Assembly (NCBI GenBank): GCA_025232375.1 | Contig: CP060419.1 | Coordinates: 681,001 to 745,000, forward strand | Length of the DNA stretch: 64,000 nucleotides | DNA from: Pseudoxanthomonas sp. NC8 | GTDB taxonomy: Bacteria > Pseudomonadota > Gammaproteobacteria > Xanthomonadales > Xanthomonadaceae | Reading direction: 5' to 3' | Part shown: positions 1-64,000 of the stretch, piece by piece | How the letters are laid out: each line of letters begins with the position of its first letter | Numbering within the stretch: the first letter of the stretch is position 1 | The notes under the pieces: model-generated | The model's database searches: none | What the model was told of the DNA's origin: nothing | The model's input: the letters and a program-made list of their open reading frames with translations, nothing else | Program-made: the position numbers and the translations under genes

Positions 1-324
1 CAGCGCCGTAAGGCGCAGGCCGAAGTGCATGCGTGGCTGTCGGAATTCGCCAAGGCGGCCGGGATCGGCGACCCCGCGGTCAAGGTCGAGCAGGTGCTCG
101 ACGTTCCCGGCCAGCCGGCATCATATTGCAGGTGCTGGCGCGCCTGGAAGGCAAGCTGCCCGCGTTCGGGCATTCCGCCCTGATCCGTGGCATCGCCCGT
201 GGCCTGCCCTGGATCCAGGTCGAGCGCCTGGAAATCGGCGAGCAGGCGCGGGTCAGCCTTGGTCGTACGTTCCTACTACCGGCGCGGAGCCGGCTACGCC
301 GCCGCTCCGGAGAACGTGCAATGA
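1..324 (+). CDS. gspM: Type II secretion protein M (GspM/XpsM), 3' part
   Basis: This is the C-terminal part of an inner-membrane platform protein of the type II secretion system; the 5' end lies outside the window. Two reading frames have to be joined. The first (1-120) gives a helical, Ala-rich stretch (AEVHAWLSEF). After a break near 115-125 the frame continues with VLARLEGKLP and WIQVERLEIGEQARVSL. A second break at about 254 (ccttggt for expected cctggt) restores the ending VVRSYYRRG...ENVQ and a TGA at 322-324. The TGA overlaps the ATG of the next gene (ATGA), as expected in a gsp operon. Family assignment rests mostly on position before gspN-gspD and on the C-terminal ferredoxin-like pattern, so it is moderate. 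Confidence 0.55.
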
Positions 325-817
325 CGGCGGGATGGCGGTTGTCTTTGGCCGCGGTTGCGGCGTTCCTGCTCGGCGTTCTGGCGCAGTGGCTGCTGGGTGA
401 GGGGCCGCGGCCGGGATCCTCGGAAGTGCCGACCCTTCCCGCCTTAAGCAGTTGCCCGCGGGCAATGGCCCCGATTTCGAGAAACTCGACGCGCGCTGGG
501 AGGCGAGGGCGCCCTGGCCGAAGGCCCCCGAGCCGAGCAAGTCCGCGGCGCCGGAAGAGGATGTGCCCGGGCCGGTCCCGGTGGGCGTGACCCGCAGCAA
601 GCGCGGCACGGTCGCGATCTTCAGCGTGCCGGGAGCGGGTAAGGTCGCGCTCGGCGCGGGCGATGCGCTTCCGGGTGGCGGCAACGTGACCCACGTGTCC
701 GGCCTCAGCGTCGAGTGGACGGATGCCAAGGGCGAGTTGCAGCGACGCGAGATGTTCAATACCTACAAAGTCCAGGAAGAGGCGCCGCCGGCTCCGAAGT
801 CCAGGAGACGCCGCTGA
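321..817 (+). CDS. gspN: Type II secretion protein N (GspN/GspC-like)
   Basis: Predicted single-pass inner-membrane protein of about 165 residues. A hydrophobic anchor lies at residues 7-25 (LSLAAVAAFLLGVLAQWLL). A Pro-rich linker follows, then a small beta-rich periplasmic domain (about residues 90-150) with RGTVAIFSVPG and a GDALPGG turn. That turn resembles the HR domain of GspC, which contacts the secretin. One break near 443-446 (gccttaagcag, probably gccctgaagcag) joins the halves. The ATG at 321 overlaps the stop of gspM, and the stop at 815-817 precedes gspD by about 55 bases. The Xanthomonas order gspM-gspN-gspD supports the name; a GspC-like role is equally compatible. Confidence 0.6.
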
Positions 818-871
818 TGCTTGACCTCCATATCTTAGTATGGGCGTGCCGCCCATGCAATCCGGAAGAAA

Positions 872-3172
872 ATGTTCGATCAAACCGTACGACCGGGGAG
901 TCCCGGCAATACCCGGAGGTCCAGTCTCGGCAAGGTCAGGACGACGCTGACCTCGGTCCTGATCGGCCTGTTCGTGGCGGCCTGCGCGTCCCAGCCCGTC
1001 CTGATGCCCGAACCGCTGCGCCCGCCGAAGCAGGAGTCGGCTGTGGACGAGACCCCAGGTGCGCCTTGGCTCGACCGAGCATTCGCGCCCGCGGATCGAA
1101 CCGGGTCCGGCACCGAGCGTCTCCACCCCGGCCCGGATGCAGCCGGAAAAGGAGCAGAGCCGGATCCCGCCGATGACCCGCACCCAGCCGGTCTCGCTGG
1201 TGCTGGATGGCGTGCCGCTCGACAGCTTCATCAACATCGTCTACGGCATGGAACTGGGGCTGCCGGTGCAGATCGACCAGTCCCTGCGCAACCGTTCCGA
1301 ACTGCTGAGCCTGAGCTTGGCCAAGCCGATGCCGCCAGAGCAGGCCTTCCGCGTCGCGGAAGAGGTGCTGCGCAATTACAACGTGCGCGTCGAGGAACTG
1401 GGTGGCGTGTTGCGCTTCCTGCCGACGGACCAGCGCTCCAGTGACCAGGGGAGCTGTTCTTCACCCGTTCCCTGCCCGACGTGCCGGCGGGCCAGCGCAC
1501 GGCCTTCGTGGCCATGCCGCTGCAGTACCGGCGCCCGGCCTCGGTCATCCCCAAGGCCAAGGAGCTGTTCGGCGGAAAGTCGGTCAACTTCGCCCCGCTC
1601 GTCGAGGCGAACGCCGTGCTCATCAGCGGTCCGGGCGGTGCGGTGCGCGGGGCGATGCAGGCCATCGACGCGCTGGACCAGTCCGTGCTGCGCGACAAGT
1701 ACTCGATGCGGATCAATCCGCTGTACCTGCCCGCCGAACTGCTGGCGCGCGAGCTCAACGAGGTGCTCACCGCACAGGGTGTCGCGGTCAAGTCCGGTCC
1801 GGGCGAGGCGGGCGCACTCAATTTCGTGCCGGTCAACTCGGCCAATGCGCTGATCGTGTTCGCCAACAGCCAGCAGGCGCTGGATATGGTGGCCGGTTGG
1901 GTGGAGCGCCTGGACCAGCCGAGCGACAGTGCCGGCGGTGGTGGCATGTACGTATATGCGGTACGCCACACCACCGTGGATACCATGCTGCCCGTCCTCC
2001 AGGCGTTGGCCGGAAGCACTGCAATGCCCGCTGCCGACGGCACGGTGCCCGCGGCAACGGATGCAACGGGTTCGGCAGCGGCGAACACGGCGGCTGGCGC
2101 GCGCGCGCGCCCGGGTCGGGCGACGGCGGTAAGCGGGTTTGGCGGCCACCTGGCCGCGGACAGCGTGCGCAACATGATCGTGTTCCGGGCGATGCCCAGA
2201 GCTGGCGTGCCCTGCAGGGCGTGTTGGCGCGCCTGGACCAGCCGGTAAGGCAGGTGATGATCGAAGTCACGGTGGCCGAAGTGACCCTCACCGACGAACT
2301 GCGGCACGGCGTCGAGTGGGCGCTGAAGAACATCGAGATCAACGGCATGTCCGGCCCGCTCACTGCGCTGAGGAGCATCGCCACGCCCGGCGGCCTGCAA
2401 TGGGCGGCCATGTCGTCGTCCCGGTAAGGTCAAGGCGACCCTCGACCTGTTCGCCAAGGACAGCCGGGTGACCATCCTGTCGACCCCGCGCATCATGGTG
2501 AAGAGCGGCGAGACGGCCAGTATCGATGTTGGCACCGAGGTGCCCATCATCACCAGCCGGCAGGCCACGGCCGCCGACCTGCCCACCAGTGGCGGCGACA
2601 GTTCCATCCTGCAGTCGATCCAGTACCGCAAGACGGGCACGCTGCTCGACATCGAGGCGGTTGTCCATTCGGGCCAGCGGGTGGACCTGAGGATCTCGCA
2701 GGAGGTCAGCGAGGCCACCCCGACCGACACCAGCGAAATCTCCTCGCCCAGCATCCTCAGCCGCAAGCTGCAGACAAGCCTGAGCCTTGGCCGATGGCCA
2801 GAGCACGCTGCTGGGTGGCCTGATCTCCAGCACCAGCAGCGACGGCAAGACCAAGGTGCCATTGCTGGGCGACATCCCGATTCTGGGACGTGCGTTCCAG
2901 AACCGTACCAAGAGCGGGGTCAGGACCGAGCTGCTGCTGCTGATCACCCCTATGTGCTGGAAGACGCCACCCAGGGTGGAAGACATCTCCCGCGCCGTGC
3001 GCAGCCGTTTCGGGCAGTACGACGGGGCTGGCCCGGGAGGCCGGACAACCCGGCCGAGACGGGCGAAGTGCCCGTAGCCCTGCCGCCCGAGACGCCGCCA
3101 CTGCAGCCGGTGCCGGGCGCCCCCGCAACGGGAGCCCAAGGCGGCACGCCACCGCCCGCGACCGGGCACTAG
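872..3172 (+). CDS. gspD: Type II secretion outer-membrane secretin GspD
   Basis: Secretin subunit that forms the outer-membrane channel of type II secretion. The N-terminus (LIGLFVAACAS) looks like a lipoprotein signal with the lipobox Cys near residue 43. N0 and N1-N3 domains follow (SLVLDGVPLDSFINIVYG; MPLQYRRPASVIPKAKELFG; INPLYLPAELLARELNEVL). The C-terminal secretin domain has VPIITSRQ, LQSIQYRKTGTLLDIEA, LLGGLIS and VPLLGDIPILGRAF. A low-complexity Ala/Gly stretch near 2040-2130 sits between N domains. The protein is about 760 residues after joining at least eight breaks (about 1064, 1450, 2190, 2412, 2782, 2952, 2975, 3035); those at 1064 and 2782 are ccttggc for cctggc. The ATG at 872 is used, but an ATG at 817 overlapping the gspN stop is an alternative. 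Confidence 0.85.
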
Positions 3173-3370
3173 CACTCGCCACGGTGTTCCAGAGGCAGCA
3201 GTACGCGCGCCCGCCAAGGCGATCGCGGGCGGGCGCCGCCGTGGCCGCGGTCAAGGCATGGGCGGGGCCTTCGGCCCCCGGCTCCTTGATGCCGTTTTGG
3301 CAGTCCGATCCCCCTTTTTTTGTGCGGATTGCCGATTTGCCGCTGATGTTCCAGAACGGCAGCTGAGCGG

Positions 3371-3399
3371 TTGACACTTTTTGAATGGTGGCTTTATTC
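3371..3399 (+). promoter_or_regulatory. Sigma-70-like promoter of the surface-protein gene
   Basis: A consensus -35 hexamer TTGACA (3371-3376) is followed after 17 bases by TTATTC (3394-3399). It sits in the 428-base gap between gspD and the surface-protein gene, leaving a roughly 200-base untranslated leader. This is the best consensus promoter I see in the window and agrees with a highly expressed product. The rest of the 3173-3599 gap holds a GC-rich hairpin near 3262-3278 and no other gene I can support. Confidence 0.6.
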
Positions 3400-3599
3400 T
3401 GGCCCCAACATCTGGGGACTGCGCTGGGGTGTGGTTTGCATGCGCAGGGTGAATCCGGACGTGGGGTTGGGGTTTTTGTTGCTGAACTTCCGCGTTTGGT
3501 TCTGTATCGGCGCCGGTACGCGCATGTGCGAACGGCGAGTGGTGCCCACGATGTGTGTGTCATGACGAATAACAACCCTAAGCTTAGGAGCAAAAAAGC

Positions 3600-5014
3600 A
3601 TGAAGTTCTTCAACAAGCAGGTCCTGGCCGCCGCAGTCGTCGGCGTGCTGGCGTCCGGCAACGCGCTGGCCAAGGCGGAGATCGATACCGCAGCGACCGT
3701 CTACGCGAAGGAAATCGCGATGCCGGCCACCCTGACCGTTCCGGTGATTATAGGCCTGGGCTACAACTTCAACAACGCCGAGCTGCGTTACGCGTGCATC
3801 AAGCTCGACGGTGCCACCCCGGTCGACGCCACCGTTACCCCGGTGACCAGCGATGCGGGCGTGACCGTCGGCTCGGTGAACGTGAACAACAACGTCGCGT
3901 TCTTCACCCTGACCAACACCCCTGGCCGCCGGCACCCCGACTGAAGACATCACCGTCAGCCTGCCGACGCTGGAGTTCGTGGTCCAGAGCCAGAACGACA
4001 CCGTGTATGCCACCGTCGGCCTGTACGACAACCCGGCCGCTGCCGGCGCGTGCAACGGCGGTACGCAGCTGATCCCGGGCTCGTACGACCAAGGAGAAGC
4101 TGATCTCGTTCGCCCCGAGCTTCACGTTCACCACCGACCCGAACAAGGCGACTGCCTCGGTCGAGGTCGACCCGTCGTTCACCGGCTTCAAGTACCCGGT
4201 CACCGGCGTCAGCGCCAGCGCGGACGAAGCCCGTCTGGCCTGGGCCCAGATCGAGCTGGTTCCGGACGTCCGCCTGAAGGCCGACGGCACCCCGATCGCC
4301 CTGACCGACATCTTCCCGACCGCGGCCGAGCTGGCTGTCGAGGGTGATTTCGGTGACTGGCTGTCTGACACCGTGTTCGATGGCACTCCGGGCACCGTTG
4401 CCGGCGACACCGCCACCTGGACCGTGGACCCGACCGCCTGGGCGCAGACCTGTGGGTCTACACCGCCATCCCGAACGCTGAGGAAATCCCGGCCGGCATC
4501 TACACCGCTGGCCTGACCGTGACCCCGAACGCGGGTTACGACCTGGGCGCCGGTGACAACGAGGAAGTGACCCTGGTCCCGTCGATCGACGAGTCGCTGA
4601 ACACCACCGACAACAGCGTGGAAGACCTGTCGGCCACCGCCGGCCAGATCGTCCAGGATGGCGTCCGCCTGCAGACCCCGCTGGTGCAGCTGGCCGGTGG
4701 CGATTGGCTGGCCCGCCTGGTGATCAGCAACACCGGCACCAAGGACCGCACCTTCGTCCTGAAGGCGCAGACCGAAGACGGCAACAGCGTCACCGTCCCG
4801 AACACCGTCTACACGGTCAAGGCCGGCAAGACCTACGTGTTCGAGAACCTTGGCCAACGTCCTGACCTTCTCGGGCCGTGCCCGCGGCACCGTGGTCGCC
4901 GTGGTTGCCGGTCCGGAGCAGGAGATCAAGGGCATCTACCAGCTCGTCAACACCTCCGCCAACACGATCAGCAACATCAACCTGATCAACCAGAACGGCG
5001 GCACCGGCCACTAA
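3600..5014 (+). CDS. Secreted surface protein of unknown family
   Basis: About 470 residues with a clear signal peptide (MKFFNKQVLAAAVVGVLASG, cleavage after ALA). The mature part is acidic and rich in Thr, Val, Asn and Asp, with beta-type segments (SFTFTTDP, LARLVISNTGTKDRTFVLKA), and ends NQNGGTGH. It has only a few Cys. A strong ribosome site (taggag, seven A) precedes the ATG. Breaks at about 3925, 4090, 4447 and 4857 disrupt the frame; three lie at inferred CCTGG/CCAGG sites. Codon choice is strongly C-ending, it has its own promoter and a strong terminator, and it follows the secretin gene directly. This suggests an abundant exported or S-layer-like protein, perhaps a type II secretion substrate. 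I do not recognise the family; secretion is well supported, the role is inferred. Confidence 0.7.
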
Positions 5015-5044
5015 TCGGCGGTAGTTCGATCCAAAGCTGTAAAG

Positions 5045-5075
5045 GAAGGGCCCGCTTCGGCGGGCCCTTCTCTTT
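5045..5075 (+). terminator. Rho-independent terminator after surface protein
   Basis: An 11-base perfect stem GAAGGGCCCGC (5045-5055) with a TTCG tetraloop and GCGGGCCCTTC (5060-5070), followed by TCTTT. It lies about 30 bases after the surface-protein stop codon, so that gene forms a single-gene transcription unit. Confidence 0.85.
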
Positions 5076-5131
5076 CTGATCGCGGGAACCCGGGTGGGCG
5101 CGGCTGTCCCGCCACGCCGGCAGGCCCTACG

Positions 5132-6293
5132 ATGGCGCCTTGGCAACACGCGCGGGAATGTCGTCCCGACGGGGGAAGTGGTGGGACCGGATCGATCCGG
5201 CACGGCTGCCGGAAAGCTGGATGTCCTTGATGGCTTGCGCGGCGTGGCGGTGCTGGTCGTGCTGGCCTCGCACTACTCGTCGGCCGGCCTGTTTCAGGCC
5301 CGCGCTGCACGGCGTCGGCAAGAGCGGCGTCTATCTCTTCTTCGTGCTCAGCAGCTACCTGCTGACGCGGAACCTGCTGCGCCTCCCGCCTGCCGCCCTG
5401 GGCGAAGGCCTGACCTTAGCTCGACTACGCACTGCGCCGCGTGCTGCGCATCTGGCCGCTGTACCTCGTCGTCCTTGGCCGTCAGCTGGGCGGCGCATGG
5501 CCAGTCCTGGTCGGTGTTCTACGACATCGATACAGGCTCGCTGTGGCAACACCTTGGCACTGCGCGAAGGCCGGAGCGTCCTATGGAGCATTCCGGTCGA
5601 ATTCAAGTTCTATTTCCTGCTACCGGTTCTTGCCCTGGCGCTCGCCGGAATGGCGCGTTCCCGATACTCCCTCGTGCTGCAGCTGGCGGTCTTCATCGCG
5701 GCGCTGGTTGCGGTGAACCTGTACTTTAGCCGCCGTCCGGATCGCTCGAAAACGAAGTCCGCCTGTGGCCGTACCTGGCTGTCTTCCTGTGCGGCGCTTT
5801 CGCCGCTCGCGTCGATGAATGGCAGGCCGTCGCCGGTCCGCGCCCCCGCCTGTGGACGGGATTGGGAATGCTGGCCCTGGTGGCATGGTGCGTGGCGATT
5901 CCCGCGGTGTGGTGCCGGCTGCGCGGCATACCGTTCGAGGCTTCCATCACCCGCACGTGGTACCTGTACTTCGGCCTGCTGTGGTCGGTGCTGCTGCTGG
6001 CGCTGGTCCACGGCCAACCCTGTTTGCGGCGCTGCTTCGCGTGGCGGCCACTGCGATGGGTGGGCCTGATCAGCTTCAGCCTGTACCTGTGGCACATGCC
6101 GGTCCTGTCCGCGCTCCTTCGCCTCGGCGTGGCCGAGCGTCTCCCGTGGTTGGCGCCGGGCCTGGTGCTGGGACTCACGCTCGCGGCGGCGTGGGTGTCG
6201 TGGCGCCTGTTCGAGCGACCGCTCTGGGGCATCCGCGCACGTACTCCGGCTCGGCCCCCGGCTGATGCCGCGCACGGTGCAGGCGATCGCTAG
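5132..6293 (+). CDS. Acyltransferase family 3 (OafA/YrhL-like) membrane protein
   Basis: Integral membrane O-acyltransferase of about 385 residues that would acylate a surface polysaccharide. It begins with the family signature LDGLRGVAVLVVLASHY (catalytic His in the first membrane segment), then GVYLFFVLSSYLL. Further hydrophobic segments and LISFSLYLWHMPVL near the C-terminus are typical of AT3 proteins. The chosen ATG at 5132 is in frame only if gcgccttggc (5137-5146) is corrected to gcgcctggc. Other breaks lie at about 5310, 5415 (ccttag for cctgg), 5472, 5552 and 5748. It starts the surface-glycan block that ends at etfA, so O-antigen or exopolysaccharide acetylation is the likely job. 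Confidence 0.75.
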
Positions 6294-6441
6294 ACCGCCA
6301 AGGCAGACGCTGCAGCCCGCCTGAACTGGGGCCAGCGCGGCAGACAGGTGTCCGGAAAGGGTCTGCTACCATGCCCGGCTCCGTGGCCTCCGGCGACGCA
6401 AGTGTCGAGGCCGCGCCCCCGCAAACGCTGGAGCCGCATCG

Positions 6442-7032
6442 ATGCAGACCACGACCCGACGCTTCATCACCGCCGAGTTCGAAAAGGCCCTCGCGAACTT
6501 CCAGGCAATGGCGGCCAGCGAGGCGCTGCATGCGCAGATCGCAGAGGCAGTGGCGCTGTGCGTGGCGGCGTTGCGTGATGGCAAGAAGATCCTCTTCGCC
6601 GGCAACGGTGGCAGCGCGGCCGACGCGCAGCACTGGGCGGGCGAGCTTGTCAGCCGCTTCTACTACGACCGTCCGGGCTTGCCGGCGATCGCGCTGACCA
6701 CCGACACCTCGATCCTGACCGCCATCGGCAACGACTACGGCTACGACTACACGTTCGCGCGCCAGATCGAGGCGCTGGGCCAGGCGGGCGACGTCTTCGT
6801 GGCGATCTCCACCTCGGGTCGATCCAAGAACATCCTCCGCGCGCTGGACGCGGCCGAGCAGAAGGGCGTGAAGGTCATCGGATTCACCGGTGCCGGTGGC
6901 GGCGAAATGGCCGCACGCTGTGCGATCTGCTTCAAGGTCCCGTCCGACGAGACGCCGCGCATCCAGGAAGGCCACGAGTTCATCGGCCACCTGCTGTGCG
7001 CGTTGATCGAAAGCGAGGTCTTCCCGCGCTGA
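6442..7032 (+). CDS. gmhA: D-sedoheptulose 7-phosphate isomerase
   Basis: SIS-domain isomerase of 196 residues converting sedoheptulose 7-phosphate to D-glycero-D-manno-heptose 7-phosphate, the first step of nucleotide-activated heptose synthesis. Recognisable motifs are FAGNGGSAADAQHWAGELVS near residues 50-70, LTTDTSILTAIGNDYGYD, the phosphate-binding AISTSGRSKNI near 119-129, and the His/Glu-containing RIQEGHEFIGH near the C-terminus. This frame is intact over its full normal length. The stop TGA overlaps the next ATG (TGATG), coupling it to hddC. Confidence 0.93.
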   Translation: MQTTTRRFITAEFEKALANFQAMAASEALHAQIAEAVALCVAALRDGKKILFAGNGGSAADAQHWAGELVSRFYYDRPGLPAIALTTDTSILTAIGNDYGYDYTFARQIEALGQAGDVFVAISTSGRSKNILRALDAAEQKGVKVIGFTGAGGGEMAARCAICFKVPSDETPRIQEGHEFIGHLLCALIESEVFPR

Positions 7033-7735
7033 TGGCAGCCGACGAAGCCATCATCCTCGTCGGGGGCTGGGGACCCGGCTGCGTCCCGTCGTTGCCGACC
7101 TGCCAAAGCCGCTAGCGCCCGTCGCAGGTCGCCCTTCCTTGGCATGGCTGCTCGACGCGGGCATGCGCGCCGGGTTGCGCCGCGTCATCCTCGCGACCGG
7201 ATACCGTTCCGGGCAGATCGAACAGGTGGTCGGTCATCGCTGGGGCGACATCGAAATCGCCTATTCGCGGGAGGATGAGCCGCTGGGCACCGGTGGTGCC
7301 ATCGGCCTGGCGCTGGGGCAGGTCAGGGGCGACGGCGTCCACCTGGCCAATGGCGACACGTTCCTGCGGTACCAGCCATCCGCCCCGGAGGCGGCTACCC
7401 GCGCGTCCGGATGCGTAATGGGCATCGCCCTGGCCCGCGTCGAGGACGTGGGGCGTTACGGCGCGGTCGAGATCACGGGCGGAAAGGTGACGGGTTTCAG
7501 CGAGAAGGGTGGCAGCGGCCCGGGTCTCATCAACGCCGGCAGCTACTACCTCGCACGCGAAGCGTTCGATCGCCTGCCTCGGGAGGCGGCGTGGTCGTTC
7601 GAGGAACGGTTGCTGCGGCCCTGGAGCGAACGTGGCGAGGTCGCTGCCTTCGAGGCGACCTCCGATTTCATCGACATCGGCGTGCCCGAGGACTATGCCC
7701 GGGCCCAGGCGATGTTCGCGGCGACGGGAGCATGA
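7032..7735 (+). CDS. hddC: D-glycero-D-manno-heptose 1-phosphate nucleotidyltransferase
   Basis: Nucleotidyltransferase of about 233 residues. The N-terminus, after restoring one base near 7063, reads GGLGTRLRPVVADLPKPLAP, the sugar-phosphate nucleotidyltransferase signature. Then follow GRPFLAWLLDAG (the text has cccttccttggc for ccccttcctggc), EDEPLGTGGAIGLAL and NGDTFL. The C-terminal DIGVPEDYARAQ is typical of HddC/RfbA-like enzymes. Sitting between gmhA and gmhB it most likely makes GDP-D-glycero-alpha-D-manno-heptose; an ADP-transferring enzyme is less likely because the kinase half of HldE is absent. Its stop overlaps the gmhB start (ATGA). Confidence 0.85.
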
Positions 7736-8347
7736 GCGTCGCGGTGTGCGATCCGGTCGTCACGGAGGCGCCCGCGGCGGCCGGCTGGACGAGCACGGGG
7801 CGCCAGAAGGCGCTGTTCCTCGATCGCGATGGCGTGATCAACGTCAACCACGGCTACGTGCATTCGGCCGAACGCACCGAATGGGTGGCGGGCATCTTCG
7901 ACCTTGCCCGCGCGGCGCGGGCAGCCGGCTACGTGCTGGTGGTGGTCACCAATAAGGCGGGCATCGCGCGGGGCTTCTACACGCACTCCCAGTTCGAGGA
8001 CTACACCCGCTGGATGCACGCGCGCTTCGCCGACGAGGGCGCGCCTATCTGGCGACCTACTACTGCCCGCATCACCCGGAAGCGGGCATCGGCGAGCTGA
8101 GGGTGGAGTGCGGCTGCCGCAAGCCGGCGCCCGGCATGCTGCTGCGTGCGCTCGGCGACTATCGCCTGGACGCCTCCACCTCGTTCCTGGTGGGAGACTC
8201 GACATCGGACATCCAGGCAGCCTGGCTGCGCGCATCGGCGCGGCCGTGCGCCTGGAAGGCCCGTCGCCGTCGCATCGGACGACAATCGCGGCGCTGGAAC
8301 AGTGGCAGCGCTCAACACGCAACGGAGAAGGTGAAGTGAATGCATGA
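7732..8347 (+). CDS. gmhB: Heptose bisphosphate phosphatase (GmhB-type HAD)
   Basis: HAD-superfamily phosphatase of about 204 residues removing the 7-phosphate from heptose 1,7-bisphosphate. Motif I is LDRDGVIN. Motif II should be VVTNQAGIARG; the text gives TNKAG because ccagg is written taagg at about 7951. The zinc loop CPHHPEAG...CGCRKP and motif IV VGDSTSDIQAA follow. Breaks lie near 8044 and 8222, the latter one C short in an inferred ccctgg. The gene overlaps hddC upstream and the next gene downstream (ATG 8340), so gmhA-hddC-gmhB are one transcription unit. The heptose kinase gene hddA is not in the window. Confidence 0.88.
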
Positions 8348-10679
8348 GGCTGCCTCGCGCATCGAGGGCGCGCGCGTCGGGGGAACCGGACGCTTCGGCC
8401 CGCTGGACCACTGCCTTTGCTGGTGCCTGGCCATCCTCGCGATGGCATGGGCGTACCACCCCTATTTCTTCGGCGACGAGATCTCGCCGCTGCTGGACAC
8501 GCGCAACGCGGACGGCTTCCTCGACTCGCTGCGGGTGATATCGCAGTACAAGCCGCGGCTGATATTCAATGCAATCTGGGCATTGGGCGGCGAATCCGGA
8601 TGGCCGCGCTGGGCGTATGCGGGCGTCAATGCGGCGGCGATGGCGGCCACCTGCTCACTGGCGGCGATGCTGGTCGACCGCCACGCGGCGGCCAGTCGCC
8701 TGCAGGCCCAACCCCTGGTGGGCTGCATCGTCGGCTCCCGCTTTGCGGCCATGCTCTACTTCGACTACGTTGCGGGGATCATCGAAACCCTGAGCATCGC
8801 CCTGTTGCTGGGGGTGATCGCTCTGTCGATCCCAGCAATGACCTCGGGGCGCCTGGCGGCATGGCTTGGCGCCGTCGGACTTGCGGTGGCAATGGTGCTG
8901 GTTCACGAGCGTTTCATGGCCGGGACCGCGGCGCTGGCTGTCGTCCTGGCGGTGCATGCGGGGCTGCTCGACCGTCGCCCACGGCCATGGTGGACGTGGC
9001 CGATGATAGGACTGCTGGGTGCTTTGCCGCCGGTGGTGTTATAGGGTTGATCGAGCTGATGGGATCGCTGCCGGCATCCACAGGCACTTCGGGAAGCGCC
9101 GTGGTCATCGGTCCGCACACGCCGGTGATCTTCCTCACCTATGTGGCGAATGCCTTCTTCGGCATGAACTTCGGCAAGCCGTGGTTCGTCGGCCGGCTCA
9201 ATATGGGCGAACAGACGGGCTGGTGGCTGTCGGTGGTCTATGCCGTCGCGTTTGCATGTGCTTTGGCTGGGCTGGCTGGCGAGCGTGCGGCGGAACCGGC
9301 GCGCCGTGGCCGGCGCACTCGGCCTGTTGACCATGGCGGGCGGCATGCTGGTGATGGCCAGCCTGCTCAGGGAAGGACGCCAGGAGGCGCGATGGGTGTT
9401 TCCGGTCGGCATACTGGTCACGATGCTGTACTTCGCTGCCGCTTCCGGTCGGGTGCGCGTCGCGCTGCTGTCGCTGTCGTTGTCGCTGTCGCTCGCGCAT
9501 TGGGCCAGCGGCGCGTTGTCGGCGACCGCGAACCTCTATGAGTCGCGCACGGCACGCAACCTGGCATCCGGGGTGAATCACATGGCGCCCGCCGGCCGCC
9601 ATGCCCTGCTCATGGGGATGGGCGAAGGCGTGGCGGCGGTCTGGTCGGTGGGCGAGTACGAGGGCGTGGAAGAGTTTGCCCGCCTCAACTTCAGGATGCC
9701 GCTGACGCTGGAGATCCACAGGCAGGGCGTGGCCGTCGGCGACGTGGACGTGGGCCTGCTCAGGACGGGCACCGACGACGATGGCGCGGCGGTGTTCGCC
9801 CAGCTCCGGGGGCGCGACTTCCAGGCGATGCTGGACCCTGCATCGATCGAGGCCTGGCGTGGAAGATCGGAGCACGCCGCCACGCTCGGCGAAGGCCGGG
9901 CGTGGAATGGATGGAAGTGGGCAGGCCAGCCGCAATTCCAGGACGAGGCGCTGCTGTTGCGGCCGATCGCGGATTTCGCCGGGTTCGTGGAGCGGCCGGT
10001 GGCATCGCTCGTTGGACGCAACCTGGTCTACCCTGGCCCGGTCGAGCGATCCGGCCAAGCCTCCTCGCGAATGCGCCTGCAGGTCAACTGGATGGGAGAC
10101 GCAGGGCGCTTCATCGATGCCAGCATCGTGGTGGTCGACGTCGGCGCGAGGGCGAAGAAGCACGTGATGCCACTGGCTCCGCCTGCAGGTGCGGCAAGCG
10201 GGCTGATCTACGCCAGCCTGCACGATGGAGAGAGCCAGCCGGTGCTGCTGGAGTCGGTGTCGCTCGAAGCGACGCCGATGCGGGCGCTCGGCACTGGCGG
10301 ACACTGGCCCGAATGGCGCTGGGCCGGTGCGGCATCGGTCGCGCAGGACGGCGTGACCTTGCCGGGCGACCGCGCCGCCGCTGGACTGGTCGCGGTCCCC
10401 GTAGGCCGGCTGGACAACCGCATCCTGGTCTATCGCGCGCGTGCTGCGCGGGAGGGCACACGGCCGACGATGCGCCTGCAGGTCAACTGGAGCGACGGGC
10501 GCGGCCGGTTCCTCGGTGCTTCGATCCAGACGGTGCAGGTCGGCCAGGAAGCCGCGAACTACCCGATGCTGGTGCAGGCTCCGGCACGCGCCGCCACGGG
10601 CGAGGTCTATGCAAGCCTCCACGACGGGGAAACCAACGGCGTGGTCTTCGAATCCGTGGACCTGTTGGACAGGCAGTGA
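8340..10679 (+). CDS. GtrC-like polytopic membrane protein with duplicated C-terminal domain
   Basis: Large protein of about 780 residues. The first ~400 residues hold many hydrophobic segments (LAILAMAWAYHPYFFGDEIS; VGLAVAMVLVHERFMAGTAAL; LSLSLSLSLAHWASGAL) and an early Asp/Glu pair, the layout of a GT-C type glycosyltransferase such as serotype-converting GtrC. The last ~330 residues are soluble and contain two copies of a module of about 120 residues: RMRLQVNW...GRFIDASI...GLIYASLHDGES and TMRLQVNW...GRFLGASI...GEVYASLHDGET. Two breaks (about 9040 and 9265) separate it into frames. It sits directly before gtrA, supporting a role in glycan side-branch transfer. I know of no characterised homologue of the duplicated domain. 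Confidence 0.6.
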
Positions 10680-10684
10680 CGCCG

Positions 10685-11172
10685 ATGGAGCGGAAAGACG
10701 GATTCGACGGCGGCCAGCGGCCCGGCGCGGGAGGCGAACCCGGCATCCTGATGCGGCTCGTCAAGGACCAGCGCGTACTTTTCCTCATGGTCGGCGGGGC
10801 CAACACCGCCTTCAGTACCGCGCTGTTCGCCGGGCTGGTGCTGCTGTTCGGACCCGAGGTGCCGTCGGCGGTGAGCCTTGGCATCGCCTGGGTGGTGTCG
10901 CTCGTCCCTGGTGTTCTTCGTCTACCGCCGCCTTGTGTTCCGGGTCACCGGCAACGCCTGGCGCGATTTCATCCGTTTCACCAGCGTCAACATCGGGAGC
11001 CTGCTGCTCAATGCGGTGGCGCTGACCCTTCTGTCCGACGTGGCGGGTCTTCCACCGATCCCGACCCAGATCGTCATCACGGTCCTTGGTGGTGGTATTC
11101 AACTACGTCGGCCATCGGTATTTTTCGTTTCGGCGCAGGCCGTCCGCGGACGGCGAAGGAAAGCGAGAATGA
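10685..11172 (+). CDS. gtrA: GtrA-family flippase/membrane protein
   Basis: Small four-helix membrane protein of about 162 residues. FLMVGGANTAFSTALFAGLV (helix 1) is the GtrA family signature; VSLGIAWVVSLVLVFFVYRR, LLLNAVALTLLSDV and VITVLVVVFNYVGHRYFSFR follow, ending with the family-typical basic tail. GtrA proteins flip undecaprenyl-phosphate-linked sugars or partner GtrB/ArnC-type transferases. Breaks at 10906 (gtccctgg for gtcctgg) and 11091 (ccttggt for cctggt) split the text. The stop TGA at 11170-11172 overlaps the next ATG. The likely partner is the GtrB-like transferase on the opposite strand at 12018-12980. Confidence 0.85.
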
Positions 11173-11998
11173 GCCCGCGCGTATCGGTCGTGGTGCCGGC
11201 GTACAGAAATGCAGAGTACCTCGCGACCACCCTGGATTCGATCCTACCTGGGACTACACCGACTACGAACTGGTGGTGGCGGACCACTCGTCCACGGATG
11301 GAAGTGATGCCATCCTTGCGCGCTATGCGGACCATCCGCGGGTGCGCGTGCTCGAGCCGACTGCGGCCGGTGGTGGCGCGCTGGCCAACTGGAGCCGGGT
11401 CAGTGCACATGCGCGTGGCGAGTTCATCAAGCTGGTGTGCGGAGACGACCTGATCGCACCGAGTGCCTTGCGCGAGCAGGTCGGGGCATTGGATGCGAAT
11501 CCGGGCGCGGTGTTCGTGGCATCGCCGCGCAACCTCATCGACGCGCAAGGCAATGTGGTCATCCGCAATCGTGGCCTAGCGGGCTTGCAGGGCCGGGTTT
11601 CCGGAAGGGAGGCCGTGCGGCGGTCCGTCCGCGCCGGGACCAACATCTTCGGCGAGCCGGGATGCGTGATGTTCCGGCGCGAGCTGCTGGAGCGCGAGGG
11701 TGGCTGGGACAACAGCTCGCCCTACCTGATCGACTAAGGCCACCTATACCCGGATCATGCTCCACGGCGACATGGTGGCCCTGCCGCGCACGCTGGCCAG
11801 TTTCCGGATCAGCAACACCCAGTGGAGCGTGCGCCTGGTGAAGGAACAGGCGGCGCAGGCGGTCGCGTTCCACGAGGCGCTGCGCGCGCGCGATCCATCG
11901 CTGCTCTCGGCCAGGACGTGCGCGTGGGCAACGCCATGGCACGGCTGATGGCGCAGGCGCGCAGGCTGACCTACCTGTGGCTGCGCCGTCGGATGTGA
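11169..11998 (+). CDS. Family 2 glycosyltransferase
   Basis: GT-A fold transferase of about 276 residues. It starts MSPRVSVVVPAYRNAEYLATTLDSIL, continues LVVADHSSTDGS (nucleotide-binding region), then KLVCGDDLIAPSALREQV with the metal-binding DD, and GWDNSSPYLIDQATY. The in-frame stop at 11734 is an artefact of gaccagg written as gactaagg. Further breaks lie near 11250 and 11900. It ends LTYLWLRRRM with TGA at 11996-11998, 20 bases before the convergent transferase on the other strand. Sugar donor and acceptor cannot be told; context says O-antigen or surface glycan. Confidence 0.8.
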
Positions 11999-12017
11999 CG
12001 CAGCCCGGCGCGGCGCG

Positions 12018-12980
12018 TCAGTCGCGCCCGCCTTCGTCCACGTTGACCGTCCGCCCCACCACGTACTGCGGGCGGTTGTTGATGTTCAGCAGCACCCGGC
12101 CGGTGTATTCGCCGATCGCGCCCAGCGCCAGCAGCTGCAGGCCGCCCATGAACAGGATGGTGACGATCAGCGAGGCCCAGCCGACCGGAAGTTCGGGATG
12201 GCGCAGCTTCTGCACCAGCACCGCGATGGCGACCACGAACGCCAGGCACGATGCCAGCGCGCCGGCCAGCGAGACCAGTCGAAGGGGCACGATGGAGAAG
12301 CTGGTAGCCATCTGCAGCCACAGCGATATCGACTTGCGCAGGCTGTAGCCGGAGCGGCCGTCGTTGCGGGCGTGGTGGGTCACGGTCAGGGTGTTGATCC
12401 GGCCCGGGCTGGTGCTCTGCAGGAGCAGGCCGTCGACGTAGACGAACGGGCCGTGGTAGCGCAGCGCTTCGTCGCGCAGGCCGCGGGTGAAGCCGCGGAA
12501 CGGGGACAGGTACAGCCCCTTGGGCTTCTTGAGCAGGTAGCGGGCGACGAGGTCGTTGAACCGGCTGCCCGCGCGCTTCCACAGCGCGTGCCTGCGCTCG
12601 GGGAACTGCGCGTAGACCAGGTCGGCCCCCGCGCGCAGCGCCTCGACGATGCGCGGCACGTCGTCGGGATCGTGCTGCAGGTCGTCGTCCATGGTGACGA
12701 TGTGGCGGCCGTTGGCGACGCCGAGGCCGGCCATGATCGCGTTGTGCTGCCCTGCATTGCGCCGCAGGTCCAGGCCGCGCAGCCACGGGCGCGCGGCCGC
12801 GAGCGACACGATCACGTTCCACGCATCGTCCGGCCCGCAATCGTGGACCAGGATGACCTCGAAATTGCCGGCGCCGAGCGCCGGCAGCAGGGCTGCCTCC
12901 AGCCGCTCGGCCAGCGCCGGCAGGATGGTGGCGCTGCCGTAGACGGGGATGACGACCGAAAGCTCAGGGGCGTGGGGCAT
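12018..12980 (-). CDS. GtrB/DPM-type polyprenyl-phosphate glycosyltransferase
   Basis: Intact frame of 320 residues. The GT2 domain comes first ([47 protein letters not shown] with the catalytic DDD). GLYLSPFRGFTRGLRD and two C-terminal membrane helices follow (LASCLAFVVAIAVLVQK; LIVTILFMGGLQLLALGAIG), then GEYTGRVLLNINNRPQYVV. This is the ArnC/GtrB architecture, which loads a sugar onto undecaprenyl phosphate. The ATG overlaps the end of the upstream epimerase by 17 bases, indicating translational coupling. A gtrA gene lies about 850 bases away on the other strand. Confidence 0.88.
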   Translation of the reverse strand: MPHAPELSVVIPVYGSATILPALAERLEAALLPALGAGNFEVILVHDCGPDDAWNVIVSLAAARPWLRGLDLRRNAGQHNAIMAGLGVANGRHIVTMDDDLQHDPDDVPRIVEALRAGADLVYAQFPERRHALWKRAGSRFNDLVARYLLKKPKGLYLSPFRGFTRGLRDEALRYHGPFVYVDGLLLQSTSPGRINTLTVTHHARNDGRSGYSLRKSISLWLQMATSFSIVPLRLVSLAGALASCLAFVVAIAVLVQKLRHPELPVGWASLIVTILFMGGLQLLALGAIGEYTGRVLLNINNRPQYVVGRTVNVDEGGRD

Positions 12981-13653
12981 AGTATTTCCGGATGACGTTC
13001 TGGGCGTAGCCGCGGCCAGGTCGATGCCCAGGCGTCCGGCGACCACCGGGGCCTCGGAGGCGTCGATGTGCAGCGGACTGCCCAGCGGCTCGGTCGTGCA
13101 TCGGGCCTGCCTGCCGAGCACGCGCTCGAAGATCGCCACGATCTCCGGCATCGGCAGCGGATCGGCGGAGGCTATCGAGAATACGCGACGCCCGCCAGCG
13201 GCCGCGCCGATCAGTTCGGCGCCGATCGCGACGACATCATCCACGTCGATGAGGTTGCGCTGGGCATTCGCCCAGACCGTGAACGGCTCGCCGGTAAGGA
13301 TGCGGTCGCGGAGGTAATTGGTCAGGGTGTTCGGGTTCGCGGTGACGCCGACCACCTGCGGCAGGCGCAGGACTAAGGCCGTTGGGCGACGCCGCGACCA
13401 GTTCCTCCATGGCGCGCTTGTGGCGCATGTAGGGGGTGCTCGCGGCGTTCTCAGGCGTGCTGGCGCAGCTGCCGAAATATACGAGGCGCGTGCCCGCATC
13501 CAGCAGCGGCACCAGCATCGCGCGCTCGCGCTCGAAGCCCTCCGCGGCCGTCGCCAGCGAATTGGAGACGCCGGAAGCGAAGATGATGACGTCCGGGTCC
13601 GCCGCATAGCGCGAAGCGAAGGCGCGCGCCAGCAGTCCCTGTCCGACGATCAT
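12964..13653 (-). CDS. NAD-dependent nucleotide-sugar epimerase/dehydratase-like protein
   Basis: Short-chain-type Rossmann protein of about 230 residues. The N-terminus [13 protein letters not shown] is a short nucleotide-binding turn, followed by [21 protein letters not shown] (Ser of the active site region), [13 protein letters not shown] (the YxxxK pair is in modified spacing), [16 protein letters not shown] and [13 protein letters not shown]. One break at 13376 (ccttag for cctgg) and one near 13005 are corrected. The true C-terminus reads [13 protein letters not shown] and its stop lies inside the next gene's start region. It is shorter than typical epimerases (about 310 aa). Sugar-nucleotide reduction or epimerisation for the surface glycan is inferred. 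Confidence 0.7.
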
Positions 13654-13684
13654 TCCCGCCGGGCTTCGGCCGGGGCGGCGCAGG

Positions 13685-14640
13685 TCACAGCGCCGCTTCC
13701 AGTTCCGGCAGCAGCGCGAACAGGTCGCCGACCAAGGCCGATGTCCGCGACCTCGAAGATCGCCGCTTCCGGGTCCTTGTTGATCGCCACGATCGTGCCG
13801 GCGTCCTTGATGCCGGTCAGGTGCTGGATCGCGCCGGAGATGCCGATCGCCACGTACAGTTCCGGCGCGATGATCTTGCCGGTCTGGCCGACCTGCATCT
13901 CGTTGGGGCAGTAGCCGGCATCGACGGCCGCGCGCGAGGCGCCGACCGCCGCGCCCAGCTTGTCGGCCAGGTTGTAGATGATGCGGAAGTTCTCTTCCGA
14001 GCCGACGCCGCGGCCACCTGACACGACGCGGCGCGCGCTCTGCAGGTCCGGGCGGTCGGAAGAGGCGGCGGTAAGGCCGAGATGGCGGGTGTGCGAGGGC
14101 AGGGCCGCGTCGATCGTGGCTGCCTCCACCGGGGCGCTGCCGCCGCGCGCCGCTTCCGGCCACGACGCGGTGCGCACAGTGGCGACTACGGCCTTGGCCG
14201 GCAGGGGCTTCGAGGGTGATGATCGCGTTGCCGGCATAGATCGGGCGCTTGAACGTGTGGCTGCCTTCGACCGCCATCAGGTCGGAGACCTGGTTGACGC
14301 CGAGCAGGGCGGCCACGACCGGCATCAGGTCCTTGCCGAACGTGGTGGACGGGCCGAACACGTGGCTGTAGCCGGCGGCCAGCTGCGCGACCTGCGGGCC
14401 GAGCACCTGGGCGATGGCATGGGCGTTGGCGGGGTTGGCCACGGCCAGCACGCGGGCGACGCCGGCGATCTGCGCGGCCTCGGCGGCCACGCCCGCCGGA
14501 TCGGCGGCGAGGACGACAATGTCGATGGACGCCGGCGACAACGCCTGCGCGGCGCTGACGGTGCGCGCGGTGGAGGCGTTGAGCTTGCCGTCCAGGTGTT
14601 CGGCGACGACGAGTACTTTCACTGCGGGAACCTCGCTCAT
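13685..14640 (-). CDS. etfA: Electron transfer flavoprotein alpha subunit
   Basis: FAD-binding alpha subunit of about 318 residues; it passes electrons from acyl-CoA and other dehydrogenases to ETF:ubiquinone oxidoreductase. Features seen: [14 protein letters not shown] at the N-terminus, [31 protein letters not shown], the FAD-binding [20 protein letters not shown] and [21 protein letters not shown], and the terminal [19 protein letters not shown]. Breaks at 14210 (ggccaagg for ggccagg) and 13733 (ccttggt for cctggt). The start overlaps the etfB stop by one base. In Xanthomonas etfA marks one border of the O-antigen locus, which fits the glycan genes on its downstream side. Confidence 0.93.
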
Positions 14641-15385
14641 TACAGCAACCCCTTCTGCTTCAGCGCGGCGACCAGCTCGGCCGCGTCCTTCACCATCACG
14701 CCCTTGCTGCGCCTTGGCCGGCGGTGCGTAGGTGGTGGTCTTCAGTTCCGGACCCGCATCCACGCCCAGCTCGGCCAGCGGCAGCGTCTCCAGCGGCTTG
14801 CTCTTGGCCTTCATGATGTCCGGCAGCTTGATGAAGCGCGGCTCGTTGAGGCGCAGGTCGGTGGTGACTACCGCCGGCAGGTCGACTCCAGGGTTCCAGG
14901 CCGGCGTCGACCTCGCGGGTCACGGTGGCTTTGCCGTCCGCGACCTCGACCTTCGAGGCGAACGTGGCCTGGGGGCGGCCCCACAGCGTGGCCAGCATCT
15001 GCCCGGTCTGGTTGGCGTCGTCGTCGATGGCCTGCTTGCCCAGGATCACCAGGTCCGGCTGCTCCTTCTCCACCAGCTTCAGCAGCGCACGGGCGGCGGC
15101 CAGCGGCTGCACCGGCTGGTCGGTGACCACGTGGAGGGCGCGGTTGGCGCCCATCGCAAAACCATTGCGCAGGTGCGCCTGGGCATCGGCGGGGGCGATC
15201 GTGGCCACCACCACCTCGGTGGCGATGCCCTTGTCGCGCAGGCGCAGGGCTTCCTCGAGGGCGATCTCGTCGAACGGATTGGGCGAGAGCTTGACGCCCT
15301 CGGTGACCACGCCGGAGCCGTCCGGCTTGACCTGGATGCGGACGTTGTAGTCCACGACGCGCTTGTAGGCGACCAGGATCTTCAT
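14640..15385 (-). CDS. etfB: Electron transfer flavoprotein beta subunit
   Basis: Beta (AMP-binding) subunit of about 248 residues. It begins MKILVAYKRVVDYNVRIQVK. LSPNPFDEIALEEALRLRD, VILGKQAIDDDANQTGQ and FIKLPDIMKAKSKPL are diagnostic of ETF-beta. Two breaks: about 14888 (near an inferred gccctggag region) and 14705 (gccaagg for gccagg); the corrected C-terminus is GVMVKDAAELVAALKQKGLL. It forms an operon with etfA through a TAATG junction. The ETF pair, the CoA-transferase genes and the ETF dehydrogenase within 7 kb together suggest a short acyl/ketone oxidation module. Confidence 0.93.
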
Positions 15386-15527
15386 CGTGCGGGGATTCCT
15401 TGCGAAAGCTTCGACAGGCCCGGTCGCGCTGGCTGCCCGGGGCGGGACCCCGATTCTACCGGACAGCCTCGACCCATGCGCTTGGGTATGGATGGGCTGT
15501 GCGGCCCGGCCTGCTGCCGCCTGCCGC

Positions 15528-16877
15528 TCAGTCGCCCCGGACCAGGCCGCCGAGCTCCCGGGTGCGGACCTCGAGCAGGCCGGCATCGCCGCGCGTTTCC
15601 ACGTTCAGGCGCAACAGCGGCTCGGTGTTGGAGCTGCGCAGGTTGAAGCGCCAGTCGCCGAAATCGGCGCTGAGCCCATCGGTGTGGTCCAGCGTGGGCC
15701 GCAGCGGGGCGTAGTGGTCGAGCACGCGCGCCACGGCCGCCTTCGCGTCGGCCACCCGGAAGTTGATCTCGCCGCTGCACGGGAACTTGCGCACGCGGTC
15801 CTCGACCAGGTCGCCAGGCTGCGGCCGCTGGTCGAGACCAGGCTGGCGATCAGCAGCCAGGGAATCATTCCCGAATCGGCATAGGCGAACTCGCGGAAGT
15901 AGTGGTGCGCGCTCATCTCGCCGCCGTAGACCGCGTCCTCGGCGCGCATCTTTTCCTTGATGAAGGCATGGCCGCTCTTGCACAGCACCGGGATGCCGCC
16001 GGCCTGCTCGACCTGTTCGACCGTGTTCCACACCAGTCGCGGGTCGTGCACAACCTTGCCGCCGGGCTTCTTGGTAAGGATCGCCTGGGCCAGCAGGCCG
16101 ACCAAGGTAGTAGCCCTCGATGAAGCGGCCCTGCTCGTCGAAGAAGAAGCAGCGGTCGAAATCGCCGTCCCAGGCGATGCCGAAATCGGCGCCGTGTTCA
16201 CGCACCGCGTCGGCGGTGGCCTGGCGGTTGTCGGGCAGGAGCGGGTTGGGGATGCCGTTGGGGAAGCTGCCGTCGGGCTCGTGGAAGACGCGGACGAACT
16301 CGAACGGCAGGTGCGGCGCCAGCAGGTCGACGATCGTACCGGCGCCGCCGTTGCCGGCGTTGACCACCAGCTTCAGCGGCCTGAGCGCGGAGGCGTCCAC
16401 GTACGAGAGCAGGTGTGCGACGAAGGCCGACTTGTCCGGATGGGCGCGTTCGCCGGCGCGGGCGGCCGCGGCCGGCGCAGTGTCGGCCTCGGCCGCGTCG
16501 GAGATGGCGAACAGGCCGGTATCGGAGGAGATCGGGCGGGCCTGCGCCTTGACCAGCTTCATGCCGTTGTAGTCCATCGGGTTGTGGCTGGCGGTGACCA
16601 TCACCCCGCCCGCGGCACCCGGGTGGTCGACCTGGAAGTAGACCTCTTCGGTTCCGCACAGGCCGATGTCGATCACCTCGCGCCCCTTGCCGCGCAGGCC
16701 CAGCGACAGCGCCGCCTGCAGCGCCGGGCTGCTCAGGCGCACGTCGTGGCCGAGTACGACCGGACCGGGGCCCAGCTGGTCGGCCAGCGCCACGCCGATC
16801 CGGCGGGCCAGGTCCTCGTCCAGTTCGTCCGGCACGCGGCCGCGGATGTCGTAGGCCTTGAAGGCGGGAAGGGTCAT
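15528..16877 (-). CDS. xanA: Phosphomannomutase/phosphoglucomutase
   Basis: Alpha-D-phosphohexomutase of about 449 residues that interconverts sugar 1- and 6-phosphates to feed nucleotide-sugar synthesis. [16 protein letters not shown] starts domain 1. The catalytic Ser is in [14 protein letters not shown] (about residues 98-111), the metal loop is [10 protein letters not shown], the sugar-binding loop is [11 protein letters not shown], and the phosphate loop is [12 protein letters not shown]. Breaks near 16096 (ccttggt for cctggt) and 15817 (one G short after cctgg). The text ATCCTTACC near 16075 is probably a same-length miscall of atcctggcc. In Xanthomonas the equivalent gene is xanA, next to lpsIJ; the symbol is by analogy. 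Confidence 0.88.
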
Positions 16878-17043
16878 CGGTGCTCCCATCGGGGGAAAGG
16901 GGGCGTCGATTCTAGCGAGTGCCCAGGTAGGCCCATGTCGATGGCCCCGGGCGTGCGGCCATGTCGCCATTGCCCGAAAGTACGTGTCGCGCCGCACAAT
17001 TTCCGCGTCTAGAATCCGGGCAAGGGCTTCCAACGAGGACAGC

Positions 17044-17756
17044 ATGGCCGCTTCCAAACTCTATCCGGACGCGAAATCCGCACTCGCCGACCTTGGTCGC
17101 CGATGGCCAGACCTGCGGCGGTGGGGGTTCGGCCTGTGCGGCATTCCCGAAGCGCTGATCGCCGCCTTGCGCGACTCCGGCGCCAGGAGCTGACCGCCAT
17201 CTCCAACAACGCCGGGGTCGACGGCTTCGGCCTCGGCCAGCTGCTGGCGACCCGGCAGATCCGCAAGATGATTTCGTCCTACGTGGGCGAGAACAAGGAA
17301 TTCGAGCGCCAGTACCTTACCGGCGAGCTGGAGCTGGAGTTCAACCCGCAGGGCACGCAGCCGAGCGGTTGCGCGCCGGCGGCGCCGGCATCCCCGCGTT
17401 CTTCACCGCGACCGGCTACGGCACGGTGGTGGCCGAAGGCAAGGAGACGCGCGAGTTCGGCGGCAAGCACTACGTGCTGGAAACCGCGCTGGTCGCCGAC
17501 GTCTCGCTGGTCAAGGCGTGGAAGGCCGACAAGGCCGGCAACCTGGTGTTCCGCGCAAGCCGCGCGCAACTTCAACCCGGCCGCGGCCATGGCCGGCAAG
17601 GTCTGCGTGGCCGAGGTCGAGGAACTGGTCGAAGTCGGCGCGATCGACCCGGACCAGGTGCACCTGCCGGGGATCTACGTCGACCGCATCGTGCTCAACC
17701 CGCATCCGGAAAAACGCATCGAGAACCGCACCGTGCGCGCGGCAGGAGGCAACTGA
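17044..17756 (+). CDS. scoA: 3-oxoacid CoA-transferase subunit A
   Basis: Alpha subunit, about 237 residues, of a succinyl-CoA:3-ketoacid (or acetate) CoA-transferase. Seen: [73 protein letters not shown], and the C-terminal [11 protein letters not shown]. Breaks at 17090 (ccttggt for cctggt), about 17125, 17188 (one C short in cccagg), about 17360 and about 17563. The stop TGA shares its A with the ATG of subunit B. Xanthomonas lpsI/lpsJ, found beside xanA and the O-antigen locus, are the same family, so an indirect role in surface polysaccharide has been proposed there. Confidence 0.9.
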
Positions 17757-18385
17757 TGGCCTGGACCCGCGACGAGATGGCGCAGCGTGCCGCCCGCGAA
17801 CTGAGCGATGGCGCCTACGTGAACCTGGGTATCGGCCTGCCGACCCTGGTCGCCAACCACATCCCGGAAGGCGTGGACGTGTGGCTGCAGTCGGAGAACG
17901 GCCTGCTCGGCATCGGCCCGTTCCCGGCCGAGGACGAAGTCGACGCCGACCTGATCAACGCCGGCAAGCAGACCGTCACCGCGCGCGCCGGCGCCAGCTA
18001 CTTCGGCAGCCACGATTCGTTCGCGATGATCCGCGGCGGCCACATCGACCTGGCGATCCTCGGCGCGATGCAGGTCACCGCCGGCGGCGACCGCAGCCAA
18101 CTGGATGGTGCCCGGCAAGATGGTCAAGGGCATGGGCGGGGCGATGGACCTGGTCGCCGGCGTGAAGCGCGTGGTCGTGCTGATGGAGCACACCATGGGA
18201 ACGGCGAACACAAGATCCTGCCCGAATGCACCCTGCCGCTGACCGGCGTCGGCGTGGTCGACCGGATCATCACCGAGCTGGCCGTGTTCGACGTGACCGA
18301 CAGCGGGCTGAAGCTGGTCGAGGCGGCCCCGGGCGTGGGCATCGACGAGCTGAAGGAAAAGACCGGGGTTGCGTTCGCGGCCTGA
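17756..18385 (+). CDS. scoB: 3-oxoacid CoA-transferase subunit B
   Basis: Beta subunit of about 210 residues carrying the catalytic glutamate in [12 protein letters not shown] (residues about 45-56), the residue that forms the enzyme-CoA thioester. Also seen: [40 protein letters not shown], and [19 protein letters not shown] near the C-terminus. Two breaks at about 18093 (gaccgcagcc, expected gacctggcc) and 18190 (accatggga, expected accgccaag) are corrected. It overlaps scoA by one base and is followed by a strong terminator, so scoAB is a two-gene operon. Confidence 0.9.
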
Positions 18386-18415
18386 TACCCGGACCAGCCG
18401 GGGAAGAGAAATGCA

Positions 18416-18453
18416 GAGAGGCCGGCGGGTGATCCCGCCGGCCTCTCCGTTTT
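18416..18453 (+). terminator. Terminator after scoB
   Basis: A perfect 14-base stem GAGAGGCCGGCGGG (18416-18429), TGAT loop, CCCGCCGGCCTCTC (18434-18447), then CGTTTT. It lies between the convergent scoB and the ETF dehydrogenase gene; the T-run favours the plus strand. Confidence 0.85.
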
Positions 18454-18457
18454 CCAG

Positions 18458-20101
18458 TCACAGGTTCTGGTAGTTGGGTCCGGAACCGCCTTCCGGCGTC
18501 ACCCAGGTGATGATCTCGTACGGGTCCTTGATGTCGCAGGTCTTGCAGTGCACGCAGTTCGCCGCGTTGATCTGCAGGCGACGTCCTGCGTCGTCCTCGA
18601 CCATCTCGTAGACGCCGGCCGGGCAGAAGCGCGTGCACGGGTTGGCGTACTCGGCGGTGCAGCGCTCCACGCAGATCGAGGTATCGGCGACCTTCAGGTG
18701 CACCGGCTGGTCCTCGTCGTGCTCGGTGGCGGCGAAGTACACGCCCTGCAGGCGGTCGCGCGGGGCGAGGCTGCGCTCGAGGTAGTCGCGCCTGGGCTGT
18801 TCGTGTTCGCCGGCCCTGTCGAGCGAACTCCAGTCGGCCTTGCCCTTCAGCGTCCACGGCGAGGCGCCGCCGAGCGCGGTTTCCCATGCGGCGTTGGTAA
18901 GGCCGAACCACAGGCCCTTCTTGAAGCCGGGCTTGATGTTGCGGACCTGCTTCAGTTCGGCCATCGCGTCGGAGGCGCGCAGCTTCGCATCGAAGCCCGC
19001 AGGTTCCAGCGCGCCGGCGGCAGTGGGTGCTCGGCGGCGAGCATGCCGCTGCGGATCGCCTTGGTGGGTGCCCTTGATCTTGGGCACGTTGAGCAGGCCG
19101 GCGGTGTCGCCGATCAGCAGTGCGCCGGGCATCTCCACCTTCGGCAGCGCCTGCCAGCCACCGGTGACGATCGCACGCGCGCCGGCGGAGAGGATGCTGC
19201 CGCCTTCGAGCAGGGGCTTGACCGTCGGGTGGTTCTTCCATTGCTGGAAGGCTTCCAGGGCTTGTACTGCGGATCGGCGTAATCCAGGCCGCTGACGTAG
19301 CCCAGCGCGATCTGGTTGTTCTCCAGGTGGTACATGAAGCTGCCGCCATAGGTGCGGCTGTCGGCCGGCCAGCCCAGGCTGTGCACGATCTTGCCGGGCG
19401 TGGTCCGGCCTTCCGGCACCTGCCACAGCTCCTTGATGCCGATCGAATAGCTCTGCGGATCGCTGCCGGCATCCAGGCCGAAGCGCTTGATAAGGCGCTT
19501 GGTCAGGTGCCCGCGCGCGCCCTCGGCCAGCACGGTGACCTTGGCGCGGATGTCGATGCCTGCGGTGTAGCCGGGCTTGTGCGAACCGTCGCGGGCGATG
19601 CCCATGTCGCCGATGCGCACGCCCAGCACCGTGCCGTCGTCGGCGTGCAGGGTCTCGGCGGCGGCGAAGCCGGCATAGATCTCCACGCCCAGCGCCTCGG
19701 CCTGCGGCGCCAGCCGGGCGCACATCGCGCCGAGGCTGACGATGAAGTTGCCGTGGTTGCGCATGCCCGGCGGCACGACCGGCGACTTGTAGCCGCCGTC
19801 GCGGGTCAGGAACCAGAACTCGTCCTCGCCGGCCGGCACGCACACCGGCGGCGGATTGCTGCGCCAGCCCGGCAGCAGCGCATCCAGCGGACCGGGTTCG
19901 ATCACTGCGCCGGACAGGATGTGCGCACCGACTGTGCTGGCCTTCTCGATCACGCAGACCGAGATGTCCGGGTTCAGCTGCTTGAGGCGGATGGCGAAGG
20001 CCAAGGCCGGCCGGGCCGGCGCCGACGGTGACGACGTCGTACTCCATCACGTCGCGCTCGATGGTATCGGCCGCAATCGTGCTGGCTTCGTGCTGCGTCA
20101 T
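18458..20101 (-). CDS. etfD: Electron transfer flavoprotein-ubiquinone oxidoreductase
   Basis: Inner-membrane-associated ETF:QO of about 547 residues that takes electrons from ETF to the quinone pool. The FAD site is VVTVGAGPAGLAFAIRLKQL (restored at 20005, where ccttggc replaces cctggc). Then come GAHILSGAVIEP, FWFLTRDGGYKSPVV, LAEGARGHLTKRL, LGYVSGLDYADP and PGALLIGDTAGLLN. The C-terminal ferredoxin-like domain has the 4Fe-4S cysteines CVERCTAEY...CTRFC and CVHCKTCDIKDP. Breaks also at about 19259 and 19069 (caccaagg for caccagg). It completes the electron path of the nearby etfBA genes. Confidence 0.92.
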   Translation of the reverse strand: MTQHEASTIAADTIERDVMEYDVVTVGAGPAGLGLRHPPQAAEPGHLGLRDREGQHSRCAHPVRRSDRTRSAGCAAAGLAQQSAAGVRAGRRGRVLVPDPRRRLQVAGRAAGHAQPRQLHRQPRRDVRPAGAAGRGAGRGDLCRLRRRRDPARRRRHGAGRAHRRHGHRPRRFAQARLHRRHRHPRQGHRAGRGRARAPDQAPYQALRPGCRQRSAELFDRHQGAVAGAGRPDHARQDRAQPGLAGRQPHLWRQLHVPPGEQPDRAGLRQRPGLRRSAVQALEAFQQWKNHPTVKPLLEGGSILSAGARAIVTGGWQALPKVEMPGALLIGDTAGLLNVPKIKGTHQGDPQRHARRRAPTAAGALEPAGFDAKLRASDAMAELKQVRNIKPGFKKGLWFGLTNAAWETALGGASPWTLKGKADWSSLDRAGEHEQPRRDYLERSLAPRDRLQGVYFAATEHDEDQPVHLKVADTSICVERCTAEYANPCTRFCPAGVYEMVEDDAGRRLQINAANCVHCKTCDIKDPYEIITWVTPEGGSGPNYQNL

Positions 20102-20198
20102 TCCCGGCTCCGGCTGGCTGCTATGGCTCGTGCGTATTTTCGGGGTTCGGCGCGGGCGGGGCAATGCGGACGGCCCCGGCGGCTGCTAGCGTGGGGCG

Positions 20199-20790
20199 AT
20201 GGACTGGACCGGATTCGAGCTCCAGGACGCGCAGGTGCGGCTGGCCCGGGGCTGGCTGGACCCGGCGGACTGCGCGGTGCTGATGGCGGCCTTGCTGGGC
20301 GAGGTGCCTTGGGAGGTGCACCGCATCCGCATGTTCGGCCGCCAGGTCGCGTCGCCGCGGCTGAGCTGCTGGATCGGCGATGCAGACGCGGCCTACCGCT
20401 ATTCGGGCAGCCGTTTCGAGCCGAGGCCGTGGCTGCCCGCGCTGTCGGCGCTGCGCGGGCGCCTGCAGGAAGAGCTGGGCGTACCGTTCAACAGCGTGCT
20501 CGCCAACCGCTACAGGAGCGGTGCCGACGCGATGGGCTGGCACAGCGACGACGAACCGGAGCTGGGCCCACAGCCGGTGATCGCATCGATCAGCCTGGGC
20601 GCGACCCGCCGTTTCGCGCTGCGCCACCGGCACGATCCGGAGCTGCGGCTCGTCCAGATATGGAACCGGGCAGCCTGCTGTTGATGGCCGGCGCGACCCA
20701 GCGCCACTGGAAGCACGCGCTGCCGCGCACGGCGCGGCCTGTGGGGAGCGGATAAATCTTACTTTTCGCTACATTGGCTTTGGTCGATGA
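20199..20790 (+). CDS. alkB: AlkB-like alpha-ketoglutarate-dependent dioxygenase
   Basis: Fe(II)/2-oxoglutarate dioxygenase of about 197 residues, probably repairing alkylated nucleic acid. The metal site HxD is in GWHSDDEPELG (about residues 112-122), with the distal His in HWKHALPRT; the 2OG-binding arginines lie in ERINLTFRY at the end. PFNSVLANRYRSG and ISLGATRRFALRHR are AlkB-family segments. Breaks near 20655 and 20746 (one G short) put the true stop at 20788-20790. This is short-type AlkB (ALKBH2/3-like). Its 3' end overlaps the 3' end of the convergent methyltransferase gene by 32 bases. Confidence 0.85.
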
Positions 20791-21710
20791 GTTGTTGCCC
20801 CAGTGCGCGGACCTGTTCGTCCAGTGATATCGCCCAGGCTGTCCGGCTAAGAAACTCGCCGAAGTAGTACGACGCCCTGGCAGTCTCGAAAGTGGCTTGA
20901 TAGAGCAGTTCATTGCGTTTCAGCAATGCCTGATTCTCGGCAAGAGGCCTGTAAATGCGCTCGTTGAAATCAGGCAGCGAGGCGGGTTGGTACTCCGCTA
21001 TGAAAGCGTAGCTCTCTTGGGAAGTGCGGTTGTGGCAAAGCCCATAGGCCCGAAGATCGCCTCGGCGGCCTTGAGGGAGTAGCTCACCACATGGCCGCGC
21101 CCCAAGGGGTCCAGATAGCCGGGATCCTCATGTCGGACGTACTCCGGCATTCCCGTATTGAAAAGCCACAGGCTTCCCTCGACGCTGACCTTTTTCAGGC
21201 CCAGGTAGATACCAGAAAGCATCCGCGGAGTCAGGTGCTCGATCACCTCGATGCATACCCCGGCATCGAAAGTGCCATCCATATCGGCAATTTCGCCAAC
21301 ATGGTAGTTCGGGCCATGAATCATGTATTGCGGTGGAAACTTCTCCACGCCATGGACGATTTCACCTGGCTGGTCGAGCAACTCGTGCAGGCGAGCTACC
21401 AGAAATCCAGGTCCGGCGCCCACGTCCAGGAAGCGCGTGACCGACCGACGGCAATACAGGATCGCCTCCCTGAGCGACAAAGGGACAGGCCGTTGGCTCG
21501 AGCGATGGCTGCTCTCCGTTCCCGTTCCCAGTAGTCATTCGCGTACGTCCCCAACGGCTCGTCGCCCGCATCCATGCGCTCGAGGATCGCAGGATCGATG
21601 TACAAGCTGCCGCACGTGTCGCATTCGAAATACGCAAACCCATCTACATCGGCATAGTGGCTGCCGGTGCCGGCGCTACAGGCTGGACAATGCACATGCA
21701 AATCGGCCAT
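20759..21710 (-). CDS. Class I SAM-dependent methyltransferase with N-terminal zinc ribbon
   Basis: About 317 residues. The N-terminus has two CxxC knuckles (HCPACSAG and ECDTCGSLY, residues 8-36), likely a zinc ribbon. The SAM-binding motif I is FLDVGAGPGFLVARL, followed by CIEVIEHLTPRML (motif IV region) and LWLFNTGMPEYV. The C-terminal part is helical. Breaks near 21485 and 21045 split three frames; after the second, translation continues through ESYAFIAEYQPASLP to CSEK and TAA at 20759-20761. Its base composition is clearly lower in GC than its neighbours, especially the C-terminal part, suggesting horizontal acquisition. The substrate is unknown; sugar or glycan methylation would be my guess. 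Confidence 0.7.
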
Positions 21711-21771
21711 TGGAATCCCGATCCTCGTTCAGTTGCCCCGACGAGTTACATGCGGGCCAGGGTTGAGTGAG

Positions 21772-22424
21772 CTATCTGGTGCCTACAGCGATATCTGCTT
21801 GACCGTTCGTCAACGTCCAGCCGGCGATCTCGCTGGACACCGCGGCAAGCGCGCGGCCGAAGGCGTCGGTGACCGTCGCCACATCGGTGCTCGCGGCCGG
21901 CGCCTCGCGCAGGAACGTGCGCCGGGCGACGATGCGCTGGTCGCGGTTGTTGAGCAGCGTCGCGCTGATCTCGATCGTGGCCACGGGCAGGGCGCCGCCC
22001 CGGTAGTCCGATTCGAAGCGGCGCACGTCCAGGGCGAGCCGGTAGTCCGAGCGCATCCCGGTGGCAAGGCGGCCGACGCCACCGATCTTTCCCGAGTCCT
22101 CCAGCACGCGCAGCACGCTGGCCTCGACCATGTCCGTCGGCGGCTGCGCCTGGGACGAGCCGCGGTATACCTGCAGCTCGCGCCGGGCGTCGGACGCACC
22201 GCGATGCGCGGGCTGTCGACCAGCCGGGCGGCCGTGGGCCTGGCGATGGACAGCTGCCAGTCCACCCGTGGCCAAGACGGATCCGGCTGCACCGCCACCT
22301 GCGGCGAATAGATGGTGATCGGCTCGCGCTTGCCGCCGCCCAGCAGCGAGCAGCCACCGAGCACGGCCAGCAGGCCCAGCGCCGCCAGCAGGCGCAAAGA
22401 AGTGGGGAGCGCACGGGGCTTCAT
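21772..22424 (-). CDS. ABC transport auxiliary lipoprotein (PqiC/DUF330-like)
   Basis: Outer-membrane-type lipoprotein of about 217 residues, last gene of an MCE transport operon. The signal ends in the lipobox LGGCSLLGGG. Then follow ITIYSPQVAVQPDPSWP, WQLSIARPTAARLVDSPRIAVRP and LQVYRGSSQAQPPTDMVEASVLRVLEDSG, the YxxxxWaxpp-like core of PqiC/YmbA proteins. One break near 22190 (a missing G) is corrected. The start overlaps the stop of the MCE gene (ATGA). Such lipoproteins link MCE tunnels to the outer membrane for lipid exchange. Confidence 0.82.
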
Positions 22425-23346
22425 TGCGGGTCGTACTCCTTCGGGGCGTCGCGGCCGAGCAGGTAGCGCGAGGGGTTGTTCTCGAGCCGGTCGCTGATCT
22501 GGCGCAGGTCGCGGATCAGGCCGCGCAGCTCGGTCAGGGTCGGGCCGAGCTGGGCATACCGTCATTGGCGAAGCTGTTGATGGCGGCGCGGTTCTCGCTG
22601 AGGATGCCATCGGCATTGCCGGCGGCCGAATCCAGCCGCGCCAGGGTGGATTCGAGCTTGGCGATGACGTCCGGCAGTTTCTGCACCAGGTTCCGGTCCA
22701 GCCGCTGCACGGTGCCGTTGGTGGTCTGCAGGGTGGTGTCGAGGCTGCGCGCGGCGTCGCGCGCGCTGACCAGCAGCGCTTCCATGCCCTTGTCCTGCGC
22801 GGCCAGCGTGCCGCTGATCCTGTCCAGGTTCTCCAGCGTGGCGGAGATGTGGGCCACGTTTTCGTCGCTGAGCACTGGGTCCATCCGCTCGACGATGCGG
22901 TTGGCGGTGTCGGTGATGTTCTGCAGTGCCGAGGGTGTGGTCAGGATCACCGGCGTCTCGCGCTGGTCCACCGAGGTGAGCAGCGGCGCACCGGGCGTTC
23001 CGCCGGACAGCTGGATGATCGACGGGCCGGTCAGGCTGGTGATCGCCATCTTGGCCCGCGTGTCGGTCTTGATCGGCGTGGCGGCGTCGGCGCGGACGAT
23101 CGCCACCACCCGGCGCGGATCGCGCGGATCGAGCGAGAGCTTCTCGATCGAGCCTACCGAGATGCCGTTGTACTGCACCGGGCTGCCCACCGACAGGCCG
23201 GTGACCGCCTCGTCGAAGACGATCATGTAGCGCTGCCAGCTGCGCTCGGACGAGTACTTCGCGGCCCACAGGCCGAACAGCAGCAACGCGATCGACACCA
23301 TCAGGGTGAAGGCGCCGATCAGCACGTAGTTGGCGCGGGTTTCCAT
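22421..23346 (-). CDS. mlaD: MCE-domain lipid transport protein (MlaD-like)
   Basis: About 308 residues: a single N-terminal membrane helix (YVLIGAFTLMVSIALLLFGL), one MCE domain (YMIVFDEAVTGLSVGSPVQY, GISVGSIEKL, TLTGPSIIQLSGG-like turn), then a long alpha-helical C-terminal region with heptad-like repeats (LENLDRISGTLAAQDKGMEA; LVQKLPDVIAKLESTLARLD). The protein would form a hexameric periplasmic tunnel on the permease. A break near 22557 changes the last ~35 residues; the corrected end reads LGRDAPKEYDPQ. It is longer than E. coli MlaD (183 aa) because of the helical tail, closer to the operons that carry a PqiC-like lipoprotein. Confidence 0.85.
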
Positions 23347-23349
23347 GGT

Positions 23350-24147
23350 TCAGTCCGCCTCCGTCGCGGTGGCACTGGCATTGCGCGCGCGCGCGCGCGG
23401 GGGCCGTGGAAGTACTCCTGCACCCAGGGATGGTCGAAGCGTTCGACCTCCCGCAGGGGTGCGTTGACCACGACCTTGCGGTCGGCAATCACCGCCACGC
23501 GGTCGCAGATAGCGTACAGGGTGTCGAGGTCGTGGGTGATGAGGAACACGGTCAGGCCCAGCGCGCGCTGCAGGGTGAGCAGCAGGTGATCGAAAGCCGC
23601 CGCGCCGATCGGGTCCAGGCCGGCGGTCGGCTCGTCCAGGAACAGCAGCGGCGGGTCCAGTGCCAGTGCCCGGGCCAGCCCGGCGCGCTTGCGCATGCCG
23701 CCGGACAGCTGCGAGGGCAGCTTGTCGATCGCGTCGGCCGGCAGCCCGGCCAGCTTGACCTTGAGCAGCGCCAGTTCGTAGCGCCAGCTGTCCGGCAGGT
23801 CCGGATAGTGTTCCTTCAGCGGCACCTGCACGTTCTCGCCCACGCTCAGCGAGGAGAACAGCGCGCCATCTGGAACAGCACGCCGGTGTTGCGCTCGATG
23901 TGCAGCCGCTCGGCCGGGTCCTCCGACAGCGCATCGGCACCGAGCACCTCGATGCTGCCTTCCGCCGGCCTCTGCAGGCCGAGGATGCTGCGCATCAGCA
24001 CCGACTTGCCGGCGCCCGAGCCGCCGACCACGCCGAGGATCTCGCCGCGGCGGACGTCCAGGTCAGGTCCTCGTGCACGGTCTGGCTGCCGAACCTGTTG
24101 GCTAGGCCGCGCACGCTGATCGCGTTTTCCTGAAGGTCGCGTGCCAT
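23350..24147 (-). CDS. mlaF: ABC transporter ATPase (MlaF-like)
   Basis: ATP-binding subunit of about 265 residues for the MCE/Mla transporter. Walker A is VGGSGAGKSVLM, the signature is LSGGMRKRAGLARAL, Walker B is LLFLDEPTAGLDP, and the switch His is in ITHDLDT. Breaks near 24063 and 23867 (both one base short at inferred cctgg/ccagg sites) are corrected. The start codon is one base from the end of the permease gene. The last codons contain an 18-base GC dinucleotide tract (23382-23399). It would power retrograde or anterograde phospholipid transport between the membranes. Confidence 0.9.
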
Positions 24148-24148
24148 C

Positions 24149-25267
24149 TCACCAGTCCATGTGCATGAACCACAACGCGGCCAGCGCATCGAGGATGATC
24201 ACCAGGAGATGGTCTGCACCACGCTCGAAGTGGTGCGTTCGCCGACCGACTGCGCGGTGCCTTCCACCCGCAGTCCTTCCAGGCAGCCGATCAGGCCGAT
24301 GATCATCGCGAACACCGGTGCCTTGGACAGGCCGACCAGGAAGTGCCGCACTTCTATCGTTTCGTGCATCCGCGACAGGTACATCTGCGGCGGGATGCCC
24401 AGGTCGAACGCGCCGACGGTAATGCCGCCTGTAAGTACCGGCCATCATCGCCACGAAGGTGAGCAACGGCAGCATCACCACCAGCGCCAGCAGGCGCGGG
24501 ATGACCAGCAGGTCGACCGGGTCCAGGCCGAGGGTGCGGATCGCGTCGATCTCCTCGCGCGCCTTCATCGCGCCTATCTGCGCGGTGAACGCCGAGGCGG
24601 TACGCCCGGCCAGCACGATGGCGGTCAGCAGCACCGCGAACTCGCGCAGGAACGCGATGCTGACCAGTTCGACCACGTAGATCTCGGCGCCGAAGTCGCG
24701 CAGGATCGTCGAGCCGAGGAAGGCGATCACCGCGCCGACCAGGTAGGACAGCAGCGCCACCAGCGGCACCGCATCCAGGCCGACCTGCTCCATGTGCGAG
24801 ACCGTCGCGGTCAGGCGGAAGCGGCGCGGCTCGCGCGCCGTCCGCACCAGCTTGGTAAGGTTCTCGCCGGTGAATCCGACCAGCCCGACGACGTTGCGCA
24901 CGACCACGTGGGTGGCGCGGCCCAGGCGTTCCAGCGCGGCGGCGAAGCCATAGTCGCGACGGCGGCGCGGGCGGTCGTCGGACACGTCCTCGATCACCTG
25001 CACCAGCGCGGCATGCTCGTCGCTGAAGCACAGGTGTTCGCTGTCCAGGCGACGGCGCTGGGCGAACCGCATCAGCTGCATGACCCCGGCCGAATCCAGC
25101 CGGTCGATGCCGGTCGCGTCCACCACGGTGGTGCCGTCGGGGATGGCGCGCAGCTGGTCGGCGATCGCCAGTGCATGCGCGAGGGTCCACTGCCCGGACA
25201 GGAAGATCCTGCCTAAGGCCCATCCTGTGCCTGCTGCCAGCGGGGGAGAGACGGTCTCGTCGATCAT
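24149..25267 (-). CDS. mlaE: STAS-MlaE fusion permease
   Basis: About 373 residues. Residues 1-100 are a STAS-like domain (GTTVVDATGIDRLDSAGVMQL), the fold used by MlaB. A MlaE/YrbE permease follows (VVRNVVGLVGFTGENL, VPLVALLSYLVGAVIAFLGS, ELVSIAFLREFAVLLTAIVL, GAMKAREEIDAIRTLGLDPV, APVFAMIIGLIGCLEGLRVE). The domain that is a separate subunit (MlaB) in E. coli is thus fused to the permease. Breaks near 24430 and 24203 affect the C-terminal third. The ATG at 25267 is favoured over the upstream start at 25372 because the extra residues are low-complexity. Operon order permease-ATPase-MCE-lipoprotein; no mlaC is present. Confidence 0.87.
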   Translation of the reverse strand: MIDETVSPPLAAGTGWALGRIFLSGQWTLAHALAIADQLRAIPDGTTVVDATGIDRLDSAGVMQLMRFAQRRRLDSEHLCFSDEHAALVQVIEDVSDDRPRRRRDYGFAAALERLGRATHVVVRNVVGLVGFTGENLTKLVRTAREPRRFRLTATVSHMEQVGLDAVPLVALLSYLVGAVIAFLGSTILRDFGAEIYVVELVSIAFLREFAVLLTAIVLAGRTASAFTAQIGAMKAREEIDAIRTLGLDPVDLLVIPRLLALVVMLPLLTFVAMMAGTYRRHYRRRVRPGHPAADVPVADARNDRSAALPGRPVQGTGVRDDHRPDRLPGRTAGGRHRAVGRRTHHFERGADHLLVIILDALAALWFMHMDW

Positions 25268-25361
25268 GGGCGGTTCCGAGCGGCGAGCATACCCGGAAGG
25301 GCCGTGCAGGTGCCGTCGGGGCACTGGCTCGGCGGCGCCCGCGGCGGGCCATACTAGGCCG

Positions 25362-26604
25362 ATGGACGCCACCGCCCGCCCCGCCGCCAGCTACGCGCAG
25401 CGCATCGCCTTCGTCTCGGAAATCTCCGCGCGGCTGCACCGCTACGGCACCACCGCGCAGCGGCTGGAAGCGACGGTCATGGGCCTGTCGCAGCGGCTCG
25501 ACCTGGAATGCGAGGCATGGTCCAACCCGACCGGGCTGATCCTGAGCTTCAGCGACCGGGCAAGCCCATGGGCAGCACCGATACCACCCGGGTGATCCGC
25601 CCAGCGTAAGGCGAAAACGACCTGCACAAGCTCAGCGAGGCCGACCGCATCGCCGAGGCGGTGGCGGCCGGGCAGATGAGCATCGCCCAGGGTCACACCG
25701 CGCTGCGGACGCTGGACCGGGCGCCGACGATGCGTGCGCGGGTGATGCAGGTGGTCGCGTTCAGCCTGGCTGCCGCGGCGGTGGCCGGCCTGTGGCGGCT
25801 GCCATGGCTGGATATCGCCACGGCCGGGGTGTCGGGGCTGCTGATCGGCCTGCTCGACCAGTACACCGCGGCACGGCCGGCGCTGAAGGAGGCGTCCGAT
25901 GCGCTGGCGGCCCTGATCGCCGGTACCGTGGCCACCTGGTCGCAACCCTGCTCGGCCCGCTCAACCTCAATACCGTGGTGATCGCCTCGCTGGTGGTGCT
26001 GCTGCCTGGCATGGCGATCACCAACGCGATGAACGAGCTGTCCAGCCAGCACTGGGTCTCCGGCACGGTGCGCTTCGCCGGCGCGCTGACCACGGTGATC
26101 AAACTCACGGTCGGCGCGATCATTGCGGTGGACCTGCTGGATCTGCTCGGCCTGCAGCCGCAGGTGCGTGCGCTGCGGCCGCAGACCGACTGGGCGCAGT
26201 GGGGGCGCTGGTGCTGGCCGCGCTCGCCTTCGCGGTCCTGTTCAAGGCCCGGCGCCGCGACTATCCGTGGGTGATGGGGGCGGCGATCGCCGGCTACCTG
26301 ATCGCGATCTATGCCGGCCACGCCGGGGCGGCCCGGCCGGCATCTTCCTCTCGGCGCTGACCGTGACCGCGGCGGGCAATGCATTCGGGCGCTGGCTGCA
26401 TCGTCCCGGTGCGCTGATCCGGCTGCCGGGCATCATCATGCTGGTGCCCGGCAGTGCCAGCCTGCGCGGCATGCTTACCTGGTCCAGCAGCAGGACGTGG
26501 CGGCGGGGCAGAGCGCGCTGCTGGGCGTGACGAATATCGTGATGGCGCTGGTCGCCGGCCTGCTGTTCGGCAACCTGCTGATGCCCGCGCGCAAGAACCT
26601 GTAA
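25362..26604 (+). CDS. thrE: Threonine/serine exporter family protein (ThrE/DUF1212)
   Basis: About 413 residues, ten predicted helices. The N-terminal cytoplasmic ThrE domain shows YAQRIAFVSEISARLHRYG and TAQRLEATVMGLSQRL; the membrane half has VVAFSLAAAAVAGLWRLPWL, VVIASLVVLLPGMAITNAMN (family signature LLPGMAITNAM), FAGALTTVIKLTVGAIIAVD, and the second DUF3815-like half LPGIIMLVPGSASLRGM. Breaks near 25603 (gcgtaagg for gccagg), 25937, 26203 and 26478. It is divergent from mlaE with 95 bases between starts. Export of threonine, serine or small peptides is the family role. Confidence 0.85.
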
Positions 26605-26644
26605 CCGGCGACCGCCGCCTGCAGCGGCCGGGCACGTGCGCGGA

Positions 26645-26678
26645 AACGAAAACGCCGGCGATGGCCGGCGTTTTCGTT
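26645..26678. terminator. Bidirectional terminator between thrE and the H-NS-like gene
   Basis: A perfect 14-base inverted repeat AACGAAAACGCCGG / CCGGCGTTTTCGTT around a CGATGG loop. It lies 40 bases after thrE and just beyond the stop of the convergent H-NS-like gene; both arms carry a T-rich or A-rich flank, so it can act in both directions. Confidence 0.85.
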
Positions 26679-26682
26679 GCGA

Positions 26683-27113
26683 TCACTTGGCGGTTTTCTT
26701 GACCACCCGCTTCTTCGTGGCCGGCTTGGACTTGCCCGGGGTCAGCTTGGCCACGCCGGGGATCACGAATTCGCCCGGGGTCGCGGCCCTTGGCGGTGTA
26801 GGCGGCCAGCCAGCGCGGCTGCTTGCCGCGCCCGGCCCAGGTTTCCTTCGGGTTCGCCGGATTGCGGTACTTCGGTGCGACCTTGCCCAGCTTGCGGCCG
26901 GCGCGTGCGACGGCTGGGGCCTTGCGCGCCGCGGTGCCCGTACCACCGAACAGCTCTTCGATCGTATAGCCCTCGGCCTTGGCCAGCCGGGCCAGCTTGC
27001 TGCGGACCTGGCCGATGGGCGGGCGCTTGGCCAGCTGTGCCTTGGCGCTTCCGGGCCGTGCTGATCAGGTTGTCGAGTTCGCGCGGCGAGAGCGTGTTGA
27101 GGTCGATCGACAT
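26683..27113 (-). CDS. H-NS family nucleoid-structuring protein
   Basis: Basic protein of about 143 residues. The helical N-terminus MSIDLNTLSPRELDNLISTA is followed by the conserved linker YTIEELFGG. The H-NS C-terminal DNA-binding motif YRNPANPKETWAGRGKQPRW is clear, and the tail is Lys/Ala-rich (KKRVVKKTAK). Breaks at about 27043 (gccaagg for gccagg) and 26789 (cccttgg for ccctgg) are corrected. H-NS proteins bind AT-rich DNA and silence horizontally acquired genes. It is monocistronic between two terminators. Confidence 0.87.
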
Positions 27114-27170
27114 CGATATCTCCGGTACGGGTGGCGGGGGAATATGCCCGTCCGTGGACACGGTCGACGC

Positions 27171-27199
27171 AGGATAGCCACCGGGATTATCCGCGGCAA
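27171..27199 (-). promoter_or_regulatory. Promoter of the H-NS-like gene
   Basis: On the minus strand TTGCCG (27199-27194) and TATCCT (27176-27171) are separated by exactly 17 bases. They lie about 58 bases upstream of the ATG and downstream of the proS terminator. Confidence 0.5.
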
Positions 27200-27211
27200 C
27201 GAAAATAGCAT

Positions 27212-27250
27212 GAAAAAATACGGCCCGATTATCGCGAGATAATCGGGCCG
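27212..27250 (-). terminator. Terminator after proS
   Basis: Minus-strand stem CGGCCCGATTATC, loop TCGC, GATAATCGGGCCG (27250-27221), followed on that strand by TATTTTTTC. It is 27 bases after the proS stop, a textbook intrinsic terminator. Confidence 0.9.
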
Positions 27251-27277
27251 GGGTTTTGCGGCATTTTCGGTAAGGAA

Positions 27278-28975
27278 TCAGCCGCGCAGTTTTTCCAGGA
27301 GTTGCGTGCGATCCAGCGATTCGGCTTCGCTGGCGTTGCGCGCGCGGTATTCGAAGGTGCCGGCGGCCAGGCCGCGCTCGGACACGACCACGCGGTGCGG
27401 GATGCCGATCAGTTCGATATCGGCGAACATCGCGCCCGGGCGCAGGCCGCGGTCGTCGAGCACCGCGTCCAGTCCGGCGGCCTGCAGTTCGGCCAGCAGC
27501 GACTCGGCGGCAGCATCGACCGACGCGTCCTTCTTCGGGTTGATCACGCACACCGCCACGGTCCACGGCGCCATCGGCACCGGCCAGACGATGCCGGCCT
27601 CGTCATGGTTCTGCTCGATGGCCGCTGCAACAATGCGCGACACGCCGATGCCGTAGCAGCCCATCGCCGGCACGGTCGCCTTGCCGGTCTCGTCGAGCAC
27701 GGTGAACTTCATCGCCTCGGAATACTTGCGGCCGAGCTGGAACACGTGGCCGACCTCGATGCCGCGCGTAAGGCGGATCTCGCCGCCATCGGCGGCCTTC
27801 TCGCCGGCAATCACGTTCCGGATGTCGGCGACCACGTCCGCTTCCGGCAGGTCGCGGCCCCAGTTGACGCCGGCGATGTGGAAACCGGCTTCGTTGGCGC
27901 CGACGACGAAGTCGGCCATCGCCGCCACGTCGCGGTCTGCGACGACGCGGATTTTCTTCCCCGGGCCGACCACCGGGCCGAGGAAACCGGGCTCGCTGCC
28001 CAGGTGCTGCGCGATCTCGGCTTCGGTGGCGGCGCGGTACTCGCCCGGAGCCGGCGACCTTGGCCAGCTTGATCTCGTTGACCATGTGGTCGCCACGCAC
28101 CAGCGCCAGCACGAAGCCGTCCTCGCCCACCACCGCCACGGACTTGACCGTGCGCTGCAGCGCGATGCCCATCAGCGCGGCCACCTCTTCGCAGGTCTTC
28201 TGGGTGGGCGTGTCGACCTTGTGCAGCGCTTCGCCGGCGGCCGGCCGCGGGCCCGGCGCAGCGGCCTGCGCGGCCTCTACATTGGCCGCGTAGTCCGAGC
28301 CGGTGGAGAAGGCCAGTGCGTCCTCGCCCGATTCGGCCAGCACGTGGAATTCCTGCGAGGCATCGCCGCCGATCGCGCCGGAATCGGCCTGGACGGCGCG
28401 GAATTGCAGGCAGGCGGGTGAAGACGCGGGTGTAGGCCGCCTTCATGTTCTCGTATTCGCGTCTTAAGGTCGGCGTCGCTGGCGTGGAACGAGTAGGCGT
28501 CCTTCATCAGGAACTCGCGCGCGCGCATCACGCCGAAGCGCGGGCGGATTTCGTCGCGGAACTTGGTGTGGACCTGGTAGAAGTTGACCGGCAGCTGCTT
28601 GTAGCTGCTCAGCTCCTGGCGGGCGAAGTCGGTGATCGCCTCTTCGGCCGTGGGGCTGTAGCAGTATTCGGCTTCCTTGCGGTCCTTGATCTTGAGCAGC
28701 TGGCCGCCGAACTTTTCCCAGCGGCCGGTTTCTTCCCACAGCTCGCGCGGCTGGATGGTCGGCAGCTGCAGTTCCACCGCGCCGGCCCGGTCCATCTCCT
28801 CCCGCACGACCGCCTCGACCTTGCGCAGCACGCGCAGGCCCAGCGGCGACCAGGTGTACAGGCCGGCAGCGAGCTTGCGGATCATGCCGGCGCGCAGCAT
28901 CAGCTTGTGGCTGACCAGTTCGGCGTCGGCCGGGGTTTCCTTGGTGGTGTGCAGGTGGAAGCGGGACAGGCGCAT
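27278..28975 (-). CDS. proS: Prolyl-tRNA synthetase
   Basis: Class II synthetase of about 566 residues, bacterial type with the INS editing domain. Motif 1 region [20 protein letters not shown], motif 2 [21 protein letters not shown], the editing insertion (about residues 225-400; [20 protein letters not shown]) and [18 protein letters not shown] with motif 3 [14 protein letters not shown] are present. The anticodon domain ends [14 protein letters not shown]. Breaks at about 28467 (ccttaag for cctgg), 28410 and 28056 (gccaagg for gccagg). Essential, so the frameshifts argue for sequence error. Confidence 0.95.
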
Positions 28976-29049
28976 CGAGGGCAGGGTCGTGGCGGGGAAC
29001 GCGACATTCTGCCAGTACGCGGCGTGGCCTGCTTCGCCGCGGCGCCCCG

Positions 29050-29321
29050 CTACCGACCGCGGACCCGGATGCCTGCCTCCGGCTCGCGGGCGATGCGTTC
29101 GTAGGATCGGCCCTTGGGCGGGCTGTCGGTGATCTGCAGGTTGCCGGCGTCGTCGCGCCAGCGGTAGAGCGGTCGCAGGGCGTCTTCGGCCTCGGCGGCC
29201 GCGGCCTGCGCGGCGCGCTGGCGGGCCTCGGCGGAGGCTTGTGGCGCCTGGTCCCGGCCCAGCCACCGGCCAGGCCGCCGCCGGCGGCCAGCCCGGCCAG
29301 GATCGCCCAGCCCGCGCGCAC
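29050..29321 (-). CDS. DUF4124-type small exported protein
   Basis: About 90 residues: an N-terminal hydrophobic anchor ([16 protein letters not shown]), an Ala/Glu-rich stretch ([18 protein letters not shown]), then the DUF4124 core [20 protein letters not shown] (W..D..G...SD.PP). Function is unknown; these proteins are thought to sit in the periplasm or cell envelope. It begins with GTG at 29321, four bases after the stop of an upstream gene of the same kind. A break near 29265 is corrected. Confidence 0.6.
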
Positions 29322-29324
29322 GGA

Positions 29325-29712
29325 TCAGCCGGCGGGCGGGCAGTAGGCCTTGGCCGCGGCCTCGGCCAGGTTCTTCTGGGCGACGCGGTCCTCGTCGCTC
29401 AGGGCGGTGTCGGCCTTGCCGTCGTTGTCGGTGTCGCGCATTACCGGCGCGCCGCTGCCCAGCAGCTGCAGGTTCTGCCGGGCGGTCGCGCACTGCGGGT
29501 CTACCGTCGCCGCGGCCGGCTGCGCAGCCTCGACGTAGTCCCCGCGGGTGTCGATCCGGCGCGTCTCGTAGCCCTGCCCGGCCGGCGGCTTGTCCGCGGA
29601 GTGGGTGACCCCTTGGCGTCCTTCCACTGGTAGACATTGGTCGCCGTGGCCGAGGCGCTGGCGCACAGGCCGGCGATAAGGGCAGCAGGCAGGACCGGGT
29701 CGGGAAGCGCAT
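29325..29712 (-). CDS. DUF4124 domain exported protein
   Basis: About 129 residues with a signal peptide ([20 protein letters not shown] region) and the DUF4124 core [20 protein letters not shown]. Then follow [13 protein letters not shown] and a C-terminal part with [18 protein letters not shown], an EF-hand-like acidic loop. Breaks near 29680 and 29615 are corrected. It lies immediately upstream of the other DUF4124 gene, so the pair is probably one operon. No function is established. Confidence 0.62.
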
Positions 29713-29828
29713 GGCGGGTCTCCAGCAGGACGGAACGGGGTGTGCGCCGATTCCAGCACCCGGGCGCGGGACTGGCAAGTCGCGCCATCACGGTTCGCAG
29801 CCGCCCGGCGGGCCCGTACACTGGCGGC

Positions 29829-30608
29829 ATGGACCTCGAACGCCCGCCGCCGCGCTCGCGCGGCATCTACCTGCTGCCCAACCTGTTCACCACCTGCGGC
29901 CTGTTCGCGGGCTTCTACGCGATCATCGCCGCGGCCAACAGCCAGTTCACCGCCGCGGCGATCGCCGTGTTCGTGGCCGGGATCATGGACGGGATCGACG
30001 GCCGGGTGGCGCGCCTGACCGGTACCAGCAGCGCCTTCGGCGTGCAGTACGACGCTGGCTGGCCGACCTGGTCAGCTTCGGCCCGGCGCCGGCGCTGGTC
30101 ATGTACCACTGGTCGCTGTCGGCGCTGAAGTTCGACGGCAGCACGATGGGCCGGGTCGGCTGGGCGGTGGCCTTCCTCTACGCGGCCTGCGCGGCGCTGC
30201 GCCTTGGCCCGCTTCAATACCCAGGTCGGCACCGTCGACAAGCGCTGGTTCGTCGGCCTGGCCAGTCCGGCCGCGGCTGGACTGATGATGTCCTTCGTCT
30301 GGGCCTTCGCCGACGGTGAACTCGGCTGGAGCGGCGAGGAACTGCGCTACGTGGCGCTGGGCGTGACCCTGAGCGCGGCGCTGCTGATGGTCAGCCGGAT
30401 CCGCTACTGGAGCTTCAAGGGCAGCGGCGATGGCGGCGCGCGCGCCGACCGGATACCGTTCGCCGCCCTGCTGGCGGTGCCGGTGGCGATCGCGATGGTG
30501 GTGATCGATCCGTCGCGCGTGCTGTTCGTGGTCGGAATCCTGTACGCCCTGTCCGGCCTGCTGATGGCCGCCTGGCAGCGCACCCGGCGGTCGTCGGAGC
30601 CGGTGTGA
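29829..30608 (+). CDS. pssA: CDP-diacylglycerol-serine O-phosphatidyltransferase
   Basis: CDP-alcohol phosphatidyltransferase of about 259 residues making phosphatidylserine, the precursor of phosphatidylethanolamine. It begins [20 protein letters not shown]. The catalytic motif D-G-x2-A-R-x8-G-x3-D-x3-D is split by a break near 30050 ([17 protein letters not shown], then [20 protein letters not shown]). Later helices include [20 protein letters not shown]. The second break at 30203 is ccttggc for cctggc ([11 protein letters not shown]). This is the membrane-type (type II) PssA. Its GTG-start neighbour overlaps the stop by four bases. Confidence 0.9.
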
Positions 30609-31053
30609 ACGGGCTCTCGCCCCTGGAGTCAGCAGCAGCGGCACTGGCTGCAGGCGCTGGGCCCTGGTCGTCTGGCGGCGCGGCGGCGGGGACGAGCCGG
30701 TGGCGTTCGCGCAGGCCGCTTCCCCGCCTGATGCCGGTTCCGTGCGGGAGCCGCTGCCCGTTTCCGCGGTCACCTCGGGCCGCGCGATCGATGACGCGCC
30801 GCGGCGGGCGCCTGCGCCACCGCCGCCGATGGACGCGCCAGCGGCCGCTTCGCCGGCACGCCCGCCGATGCGGCGCCCGGCGGCGCTGCCGGACCGGCTG
30901 CAACTGGCAATGCTGCGGGCCTCGGGGCTTGATCCGGCCGATCCGGCGGCGCTGGAAACGATGGCGCAATGGCCGATCGACCGCCTGCGCGGCGACGGCG
31001 CGGCCAAGCGCGCGTTCTGGCCGCAGCTGCGCGCGCTGAGACGACGGCCGTGA
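30605..31053 (+). CDS. Conserved hypothetical protein upstream of rimI
   Basis: About 148 residues with no domain I recognise. The corrected N-terminus reads LSPLEQQQRHWLQALGPG. A Pro/Ala-rich low-complexity middle follows (APAPPPPMDAPAAASPARP), then a compact C-terminal part LPDRLQLAMLRASGLDPADP and WPIDRLRGDGAAKRAFWPQL. Breaks near 30633 and 30690. It starts GTG overlapping the pssA stop and its own stop overlaps the rimI GTG (GTGA), so all three are cotranscribed. Position suggests a partner of RimI, but that is only inference. Confidence 0.6.
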
Positions 31054-31556
31054 GCGTGGCGGCCTACCGCGAGCTCGCCCCGAACTGGCGCCTGCGCGCG
31101 ATGCGCGACGGCGACCTGGATGCGGTGATGGCGATCGAGAAGCGCGGCTACCCGTTCCCGTGGACCCGCGGCATCTTCCGCGACTGCCTGGTCGCCGGTT
31201 ATCCCGCTTTGCTCGCGCTCGACGACGACCGCCCGGCCGGCTACGGCGTGATGAGCATCGCCGCCGACGAAGCGCACCTGCTCAACCTGTGCACCGCGCC
31301 CGAAAGACAGTCGCGCGGGCTCGGCCGGCACGTGCTGCGCGCGCTGCTGCGCATGGCGCGCGATCGTGGCGCGCGCCGGATCTTCCTCGAGGTGCGGCCG
31401 TCGAATCCGGCGGCGATTGCGCTGTACCACAGCGAAGGCTTCAACGAGATCGGCCGGCGCCCGCGCTACTATCCCGCGGCGCAGGGGCGCGAGGATGCGC
31501 TGGTGATGGCGCTGGAACTGGTCGACGGCGACATCGAGCGGATGCCGCCGCTGTAG
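31050..31556 (+). CDS. rimI: Ribosomal protein alanine N-acetyltransferase
   Basis: GNAT acetyltransferase of 168 residues that acetylates the N-terminal alanine of ribosomal protein S18. The frame is intact. WRLRAMRDGDLDAVMAIEKR is the N-terminal strand-helix, YPFPWTRGIFRDCLVAGY matches the RimI-specific PW segment, LLNLCTAPERQSRGLGRHVL holds the acetyl-CoA pyrophosphate loop (Q/RxxGxG), and SNPAAIALYHSEGFNEIGRR is the C-terminal GNAT signature. GTG start overlaps the preceding gene. Confidence 0.9.
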   Translation: MSVAAYRELAPNWRLRAMRDGDLDAVMAIEKRGYPFPWTRGIFRDCLVAGYPALLALDDDRPAGYGVMSIAADEAHLLNLCTAPERQSRGLGRHVLRALLRMARDRGARRIFLEVRPSNPAAIALYHSEGFNEIGRRPRYYPAAQGREDALVMALELVDGDIERMPPL

Positions 31557-31626
31557 GGTGTCGGCGGGACGGCCCGCCGGCCCGCAGGCATTTGCGCCGC
31601 GCCGGTTCGATACGCGTCCTGTCCGT

Positions 31627-33230
31627 TCAGAGTGCGGGGTCGCGCTAAGGCGATTTTTCCGCCAACCATGGTCAGCAGGCTGCCCGTGCCCGGCAGGGCC
31701 TGGGTCGGCACGGTCTCGTCCAGCACATCCTGCGACAGCACGGGTAAGGTCGGCGAGGTAGCCGGGCGCGAGCCTGCCGCGTTCGTGTTCGCTGAATTCC
31801 GCGAACGCACTGCCGCTCGTATAGGCGCGCAGCACCTGCTCGCGGGTCAGCGCCTTATCCGGGCGCGAGACCGGGGCGACGGCGAACATCATGTTCAGCC
31901 AGGGACTGGGTGGGCCGTCGCTGCCCAGTGCCAGCGCGATGCCCGCCGACAGCACGTCGGCCAGTGGCTGCAGGCGGTGGGCATCCATGAACCCGGCTTC
32001 CGGCGGCGGCAGCATGAAATGCGACGGGTTCTGCACCAGCACGATTCCGAAGCGGCCGGCGCGCGCCATCAGGTCCGGGGTCAGCCCCTCGCCATGCTCG
32101 ATGCGCGGGCGCAGGGGGGCGCCAGGCGTCGGCAGGCGCGATCGCCTGCATGGCGTCGAGCGCGGCGACGAGGGTCGCATCGCCGGACACATGCAGCAGC
32201 GGCTGGTCCCGGCGATTGAAGCTTTCGCGCAGCAGTGCCTCGATTTCGCCCTGGTTGAAGTTGAGGCGCCCATGGCTGCCGTCCGGGTACGCGGCTCGCA
32301 TCGCCGCGCCGCGCTCCATCGGCGTTCCGTCGAGGATCCATTTCGTGCCGGAGACGGTGATCGACGGTCGTGCCGGGTCCCGTGCCGGCAGCCCGAGATG
32401 GTCCGGTGCGTCGCCCGGGCGGCGGGCGAGCGGAGTGCGGATGGCCCGCAGGCGCAGGGGCGTGCCCGTCTCCTGCCACGCGGCGATGAAATCGGGCAGC
32501 GGGGTGCCGATCGCCATGTTCTGGACGCTGGTGACGCCGAGCCTGAGCATCATCCCCGCATCGCGCGCGATCACGCGGCGCAGGGTCTCCGGGCGCGCAG
32601 GCAGGCCGGTGCGCGGCGACCACTGCGCGTATTCGTACACGCGGCCATCGAAGGCGCCGGACGCGTCCCGGCCCAGCCAGCCGCCGGCGGGCACGTCGTC
32701 CAGCGCCAGTCCGGGGCGCGCTGCGCCGCGCTGTTGACCAGCATGCCGTGGCCGGTCCAGCCGGTGAGCAGGACCGGGCGTTGCGGCTGCAGCGCATCGA
32801 GCAGGCCGCGGCGCATCGCCGGATCGCGCAGCACGTCCATGCCGATGTCGGCGGTGATCCAGCCATCGCCCGTGGTCGGCAGCGCGGCGATGGCCTCGCG
32901 CACCTGCGCGCTACCCGCGTCGCGCGGCAGCTCGATATCCACCGACGGCAGGCCGAGGGTGATGTGGGTGTGGGCATCGTTGATGCCCGGCACCACGCGA
33001 CGGCCCTTGAGGTCGATGCGCTGGCTGTCGTCCGTCGCCAGCCGCAGGATCGCGACATCCGCGCCGATCGCGACGATGCGGCCATCGTCGATGGCGATGG
33101 CGGCGGCGGCAGGTTGGGCGGGGTCGCCGGTCCAGATCCTGCCGTTGTGCAGGATGGTGTCGACCGCGGCGGCATCGGCCGCCGCGAACATCAGGCAGGC
33201 AAGGGCGGGAACGCGGGCAGGCAGGCGCAT
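31627..33230 (-). CDS. Exported amidohydrolase family 3 protein (YtcJ-like)
   Basis: About 534 residues with a signal peptide (ALACLMFAAADAAA). The amidohydrolase fold shows ILHNGRIWTGDPAQPAAAAI, GRRVVPGINDAHTHITLGLP (HxH metal ligands), TKWILDGTPMERGAAM, LLHVSGDATLVAALDAM, RIEHGEGLTPDLMARA (His ligand), and ALGSDGPPSPWLNM (Asp ligand). Breaks at about 32718, 32125, 31746 (ccttacc for cctggc) and 31646 (ccttag for cctgg); the corrected C-terminus is GGKIAWRDPAL. The family hydrolyses cyclic amides or N-acyl groups; substrate unknown. Periplasmic or lipid-anchored location is inferred. Confidence 0.8.
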
Positions 33231-33285
33231 CGATGGATCCCCGGGGATTTTCCGGGGATATAACGCAGCGGCCGCGGCCTGCAGG

Positions 33286-36118
<2,833 letters not shown>

Positions 36119-36223
36119 GGTCTTCTTTCGTCGTCCCGGCGGGAGCCGGGAGCCAGTGTCTTTCGGTTTTCGGAGCAGGGAGTGCAGGCCGCCGGACCCG
36201 GCATGCGCCGGGTGGCGACGAAG

Positions 36224-36645
36224 TCACATGTCGTGCTTGTTGAGGTCGTAGCCCAGCGCCTGGTACTGCTTCCAGCGTTCGCGCAGCGGACCGCGTGCGG
36301 CCGGGTCGGCCGGCACCACTTCGAGCACGCGCTCGCAGGCGGCGCTCCACGCGTCGTCGCGCAGGTTGATCACCAGCGGCCGCGACGGGGCGTCGGTGCC
36401 GGGCGGGACGATCAGCACCGGCGTCAGCTCGTCCTCTTCGTCGCCGGCGATCTGGTGCGGGATGTAGGCATCGGGATCGAACGACCAGAGCAGGTCGTCC
36501 AGCTCCTCGGCCTGGGCCGCATCGCGCGCGAGCACGGGGCGAACTGGTTGGCGTCGCAGGCACGGCGGGCCAGTTCGCAGACCAGCAGCAGCGGCTGTTC
36601 GGCAAAGCGCGGCTTGGCGATCAGGTAGAAATCGGCGCGGGGCAT
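36224..36645 (-). CDS. holC: DNA polymerase III chi subunit
   Basis: About 141 residues. RADFYLIAKPRFAEQPLLLV is the HolC N-terminal strand-helix; ACDANQFAPVLARDAAQAEE, LDDLLWSFDPDAYIPHQIAG and PLVINLRDD match the chi subunit, which contacts SSB and the clamp loader psi subunit. One break near 36540 (one C short in a CCCC run). It sits between pepA and valS on the minus strand, the conserved order, which makes the call firm. Confidence 0.9.
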
Positions 36646-36655
36646 GGGTTGCCGC

Positions 36656-38140
<1,485 letters not shown>

Positions 38141-38277
38141 TGAGCAGATTCCCAGATACGGCTGACAGGTAACTACAATGTAGGTTGAAACCGCAGATCG
38201 CCACCGGTAAGGCTTTCCCAGTCCGGCCCAGCGGCGCCCGCAAGCGAATCCGGGATTTTATAGGACTGCTCCGCCTG

Positions 38278-39362
38278 ATGCCGAAGCTTGACCGATACCT
38301 GCTGGGTGATTTCGTCCAGAGCTTCCTTGGCGACGTTGATCGTCCTGCTGGCGGTGAGCATGGGGGCGTGCTGGTCGACGTGCTGGGCGAGATCGCCGAC
38401 GGCGGGCTGCCGGCCCGGCTGCTGCTGTCGCAGCTGGGGTTGCAGCTGCTGGTCTACCTGCCGCTGATCCTGCCGCTGGCGCTGATGCTCGGCCTGATGC
38501 TGTCGGTGGTCCGGCTGTACCGGGACTCGGAGATGGCGGTGGTCCAGGCGATCGGCGTCGGTCCGCGCCGCCTGCTGCGGCCGCTGCTGCTGATCGCCGT
38601 GCCGGTGGTGCTGGCGGTCGGCGCCTGCTCGCTGTGGCTGGGGCCGTGGGCGCAGCGCACCGGAACCCGGCTGATCGAGCAGGCCAACCGCAGCCTGGTC
38701 GTGGCCGGGCTGGAGCCGGGCCGGTTCACCCCCTTGCCCAACAACGGCGGCATCGTCTACATCGATGGCATGAGCGAGGACGGCACCGGGCTGAAGGGTG
38801 TCTTCCTGTACCGCGACCGCAACGGCCGGCTCGACGTGGTGACCGCCCGCGAGGGTGCCATGCAGTTCGAGGGCGAGCGCGAACGCTACCTGCAGCTGCG
38901 TGACGGCCACCGCATCGAAGGCCCGGTGGACGGCGGACTGGACTTCCGCCTGATGCGCTACGCCTACAACGACCTGGCGCTGCCGGACCGCACCGAAACC
39001 CGCGACAGCGACGACCCGCTGCTGGTGCCCACCGTGGCCCTGTTCGCGGACCGGAGTGCGGAAGCCGGCGCCGAGCTGCACAAGCGGCTGGCACCGCCCC
39101 TGCTGGCCCTGGGCTTTGCCCTGCTGGCCCTGCCCCCTGGGCCGCAGTTCGCCACGCCAGCAGCGCTATGGCCGGCTGATGCTGGGCTTCCTCGGCTACC
39201 TGGTCTGCCTCAACCTGATGTTCATCGGCAGCCGGATGCTGGCGCAGGGCGACCTGCCCAGGCTGCTCGGGCTGTGGTGGCTGACCCTGCCGCTGCTGGC
39301 TGGCGATCTGGCTGTACATGCGTGATGGACGGCTTTCGCGGCCGCGGAGGGCGGCCGCATGA
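38278..39362 (+). CDS. lptF: LPS export ABC transporter permease LptF
   Basis: Inner-membrane permease of about 361 residues for LPS transport to the outer membrane, with LptG and the ATPase Lpt[21 protein letters not shown] begins helix 1 (restored at 38331, where ccttggc replaces cctggc). [20 protein letters not shown] and [20 protein letters not shown] (the coupling helix) follow, then a periplasmic beta-jellyroll (about residues 115-250: [20 protein letters not shown]) and C-terminal helices ([20 protein letters not shown]). Breaks also near 38366 and 39132. Its stop overlaps the lptG start (ATGA). Divergent from pepA, as in many gammaproteobacteria. Confidence 0.92.
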
Positions 39363-40466
39363 CCCTGCGCCCGCGCCTGCACGACCTCTACGTCGGCCGG
39401 GTGGTGCTGGCCACGGTCCTGCTGACCTGGACGGTCCTGCTGGGCTTCGATGTGGTGATGCTGTTGTCCGGCCAGTTCGACGACCTGGGCAAGGGCAGCT
39501 ACGACGTGCCGACCGCGCTGGCGTTCGCCGCCTACACCGTGCCGCGCCGGGCCTATACGATCTTTCCCTACGCGGCGGTGATCGGCTCGCTGATGGTATG
39601 GGCCAGCTGGCGGCGACCTCGGAACTGACCGCGTTGCGCGCGCTGGGCCTGTCGCGGCGACGGCTCGGCGCCTCGGCCGCCACGGCCCTGGCCCTGCTGA
39701 CCGCGCTGATGGTGGTCAACGGCGAAACCCTGGCGCCGTGGGGCCAGAGCCAGGCCGACCAGCTCAAGCTCTCCGCCAAGACCAACAACGTGGCGATCGC
39801 CCGCTACTGGGGGCTGTGGGCGCGCGAGGGCGGGGTCTTCCTCAATGCGGTCGACGGCGAGGAACGCATCGTCGATGGCCAGCGCACGCTCGAACTGCGC
39901 GACGTGCGCCTGTACCGGCTCGGTCCGGACGGCGGACTGCAGTCGTTGACCCGCGCGGCGGTGGCCGAGCATGGCGCCGATGGCTGGCGGCTGCGCGACG
40001 TGCGCCGGATCACGTTCGGCTTCAGTCCCGGCTCGGCCACCGAGCAGCGCCTTACCGAGGAGCGCTGGGACTCGGGGCTGGACCCGGAGGTGCTGGCCGC
40101 GGGCATGACCCGGGCGCGCAACCTGTCGGCGGCCGAGCTGCGCGCCAGCATCGACTACCGCACGCGCAACAACCTGGATGCGCGCGAGTTCGAGGACATC
40201 TACTGGGGTCGCTGGTTCTACCCGGTCAACGTGCTGGCGCTGTGCCTATGGCGGCGGTGCCCTTCGCGTTCGGCAGCCTGCGCAGCGGCGGCATGGGCAA
40301 GCGCCTGTTCCTGGGCATCGTGTTCGCGCTGGGCTTCATGCTGCTGCAGATGCAGTTCAGCCGGCTGGCCGGTGCGTTCCACTTCGACTACCGCATCGCC
40401 TACGCATTGCCGCCGGTGCTGATGCTGACGATCTCGTGGTGGCTGTTCCGGCGCAAGTCCGGCTAG
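39359..40466 (+). CDS. lptG: LPS export ABC transporter permease LptG
   Basis: Partner permease of about 368 residues. LHDLYVGRVVLATVLLTWTV is helix 1, PRRAYTIFPYAAVIGSLMGL helix 2, ATSELTALRALGLSRRRLGA the coupling helix, and the periplasmic domain contains LWAREGGVFLNAVDGEERIV and LELRDVRLYRLGPDGGLQSL. C-terminal helices AFGSLRSGGMGKRLFLGIVF and YALPPVLMLTISWWLFRRKS end the protein. Two breaks replace inferred cctgg sites: about 39597 (ggtatggg for gggcctggg) and 40247 (cctatggc for cctggc). Its TAG lies within a CTAG shared with the convergent RDD gene. Confidence 0.92.
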
Positions 40467-40952
40467 CCTGCCTTCGGCACCCGCACCAGCCGGGTACCGC
40501 TGGCCCGGTCGTGTAAGGCCAGCCGGTCACGGTCGAACCAGGCCCACCAGAAGCCCGGGCCGCCGGCCAGCAGCGACAGCAGGCCCACCGCGTAGCGCAG
40601 CCACAGTGCCTTCCAGGTCGGCACCCCTCCATCGATGGCGACAAGGCGCAGCCGCCAGGGGGCGCATGCCCAGGGTCTGTCCGCCGCGGCGCCAGCTCAG
40701 TGTGGCGTACAGGCCGGCGGCGGACAGGCAGGACAGGAACAGCAGCATGCTGGGCAGGCTGCCAGGCGGGATGTTCTCGCGATCCGGGTGGTGCCCGAGG
40801 AACGTGTAGCCGAGGGTGAACAGCAGCCCCAGCAGCATCCACAGCGCGACCACCGGCAACAGGTCGTAGACCAGCGACAGCAGGCGCCAGCCGACCAGGG
40901 CGCGCGGGCGTGGTGGCCTGGGCGGGGAATCGATGGATGCGGTGTCGTTCAT
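40463..40952 (-). CDS. RDD family membrane protein
   Basis: About 163 residues, three to four helices. RALVGWRLLSLVYDLLPVVA contains the R-D-D arrangement of the family in helix 1; LWMLLGLLFTLGYTFLGHHP is helix 2; YATLSWRRGGQTLGMRPWRL and ALWLRYAVGLLSLLAGGPGF follow. The C-terminal motif WHDRASGTRLV is restored by reading ccttacac (about 40513) as cctggcac, which changes Leu back to the family's Trp. A second break at about 40656. Ion or small-molecule transport has been suggested for the family; no specific function can be given. Confidence 0.85.
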
Positions 40953-40993
40953 GGCCGCAAGGATAGCGGCAGCCGCCGGCTATCCTGTGCCGC

Positions 40994-41983
40994 ATGACGT
41001 CCGCGACCAACCGCAGCAGCACCGCCGACCGGCGTCGGCTCGCCCGTGCCTTGCCGGTGCTGCGCGACGCCGATGCGCGCGCGATCGCACGTTTCATCGA
41101 CGCGGCCTGGGCCGAGCACGGCCTTAGCCCGGCAGACCCAGGATGCGTACCGGCGCGACCTCGAGCAGCTGGCGCGCTGGCGCGACGGCGCCGGTGGCGG
41201 ACTGGAAGGTGCGGACCGGGAGGTGCTGTTCCGCTACATGGGCCTGGCGCCACGCGCAGGGCTACCAGCCGCGCAGCAACGCGCGGCTGCGCGCCAGCCT
41301 GCGCGCGTTCTACGCATACCCTGGTGCGCGCCGGGCTGCGTCGCGACGATCCGGCGGCACTGATCGACCCACCGCGGCTGCCGCGGCCGCTGCCCAAGGC
41401 GCTGACCGAATCGCAGGTCGATGCGTTGCTGGCCGCGCCCGCCGTGGACACGCCTGAAGGCCTGCGCGACCGGGCGATGCTCGAGCTGATGTATGCCGCG
41501 GGCCTGCGGGTGAGCGAGCTGGTCAACCTGCCGGCCAACGCGGTCAACCTGCGCCGGGGGTGGTCCGGGTGCTGGGCAAGGGCGGCAAGGAGCGGCTGGT
41601 ACCGCTTGGCGAGGAGTCGCAGCACTGGCTCGAGCGCTACCTCGACTAAGGTAAGGCCGCAGCTGGCGGGCGGCAAGCCGGTACCCGCCGACGCGCAGGG
41701 CAACGTGCCGCTGTTCCTGACCGCGCAGCGCCACGCGCCGACCCGGCAGGCCTACTGGCAGGCGCTCAAGCGTCATGCCGCGGTTGCCGGGATCGATCCG
41801 CGCAGGGTGACCCCGCACGGTGTGCGCCACAGCTTCGCCACCCACCTGCTCAACCACGGCGCCGACCTGCGCGCGCTGCAACTGCTGCTCGGCCACGCCA
41901 GCCTTTCAACCACCCAGATCTACACCCTGGTCGCCCGCGAGCACCTGCAGCGCCTCCACGCCCGCCACCACCCGAGGGGGTGA
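40994..41983 (+). CDS. xerD: Tyrosine recombinase XerD
   Basis: Site-specific recombinase of about 325 residues that, with XerC, resolves chromosome dimers at dif. The N-terminal core-binding domain reads [20 protein letters not shown] after correcting ccttag at about 41122 to cctgg. Catalytic residues: Arg in [12 protein letters not shown], Lys in the GKGGKERLV segment of another frame, H-x-x-R in [12 protein letters not shown], and [14 protein letters not shown] with His and the nucleophilic Tyr. The stop at 41650 is produced by gaccagg written gactaagg. Other breaks about 41145, 41255, 41327 and 41560. All catalytic residues are present, so the enzyme is probably functional. Confidence 0.9.
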
Positions 41984-42013
41984 GGCAGGCCGCGTGCGCG
42001 GCACTGCCGCGCG

Positions 42014-42200
42014 GCCTGCCGAACGCCAGGCCATGGATGGCCGGGCCGGGCGATCCGGAGCCGACGCCGTTGCGCCATGGATGGCAGGCGACAACCTGTC
42101 GAACGCGACAGACCGTGGCCTGCCCCGCAATGGCGAACGCCCGGCCACGGATGGCCGGGCAGGGCGCCCCGGCGCCGGCACCGTGATGGCACGGATGGCG
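42014..42200 (+). repeat. Two tandem copies of a paired palindrome-like repeat (REP/BIME-type)
   Basis: The xerD-dsbC gap (41984-42338) holds four related elements with the core C(A/C)(T/C)GGATGGC: CCATGGATGGCC at 42031, CCATGGATGGC at 42075, CCACGGATGGCC at 42145 and GCACGGATGGCG at 42189. They come in two pairs of 44-45 bases spacing, and the pairs are about 114 bases apart. Each pair is preceded by a CCTGC/CCGAACGC-like lead. The core with its flank (GGCCATGGATGGCC) is palindromic at the ends. This is the organisation of interspersed REP/BIME elements rather than a gene or a CRISPR array. Confidence 0.55.
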
Positions 42201-42338
42201 TGTCGATCCGGACGCTGCGGATCGCGCCTCCCATGCCGCACGGGTGGAGGCCGTGCCGGTACCGTGCCGGGTGGCACACGGGTAAGGCTGCCGTCGTGTG
42301 CGAAAATCGGACCTCATTCCCCCGGACGACCCCCTCCC

Positions 42339-43163
42339 ATGCTCCGAATCATCGCCGTCGCGCTGCTGGGTGCGGCCAGCCTCAGCGCCTGTGCCCAGAG
42401 CAGTGCGCCCGCCACCAGCCAGGCGCAGGTCGCCAATCCTGCCGCCAACAACGCGGCCAAGCCTGCGGCCAAGGCGGCACCCGCCGCCGGGACCCCGGAG
42501 GCGAACGTGCGCCAGGCGCTGGCGACCATCGCCCCTGACGTAGCGCCGGAATATGTCGGTGCCGCGCCGTTTGCGGGCTTCCGCGAAGTGCTGCTGGGCG
42601 GTAAGGTCCTCTATGTCTCCGATGACGGTCGCTACCTGATCCAGGCGCAGCCCTTTGACCTGAAGGAGCGCAAGCAGGTGGCCAGCGCCGGACTGACGAC
42701 CTACCGCCGCAAGCTGATCGCCGGCATTCCCGAGCAGGACCGGATCATCTTCGCGCCGCCGAACACGCGGCACACCGTCACCGTGTTCACCGACATCGAA
42801 TGCGGCTACTGCAGGCGCATGCACCAGCAGATCGCCGAGTACAACAAGCTCGGCATCGCGGTCGAGTACGTGGCGTTCCCGCGCATGGGTCCGGCCAGTT
42901 AGGACTTCACCGACATGGAGTCGGTGTGGTGCGCCAGCGACCGCAAGCGCGCGCTGTCGGACGCCAAGGCCGGCAAGCCGGTGCAGAAGAAGCGCTGCAC
43001 CAGTCCGGTGGCGATGCAGTACGACATCGGCCAGCGGGTTGGCGTGAACGGCACGCCGGCCGTGTTCGCGGCCGACGGCAACCATCTGGGCGGGTACCTG
43101 CCGCCGGAGCGGATGCTGGAAGTGCTGGAAGGCGGCGCGGCGGCCGCTGGCGGCGCCCGCTGA
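42339..43163 (+). CDS. dsbC: Thiol:disulfide interchange protein DsbC-like
   Basis: Periplasmic disulfide isomerase of 274 residues. The signal ends in LSACAQ, which also fits a lipoprotein lipobox. A dimerisation domain follows (VRQALATIAPDVAPEYVGAA; VLYVSDDGRYLIQAQPFDL), then the thioredoxin-like domain with the active site CGYC in FTDIECGYCRRMHQQI and the cis-Pro segment VNGTPAVFAADG. An in-frame TAG at 42900-42902 interrupts it; upstream and downstream are in the same frame. The text AGTTAGGAC is best read as AGCCAGGAC (Ser-Gln-Asp), a CC to TT change in CCAGG, so the stop is probably not real. Confidence 0.88.
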
Positions 43164-43290
43164 GAGCCGGCAGGCACGCGGCCGCCAACCCCGGCAGGGG
43201 ATGGCGGCTGAAGGCCGGGAGCCCGCTGCCGGCCTCGCCGGGTCCGGCTCCGGTACAATGGCCGGCCTTTCCCCAGCGATTCCACCGGAC

Positions 43291-46200
43291 ATGATCGTCC
43301 TCGAGGGCGCGTCCGCCCTTTCGCCGTTCCGCCGGCAGCGGCTCGAATCCCGCCTGCAGTCCCTGGTTCCCGGCCTTCGCATCGAAGGCGCCTTGGCACG
43401 TGTACTTCGTGCAGCCGGGTGACGCGGCCCCCGATCCGGCCGCCCTCCATCGCATCCTCCAGGCCGGTGACGCCGAAGCGCCGCGCGCCGACGGCGCGGA
43501 GTCGCGCTACGTCGTGCCCGCGCCTGGGCACGCGTTCGCCGTGGTCGAGCAAGCCACCGAGCTGCTGCAGGGTGCGGGCCTGCCCGTCGCCCGCGTCGAG
43601 CGCGGGCTGCGCTGGACCTGGCCGGCTGGCCGGCCGATGCCACCACCCGGTCCGCGCTGGCGAAGCTGCTGCACGATCCGATGACCCAGTCGCTGCTGGC
43701 CTCGCGCGACGCTGCGCAGGCGCTGTTCGCCAGCCCGGCGCGCAAGCCGCTGGAGCGGATCGCCCTAGCCGACCTGGAGGGCGCCAACCGCCATGCCAGG
43801 CGCAGCGCGGCCGACGACGAGATCGAATACCTGCGCGCGCGCTATGCCGAGCTGGGCCGCGATCCGTCGGACGTGGAACTGATGATGTTCGCCCTGGGCG
43901 AACTCCGAGCATTGCCGGCACAAGATCTTCAACGCCAGCTGGAGCATCGACGGGCAGGAGCAGGAACGCTCCCTGTTCCGGATGATCAAGAACACCCACC
44001 AGAAGACCCCGCAGCACACGCTGAGCGCCTACAGCGACAACGCCGCGGTGATCGAAGGCCACGTCGCCGCGCGTTACCGCCCCGATCCGGCGACCGGCGA
44101 GTACCGCACCGAGGCCGCGCTGCCGTCGGCGTTCCAGATCAAGGTCGAGACCCACAACCATCCGACCGCGATCGCGCCGTTCCCGGGCGCGGCCACCGGC
44201 GCCGGCGGCGAGATCCGCGACGAAGGCGCGACCGGCCGCGGCGGCAAGCCGAAGGCCGGCCTGACCGGCTTCTCGGTCTCGCACCTGCGCATCCCGACGT
44301 TGCCGCAGCCGTGGGAGGCGCCGCGCGCGCTGAACCCGCGCATGGCCCCGGCGCTGGAGATCATGCTCGACGGCCCGCTCGGCGGTGCCGCGTTCAACAA
44401 CGAGTTCGGCCGCCCGAACCTGCTCGGCTATTTCCGCAGCTTCGAGCTGGCCGAAGACGACATCGCGCGTGCCTACGACAAGCCGATCATGCTTGCCGGC
44501 GGCCTGGGCGCGATCGACCGCGTGCAGGTCGACAAGATCGCGATGCAGCCGGGCGATGCGGTGATCGTGCTCGGCGGCCCGGCGATGCTGATCGGCCTGG
44601 GCGGCGGCGCGGCCAGTTCGGTGGCTTCCGGCGAGAGCGCCGAGGACCTGGACTTCGCCAGCGTGCAGCGCGACAACCCGGAGATGGAGCGCCGCGTGCA
44701 GGAGGTCATCGACCGCTGCGTGGCGCTGGGCGCGCGCAACCCGATCCACTTCTTCCATGACGTCGGCGCCGGCGGCCTGTCCAACGCGATCCCCGAGCTG
44801 CTGCACGATTCGGGCGTGGGCGGGGTGATCGACCCTGGTAAGGGTGCCGACCGACGATCCGTCGCTGTCGCCGCTGGAGCTGTGGTGCAACGAGTCGCAG
44901 GAGCGTTACGTGCTCGGGGTGCCGGCCGAGCGGCTGGAAGAGTTCGCCGCGATCTGCGCGCGCGAGCGCTGCCCGTTCGCCGCCGTCGGCGTGGCCACCG
45001 CCGAGGAGCGGCTGGTGGTCGCCTACGGTGCGACCCCGGCAACATCCCGGCCGATGCGCCGATCAACCTGCCGATGGACGTGCTGTTCGGCAAGGCGCCG
45101 AAGATGCACCGCGATACCGCACACCCGGCCGCGCCGCGCTGGCCGGCGCTGGCTACCAAAGGCCTGGACCTGCACCAGGCCGGCCTGCGCGTGCTGGCGC
45201 ATCCGACCGTCGCGGCGAAAAGCTTCCTGGTCACGATCGGCGATCGCAGCGTCGGCGGCCTGACCGCGCGCGAACAGATGATCGGCCCCTGGCAGCTGCC
45301 GGTGGCCGACTGCGCGATCACCCTGGCCGACTTCGACGGCTTCGCCGGCGAGGCCATGAGTATCGGCGAGCGCACCCCGCTGGCGCTGCTGGATTCGGCC
45401 GCCGCCGCGCGCATGGCGGTGGGCGAGGCGATCACCAACCTGTGCGCCGCGCCGCTCGAAGCGCTGCAGCAGGTCAAGCTGTCCGCCAACTGGATGGCCG
45501 CGACCGGTCATCCGGGCGAGGACGCGCTGCTGTACGACGCCGTGCGCGCCGTCGGCATGGAGCTGTGCCCGGAGCTGGAGATCAGCATTCCGGTGGGCAA
45601 GGACTCGCTGTCGATGCAGGCGCAGTGGCAGGACGGCGGACAGGCGCACAAGTCGGTGTCGCCGGTGTCGCTGGTGGTGTCGGCGTTCGCGCCGGTGGCC
45701 GACGTGCGCACCCAGCTGACCCCGCTGCTGGCCGCGGGCGAGGATAGCGAGCTGTGGCTGATCGGCCAGGTGGCGGCAGGCAGCGCCTGGGCGGCTCGGT
45801 GCTGGCCCAGGTGCACGCCGACGACGCGGCGCTGCCGGCGTTCGGCGGCGAGGTGCCCGACCTGGACGATCCCGAGCGGTTGCGCAGCTTCTTCGCCCTG
45901 ATCCGGGACGCGCGCGAAGCCGGCATCCTGCTGGCCTACCACGACCGCAGCGACGGTGGTGCCTTCGCCGCGCTGTGCGAGATGGCGTTCGCCTCGCGCC
46001 GCGGCCTGGACATCACCCTGGATGCTTATGGGGCGACGAGCCGTTCGGCAGCCTGTTCAACGAGGAGCTGGGCGCGGTGGTGCAGGTGGCTGACGAGGAC
46101 CGCGCCGCGTTCGCCGACCTGGTCGAGCGCCATGCGCTGACCGAATGCGCGCAGCGCATCGCCCGCCCGACCGCTGTGCCACGGCTGCGCGTGCGGCTGG

Positions 46201-47172
46201 ATGGCGACGTGCTGGCCGAATGGCGCTGGGAAGAACTGTTCGACGCGTGGTGGTCGGTGACCCACGCCATGCAGAAGCTGCGCGACAACCCGCACAGCGC
46301 CGACGAGGAGCGGAGCATCGCCCGCGATTTCGCCGCGCCCGGACTGAAGCCGAAGCTTGGTTTCGATCCGGCCGAGGACATCGCCGCGCCGTTCATTGCC
46401 ACCGGCGCGCGGCCGCGCGTGGCGATCCTGCGCGAGCAGGGCGTCAACAGCCACATCGAGATGGCCCGTGCCTTCGATCGCGCCGGGTTCACCCCGGTCG
46501 ACGTGCACATGAGCGACCTGGTCGCCGGGCGCATCGGCCTGGACGGCTTCGCCCGGTATGGCCGCCTGCGGTGGCTTCAGCTACGGCGACGTGCTCGGCG
46601 CCGGCCGCGGCTGGGCCACCTCGATCCTGGAGCGCAGCGTGCTGCGCGACGCGTTCGCGGCGTTCTTCGCCCGCACCGATACCTTCTCGCTGGGCGTGTG
46701 CAACGGCTGCCAGATGATGAGCCAGCTCAAGGACATCATCCCGGGTGCACAGCACTGGCCGAAGTTCCTGCGCAACCGCAGCGAGCAGTTCGAGGCGCGC
46801 ACCAGCCTGCTGGAAGTGGTGGAGTCGCCGTCGATCCTGCTGCGCGGCATGGCCGGTTCGCGCATCCCGGTGGCGGTGGCCCACGGCGAGGGCCGCGCCG
46901 AATTCGACAGCGCCGTCGACCAGGCCGCCGCGCGCGTGGCGCTGCGCTACGTGGACGGTGACGGCAACGTCGCCACGTCCTATCCGCTCAACCCGAACGG
47001 CTCGCCCGACGGCATCACCGGCCTGTCCAGCGACGACGGCCGCGCCACGATCCTGATGCCGCATCCGGAGCGGGTGGCGCGCAGCGTCAACCTCAGCTGG
47101 CATCCGGCGGAGTGGGGCAACGATTCGCCGTGGATGCGGATGTTCCGCAACGCGCGCGTCTGGGTCGGCTGA
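43291..47172 (+). CDS. purL: Phosphoribosylformylglycinamidine synthase
   Basis: Large-type PurL of about 1,290 residues, fourth step of purine synthesis (FGAR plus Gln and ATP to FGAM). N-terminal PurS-like domain ([20 protein letters not shown]), linker, and synthetase domains with [94 protein letters not shown] and [19 protein letters not shown]. The C-terminal glutaminase has [19 protein letters not shown], Cys in [13 protein letters not shown] and [11 protein letters not shown]. Breaks at 43391, about 43605, 43906, 44838, 45040, 45790, 46032 and 46563; most at inferred cctgg. A TACAAT at 43254-43259 may be its -10 box. Confidence 0.95.
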
Positions 47173-47201
47173 CCGCGCTGCCGGCGGCGGATGCGATGCA
47201 G

Positions 47202-47232
47202 GGACGGCGCCTTGGTGGCGCCGTCCTTCTTT
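47202..47232 (+). terminator. Terminator after purL
   Basis: Stem GGACGGCGCC (47202-47211), loop TTGGT, GGCGCCGTCC (47217-47226), then TTCTTT. Thirty bases after the purL stop. Confidence 0.8.
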
Positions 47233-47329
47233 CCGGTGCATGTGCGCACGGAACACCCCCTTGGGCGCCCGGTGCGCGGCGACGGCCTGTTAAAGTCTGC
47301 ACAGTTTTCCGACGAGTCCGCGCCCGACC

Positions 47330-48186
47330 GTGAGCGACCTGCCCATCGTGCTGCTGCCGCTCGCTGCCGACGAGGACGCGCTCGATGCCTGCCTTGGCCG
47401 CACTGGAGGCGGGCACGCCCGCCGGGACGCCGGTATGGCTGGCCGACGATGCACAGTCCGGCCCGCGTGGTGTCGCCATCGTCGAGCGCTGGCTCCAGCG
47501 CACCCGGCTGCGCGCCGAATACACCCGCCGCGCGCATCCGATCGGCGAATCGGCGCACCTGCAGGAAATGCTCAAGGCCTGCGGCGATGCCGACGTGGTG
47601 GTACTGGCGGCCGATGCACGGCCGCTGCCGGGCTGGTTGCCGCAGCTGGCCGCATGCCTGGCGGCGCGCGATGCAGCCATCGCCACCGCTACCCCCTATG
47701 GTGCAACGCCGGCGAGACCGCGGGCTGGCCGCGACTGGGCGAGATCTCGCCACCGCCGGCCGAGCCGCTGCTGACCGTACAGGCCTGCGCGGCGATGGCC
47801 CCGCGACATCCGGAGCTGCCGGCCGCGGTCGGCCACGCCGTCGCGCTGCGCGGCAGTGCGCGGCGGCGCGCCGGCGGACTGGATACCGACAGCTTCGGTT
47901 ATGGTATGCGGCGCTGACCGACCTGTCGCTGCGCCTGTCCGGGCTGGGCTGGCGCAACGTGCTGTGCGAGACCGCGTTCGTCGCGCGCGGCGGCGAGGGC
48001 GGGCCGGCCGACGGCGACCTCGACGCGCTCGCCGCGCGCTGGCCAGCCTGGCATGCGCGGCTGGCCGCATTCCTGATGTCCGATCCACTGCGCGAGCCGC
48101 GCGAGCGGCTGCAGGCGCTGCATGCACAACTGCGCGACACGCCGCAGCACGACCTGTTCTCCGGCGAGCGGGCGGAGCAGGCATGA
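47330..48186 (+). CDS. Glycosyltransferase-like protein
   Basis: About 285 residues, GTG start. The N-terminus LPIVLLPLAADEDALDACLA resembles a GT-A start, with PVWLADDAQSGPRGVAIVER, LQEMLKACGDADVVVLAADA (donor-site Asp pair) and PLPGWLPQLAACLAARDAAI. The later part reads WCNAGETAGWPRLGEI, then LTDLSLRLSGLGWRNVLCET. Breaks at 47395 (ccttggc for cctggc), 47697 (cctatgg for cctgg) and about 47900 (ttatgg). Its stop overlaps the next ATG (ATGA), so it is cotranscribed with another family 2 transferase. LPS or glycan synthesis is the likely area; substrate unknown. Confidence 0.65.
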
Positions 48187-49033
48187 GCGCGGGGGTCCCC
48201 GACACCGGCATCGCTGCGGTCGTGGTCAGCTACCGCAGCGCATCCACCTGGACGCGTGCCTGCTGCGGCTGCGCACCGCCCGCGGTGTCATCCAGATCCG
48301 CGTGGTCGACAACGGTTCTGACGACGGCACGCTGGAGATCCTGCAGCGCCATGCCCAGCCGATCCGCGCCTGCACTTCATCGCCAATCCGGACAACCCCG
48401 GTTTCGCCGTGGCCTGCAACCAGGGCGCGGCCGACAGCGACGCGCCTGGCTGGCCTTCGTCAATCCGGACCTGCAGGTGTGCCCGGACTCGCTCGAACGG
48501 CTGCGCGGCCATGCGCTGGCGCTGGGCGGCGAGGCGCTTCTCGGTGCGGACCTGCACGGCGAGGACGGCGTGCGCGATGGCGCCGCGCGGCGGCGCGACC
48601 CCGACTTCGCGGCGATGCTGCGCGACCCGCCGCCGCGGCTGGGCTCGACGTGCCGATGGACATGGCGCAGCCGCTGCAGGCTGTGGACGCGGTGTCCGGC
48701 GCGCTGATGCTGATGCCGCGCGGACTGTTCGCGCGGATCGGCGGTTTCGACGAAGGCTACCGCCTGCACGCCGAGGACCTGGACCTGTGCCGGCGCGCGC
48801 GCGCGGCCGGGGCAACGGTGGCGGTGGCCAACGATGTCGCCGTGCTGCACGTGCGCGGGGTATCGAGCCGCTCGCGGCCGGTGTTCGTGGAGTGGCACAA
48901 GCATCGTGGCCTGTGGCGCTACTTCGGCAAGTTCGAGGCGGCGCGGCGCGGACCGGCCACGCGGCTGGCCGTGTTCGCGGCGATCTGGGCCCGTTTCCTC
49001 GTCCGCCTGCCGCGTATGCTGCTGGCACGCTGA
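48183..49033 (+). CDS. Family 2 glycosyltransferase (rhamnosyltransferase-like)
   Basis: About 284 residues. [20 protein letters not shown] begins the GT-A fold; [19 protein letters not shown] is the nucleotide-binding DNxSxD motif; [19 protein letters not shown] and [19 protein letters not shown] carry the metal-binding [23 protein letters not shown] is the acceptor-side EDxDLCxR signature of WcaA/RfbN-type enzymes. Breaks near 48240, 48372, 48448 and 48647. It overlaps the upstream transferase by four bases. Sugar identity cannot be told. Confidence 0.85.
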
Positions 49034-49051
49034 TCGCTCACGGGAGGCGCC

Positions 49052-50237
49052 ATGCCGATCGTCCCCTCGCTGCTCGACACCGACCTGTACAAGTTCACGA
49101 TGATGCAGGCGGTGTTGCACCAGCATCCCGGTGCGCAGGTCGAATACCTGTTCCGCTGCCGCACGCCGGGCGTGGACCCGGTTCCCTACCTGGACGAGAT
49201 CTCGGCGCAGATCGACGCGCTGTGCGCCTTGCGGATGCAGCCGGAGGAACTGGACTACCTGCGCGGCCTGCGCTTCATCAAGCCCGACTTCGTCGACTTC
49301 CTCGGCCTGTTCCACTTCGACCGCAAGTACGTGCAGCTGCGCGCCAACCCGGCCGAGGGCGGCGGCATCGAACTGCGCCTGCGCGGGCCGTGGCTGCACA
49401 CCATCCTGTTCGAGGTGCCGCTGCTGGCGATTATCAGCGAGACCTGGATGCGCGGCACCTACGGCCCGCCCGACCGCGAGGGGGGCTGCGCCGGCTGCGC
49501 GCCAAGACCGCCCGGTTGCGCGACGCGGTGGGCTTCGACGGCTGCGTGATCACCGATTTCGGCACGCGCCGCCGCTATTCCCACGACTGGCAGGGCGAGG
49601 TGCTGCCGCACCTGCGCGCCGAACTGGGCGAGCATTTCGTCGGTACCTCGAACGTGCACTTCGCCCGCCAGTACGGGCTGGTGCCGCAGGGGACGATGGC
49701 GCACGAATGGCTGCAGGCGTTCCAGGCGCTGGGTCCGCGCCTGCGCGACTCGCAGGCCGCCGCCTTCGACACCTGGGCGCGCGAGTATCGGGGCGACCTG
49801 GGCGTGGCGCTGACCGACGTGATCGGCCTTGATGCGTTCCTGCGCGACTTCGACCTGTACTTCTGCAAGCTGTTCGACGGCATGCGCCACGATTCGGGCG
49901 ACCCGTTCGAATGGGGCGAACGGGTCCTCGCCCACCTGCAGGCGCACCGGGTCGACCCGCGGGCCAAGACCCCTGGTCTTCAGCGACGGCCTGGACATGG
50001 AGCGGGTCATGGCCCTGTACGGACGTTTCCGCGGCCGCTGCCGGATGTCGTTCGGGGTCGGCACCAACCTGACCAACGACCTCGGGCCCGCGCCGCTGCA
50101 GATCGTGCTGAAGATGGTGCGCTGCAACGGCCAGCCGGTGGCCAAGCTGAGCGACACGCCGGGCAAGACCATGGTCGATGACGAGGGTTATCTGGCTTAC
50201 CTGCGGCGGGTGTTCGGGGTGCCGGTGCCGCCGCTGA
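49052..50237 (+). CDS. pncB: Nicotinate phosphoribosyltransferase
   Basis: Preiss-Handler enzyme of about 395 residues converting nicotinate to its mononucleotide for NAD salvage. Seen: [91 protein letters not shown] (substrate His), [39 protein letters not shown] and [14 protein letters not shown]. Breaks near 49482 and 49972 (acccctgg for accctgg). In the resulting frame there is no stop after FGVPVPPL until much later, so the end is uncertain; I take a TGA one frame off at 50235-50237, which matches the family length. Confidence 0.88.
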
Positions 50238-50324
50238 ATCCCCCGGAGCTGACGGCGGGGTCCGGTCGCGCTTGTCGGGGGCCTCGCCCGGTGGATTCGG
50301 TACCATCCTTGCCCGGGACGACTG

Positions 50325-50490
50325 ATGCCGGTCCTGTGCACACTGGGGGTGCGCTTCTGGTCCGGCGGCCGCCGGCTGGTCGCGCGGGCCGGCTAAGGCC
50401 TTCGATGCAGAAGGGCGTCTTGTCGAGGAAGAAACCCGCCAGAAATTGGCGCAGTTCCTCGCCGATTACGGGGACGCGATCGCTAGGTAA
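50325..50490 (+). pseudogene. C-terminal remnant resembling an NADPH-dependent FMN reductase
   Basis: If gctaagg at about 50395 is read as gccagg, ATG 50325 to TAA 50488-50490 gives a 54-residue product. Its last 30 residues ([20 protein letters not shown]...) look like the C-terminal helix of NAD(P)H-dependent FMN reductases (ChrR/ArsH-like), where F-D-x-x-G-R-L is followed by a terminal amphipathic helix. The flavodoxin-like body is missing, so this is a truncated leftover or a small unrelated protein. It lies between pncB and the TonB-receptor regulatory region. Confidence 0.35.
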
Positions 50491-50770
50491 CCGGTGACAA
50501 TTAAATTTTCGTGCGGTTATGCGACAGCGCTGACATTTTCTTCTTTAGGCGCTACCGGTAACGGTAATGGTGGGTAGAGGCCGGCGCTCGTTACCACAGG
50601 TGGGTGTAAACGCACCCGTGTGGAATTCCATTTGCGTATGTGTAACCGCATACGAATTCCGGCAGTCGGGGACCGTTACGGGGGCAACGGGATTTCTGCT
50701 GCACTGCACTGTGACAGAGTTGTTCAGGGCATGTTATTTCTGGCGCAAGTCCATGATGTTAGCGCTATCA
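50488..50770 (+). promoter_or_regulatory. Operator-rich control region upstream of the TonB-receptor cluster
   Basis: The 50491-50998 gap has no gene I can support, is less GC-rich than its surroundings, and contains several dyads. The best is TGTTAGCGCTATCA (50757-50770), with one mismatched pair in 7-base arms centred on CG, the form of LacI/GalR-family operators. TACCGGTA (50553-50560) and TAACCGGTGA (50488-50497) are similar CG-centred palindromes. CGTATG/CATACG (50635-50654, 8-base spacer) and GGGTG/CACCC (about 50603-50618) are further inverted repeats. I cannot place -35/-10 boxes with confidence. Confidence 0.5.
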
Positions 50771-50998
50771 AGTAGGTGGAAAGCCCGGATGGCGTACCAG
50801 ATGGATTGTGCCGGCGAGCGCCGGTGACCGTCGTCGCAATACCGCTTGATCGATTCCACCGGGAATTTTGCCGGTGGTGCAGGAAACGGACATTGATGCC
50901 GATATGTCCGGTTGTACGGGTCGTCGACCGCGGCCCGGGAAATGCCCCGATGAGGGCAATACATCCACACAAGTCGAAGCAACAAGGGGAGGGTAGCA

Positions 50999-51100
50999 AT
51001 GAGTAGTTGCAGTTCGCAGTGTCTTGCGCTGTCAGAGACGGCGCACGCCGTGTGTATCGAGAACGACGTGCCCCAGGCCGTCCAGAACCCGCGCAGTTGA
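50999..51100 (+). CDS. Possible 33-residue Cys-containing leader peptide
   Basis: ATG at 50999 is preceded by a strong Shine-Dalgarno run (AAGGGGAGGG, about 50985-50994). The frame reads MSSCSSQCLALSETAHAVCI and continues to NPRS with TGA at 51098-51100. It contains three Cys and four Ser in the first third and no membrane segment. The stop TGA forms part of the GAGGA ribosome site of the TonB receptor (start 51112), so translation of the two would be coupled. No homologue is known to me; it could be a leader peptide controlling the receptor or a chance frame. Confidence 0.4.
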   Translation: MSSCSSQCLALSETAHAVCIENDVPQAVQNPRS

Positions 51101-51111
51101 GGACACTAAAC

Positions 51112-54100
51112 ATGAATTCCAAGTTCAAGCGCTTCAAGTCCACGGCGATGTTCACCATCGTCGGTGGCGTCATCATCATCAATCCCGCGTTCGCCCAGCA
51201 GGCCCAGCAGGCCGCCCCGGCTGCCCAGAGCCAGGACGCGACCACGCTCGATACCGTCACCGTCACCGGCATGCGCAGCAGCCTTGACCAGGCGATGAAC
51301 ATCAAGCGCGACACCAACGGTATCGTCGACGCGATCAGCGCCGAGGACATCGGCAAGTTCCCGGACACCAACCTCGCCGAGTCCCTGCAGCGCATCACCG
51401 GCATCTCGATCGAGCGCCGTGACGGCGAAGGCGCGCAGGTCACCGCGCGTGGCTTCGGCCCCGGCTACAACATGGTCACCCTCAACGGCCGTCAGGTCCC
51501 GGGCGCCGACGGCTTCGCCAGCGGCGGTCTGGAAATCGGCGGCGTCGGTTCCGGCACCCGTGGCTTCAACTTCGCCCAGCTGGCCTCCGAGGCGATCAGC
51601 GGCGTGACCGTGTACAAGACCGGTCGTGCGGCCAGCCCCAGCGGCGGCATCGGCGCCACCATCGACATCCTGACCGACCGGCCGTTCAACCATGCCGGTG
51701 GTGAGGTCGTCGCCAACGCCGGCCTGAAGTTCGTGTCCGACCAGTCGCAGGTCCTGGGCAGCGACGTCACTCCGGAAGTCTCGGGCATCTTCAGCTACGC
51801 CAGCGCCGACAAGGTCTGGGGCATCGGCGTCAACGCCAGCTACCAGAAGCGCCACGGCGGTTCGACCTATAGCCACCGAGAACACCTGGAACGTCTCCCG
51901 CTTCAACGGCACCCTGGCCAACCTGCGCCCGGGCGGCACGATCGAGAACGCGCCGCAGATCGGCCAGCTCTACTCGATGCCGAACGACCTGCGCTATGCG
52001 TTTGGGACTTCGAGCGCGAGCGCGTCAATGGTAAGGCATGGTGCTGCAGTTCGCGCCGAACGACGCCTTCACCTTCACCTGGACTACACCTACTCGACCA
52101 ACGAGATCTCGCAGTTCCGCGGCGAGCAGACCATGTGGCTGCAGAACAGCTGGTCGCACGTGAAGTTCGACGGCGACGACCAGGTTGCCACCCCGGTCTA
52201 CATCCGCGACATCGCCGGCGGCGCCAAGGACTTCGGCTTCGAGCAGCAGCGCGACGAGCAGAAGTACAAGCTGGGTTCGCTCGGCCTGAACGCGCGCTGG
52301 GACGTCAATGACCGCTTCGCGCTGACCTTCGACGCCCACAACACCAAGGTCGAGAGCAACCCGAACGACCCGGTCACCGGCGGCAGCTCGACCGCGTTCA
52401 GCCTCGCCGGCATGGCGCCGAACCGCTCGACCCAGAACTGGACCCAGGAATACTGGTTCAACGGCGGTCTGCCGATCATGTCGAACACCCTGTTCCCGAA
52501 CACCGCCGACGCGGTGGCCAACCGGAACGGCGTGGTCAACCCGGCGTTCGAGCCGTCGCAGCTGGGTTCGCAGATCATGCGCATCTGGTCCACCCGCCAG
52601 GAAAGCGAAGTCAAGCAGGGTCGCCTCGACGGTGAACTGAACTTCGACAACGGCCGCTTCCTGTTCGGCGTCGACTCCTCCGAGGTCTCGATGCGCCGCC
52701 AGAACGTGGACGGCCACACCCACCTGATGACGCTGGGCAACTGGGGCGTGGCCGACGTCGGCCAGGGCGCCGGGCATGGCCGACCTGCTCAAGCAGATCA
52801 GCATCACCGACCTGTTCAACGACTTCAACACCGCCGGTGCCCAGCCGAACGCGTGGCGCGGCGACGCCAGCGCGCTGGCCAAGTGGGCCGAGGCGCAGTG
52901 CGCCGCCGGCACCGCCCCGGCTGCGTGGCCGGATTGCGACGCCATCAGCTCGAAGGTCTACGGCTCCTACGACCATGGGACAAACCTGGTCGAGGAAAAG
53001 ACCCGCTCGGTGTACGTGCAGTGGGAGCAGGACGGCATGCTGGCCAGCTTCCCGACCTACACGGTCGTGGGCCTGCGCTACGAGCGTACCGACGTGACCT
53101 CGACCTCGGCCATCCAGGTGCCGAGCGCGATCCGCTGGATGTCCAACAACGACTTCGGCATCGTGCAGTCCGCCGACGTGCAGCCGTTCAGCGAGAAGGG
53201 CAGCTACAGCTACATCCTGCCCAACCTGGACTTCAGCATCGACTTCACTGCTGACATCAAGGGCCGCGCATCGTTCAGCAAGACCATCGCGCGTCCGCCG
53301 TACGGCAACCTGTACGCCGGTCCGACCGTGGGTAACCCGAGCGGTTCGGTGCTGTTCGGCGAGCAGTACCGTGCGACCGGCAGCGCGCAGGACCCGAACC
53401 TCCTGCCGCTCGAGTCGGACAACCTCGACCTGGGTGCCGAGTGGTATTTCGCGCCGTCCAGCTTCGTCGGCGTGACCTACTGGAACAAGCGCGTCAAGAA
53501 CTTCATCGGCAACTCGGTGGTTCAGCAGAACCTGTACGGCATCACCGACCCGACCTCCGGTCCTGACGCGCAGGCGGCTCTGGCGTTCCTCAACAGCGGC
53601 GCGTGTACGGCGCAGGTCACCGCGGCGGGCAACGACCCGACCGAGGGCTGCGCGGGCAACTACACCACGCTGTTCACCGCTCTGGCGATGGCGCGCAACG
53701 CTGGTGCCACCGGTGGCCTGGCTGCCTACAACGGCAGCAACACCCAGCAGATCGACATGGAGACCCGGTTCGACATCCTGGGCGAGTCCGACGATCCGCT
53801 GTACCAGTTCGACGTGAACCAGCCGGTCAACCAGCGCGCAGCGACCCTGCACGGCTGGGAAATCGGTGGCCAGTACTTCTTCGGCGAAAGCGGCTTCGGC
53901 GTCCTTACCAACTACACCATCGTCAATGGTGACGTGGGCATCGATCGCGCCGCGGATCCGGGTGAGGACGTGTTCGCCCTGACCGGCCTGAGCGACACCG
54001 CCAATGCCGTGCTGATGTTCGAGAAGTACGGCTGGTCGGCCCGTCTGGCCTACAACTGGCGCGACGAGTACCTGCTGGCGGCCAACCAGAACGGCAACAA

Positions 54101-54302
54101 CCGCAACCCGTACTTCGTCGAGGATTACCACCAGATCGACGCGGCCGTGTCGTACGACTTCAACGAGCACTTCACCGTGTCGCTTGAAGCCATCAACCTG
54201 ACCGGTGAGGACGTGCGCTGGCACGCCCGTTCGGCCAACCAGATGGTCCGTCTGGTCGATAAGGCACCGCGCTACATGGTGGGCGTGCGCTACTCGTTCT
54301 AA
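51112..54302 (+). CDS. TonB-dependent receptor (Caulobacter/Xanthomonas type)
   Basis: Outer-membrane active-transport receptor of about 1,060 residues. Signal peptide TAMFTIVGGVIIINPAFAQQ; TonB box-like LDTVTVTGMRSSLDQAMNIK; plug domain with ISAEDIGKFPDTNLAESLQR, GISIERRDGEGAQVTARGFG and MVTLNGRQVPG. The barrel follows with repeated amphipathic strands and ends MVGVRYSF, the terminal aromatic needed for BAM insertion. Breaks near 51873, 51998, 52033 (ggtaagg for ggccagg) and 52770. This receptor type transports plant- or algal-derived carbohydrates or other large ligands; upstream LacI-type operators hint at sugar control. It begins a cluster with SapC, two oxygenases and a halogenase, although a terminator separates it from them. 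Confidence 0.92.
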
Positions 54303-54338
54303 TGGCTGGATGTATGCAGTTGCTGTAATGAAGAACAG

Positions 54339-54368
54339 GGACCGTTGCCTCGGCAACGGTCCTTTTTT
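54339..54368 (+). terminator. Terminator after the TonB receptor
   Basis: Stem GGACCGTTGCC (54339-54349), TC loop, GGCAACGGTCC (54352-54362), then six T. It lies 37 bases after the receptor stop and would uncouple receptor transcription from sapC onward, or allow partial read-through as is common in such clusters. Confidence 0.88.
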
Positions 54369-54500
54369 ACGGGTCGCGCCGATGCCGGGCGGCCGCTTGC
54401 CGCTGGTGCGGTATTGTCGATATGGTCGGCCTGATGGCCGGCGTCCCGCCTGCCGCGGCCGCCGTCTGCCCATGGGGCCGATGAAACCACTGGATCTGAA

Positions 54501-55246
54501 ATGGCACGATACGAACTGCTCAACAACATCGCGCGCCAGGACCTGCGCGTATCCACGCGCTTTGGCGCCGAATTCGGCGACAACGTGGGCATGGTCCAGG
54601 CGTTCCCGACCGAGTTCGCGGAGCTGCAGCGCGAGTACCCGATTTTCTTCCGCAAGGACGCCGAAGGCGAATTGAGCGGTGGCCCTGCTGGGCTTCGACC
54701 GGCACGAAAACCTGTTCCTGCAGCAGGGTGGCTGGAATGCCAACTACCTGCCGGGGACGATCGCCCGCGGGCCGTTCCTCATCGGCTTAGGAACAGCAGG
54801 TCGACGGTAAGGTGCGCGTCGAACCGGTGATCCACGTGGACCTGGACCATCCGCGCGTCGCGGGAGGACAGGGCGAGCTGATCTTCATGGCCCACGGCGG
54901 CAACAGCCCCTACCTGGAGCACATCATCAACGTGCTGCGCGGCATCAACGATGGCGTGCAGGCGGGCAAGGCGATGTTCGCCGCGTTGGGAGCTGGACCT
55001 GATCCAGCCGCTCACCTGGACGTGCGTTTCGACGACAACCACGCCGTCAACCTGACCGGCCTGCACGGCATCGACCGCGAGCGCCTTGGCCGGGCTGGAC
55101 GCGGCCGCCCTGCACGGGCTGCACCGCGCTGGCTGGCTGGAGGGCGCCTACCGGTGCTGGCCTCGCTGCACAACATGCGCCGGCTCATCGCCGAGAAGCA
55201 GCGCCGCCTGCGCGAGCAGGAAGGCGAGCAGGGCAAGGCGGCCTGA
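54501..55246 (+). CDS. sapC: SapC family protein
   Basis: About 248 residues, no signal peptide. It begins ARYELLNNIARQDLRVSTRF, then VGMVQAFPTEFAELQREYPI, LLGFDRHENLFLQQGGWNAN and YLPGTIARGPFLIGLEQQ. RVEPVIHVDLDHPR and LTGLHGIDRERLAGLD follow, with an Arg/Glu-rich helical tail. This matches the SapC family named after a Campylobacter S-layer-associated protein, but in Caulobacter and Xanthomonas it recurs beside TonB receptors and Trp-halogenase genes and its biochemistry is unknown. Breaks near 54678, 54785 (cttagg for cctgg), 54990, 55084 (ccttgg for cctgg) and 55152; ggtaagg at 54809 is a same-length miscall of ggccagg. Confidence 0.85.
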
Positions 55247-55248
55247 CA

Positions 55249-56269
55249 ATGTTCGACGGGGTTCGCGGCGTGCGTGAGATGCAGGGCTTCAGCGCCGGCA
55301 TGCCGCCGCTGGACGCCTTGCTGGCGGACGGGGTGCCTACCGTACTCCGTGGACTGGCGCGGGACTGGACCCCATCAGGCTGGGGCTGGAGTCGCCGGCT
55401 GCGGCGATGGACCTGCTGCGCGCGAACTACAACGGCCGTCCGGTGCAGTACAACTGGGGCCCCCGGAAACCGCGGGACGCCCGTTCTACAACGCCGATGC
55501 CACCGCGCTGAACTGCGAGGTCCGGCGCGGAGGGCTGGACCAGGTGCTCGACGAGCTGGCGGGCTACCTGGACGATCCGCAGCCGCCCACCTATTACGTG
55601 GCATCGCTGCTGGTCGATTACTGCCTGCCCGCGCTGCGCGCCGGCAACGACCTGGATTTCGCCGCACAGGGCGTGCAGGCACCGCCGGCGATCTGGATCG
55701 GCAACCGGGTCACCGCCTCGTGCCACTACGACGCGCCGAACAACATCGCCTGCTGTGCGGTGGGGCGTCGCCGCTTCACCCTGTTCCCGCCGGAGCAGAT
55801 CGCGAACCTGTATCCGGGGCCGCTGGAGCCCACGCCCGGCGGACAGGCGGTGACGATGGTCGACTTCCGTGATCCGGACTTCGAGCGCTACCCGCGCTTC
55901 CGCGAAGCGCAGGCGGCGGCGCAGTCGGTGGTGCTGGAACCGGGCGACGCGATCTTCATTCCGAGCATGTGGTGGCACCACGTGCAGGGGCTGGATCCGT
56001 TCACGGTGCTGGTCAACTACTGGTGGGGAAGCATGCCCGACTGGATCCCCACGCCGATGCATGCGCTCTACCATGCGCTGTGGGCGATCCGCGACAGGCC
56101 CCAGAGCGAAAAGGAGGCCTGGCGGAACGTGTTTGAATACTACGTGTTCGGACCTGCGGATGAGGCCGGCGCGCACCTGCCGGAGGCCGCGCGCAACATC
56201 CCAGGGCCGTTCGACGAGATGAGCGCGCGCAGGATGCGCGCGATGCTGATCGGCAAGCTCAACCGCTGA
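55249..56269 (+). CDS. Cupin-like JmjC-type Fe(II)/2OG oxygenase
   Basis: About 339 residues of the cupin_8/JmjC class. The metal-binding H-x-D is in TASCHYDAPNNIACC (about residues 157-171), and the distal His lies in SMWWHHVQGLDPFTVLVNYW (about 240). GRRRFTLFPPEQIANLYPGP and VVLEPGDAIFIPSMWWHHV are the standard beta-jellyroll strands. The N-terminus (LDALLADGVPTVLRGLARDW) matches proteins annotated as cupin-like in TonB-receptor/halogenase clusters. Breaks near 55363 and 55466. It lies two bases after sapC and about 110 bases before the halogenase. Protein or small-molecule hydroxylation is expected; the substrate is unknown. Confidence 0.87.
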
Positions 56270-56382
56270 GAGGCGGCGGGAGCGGGCCGGGAACGAAGAG
56301 AAAGAGCCGCCGAAGTCCGACAACCGGACCGGCACGGATCCGCCACGACCGTGGCGCAATCGCACAGCAAAGGGGAACTGTT

Positions 56383-58017
56383 TTGGAAACCAACCGTATC
56401 CGCAAGGTCGTGATCGCCGGTGGCGGCACTGCCGGCTGGGTGACGGCCTGCGCGCTGACCCACCAGTTCCGCGACCTGCTGGACATCACCCTGGTGGAGT
56501 CGGAGCAGGTCGGCACCGTCGGCGTGGGCGAGTCCACGATCCCGACCATCCGCACCTTCCACAAGCTGCTGCAGATCGACGAGCGCGAGTTCCTCAGCTC
56601 GGTCGCCGGCAGCTTCAAGCTGGCGATCTCGTTCGAGAACTGGATCCGCCCGGGTTCGCACTACTTCCATCCGTTCGGCACCACCGGCGTGAACACCTGG
56701 TCGTGCGACTTCCACCAGTTCTGGCTGGAGAGCCGTCGCCGCGGCATGCAGGGCGAACTGGGCGACTACTGCTGGAAACCGTTGCCGCGCGCTGCAGGAC
56801 CGCTTCGCCCTGTTCAATGCCGGCCAGAACGCCCAGCAGTGGTCGATGCGCTGGACCAAGGCGGCCACGGCACTGGAGCGTAGCGATGTGAGCTATGCCT
56901 ACCACTTCGACGCCGGGCTGTACGCCGCGTTCATGCGCGTGAAGTGCGAGGGCCGCGGGCTCAGGCGCGTCGAGGGCAAGATCGCCCAGGTAGACGCTGG
57001 GATCCCGACAGCGGCTACGTCCAGTCGCTGGTGCTGGAGGATGGGCAGGTCATCGAGGGCGACCTGTTCATCGACTGCACCGGCGCGCGCGCGCTGCTGA
57101 TCGAGCAGGCGCTGCATACCGGCTACGAGGACTGGAACCACTGGCTGCCAAGCAACCGCGCGGTCGCGCTGCAGACCGAAGCCGATGGACCGGCGGTGCC
57201 GTACACGCGCGCGATCGCGCACGAGGCCGGCTGGCACTGGAAAATCTCGCTCCAGCACCGGATCGGGTGCGGCATCGTGTTTTCCGATGCGCACATGTCC
57301 GACGACGAGGCGACCGCCAAACTGCTCGCCGAAAACCCGTCCAAGCCGTTGCGCGACCCGTGGATCATCCCGTTCCGCACCGGACGCCGGCGCAAGGCTG
57401 GAACAAGAATGTGGTCTCGCTCGGGCTGGCGAGCAGCTTCATCGAGCCGCTGGAGTCCACCAGCATCCACCTGACCCTGAGCGCGGTGACCCGCCTGGTG
57501 CAGTTCTTCCCCTTCGATGGCATCAGTAAGGCGGCGGTTGACCGCTACAACCAGGTCAGCCGCGAGGAACTGGAGCACGTCCGCGACTTCGTTGTGATGC
57601 ATTACCACCTCAATGAGCGCGATGAGCCCCTGTGGAAGTATTGCCGCGAAATGGAACTGCCACCGGGCCTGGCCGAGCGCATCCAGGTGTTCCGTGACAC
57701 CGGCTACGCGTGGCAGGGAGAGGACGAACTGTTCCGCCTCGACTCCTGGACCCACTGCATGCTCGGTAAGGGCGTGATGCCCCGCAGCCACCATCCGCTG
57801 ACCCGCGCGCTGTCGGACACCGATCTCAAGCGCCTGCTCGAGAGCGTGCGCAAGCCGATCGATGCCGTTGTGGCGGCCATGCCCAGCCAGGAGCAGTTCA
57901 TCGACAGCTACTGCAAGGCGCCGCCCTCGGCCCAGGAACAGATGTACGCACGCGCCCGGCAGCATGAGCGGGTGACCGGCAAGGTCGCGGGCGTCGGCGG
58001 AGGCCTTGGCCCAGTGA
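56383..58017 (+). CDS. Flavin-dependent tryptophan halogenase family protein
   Basis: About 544 residues. FAD-binding VVIAGGGTAGWVTACALTHQ (residues 9-28), VGVGESTIPTIRTFHKLL, and the catalytic lysine at residue 79 in GSFKLAISFENW. The halogenase W-x-W-x-I motif appears as GWHWKISLQHR near residue 280, with Ser where Pro is usual. SFIEPLESTSIHLTLSAV carries the conserved Glu near the C-terminal half. Breaks near 56787, 56993, 57400 and 58004; the last (ccttggc for cctggc) puts the stop at 58015-58017. Xanthomonas homologues from similar loci are reported to halogenate indoles, preferring bromide. Natural substrate here is unknown. Confidence 0.88.
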
Positions 58018-58024
58018 GGCGCAG

Positions 58025-58724
58025 ATGCTGATCCAGGCGCATCCAGGACTGCGCCTCGAGCTGCGGCGGGTCGGTGCGGAAGGCGCGCCGCTGCTGGTGA
58101 TCGACCAGCTGGTGGCCGACCCGGACCGTCTCGTGCGCAAGGCCGCGCGCGCGCAGTTCATGCCGCAGGGCGCGATGTTCCCCGGCATCCGCGTGCGCGC
58201 GCCGCTGTCCTACGAGTCGTTATGGAACAGCTGCTGCGGCCGATGTTCGAGCCGGTGTTCGGCCTGCCCGCGGCCGCGCGGGTGGCGTTCCCGATGTGCC
58301 ACTACTCGCTGGTGACGCAGCCGCCGGAAAAGCTGGCCTTCCTGCAGCGCATCCCACACATCGACTCGTCCACCAGCCGCGGCCTGGCGACCGTGCATTA
58401 CCTGTTCACCGGAGGGTGGGGCGGCACCGCGTTCTACCGGCACCGCGGCACCGGCTACGAGTACGTGGACGAGGCGCGCGAGCTGCCCTATTTCGCGCGG
58501 CTGCAGGAGGGAGGTGGGGCGCCGACGCGCCCGGGCCGGGCTACATCGGCGAGGACACCCCGCTGTTCGAGCGGATCGACAAGGTCGACGGGGTGTACAA
58601 CCGGATGCTGGTTTACCGGCGCAATTCACTGCATTCGGCCACCATCGACAACGAGCGCGTGCCGCCGCCCGATCCGCTCAACGGCCGGCTTTCGATCAAT
58701 ACCTTCATCGACGTCATGCCCTGA
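58025..58724 (+). CDS. DUF6445-type (2OG-Fe(II)-like) protein
   Basis: About 232 residues, starting seven bases after the halogenase stop. LELRRVGAEGAPLLVIDQLV and VRKAARAQFMPQGAMFPGIR form the N-terminal part; CHYSLVTQPPEKLAFLQRIP then HIDSSTSRGLATVHYLF (H-x-D, about residue 111) and MLVYRRNSLHSATI with a later His are compatible with a double-stranded beta-helix metal site. Breaks near 58224 (ttatgg for ctgg) and 58513. The same family repeatedly follows Trp-halogenase genes in TonB-receptor clusters. Iron dependence is inferred from motifs only. Confidence 0.7.
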
Positions 58725-58777
58725 GCGGCGCCCATGGATACCGACGCGCCGGTTGATGCGCGGGTGAGGAAACGGGA

Positions 58778-60041
58778 ATGAACGGCACTCTGCTGTTGCT
58801 GCTCCAGCTGCTGGTGATCCTGGTCACGGCACGTCTGTGTGGCGCGGTGTTGCGCCACTTCGGCCAGCCGCCGGTAATCGGCGAGATGATGGGTGGCCTG
58901 CTGCTCGGTCCGATCGTGTTCGGCGCCTGGCTGCCGGAGTTGCATGCCACGCTGTTCGCGAAGGCTTCGCTGCCGGCGCTGTCCGGCCTGTCGACGATCG
59001 GCGTCGCCCTTTTCATGTTCATCGTCGGCGTCGAGTTCCGTGCACCGGAAGGCAGCCGCGCGCAGCTGCGTGCCGTGGCCTCGATCGGGCTGCTCGGCGT
59101 CGCCCTGCCGCTGCTGCTCGGCCTCGCTGCCGCGCCATTGCTGTACCGCCCGTTCGCGCCCGCGGGGTGGGCTACTGGCCGTTCGCGCTGTTCATCGCCG
59201 CGGCCATGTCGGTGACCGCATTTCCGGTACTGGCGCGCATCCTCCGGGACCGCAACCTCACCCACAGCACGCCGGGCCGGCTGGCACTGGGCGCGGCGGT
59301 GATCGACGACGGCTGCGTCTGGATCTTCCTGGCGATCGTGCTGGCGCTGGCCAGTGGTGGCTCGCCGGCCGGCGTGCTGGTCGCCCTCGGCGGCGGCCCG
59401 GCCTGGTGGCCGTGGTGTTCCTCGTGCTCAAGCCGCTGTATGCGCGCGTGCTGCGACCGGCCGCGGCCGACGGCGAGCCTGCCGCGGCGGCGCTGCTCTG
59501 GGTGCTGGTCGGGGTCCTGGCCTGTGCCGCGTTCGCCGAATGGATCGGCCTGCACGCGGTGTTCGGCGCCTTCCTGTTCGGCGTGTGCCTGCCGCGCGAC
59601 GATCGCCTGCTGCAGTTCCTGGCGCGCCGCATCGAGCCGGTGGCGATCCTGCTGCTGATGCCGGTGGTGTTCGCCCTGGCCGGGCAGAACACCACCACCC
59701 CGAGGTGTTTGCCGGCACCGGCATCGCCTCGTTCGGCCTGATCCTGCTGGTCGCCGTCGTCGGCAAGGTGGTCGGCTGTGCCGCCGGCGCGCGCCTGAAC
59801 GGCTACGGCTGGCGCGACAGCCTTGGCAGTGGGGTCGCTGATGAACGCACGCGGCCTGATGGAGCTGATCGTGATCAAGATCGGTTTCGACGCTGGCCTG
59901 ATCGGACCGGAGCTGTTCACGATGCTGTTCGCGGTGACGCTGGTCACCACCTTGATGGCATCGCCGCTGCTGAGCCTGTTCTACCGGCGTCCGGCCGACT
60001 CGAGGACAGGACCGGCTTCGGGGCTGCATACCCGCTCCTGA
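58778..60041 (+). CDS. Monovalent cation:proton antiporter (CPA2/KefB-like)
   Basis: About 420 residues, twelve or so helices. LLLLLQLLVILVTARLCGAV, HFGQPPVIGEMMGGLLLGPI (family-typical GQPxVIGE), IGVALFMFIVGVEFRAPE, AAAMSVTAFPVLARILRDRN, LALGAAVIDDGCVWIFLAIV (DD of the ion site) and SLMNARGLMELIVIKIGFDA (NARG...E) are CPA2 signatures. There is no C-terminal TrkA-N domain, so it is a short form. Breaks near 59167, 59402, 59703 and 59822 (ccttggc for cctggc). K+ or Na+/H+ exchange is expected. It follows the halogenase cluster by 54 bases, but functional linkage is not evident. Confidence 0.88.
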
Positions 60042-60203
60042 GATGGGGTAGGGCGGCACACGGTGTCGCTGCTGCAAAGGCCGCGCCGCTCGTGGGAATC
60101 CATCGGGCGGCGCTGCCCCCGGTGCGGGATTCGCGTCCGCGTGATATTGAGGTGCTTTCCCGTGGCGCACTAAGATGCGTTGCGCTGAAGCCAGGGGACG
60201 GCG

Positions 60204-61001
60204 ATGTCGGAAGCAACAGGATGTGCCAACTGCGGGCGGTCGATCGACGGCCCCGCGCAGAACTTCTGCCCGGCCTGCGGCCAGCCCACGCCGGTGCACC
60301 GCATCGACTGGCACTTCATGGCGCACGAGTTCGAGCACAGCGTCCTGCACATGGACCGCGGGATCCTGTACTCGATAAAAGAGCTGATGCTGCGGCCCGG
60401 TCGCCTGATGCGCGACTACTGGAAGGGCGGCGGGCGCGACAGGCCAAGCCGTTCCTGCTGCTGATGGTGACGGCGGCGTTGGTGGTGCTGGCCAGCAAGT
60501 ATCTGCTGGACCAGGCGGTCATAGACACAGACTCGGTACTCGCGGCGGCTGAAGCAGCACGGGGCAACAAGCCCGCAAGCGCCGGCGAGGCGGCGGCTCT
60601 CAAGGCATACGTGGCGGTTACAGCCTGGATGAGCCAGCACTTCGCCGCGAGCACGTTACTGCTGCTTCCATTCGAGGCAGTTGCATTCCGGATGGCGTTT
60701 CATCGCTTCGGAAACCTGAACTACCCGGAGTGGCTGGTGATCACGGCCTTCCTGACCGTGCAGACCTTTGTGGTATGGACGGTGGTGATGGTGCTGCAGC
60801 GTTGGATACCGCAGCCGGAGTTGTGGCTGCTGGGCTTATCCACTCTGTACGGCATCTTCTCACTGGTCCAGTTTTTGGGGACGGCCGCGATGGAGATCTG
60901 CCCTTCGCGCAATTCTCGGCTTCGCCATCCTTTTCGTCGCCAGCGCCATTCTCACTCAGTTGGTGGTCATGGTCGTGGTGGCTCTGTCGATGCACGGCTG
61001 A
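60204..61001 (+). CDS. DUF3667-like zinc-ribbon membrane protein
   Basis: About 265 residues. The N-terminus has a zinc ribbon (GCANCGRSIDG; FCPACGQPT), then HRIDWHFMAHEFEHSVLHMD and GILYSIKELMLRPGRLMRDY. The next segment is membrane-embedded (FLLLMVTAALVVLASKYLLD; LLLLPFEAVAFRMAFHRFG; WLVITAFLTVQTFVVWTVVM; FAILFVASAILTQLVVMVVV). This is the DUF3667 arrangement; function is unknown. Breaks near 60440 and 60905. GC content dips in the middle, slightly unlike the neighbours. A terminator follows. Confidence 0.72.
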
Positions 61002-61031
61002 TATCGCCACCCGGGTCGGGGCCAGAAACAA

Positions 61032-61055
61032 AACGCCCGCCAATCGGCGGGCGTT
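61032..61055. terminator. Terminator between DUF3667 gene and ettA
   Basis: Perfect stem AACGCCCGCC / GGCGGGCGTT (10 bases) with an AATC loop. On the minus strand it is followed by TTGTTTC, so it best serves ettA, which ends at 61081; it can also stop the plus-strand gene ending at 61001. Confidence 0.75.
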
Positions 61056-61080
61056 CTGCATTGACGCTCGGCGCTGAGTC

Positions 61081-62745
<1,665 letters not shown>

Positions 62746-63109
62746 GGGTCTTGGGACTCCGCGGACGGGCGACGGCGGCCTGCCGGGGGCGGGCCGCGCA
62801 AGGGGCAGGACGGGATCAGGCGATTATCCCGGATATGGGGGCGGGCGGACAAATCGGTAGGGGCACTCTCCGCAGTGCGGCGACGCCCTCACGCCATGCG
62901 GCGCAAGGCGCGGGCCCCGCTTCCGCGCTTCAGATCCCCGCGCGGTCGCGCCGCCCACTTGCCAGGGGGGCTGAGGCCACGACCCTCCGCCGTTGCAGGA
63001 GCCGGCCTCGCCCGGTGCGTCGGGCGACCCGTCCTGACCGGGTCGGGGGACGCCTGAAACGCTACAATTGGCGGCCCTGTCCCTCTTGCCGCCCCCACCG
63101 GAGCCCCTG

Positions 63110-64000
63110 ATGTTCCCGCGCGACGCCCGTATCGAAGGTTATGACCCTGAACTGGCCAGGCCATCGCCAACGAGGCCCGCCATGGGAGGACCACGTCGAG
63201 CTGATCGCCAGCGAGAACTACGCCAGCCCGCGCGTCCTGGAGGCCCGGGGCAGCGTGCTGACCAACAAGTACGCCGAGGGTTACCCGCACAAGCGCTACT
63301 ACGGCGGCTGCGAATACGTCGACATCGCCGAGCAGCTGGCGATCGACCGGGTCAAGCAGCTGTTCGGCGCCACCTACGCCAACGTCCAGCCGCATTCGGG
63401 CTCGCAGGCCAATAAGGCCGTGTACTTCGCCCTGCTGCAGCCGGGCGACACCATCCTGGGCATGTCGCTGGCCCATGGCGGCCACCTGACCCACGGCGCC
63501 AAGGTGAACGCCTCGGGCAAGATCTTCAACGCCATCCAGTACGGCGTGAACGACCAGGGCCTGATCGACTACGACGAAGTCGAAAAGCTGGCGCTGGAAC
63601 ACAAGCCGAAGATGGTCGTGGCGGGCTTTTCGGCCTATTCGCAGCAGATCGACTGGGCGCGCTTCCGCGCCATCGCCGACAAGGTCGGCGCCTACCTGTT
63701 CGTCGACATGGCTCACGTCGCCGGCCTTGGTCGCCGCGGGCGTGTACCCGAACCCGCTGCCGCACGCGCACGTGGTCACCTCGACCACGCACAAGACCCT
63801 GCGCGGCCCGCGCGGCGGCATCATCCTGGCCCTCAACGCGGGCGAGGAAATCGAGAAGAAGCTGCAGTCCATCGTCTTCCCCGGCATCCGGGGCGGCCCG
63901 CTGATGCACGTGATCGCGGCCAAGGCCGTGGCGTTCAAGGAAGCACTGGAGCCGGAATTCGCCACCTACCAGCAGCAGGTGGTGAAGAACGCGCAGGCGA
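63110..64000 (+). CDS. glyA: Serine hydroxymethyltransferase, 5' part
   Basis: PLP enzyme interconverting serine and glycine with tetrahydrofolate; the 3' end lies beyond the window. [20 protein letters not shown] starts the protein; [67 protein letters not shown] and [20 protein letters not shown] are SHMT signatures. The PLP lysine is in [14 protein letters not shown]. Breaks at about 63160 and 63726 (ccttggt for cctggt); QANKAVY at 63405 should be QANQAVY (taagg for ccagg). The 365-base gap upstream (62746-63109) is GC-rich with a TACAAT at 63063-63068 as a possible -10 box and nothing else I can support. Confidence 0.93.

Follow-up and report, generated by a model that had tools for sequence, protein, structure and literature searches.

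A probable surface-layer protein gene behind a divergent type II secretin gene in Xanthomonadaceae, and its conserved leader

The gene that directly follows the type II secretin gene gspD in the window (the whole 64,000-nt stretch of DNA analysed) probably encodes an S-layer protein or another major surface protein, exported by a type II secretion system (T2SS) with a secretin of the type referred to here as GspD-A. Our full reading, of an abundant, self-assembling S-layer protein exported by this T2SS and translated from an mRNA with a structured leader, is drawn from sequence comparison, and we give it a probability of roughly 0.68; export by the GspD-A system, abundance, lattice formation and an effect of the leader are all parts that we infer. 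In the mechanism proposed, the protein would be expressed on a large scale from its own promoter, would cross the inner membrane by Sec and the outer membrane through the divergent T2SS that has its secretin gene immediately in front of this one, and would then self-assemble, most likely as an S-layer. The leader, ~150 nt long and with a palindromic ribosome site behind it, would make the message more stable and determine or control how it is translated. If this is true, the Xanthomonadaceae gain a specific S-layer candidate that brings its own export machine, and the leader becomes a new handle on the mass production of one bacterial surface protein.

The gene, its protein and its expression signals

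The putative surface protein gene (positions 3600..5014, + strand, ~472 aa) was delimited with the reading-frame list and a homologue alignment, and is present in the window as five pieces whose frame changes from one to the next (3600-3926, 3925-4092, 4094-4450, 4450-4854 and 4853-5011). An intact homologue of 477 aa occupies the corresponding position in Xanthomonas sp. XNM01 (L003:7098-8531), where it forms a single open frame in the same setting; the five pieces align to it with 55-85% identity, which bears out the claim of the initial annotation that a real gene lies directly behind the secretin gene. The gene order in XNM01 is gspD, the gene, an acyltransferase gene and then a SIS isomerase gene, the last of these recognised by eye. 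Many genes within window positions 1-16000 are split by frame changes, gspD and the surface protein gene among them, and this suggests sequencing error. The frame breaks in the gene are apparently of that kind, and the assembly of the window's genome (3.54 Mb in a single contig, estimated completeness 57%) is probably an error-rich, long-read one.

The window protein begins with a signal peptide of the Sec type, judged by eye (MKFFNKQVLAAAVVGVLASGNALA), and its pieces contain 12.9% T, 11.8% A, 10.5% V, 8.9% G, 6.2% N and 2.7% K, with a pI of 4.08. The protein had initially been described as acidic and Thr/Asn/Val-rich; the acidity, Thr and Val hold, while Asn is outranked by Ala and Gly. Twelve proteins from linked loci, taken without 24 residues each, span 42.3-47.3 kDa, with a pI of 4.05-5.16, 9.6-13.8% T and 0-4.1% K. 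An acidic, Thr/Ala/Gly/Val-rich and Lys-poor composition is typical of S-layer proteins, and the size, the acidity, the richness in these residues and the scarcity of Lys all agree with such a protein. Structure predictions for the XNM01 protein and the window pieces were of low confidence (mean pLDDT 42.8 and 59.3), and a fold search with the C-terminal model returned no match at E up to 0.001, its listing consisting mostly of beta-sandwich proteins.

The family had been called unrecognised, and profile searches of the window pieces and of intact homologues agree: no Pfam or NCBIfam family exceeded its cut-off in the window pieces, and no domain did so in the intact linked proteins scanned. 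An alignment of 29 members (A2) gave weak matches only in Pfam and NCBIfam, and a PDB search with the A2 profile gave no match up to E 1. DUF5719 touches 11 of the 29 members with a best E of 3.6e-5 and gave no usable assignment; the two member matches for which bit scores were obtained fell under its cut-off. Conservation is highest towards the C-terminus, where most members end in a sequence like SNHVMVRPGTN.

The expression signals described initially are in place. A promoter-like site, TTGACA (3371-3376) and TATTCT (3395-3400) separated by 18 nt (3371..3400, + strand), agrees with the consensus at 10 of 12 positions, and one such site was found where shuffled sequence leads one to expect 0.2; a TTGAC-type hexamer also lies 202-245 nt upstream of the ATG in all 15 linked copies. 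The ribosome site is the Shine-Dalgarno AGGAG at 3586-3590, and it is overlapped by the palindrome CCTAAGCTTAGG (3577-3588; the two together span 3577..3590, + strand). The form CCTAAGCTTAGGAG occurs in 13 of the 15 linked copies; in L015 the site is altered yet palindromic, and L056 has a shorter form. Folding predicts a short hairpin across the ribosome site for the window and for L016 but none for L015, and this hairpin is no stronger than in shuffles. An intrinsic terminator with a 12-pair stem (5044..5071, + strand) was located by hairpin scan and linked-locus comparison. The scan found two terminators against 1.5 expected, a count that by itself proves nothing; 13 of 14 linked loci, however, have a similar strong hairpin with a T-rich tail 3' of the gene, and in the fourteenth the contig ends 46 nt past the gene.

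The C-biased codons noted initially recur in six intact homologues, in which third-base C amounts to 0.49-0.62 vs 0.42-0.47 in their gspD. Codon adaptation to ribosomal genes, with a reference of ribosomal-region ORFs that were picked automatically and of which some are clearly misread, was 0.81 in G011, 0.78 in G007, 0.81 in G035 and 0.73 in G262, in each of which the gene ranked first among the 11-14 ORFs per locus; it was 0.60 in G250 (rank 2) and 0.68 in G070, where the gene ranked sixth of 12 ORFs. Ribosomal-protein-like codon use is found in four of the six genomes tested. The S-layer-like size and composition, together with such codons in most of the genomes tested, support by comparison the earlier proposal that this is probably an abundant surface protein.

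The secretion system and the distribution of the family

The gspD gene of the window (872..3172, + strand) encodes a T2SS secretin of the GspD-A type and is broken by frameshifts, its start having been set by eye from a lipoprotein-like N-terminus. The GspD profile matches window positions 1445-2191 (682445-683191 in the genome G000), and Pfam Secretin pieces match 2453-2951 (683453-683951); the intact counterpart in XNM01 (L003:4332-6644) matches Pfam Secretin with 148 bits. Upstream of the gene, XNM01 has relatives of gspE, gspF, gspK and gspD. Among the products, Pfam Secretin and T2SSK_1st are over cut-off and the best NCBIfam matches are GspD, GspE, GspF and GspK, with scores under the equivalog cut-offs (275-288 vs 351 bits for three GspD proteins, 566.5 vs 630.25 for GspE, 258.9 vs 424 for GspF and 37.1 vs 130 for GspK). 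The proteins in the gspL and gspM positions of XNM01 have no Pfam or NCBIfam match. These low scores and unmatched positions identify the secretion system as a divergent T2SS.

Across 297 Xanthomonadaceae genomes, a profile built from three homologues (A1) found the family in 17 genomes and in eight of 54 genera. A GspD profile (A3) at E 1e-80 matched 43 genomes, 15 of them at 1134-1267 bits, 27 at 535-583 bits, and the broken gene of the window's genome at 339 bits. Eleven GspD-A sequences went into A3, which makes their scores high partly by construction; four GspD-A proteins from outside the training set (G081, G149, G213 and G263) reached 1134-1227 bits over their full length. A tree of 44 GspD proteins, leaving out that of the window's genome, separated GspD-A (15 rows, support 100/100) from GspD-B (27 rows, 100/99) and two outgroup rows, with long branches to both the outgroup and GspD-A, on which the program issued a warning.

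The family, GspD-A and the leader described below occur together in 16 of the 297 genomes and are jointly absent from 280, the protein being found alone in one; these counts cover sequences that share ancestry. The gene directly follows gspD on the same strand in the window and in the 14 loci fetched, at a spacing of 228-450 nt in the 14 loci and ~427 nt in the window, and in G081 the leader and the first codons are followed by the contig end. G312, the remaining genome with the family, is in 490 contigs; its copy is partial and sits at the edge of one of them, and the genome gave no GspD or leader match. Conversely, no family member was detected at E up to 10 at the 27 GspD-B loci, searched mostly ~4-6 kb to each side and less at contig ends, and the 27 GspD-B genomes gave no strong leader match. 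Both states are present in genera g1, g3, g10 and g47. Since metB-like genes lie near A loci (L015 and L016) and near B loci (assigned by Pfam in L117 and L121 and by eye in the others), the two secretin types may be alternatives at one site. The 16 cassette genomes and the 27 genomes with the other secretin and without the protein would, if the reading is right, form a matched set for studying how a T2SS recognises one dedicated substrate. At six GspD-B loci (L126, L130, L131, L133, L134 and L141) a small lipoprotein-like gene of ~180-186 aa comes next after the secretin gene, at a distance of up to ~40 nt; its product is possibly a pilotin or another secretin partner.

A machine component, too, could be strictly tied to one GspD type and encoded next to it, and the protein might then be an accessory part of the T2SS, assisting the secretin in the periplasm or outer membrane for example, and not cargo. 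We consider this very improbable: the gene has its own promoter-like site, terminator and leader, its codons are those of highly abundant proteins, genus g61 has additional paralogues away from gspD that are fused to other domains, and the protein is poorly conserved (28-34% identity to the first sequence in most family members) whereas GspD retains 49-60%. Cargo of the GspD-A system is what we favour. Position, an occurrence tied to one GspD type, and published S-layer genes that adjoin T2SS clusters together argue, by comparison, for the dedicated T2SS substrate that the initial annotation had proposed.

The same annotation had suggested glycosylation from the surface-glycan locus nearby, and this part did not stand: GspD-B loci without the protein are adjoined by similar glycan genes (metB with ABC-2 or sulfotransferase-like genes, partly confirmed by Pfam), so the glycan neighbourhood is not specific to the gene. 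In the window, a SIS-domain isomerase gene and a nucleotidyltransferase gene lie behind the acyltransferase gene at 6442-7735; they resemble genes of a heptose-nucleotide pathway.

In genus g61 up to at least five family matches occur per genome, and many of the copies are proteins of ~620-830 aa that carry the module behind other N-terminal parts. Larger, seemingly exported proteins that end in the module, often in tandem, are encoded at L049, L053, L054, L057, L061-L064, L066 and L081-L084, mostly from g61, with L057 from g3; one of the five fused-module proteins scanned has a beta-propeller over the Pfam cut-off. A class sample of 369 genomes contained, besides the window's genome, two relatives in f79/g140, one in f150/g332 and one marginal match (G682, E 6.7e-4), and an order sample of 225 genomes added one distant match (G699, E 1.8e-24). 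Distant relatives outside the family are likewise found inside T2SS clusters or 2-3 kb behind them (L077:9051-10817, L075:9046-10596 and L076:9601-11022), the one at L077 (589 aa) behind a gspK-like gene.

The g61 copies, with the module at the C-terminus of other domains, suggest a general surface or matrix module, and they bear on a further alternative: a non-crystalline biofilm matrix or adhesion protein leaving by the same T2SS, perhaps controlled by c-di-GMP through the N-terminal domain of GspE. The GspE of XNM01 (L145:12769-14625) indeed carries an MshE-related c-di-GMP-binding motif over its cut-off (58.9 vs 38 bits), and S-layer and matrix roles overlap in Slr4, as the available text of its description has it (PMC7821379). 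The motif is, however, visible by eye in GspD-A and GspD-B genomes alike and so is nothing special; c-di-GMP control peculiar to the GspD-A system was rejected on that ground. One compact protein of 42-47 kDa per locus also suits a lattice at least equally, as for known S-layer proteins. A matrix protein of this kind appears to us quite unlikely, and an S-layer protein remains the preferred interpretation.

The leader upstream of the gene

S-layer mRNAs can carry long leaders. A conserved leader of ~150 nt (3403..3554, + strand) begins directly 3' of the promoter and is probably a structured RNA, with a long closing helix, a variable arm and a palindrome hairpin near 3505-3520. Its conserved blocks, each with variants, are CTGGGGACTGCGC, TGCATGCGCAG, the palindrome GTGCCGGCGCCGGCAC, a block ending in GTCCAG, and the ribosome-site form given above. 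In seven locus pairs, compared by crude global alignment, the leader is 70-78% identical vs 62-72% for coding DNA.

Folded singly, 13 of the 15 leader sequences share core pairs. A 34-pair structure from these same folds was subjected to a covariation test on 14 distinct rows with 500 shuffles; common descent of the sequences limits both this test and the single folds. Of the leader cells, 88.7% were paired vs 86.1% in shuffles (sd 0.6; 0/500 as high), and the covariation score was 0.254 vs 0.212 (0/500). Double changes affected nine pairs vs 5.5 in shuffles (18/500 as high) and 17 cells vs 7.9 (0/500). When the strands were slid, the paired share was 29-49%, a comparison in which the structure is favoured by having been derived from these same sequences. 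The fold is supported by the sequences, short of proof.

The conserved blocks might instead be DNA sites for regulatory proteins, with no folded RNA, a view that concerns the leader only. It is encouraged by the two DNA palindromes, that within the leader and that at the ribosome site, by folding-energy z-scores that range from -5.63 to +0.19 and are weak in several copies (-1.55 in the window, -1.04 in L003 and +0.19 in L056), and by the number of further pair types, which showed no excess over shuffles (32 vs 31.8; 273/500 as high). Against it stand the same core pairs in 13 of 15 sequences folded singly, the joint changes of the two distant strands of the closing helix, and the drop in pairing on sliding, and we regard this view as unlikely. 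A conserved folded RNA is, probably, what the leader forms.

A covariance model (R1) was trained on 15 of the 16 leader copies, with only L143 held out. The window leader, a training sequence, scored 98.7 bits; on 62 loci the model found the 15 training copies and the held-out L143 at 84.3 bits, the next best match scoring 18.2 bits. Across the 297 genomes it found a single strong copy (84.3-130.1 bits) per GspD-A genome, in all 16 of these and in no other. The six weak matches (29.4-32.3 bits, E 0.0017-0.0078 per genome) compare with ~3 expected by chance, and one of them, in the GspD-B genome G023, lies on a different contig from its gspD. The unlinked paralogue loci searched and L075-L077 gave chance-level matches only. 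A known Rfam riboswitch or leader was rejected as its identity, no family having matched where searched: window positions 3365-3600 gave no Rfam match up to E 5, and six of the 14 linked loci gave none at the gathering score.

A literature search covering mostly titles and the openings of abstracts returned no description of the leader, nor of an S-layer in this genus. New here are the leader and the module copies fused to other domains in one genus. More tentatively, and at odds clearly below even, the leader may represent a class of cis-regulatory RNA not described before that serves one gene alone, the surface-layer gene of the T2SS cassette, tuning or sensing something on behalf of the most abundant secreted protein; the cassette of GspD-A type T2SS, leader and surface protein may be inherited or exchanged as a unit, and one genus may have made the module a portable C-terminal tag on a beta-propeller and other extracellular proteins.

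Comparison with known T2SS-linked S-layer systems

Among the features of S-layer proteins of this type, a gene adjoining a T2SS cluster was found at the 14 fetched loci and in the window, and a signal peptide (by eye) was found together with no known domain; the mass of 42.3-47.3 kDa is slightly under the usual ~45-60 kDa. The systems below were compared by description only, from the parts of each source that were available.

In Beta- and Gammaproteobacteria, Lysobacter included, npdA is described behind ~12 gsp genes, and NpdA as having a signal peptide, no conserved domain and a mature mass of 52.4 kDa; it is reported from Delftia, Paracidovorax and others, also Lysobacter and Dokdonella (PMC10765051), and it coats vesicle-filled nanopods (PMC3110197). 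The position behind a gsp cluster, the signal peptide and the lack of a known domain are shared with the family described here, whose members are somewhat smaller at 42-47 kDa and have a leader, whereas the available text of PMC10765051 makes no mention of a leader or untranslated region. In Aeromonas, vapA lies directly behind the secretin gene spsD, with spsE-L upstream, inside the O-antigen cluster (PMC4413209). This matches the position of our gene behind gspD; VapA is the larger protein, at ~49-52 kDa. The slr4 gene of Pseudoalteromonas tunicata lies beside a T2SS operon, and Slr4 has a signal peptide and no Pfam domain and is the most abundant protein, according to the available text (PMC7821379). 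The T2SS neighbour, the signal peptide and the lack of a Pfam domain recur in the window family, while Slr4 differs in its mass of ~59 kDa and its marine group; the distant relative at L077 comes nearest to it in size and layout.
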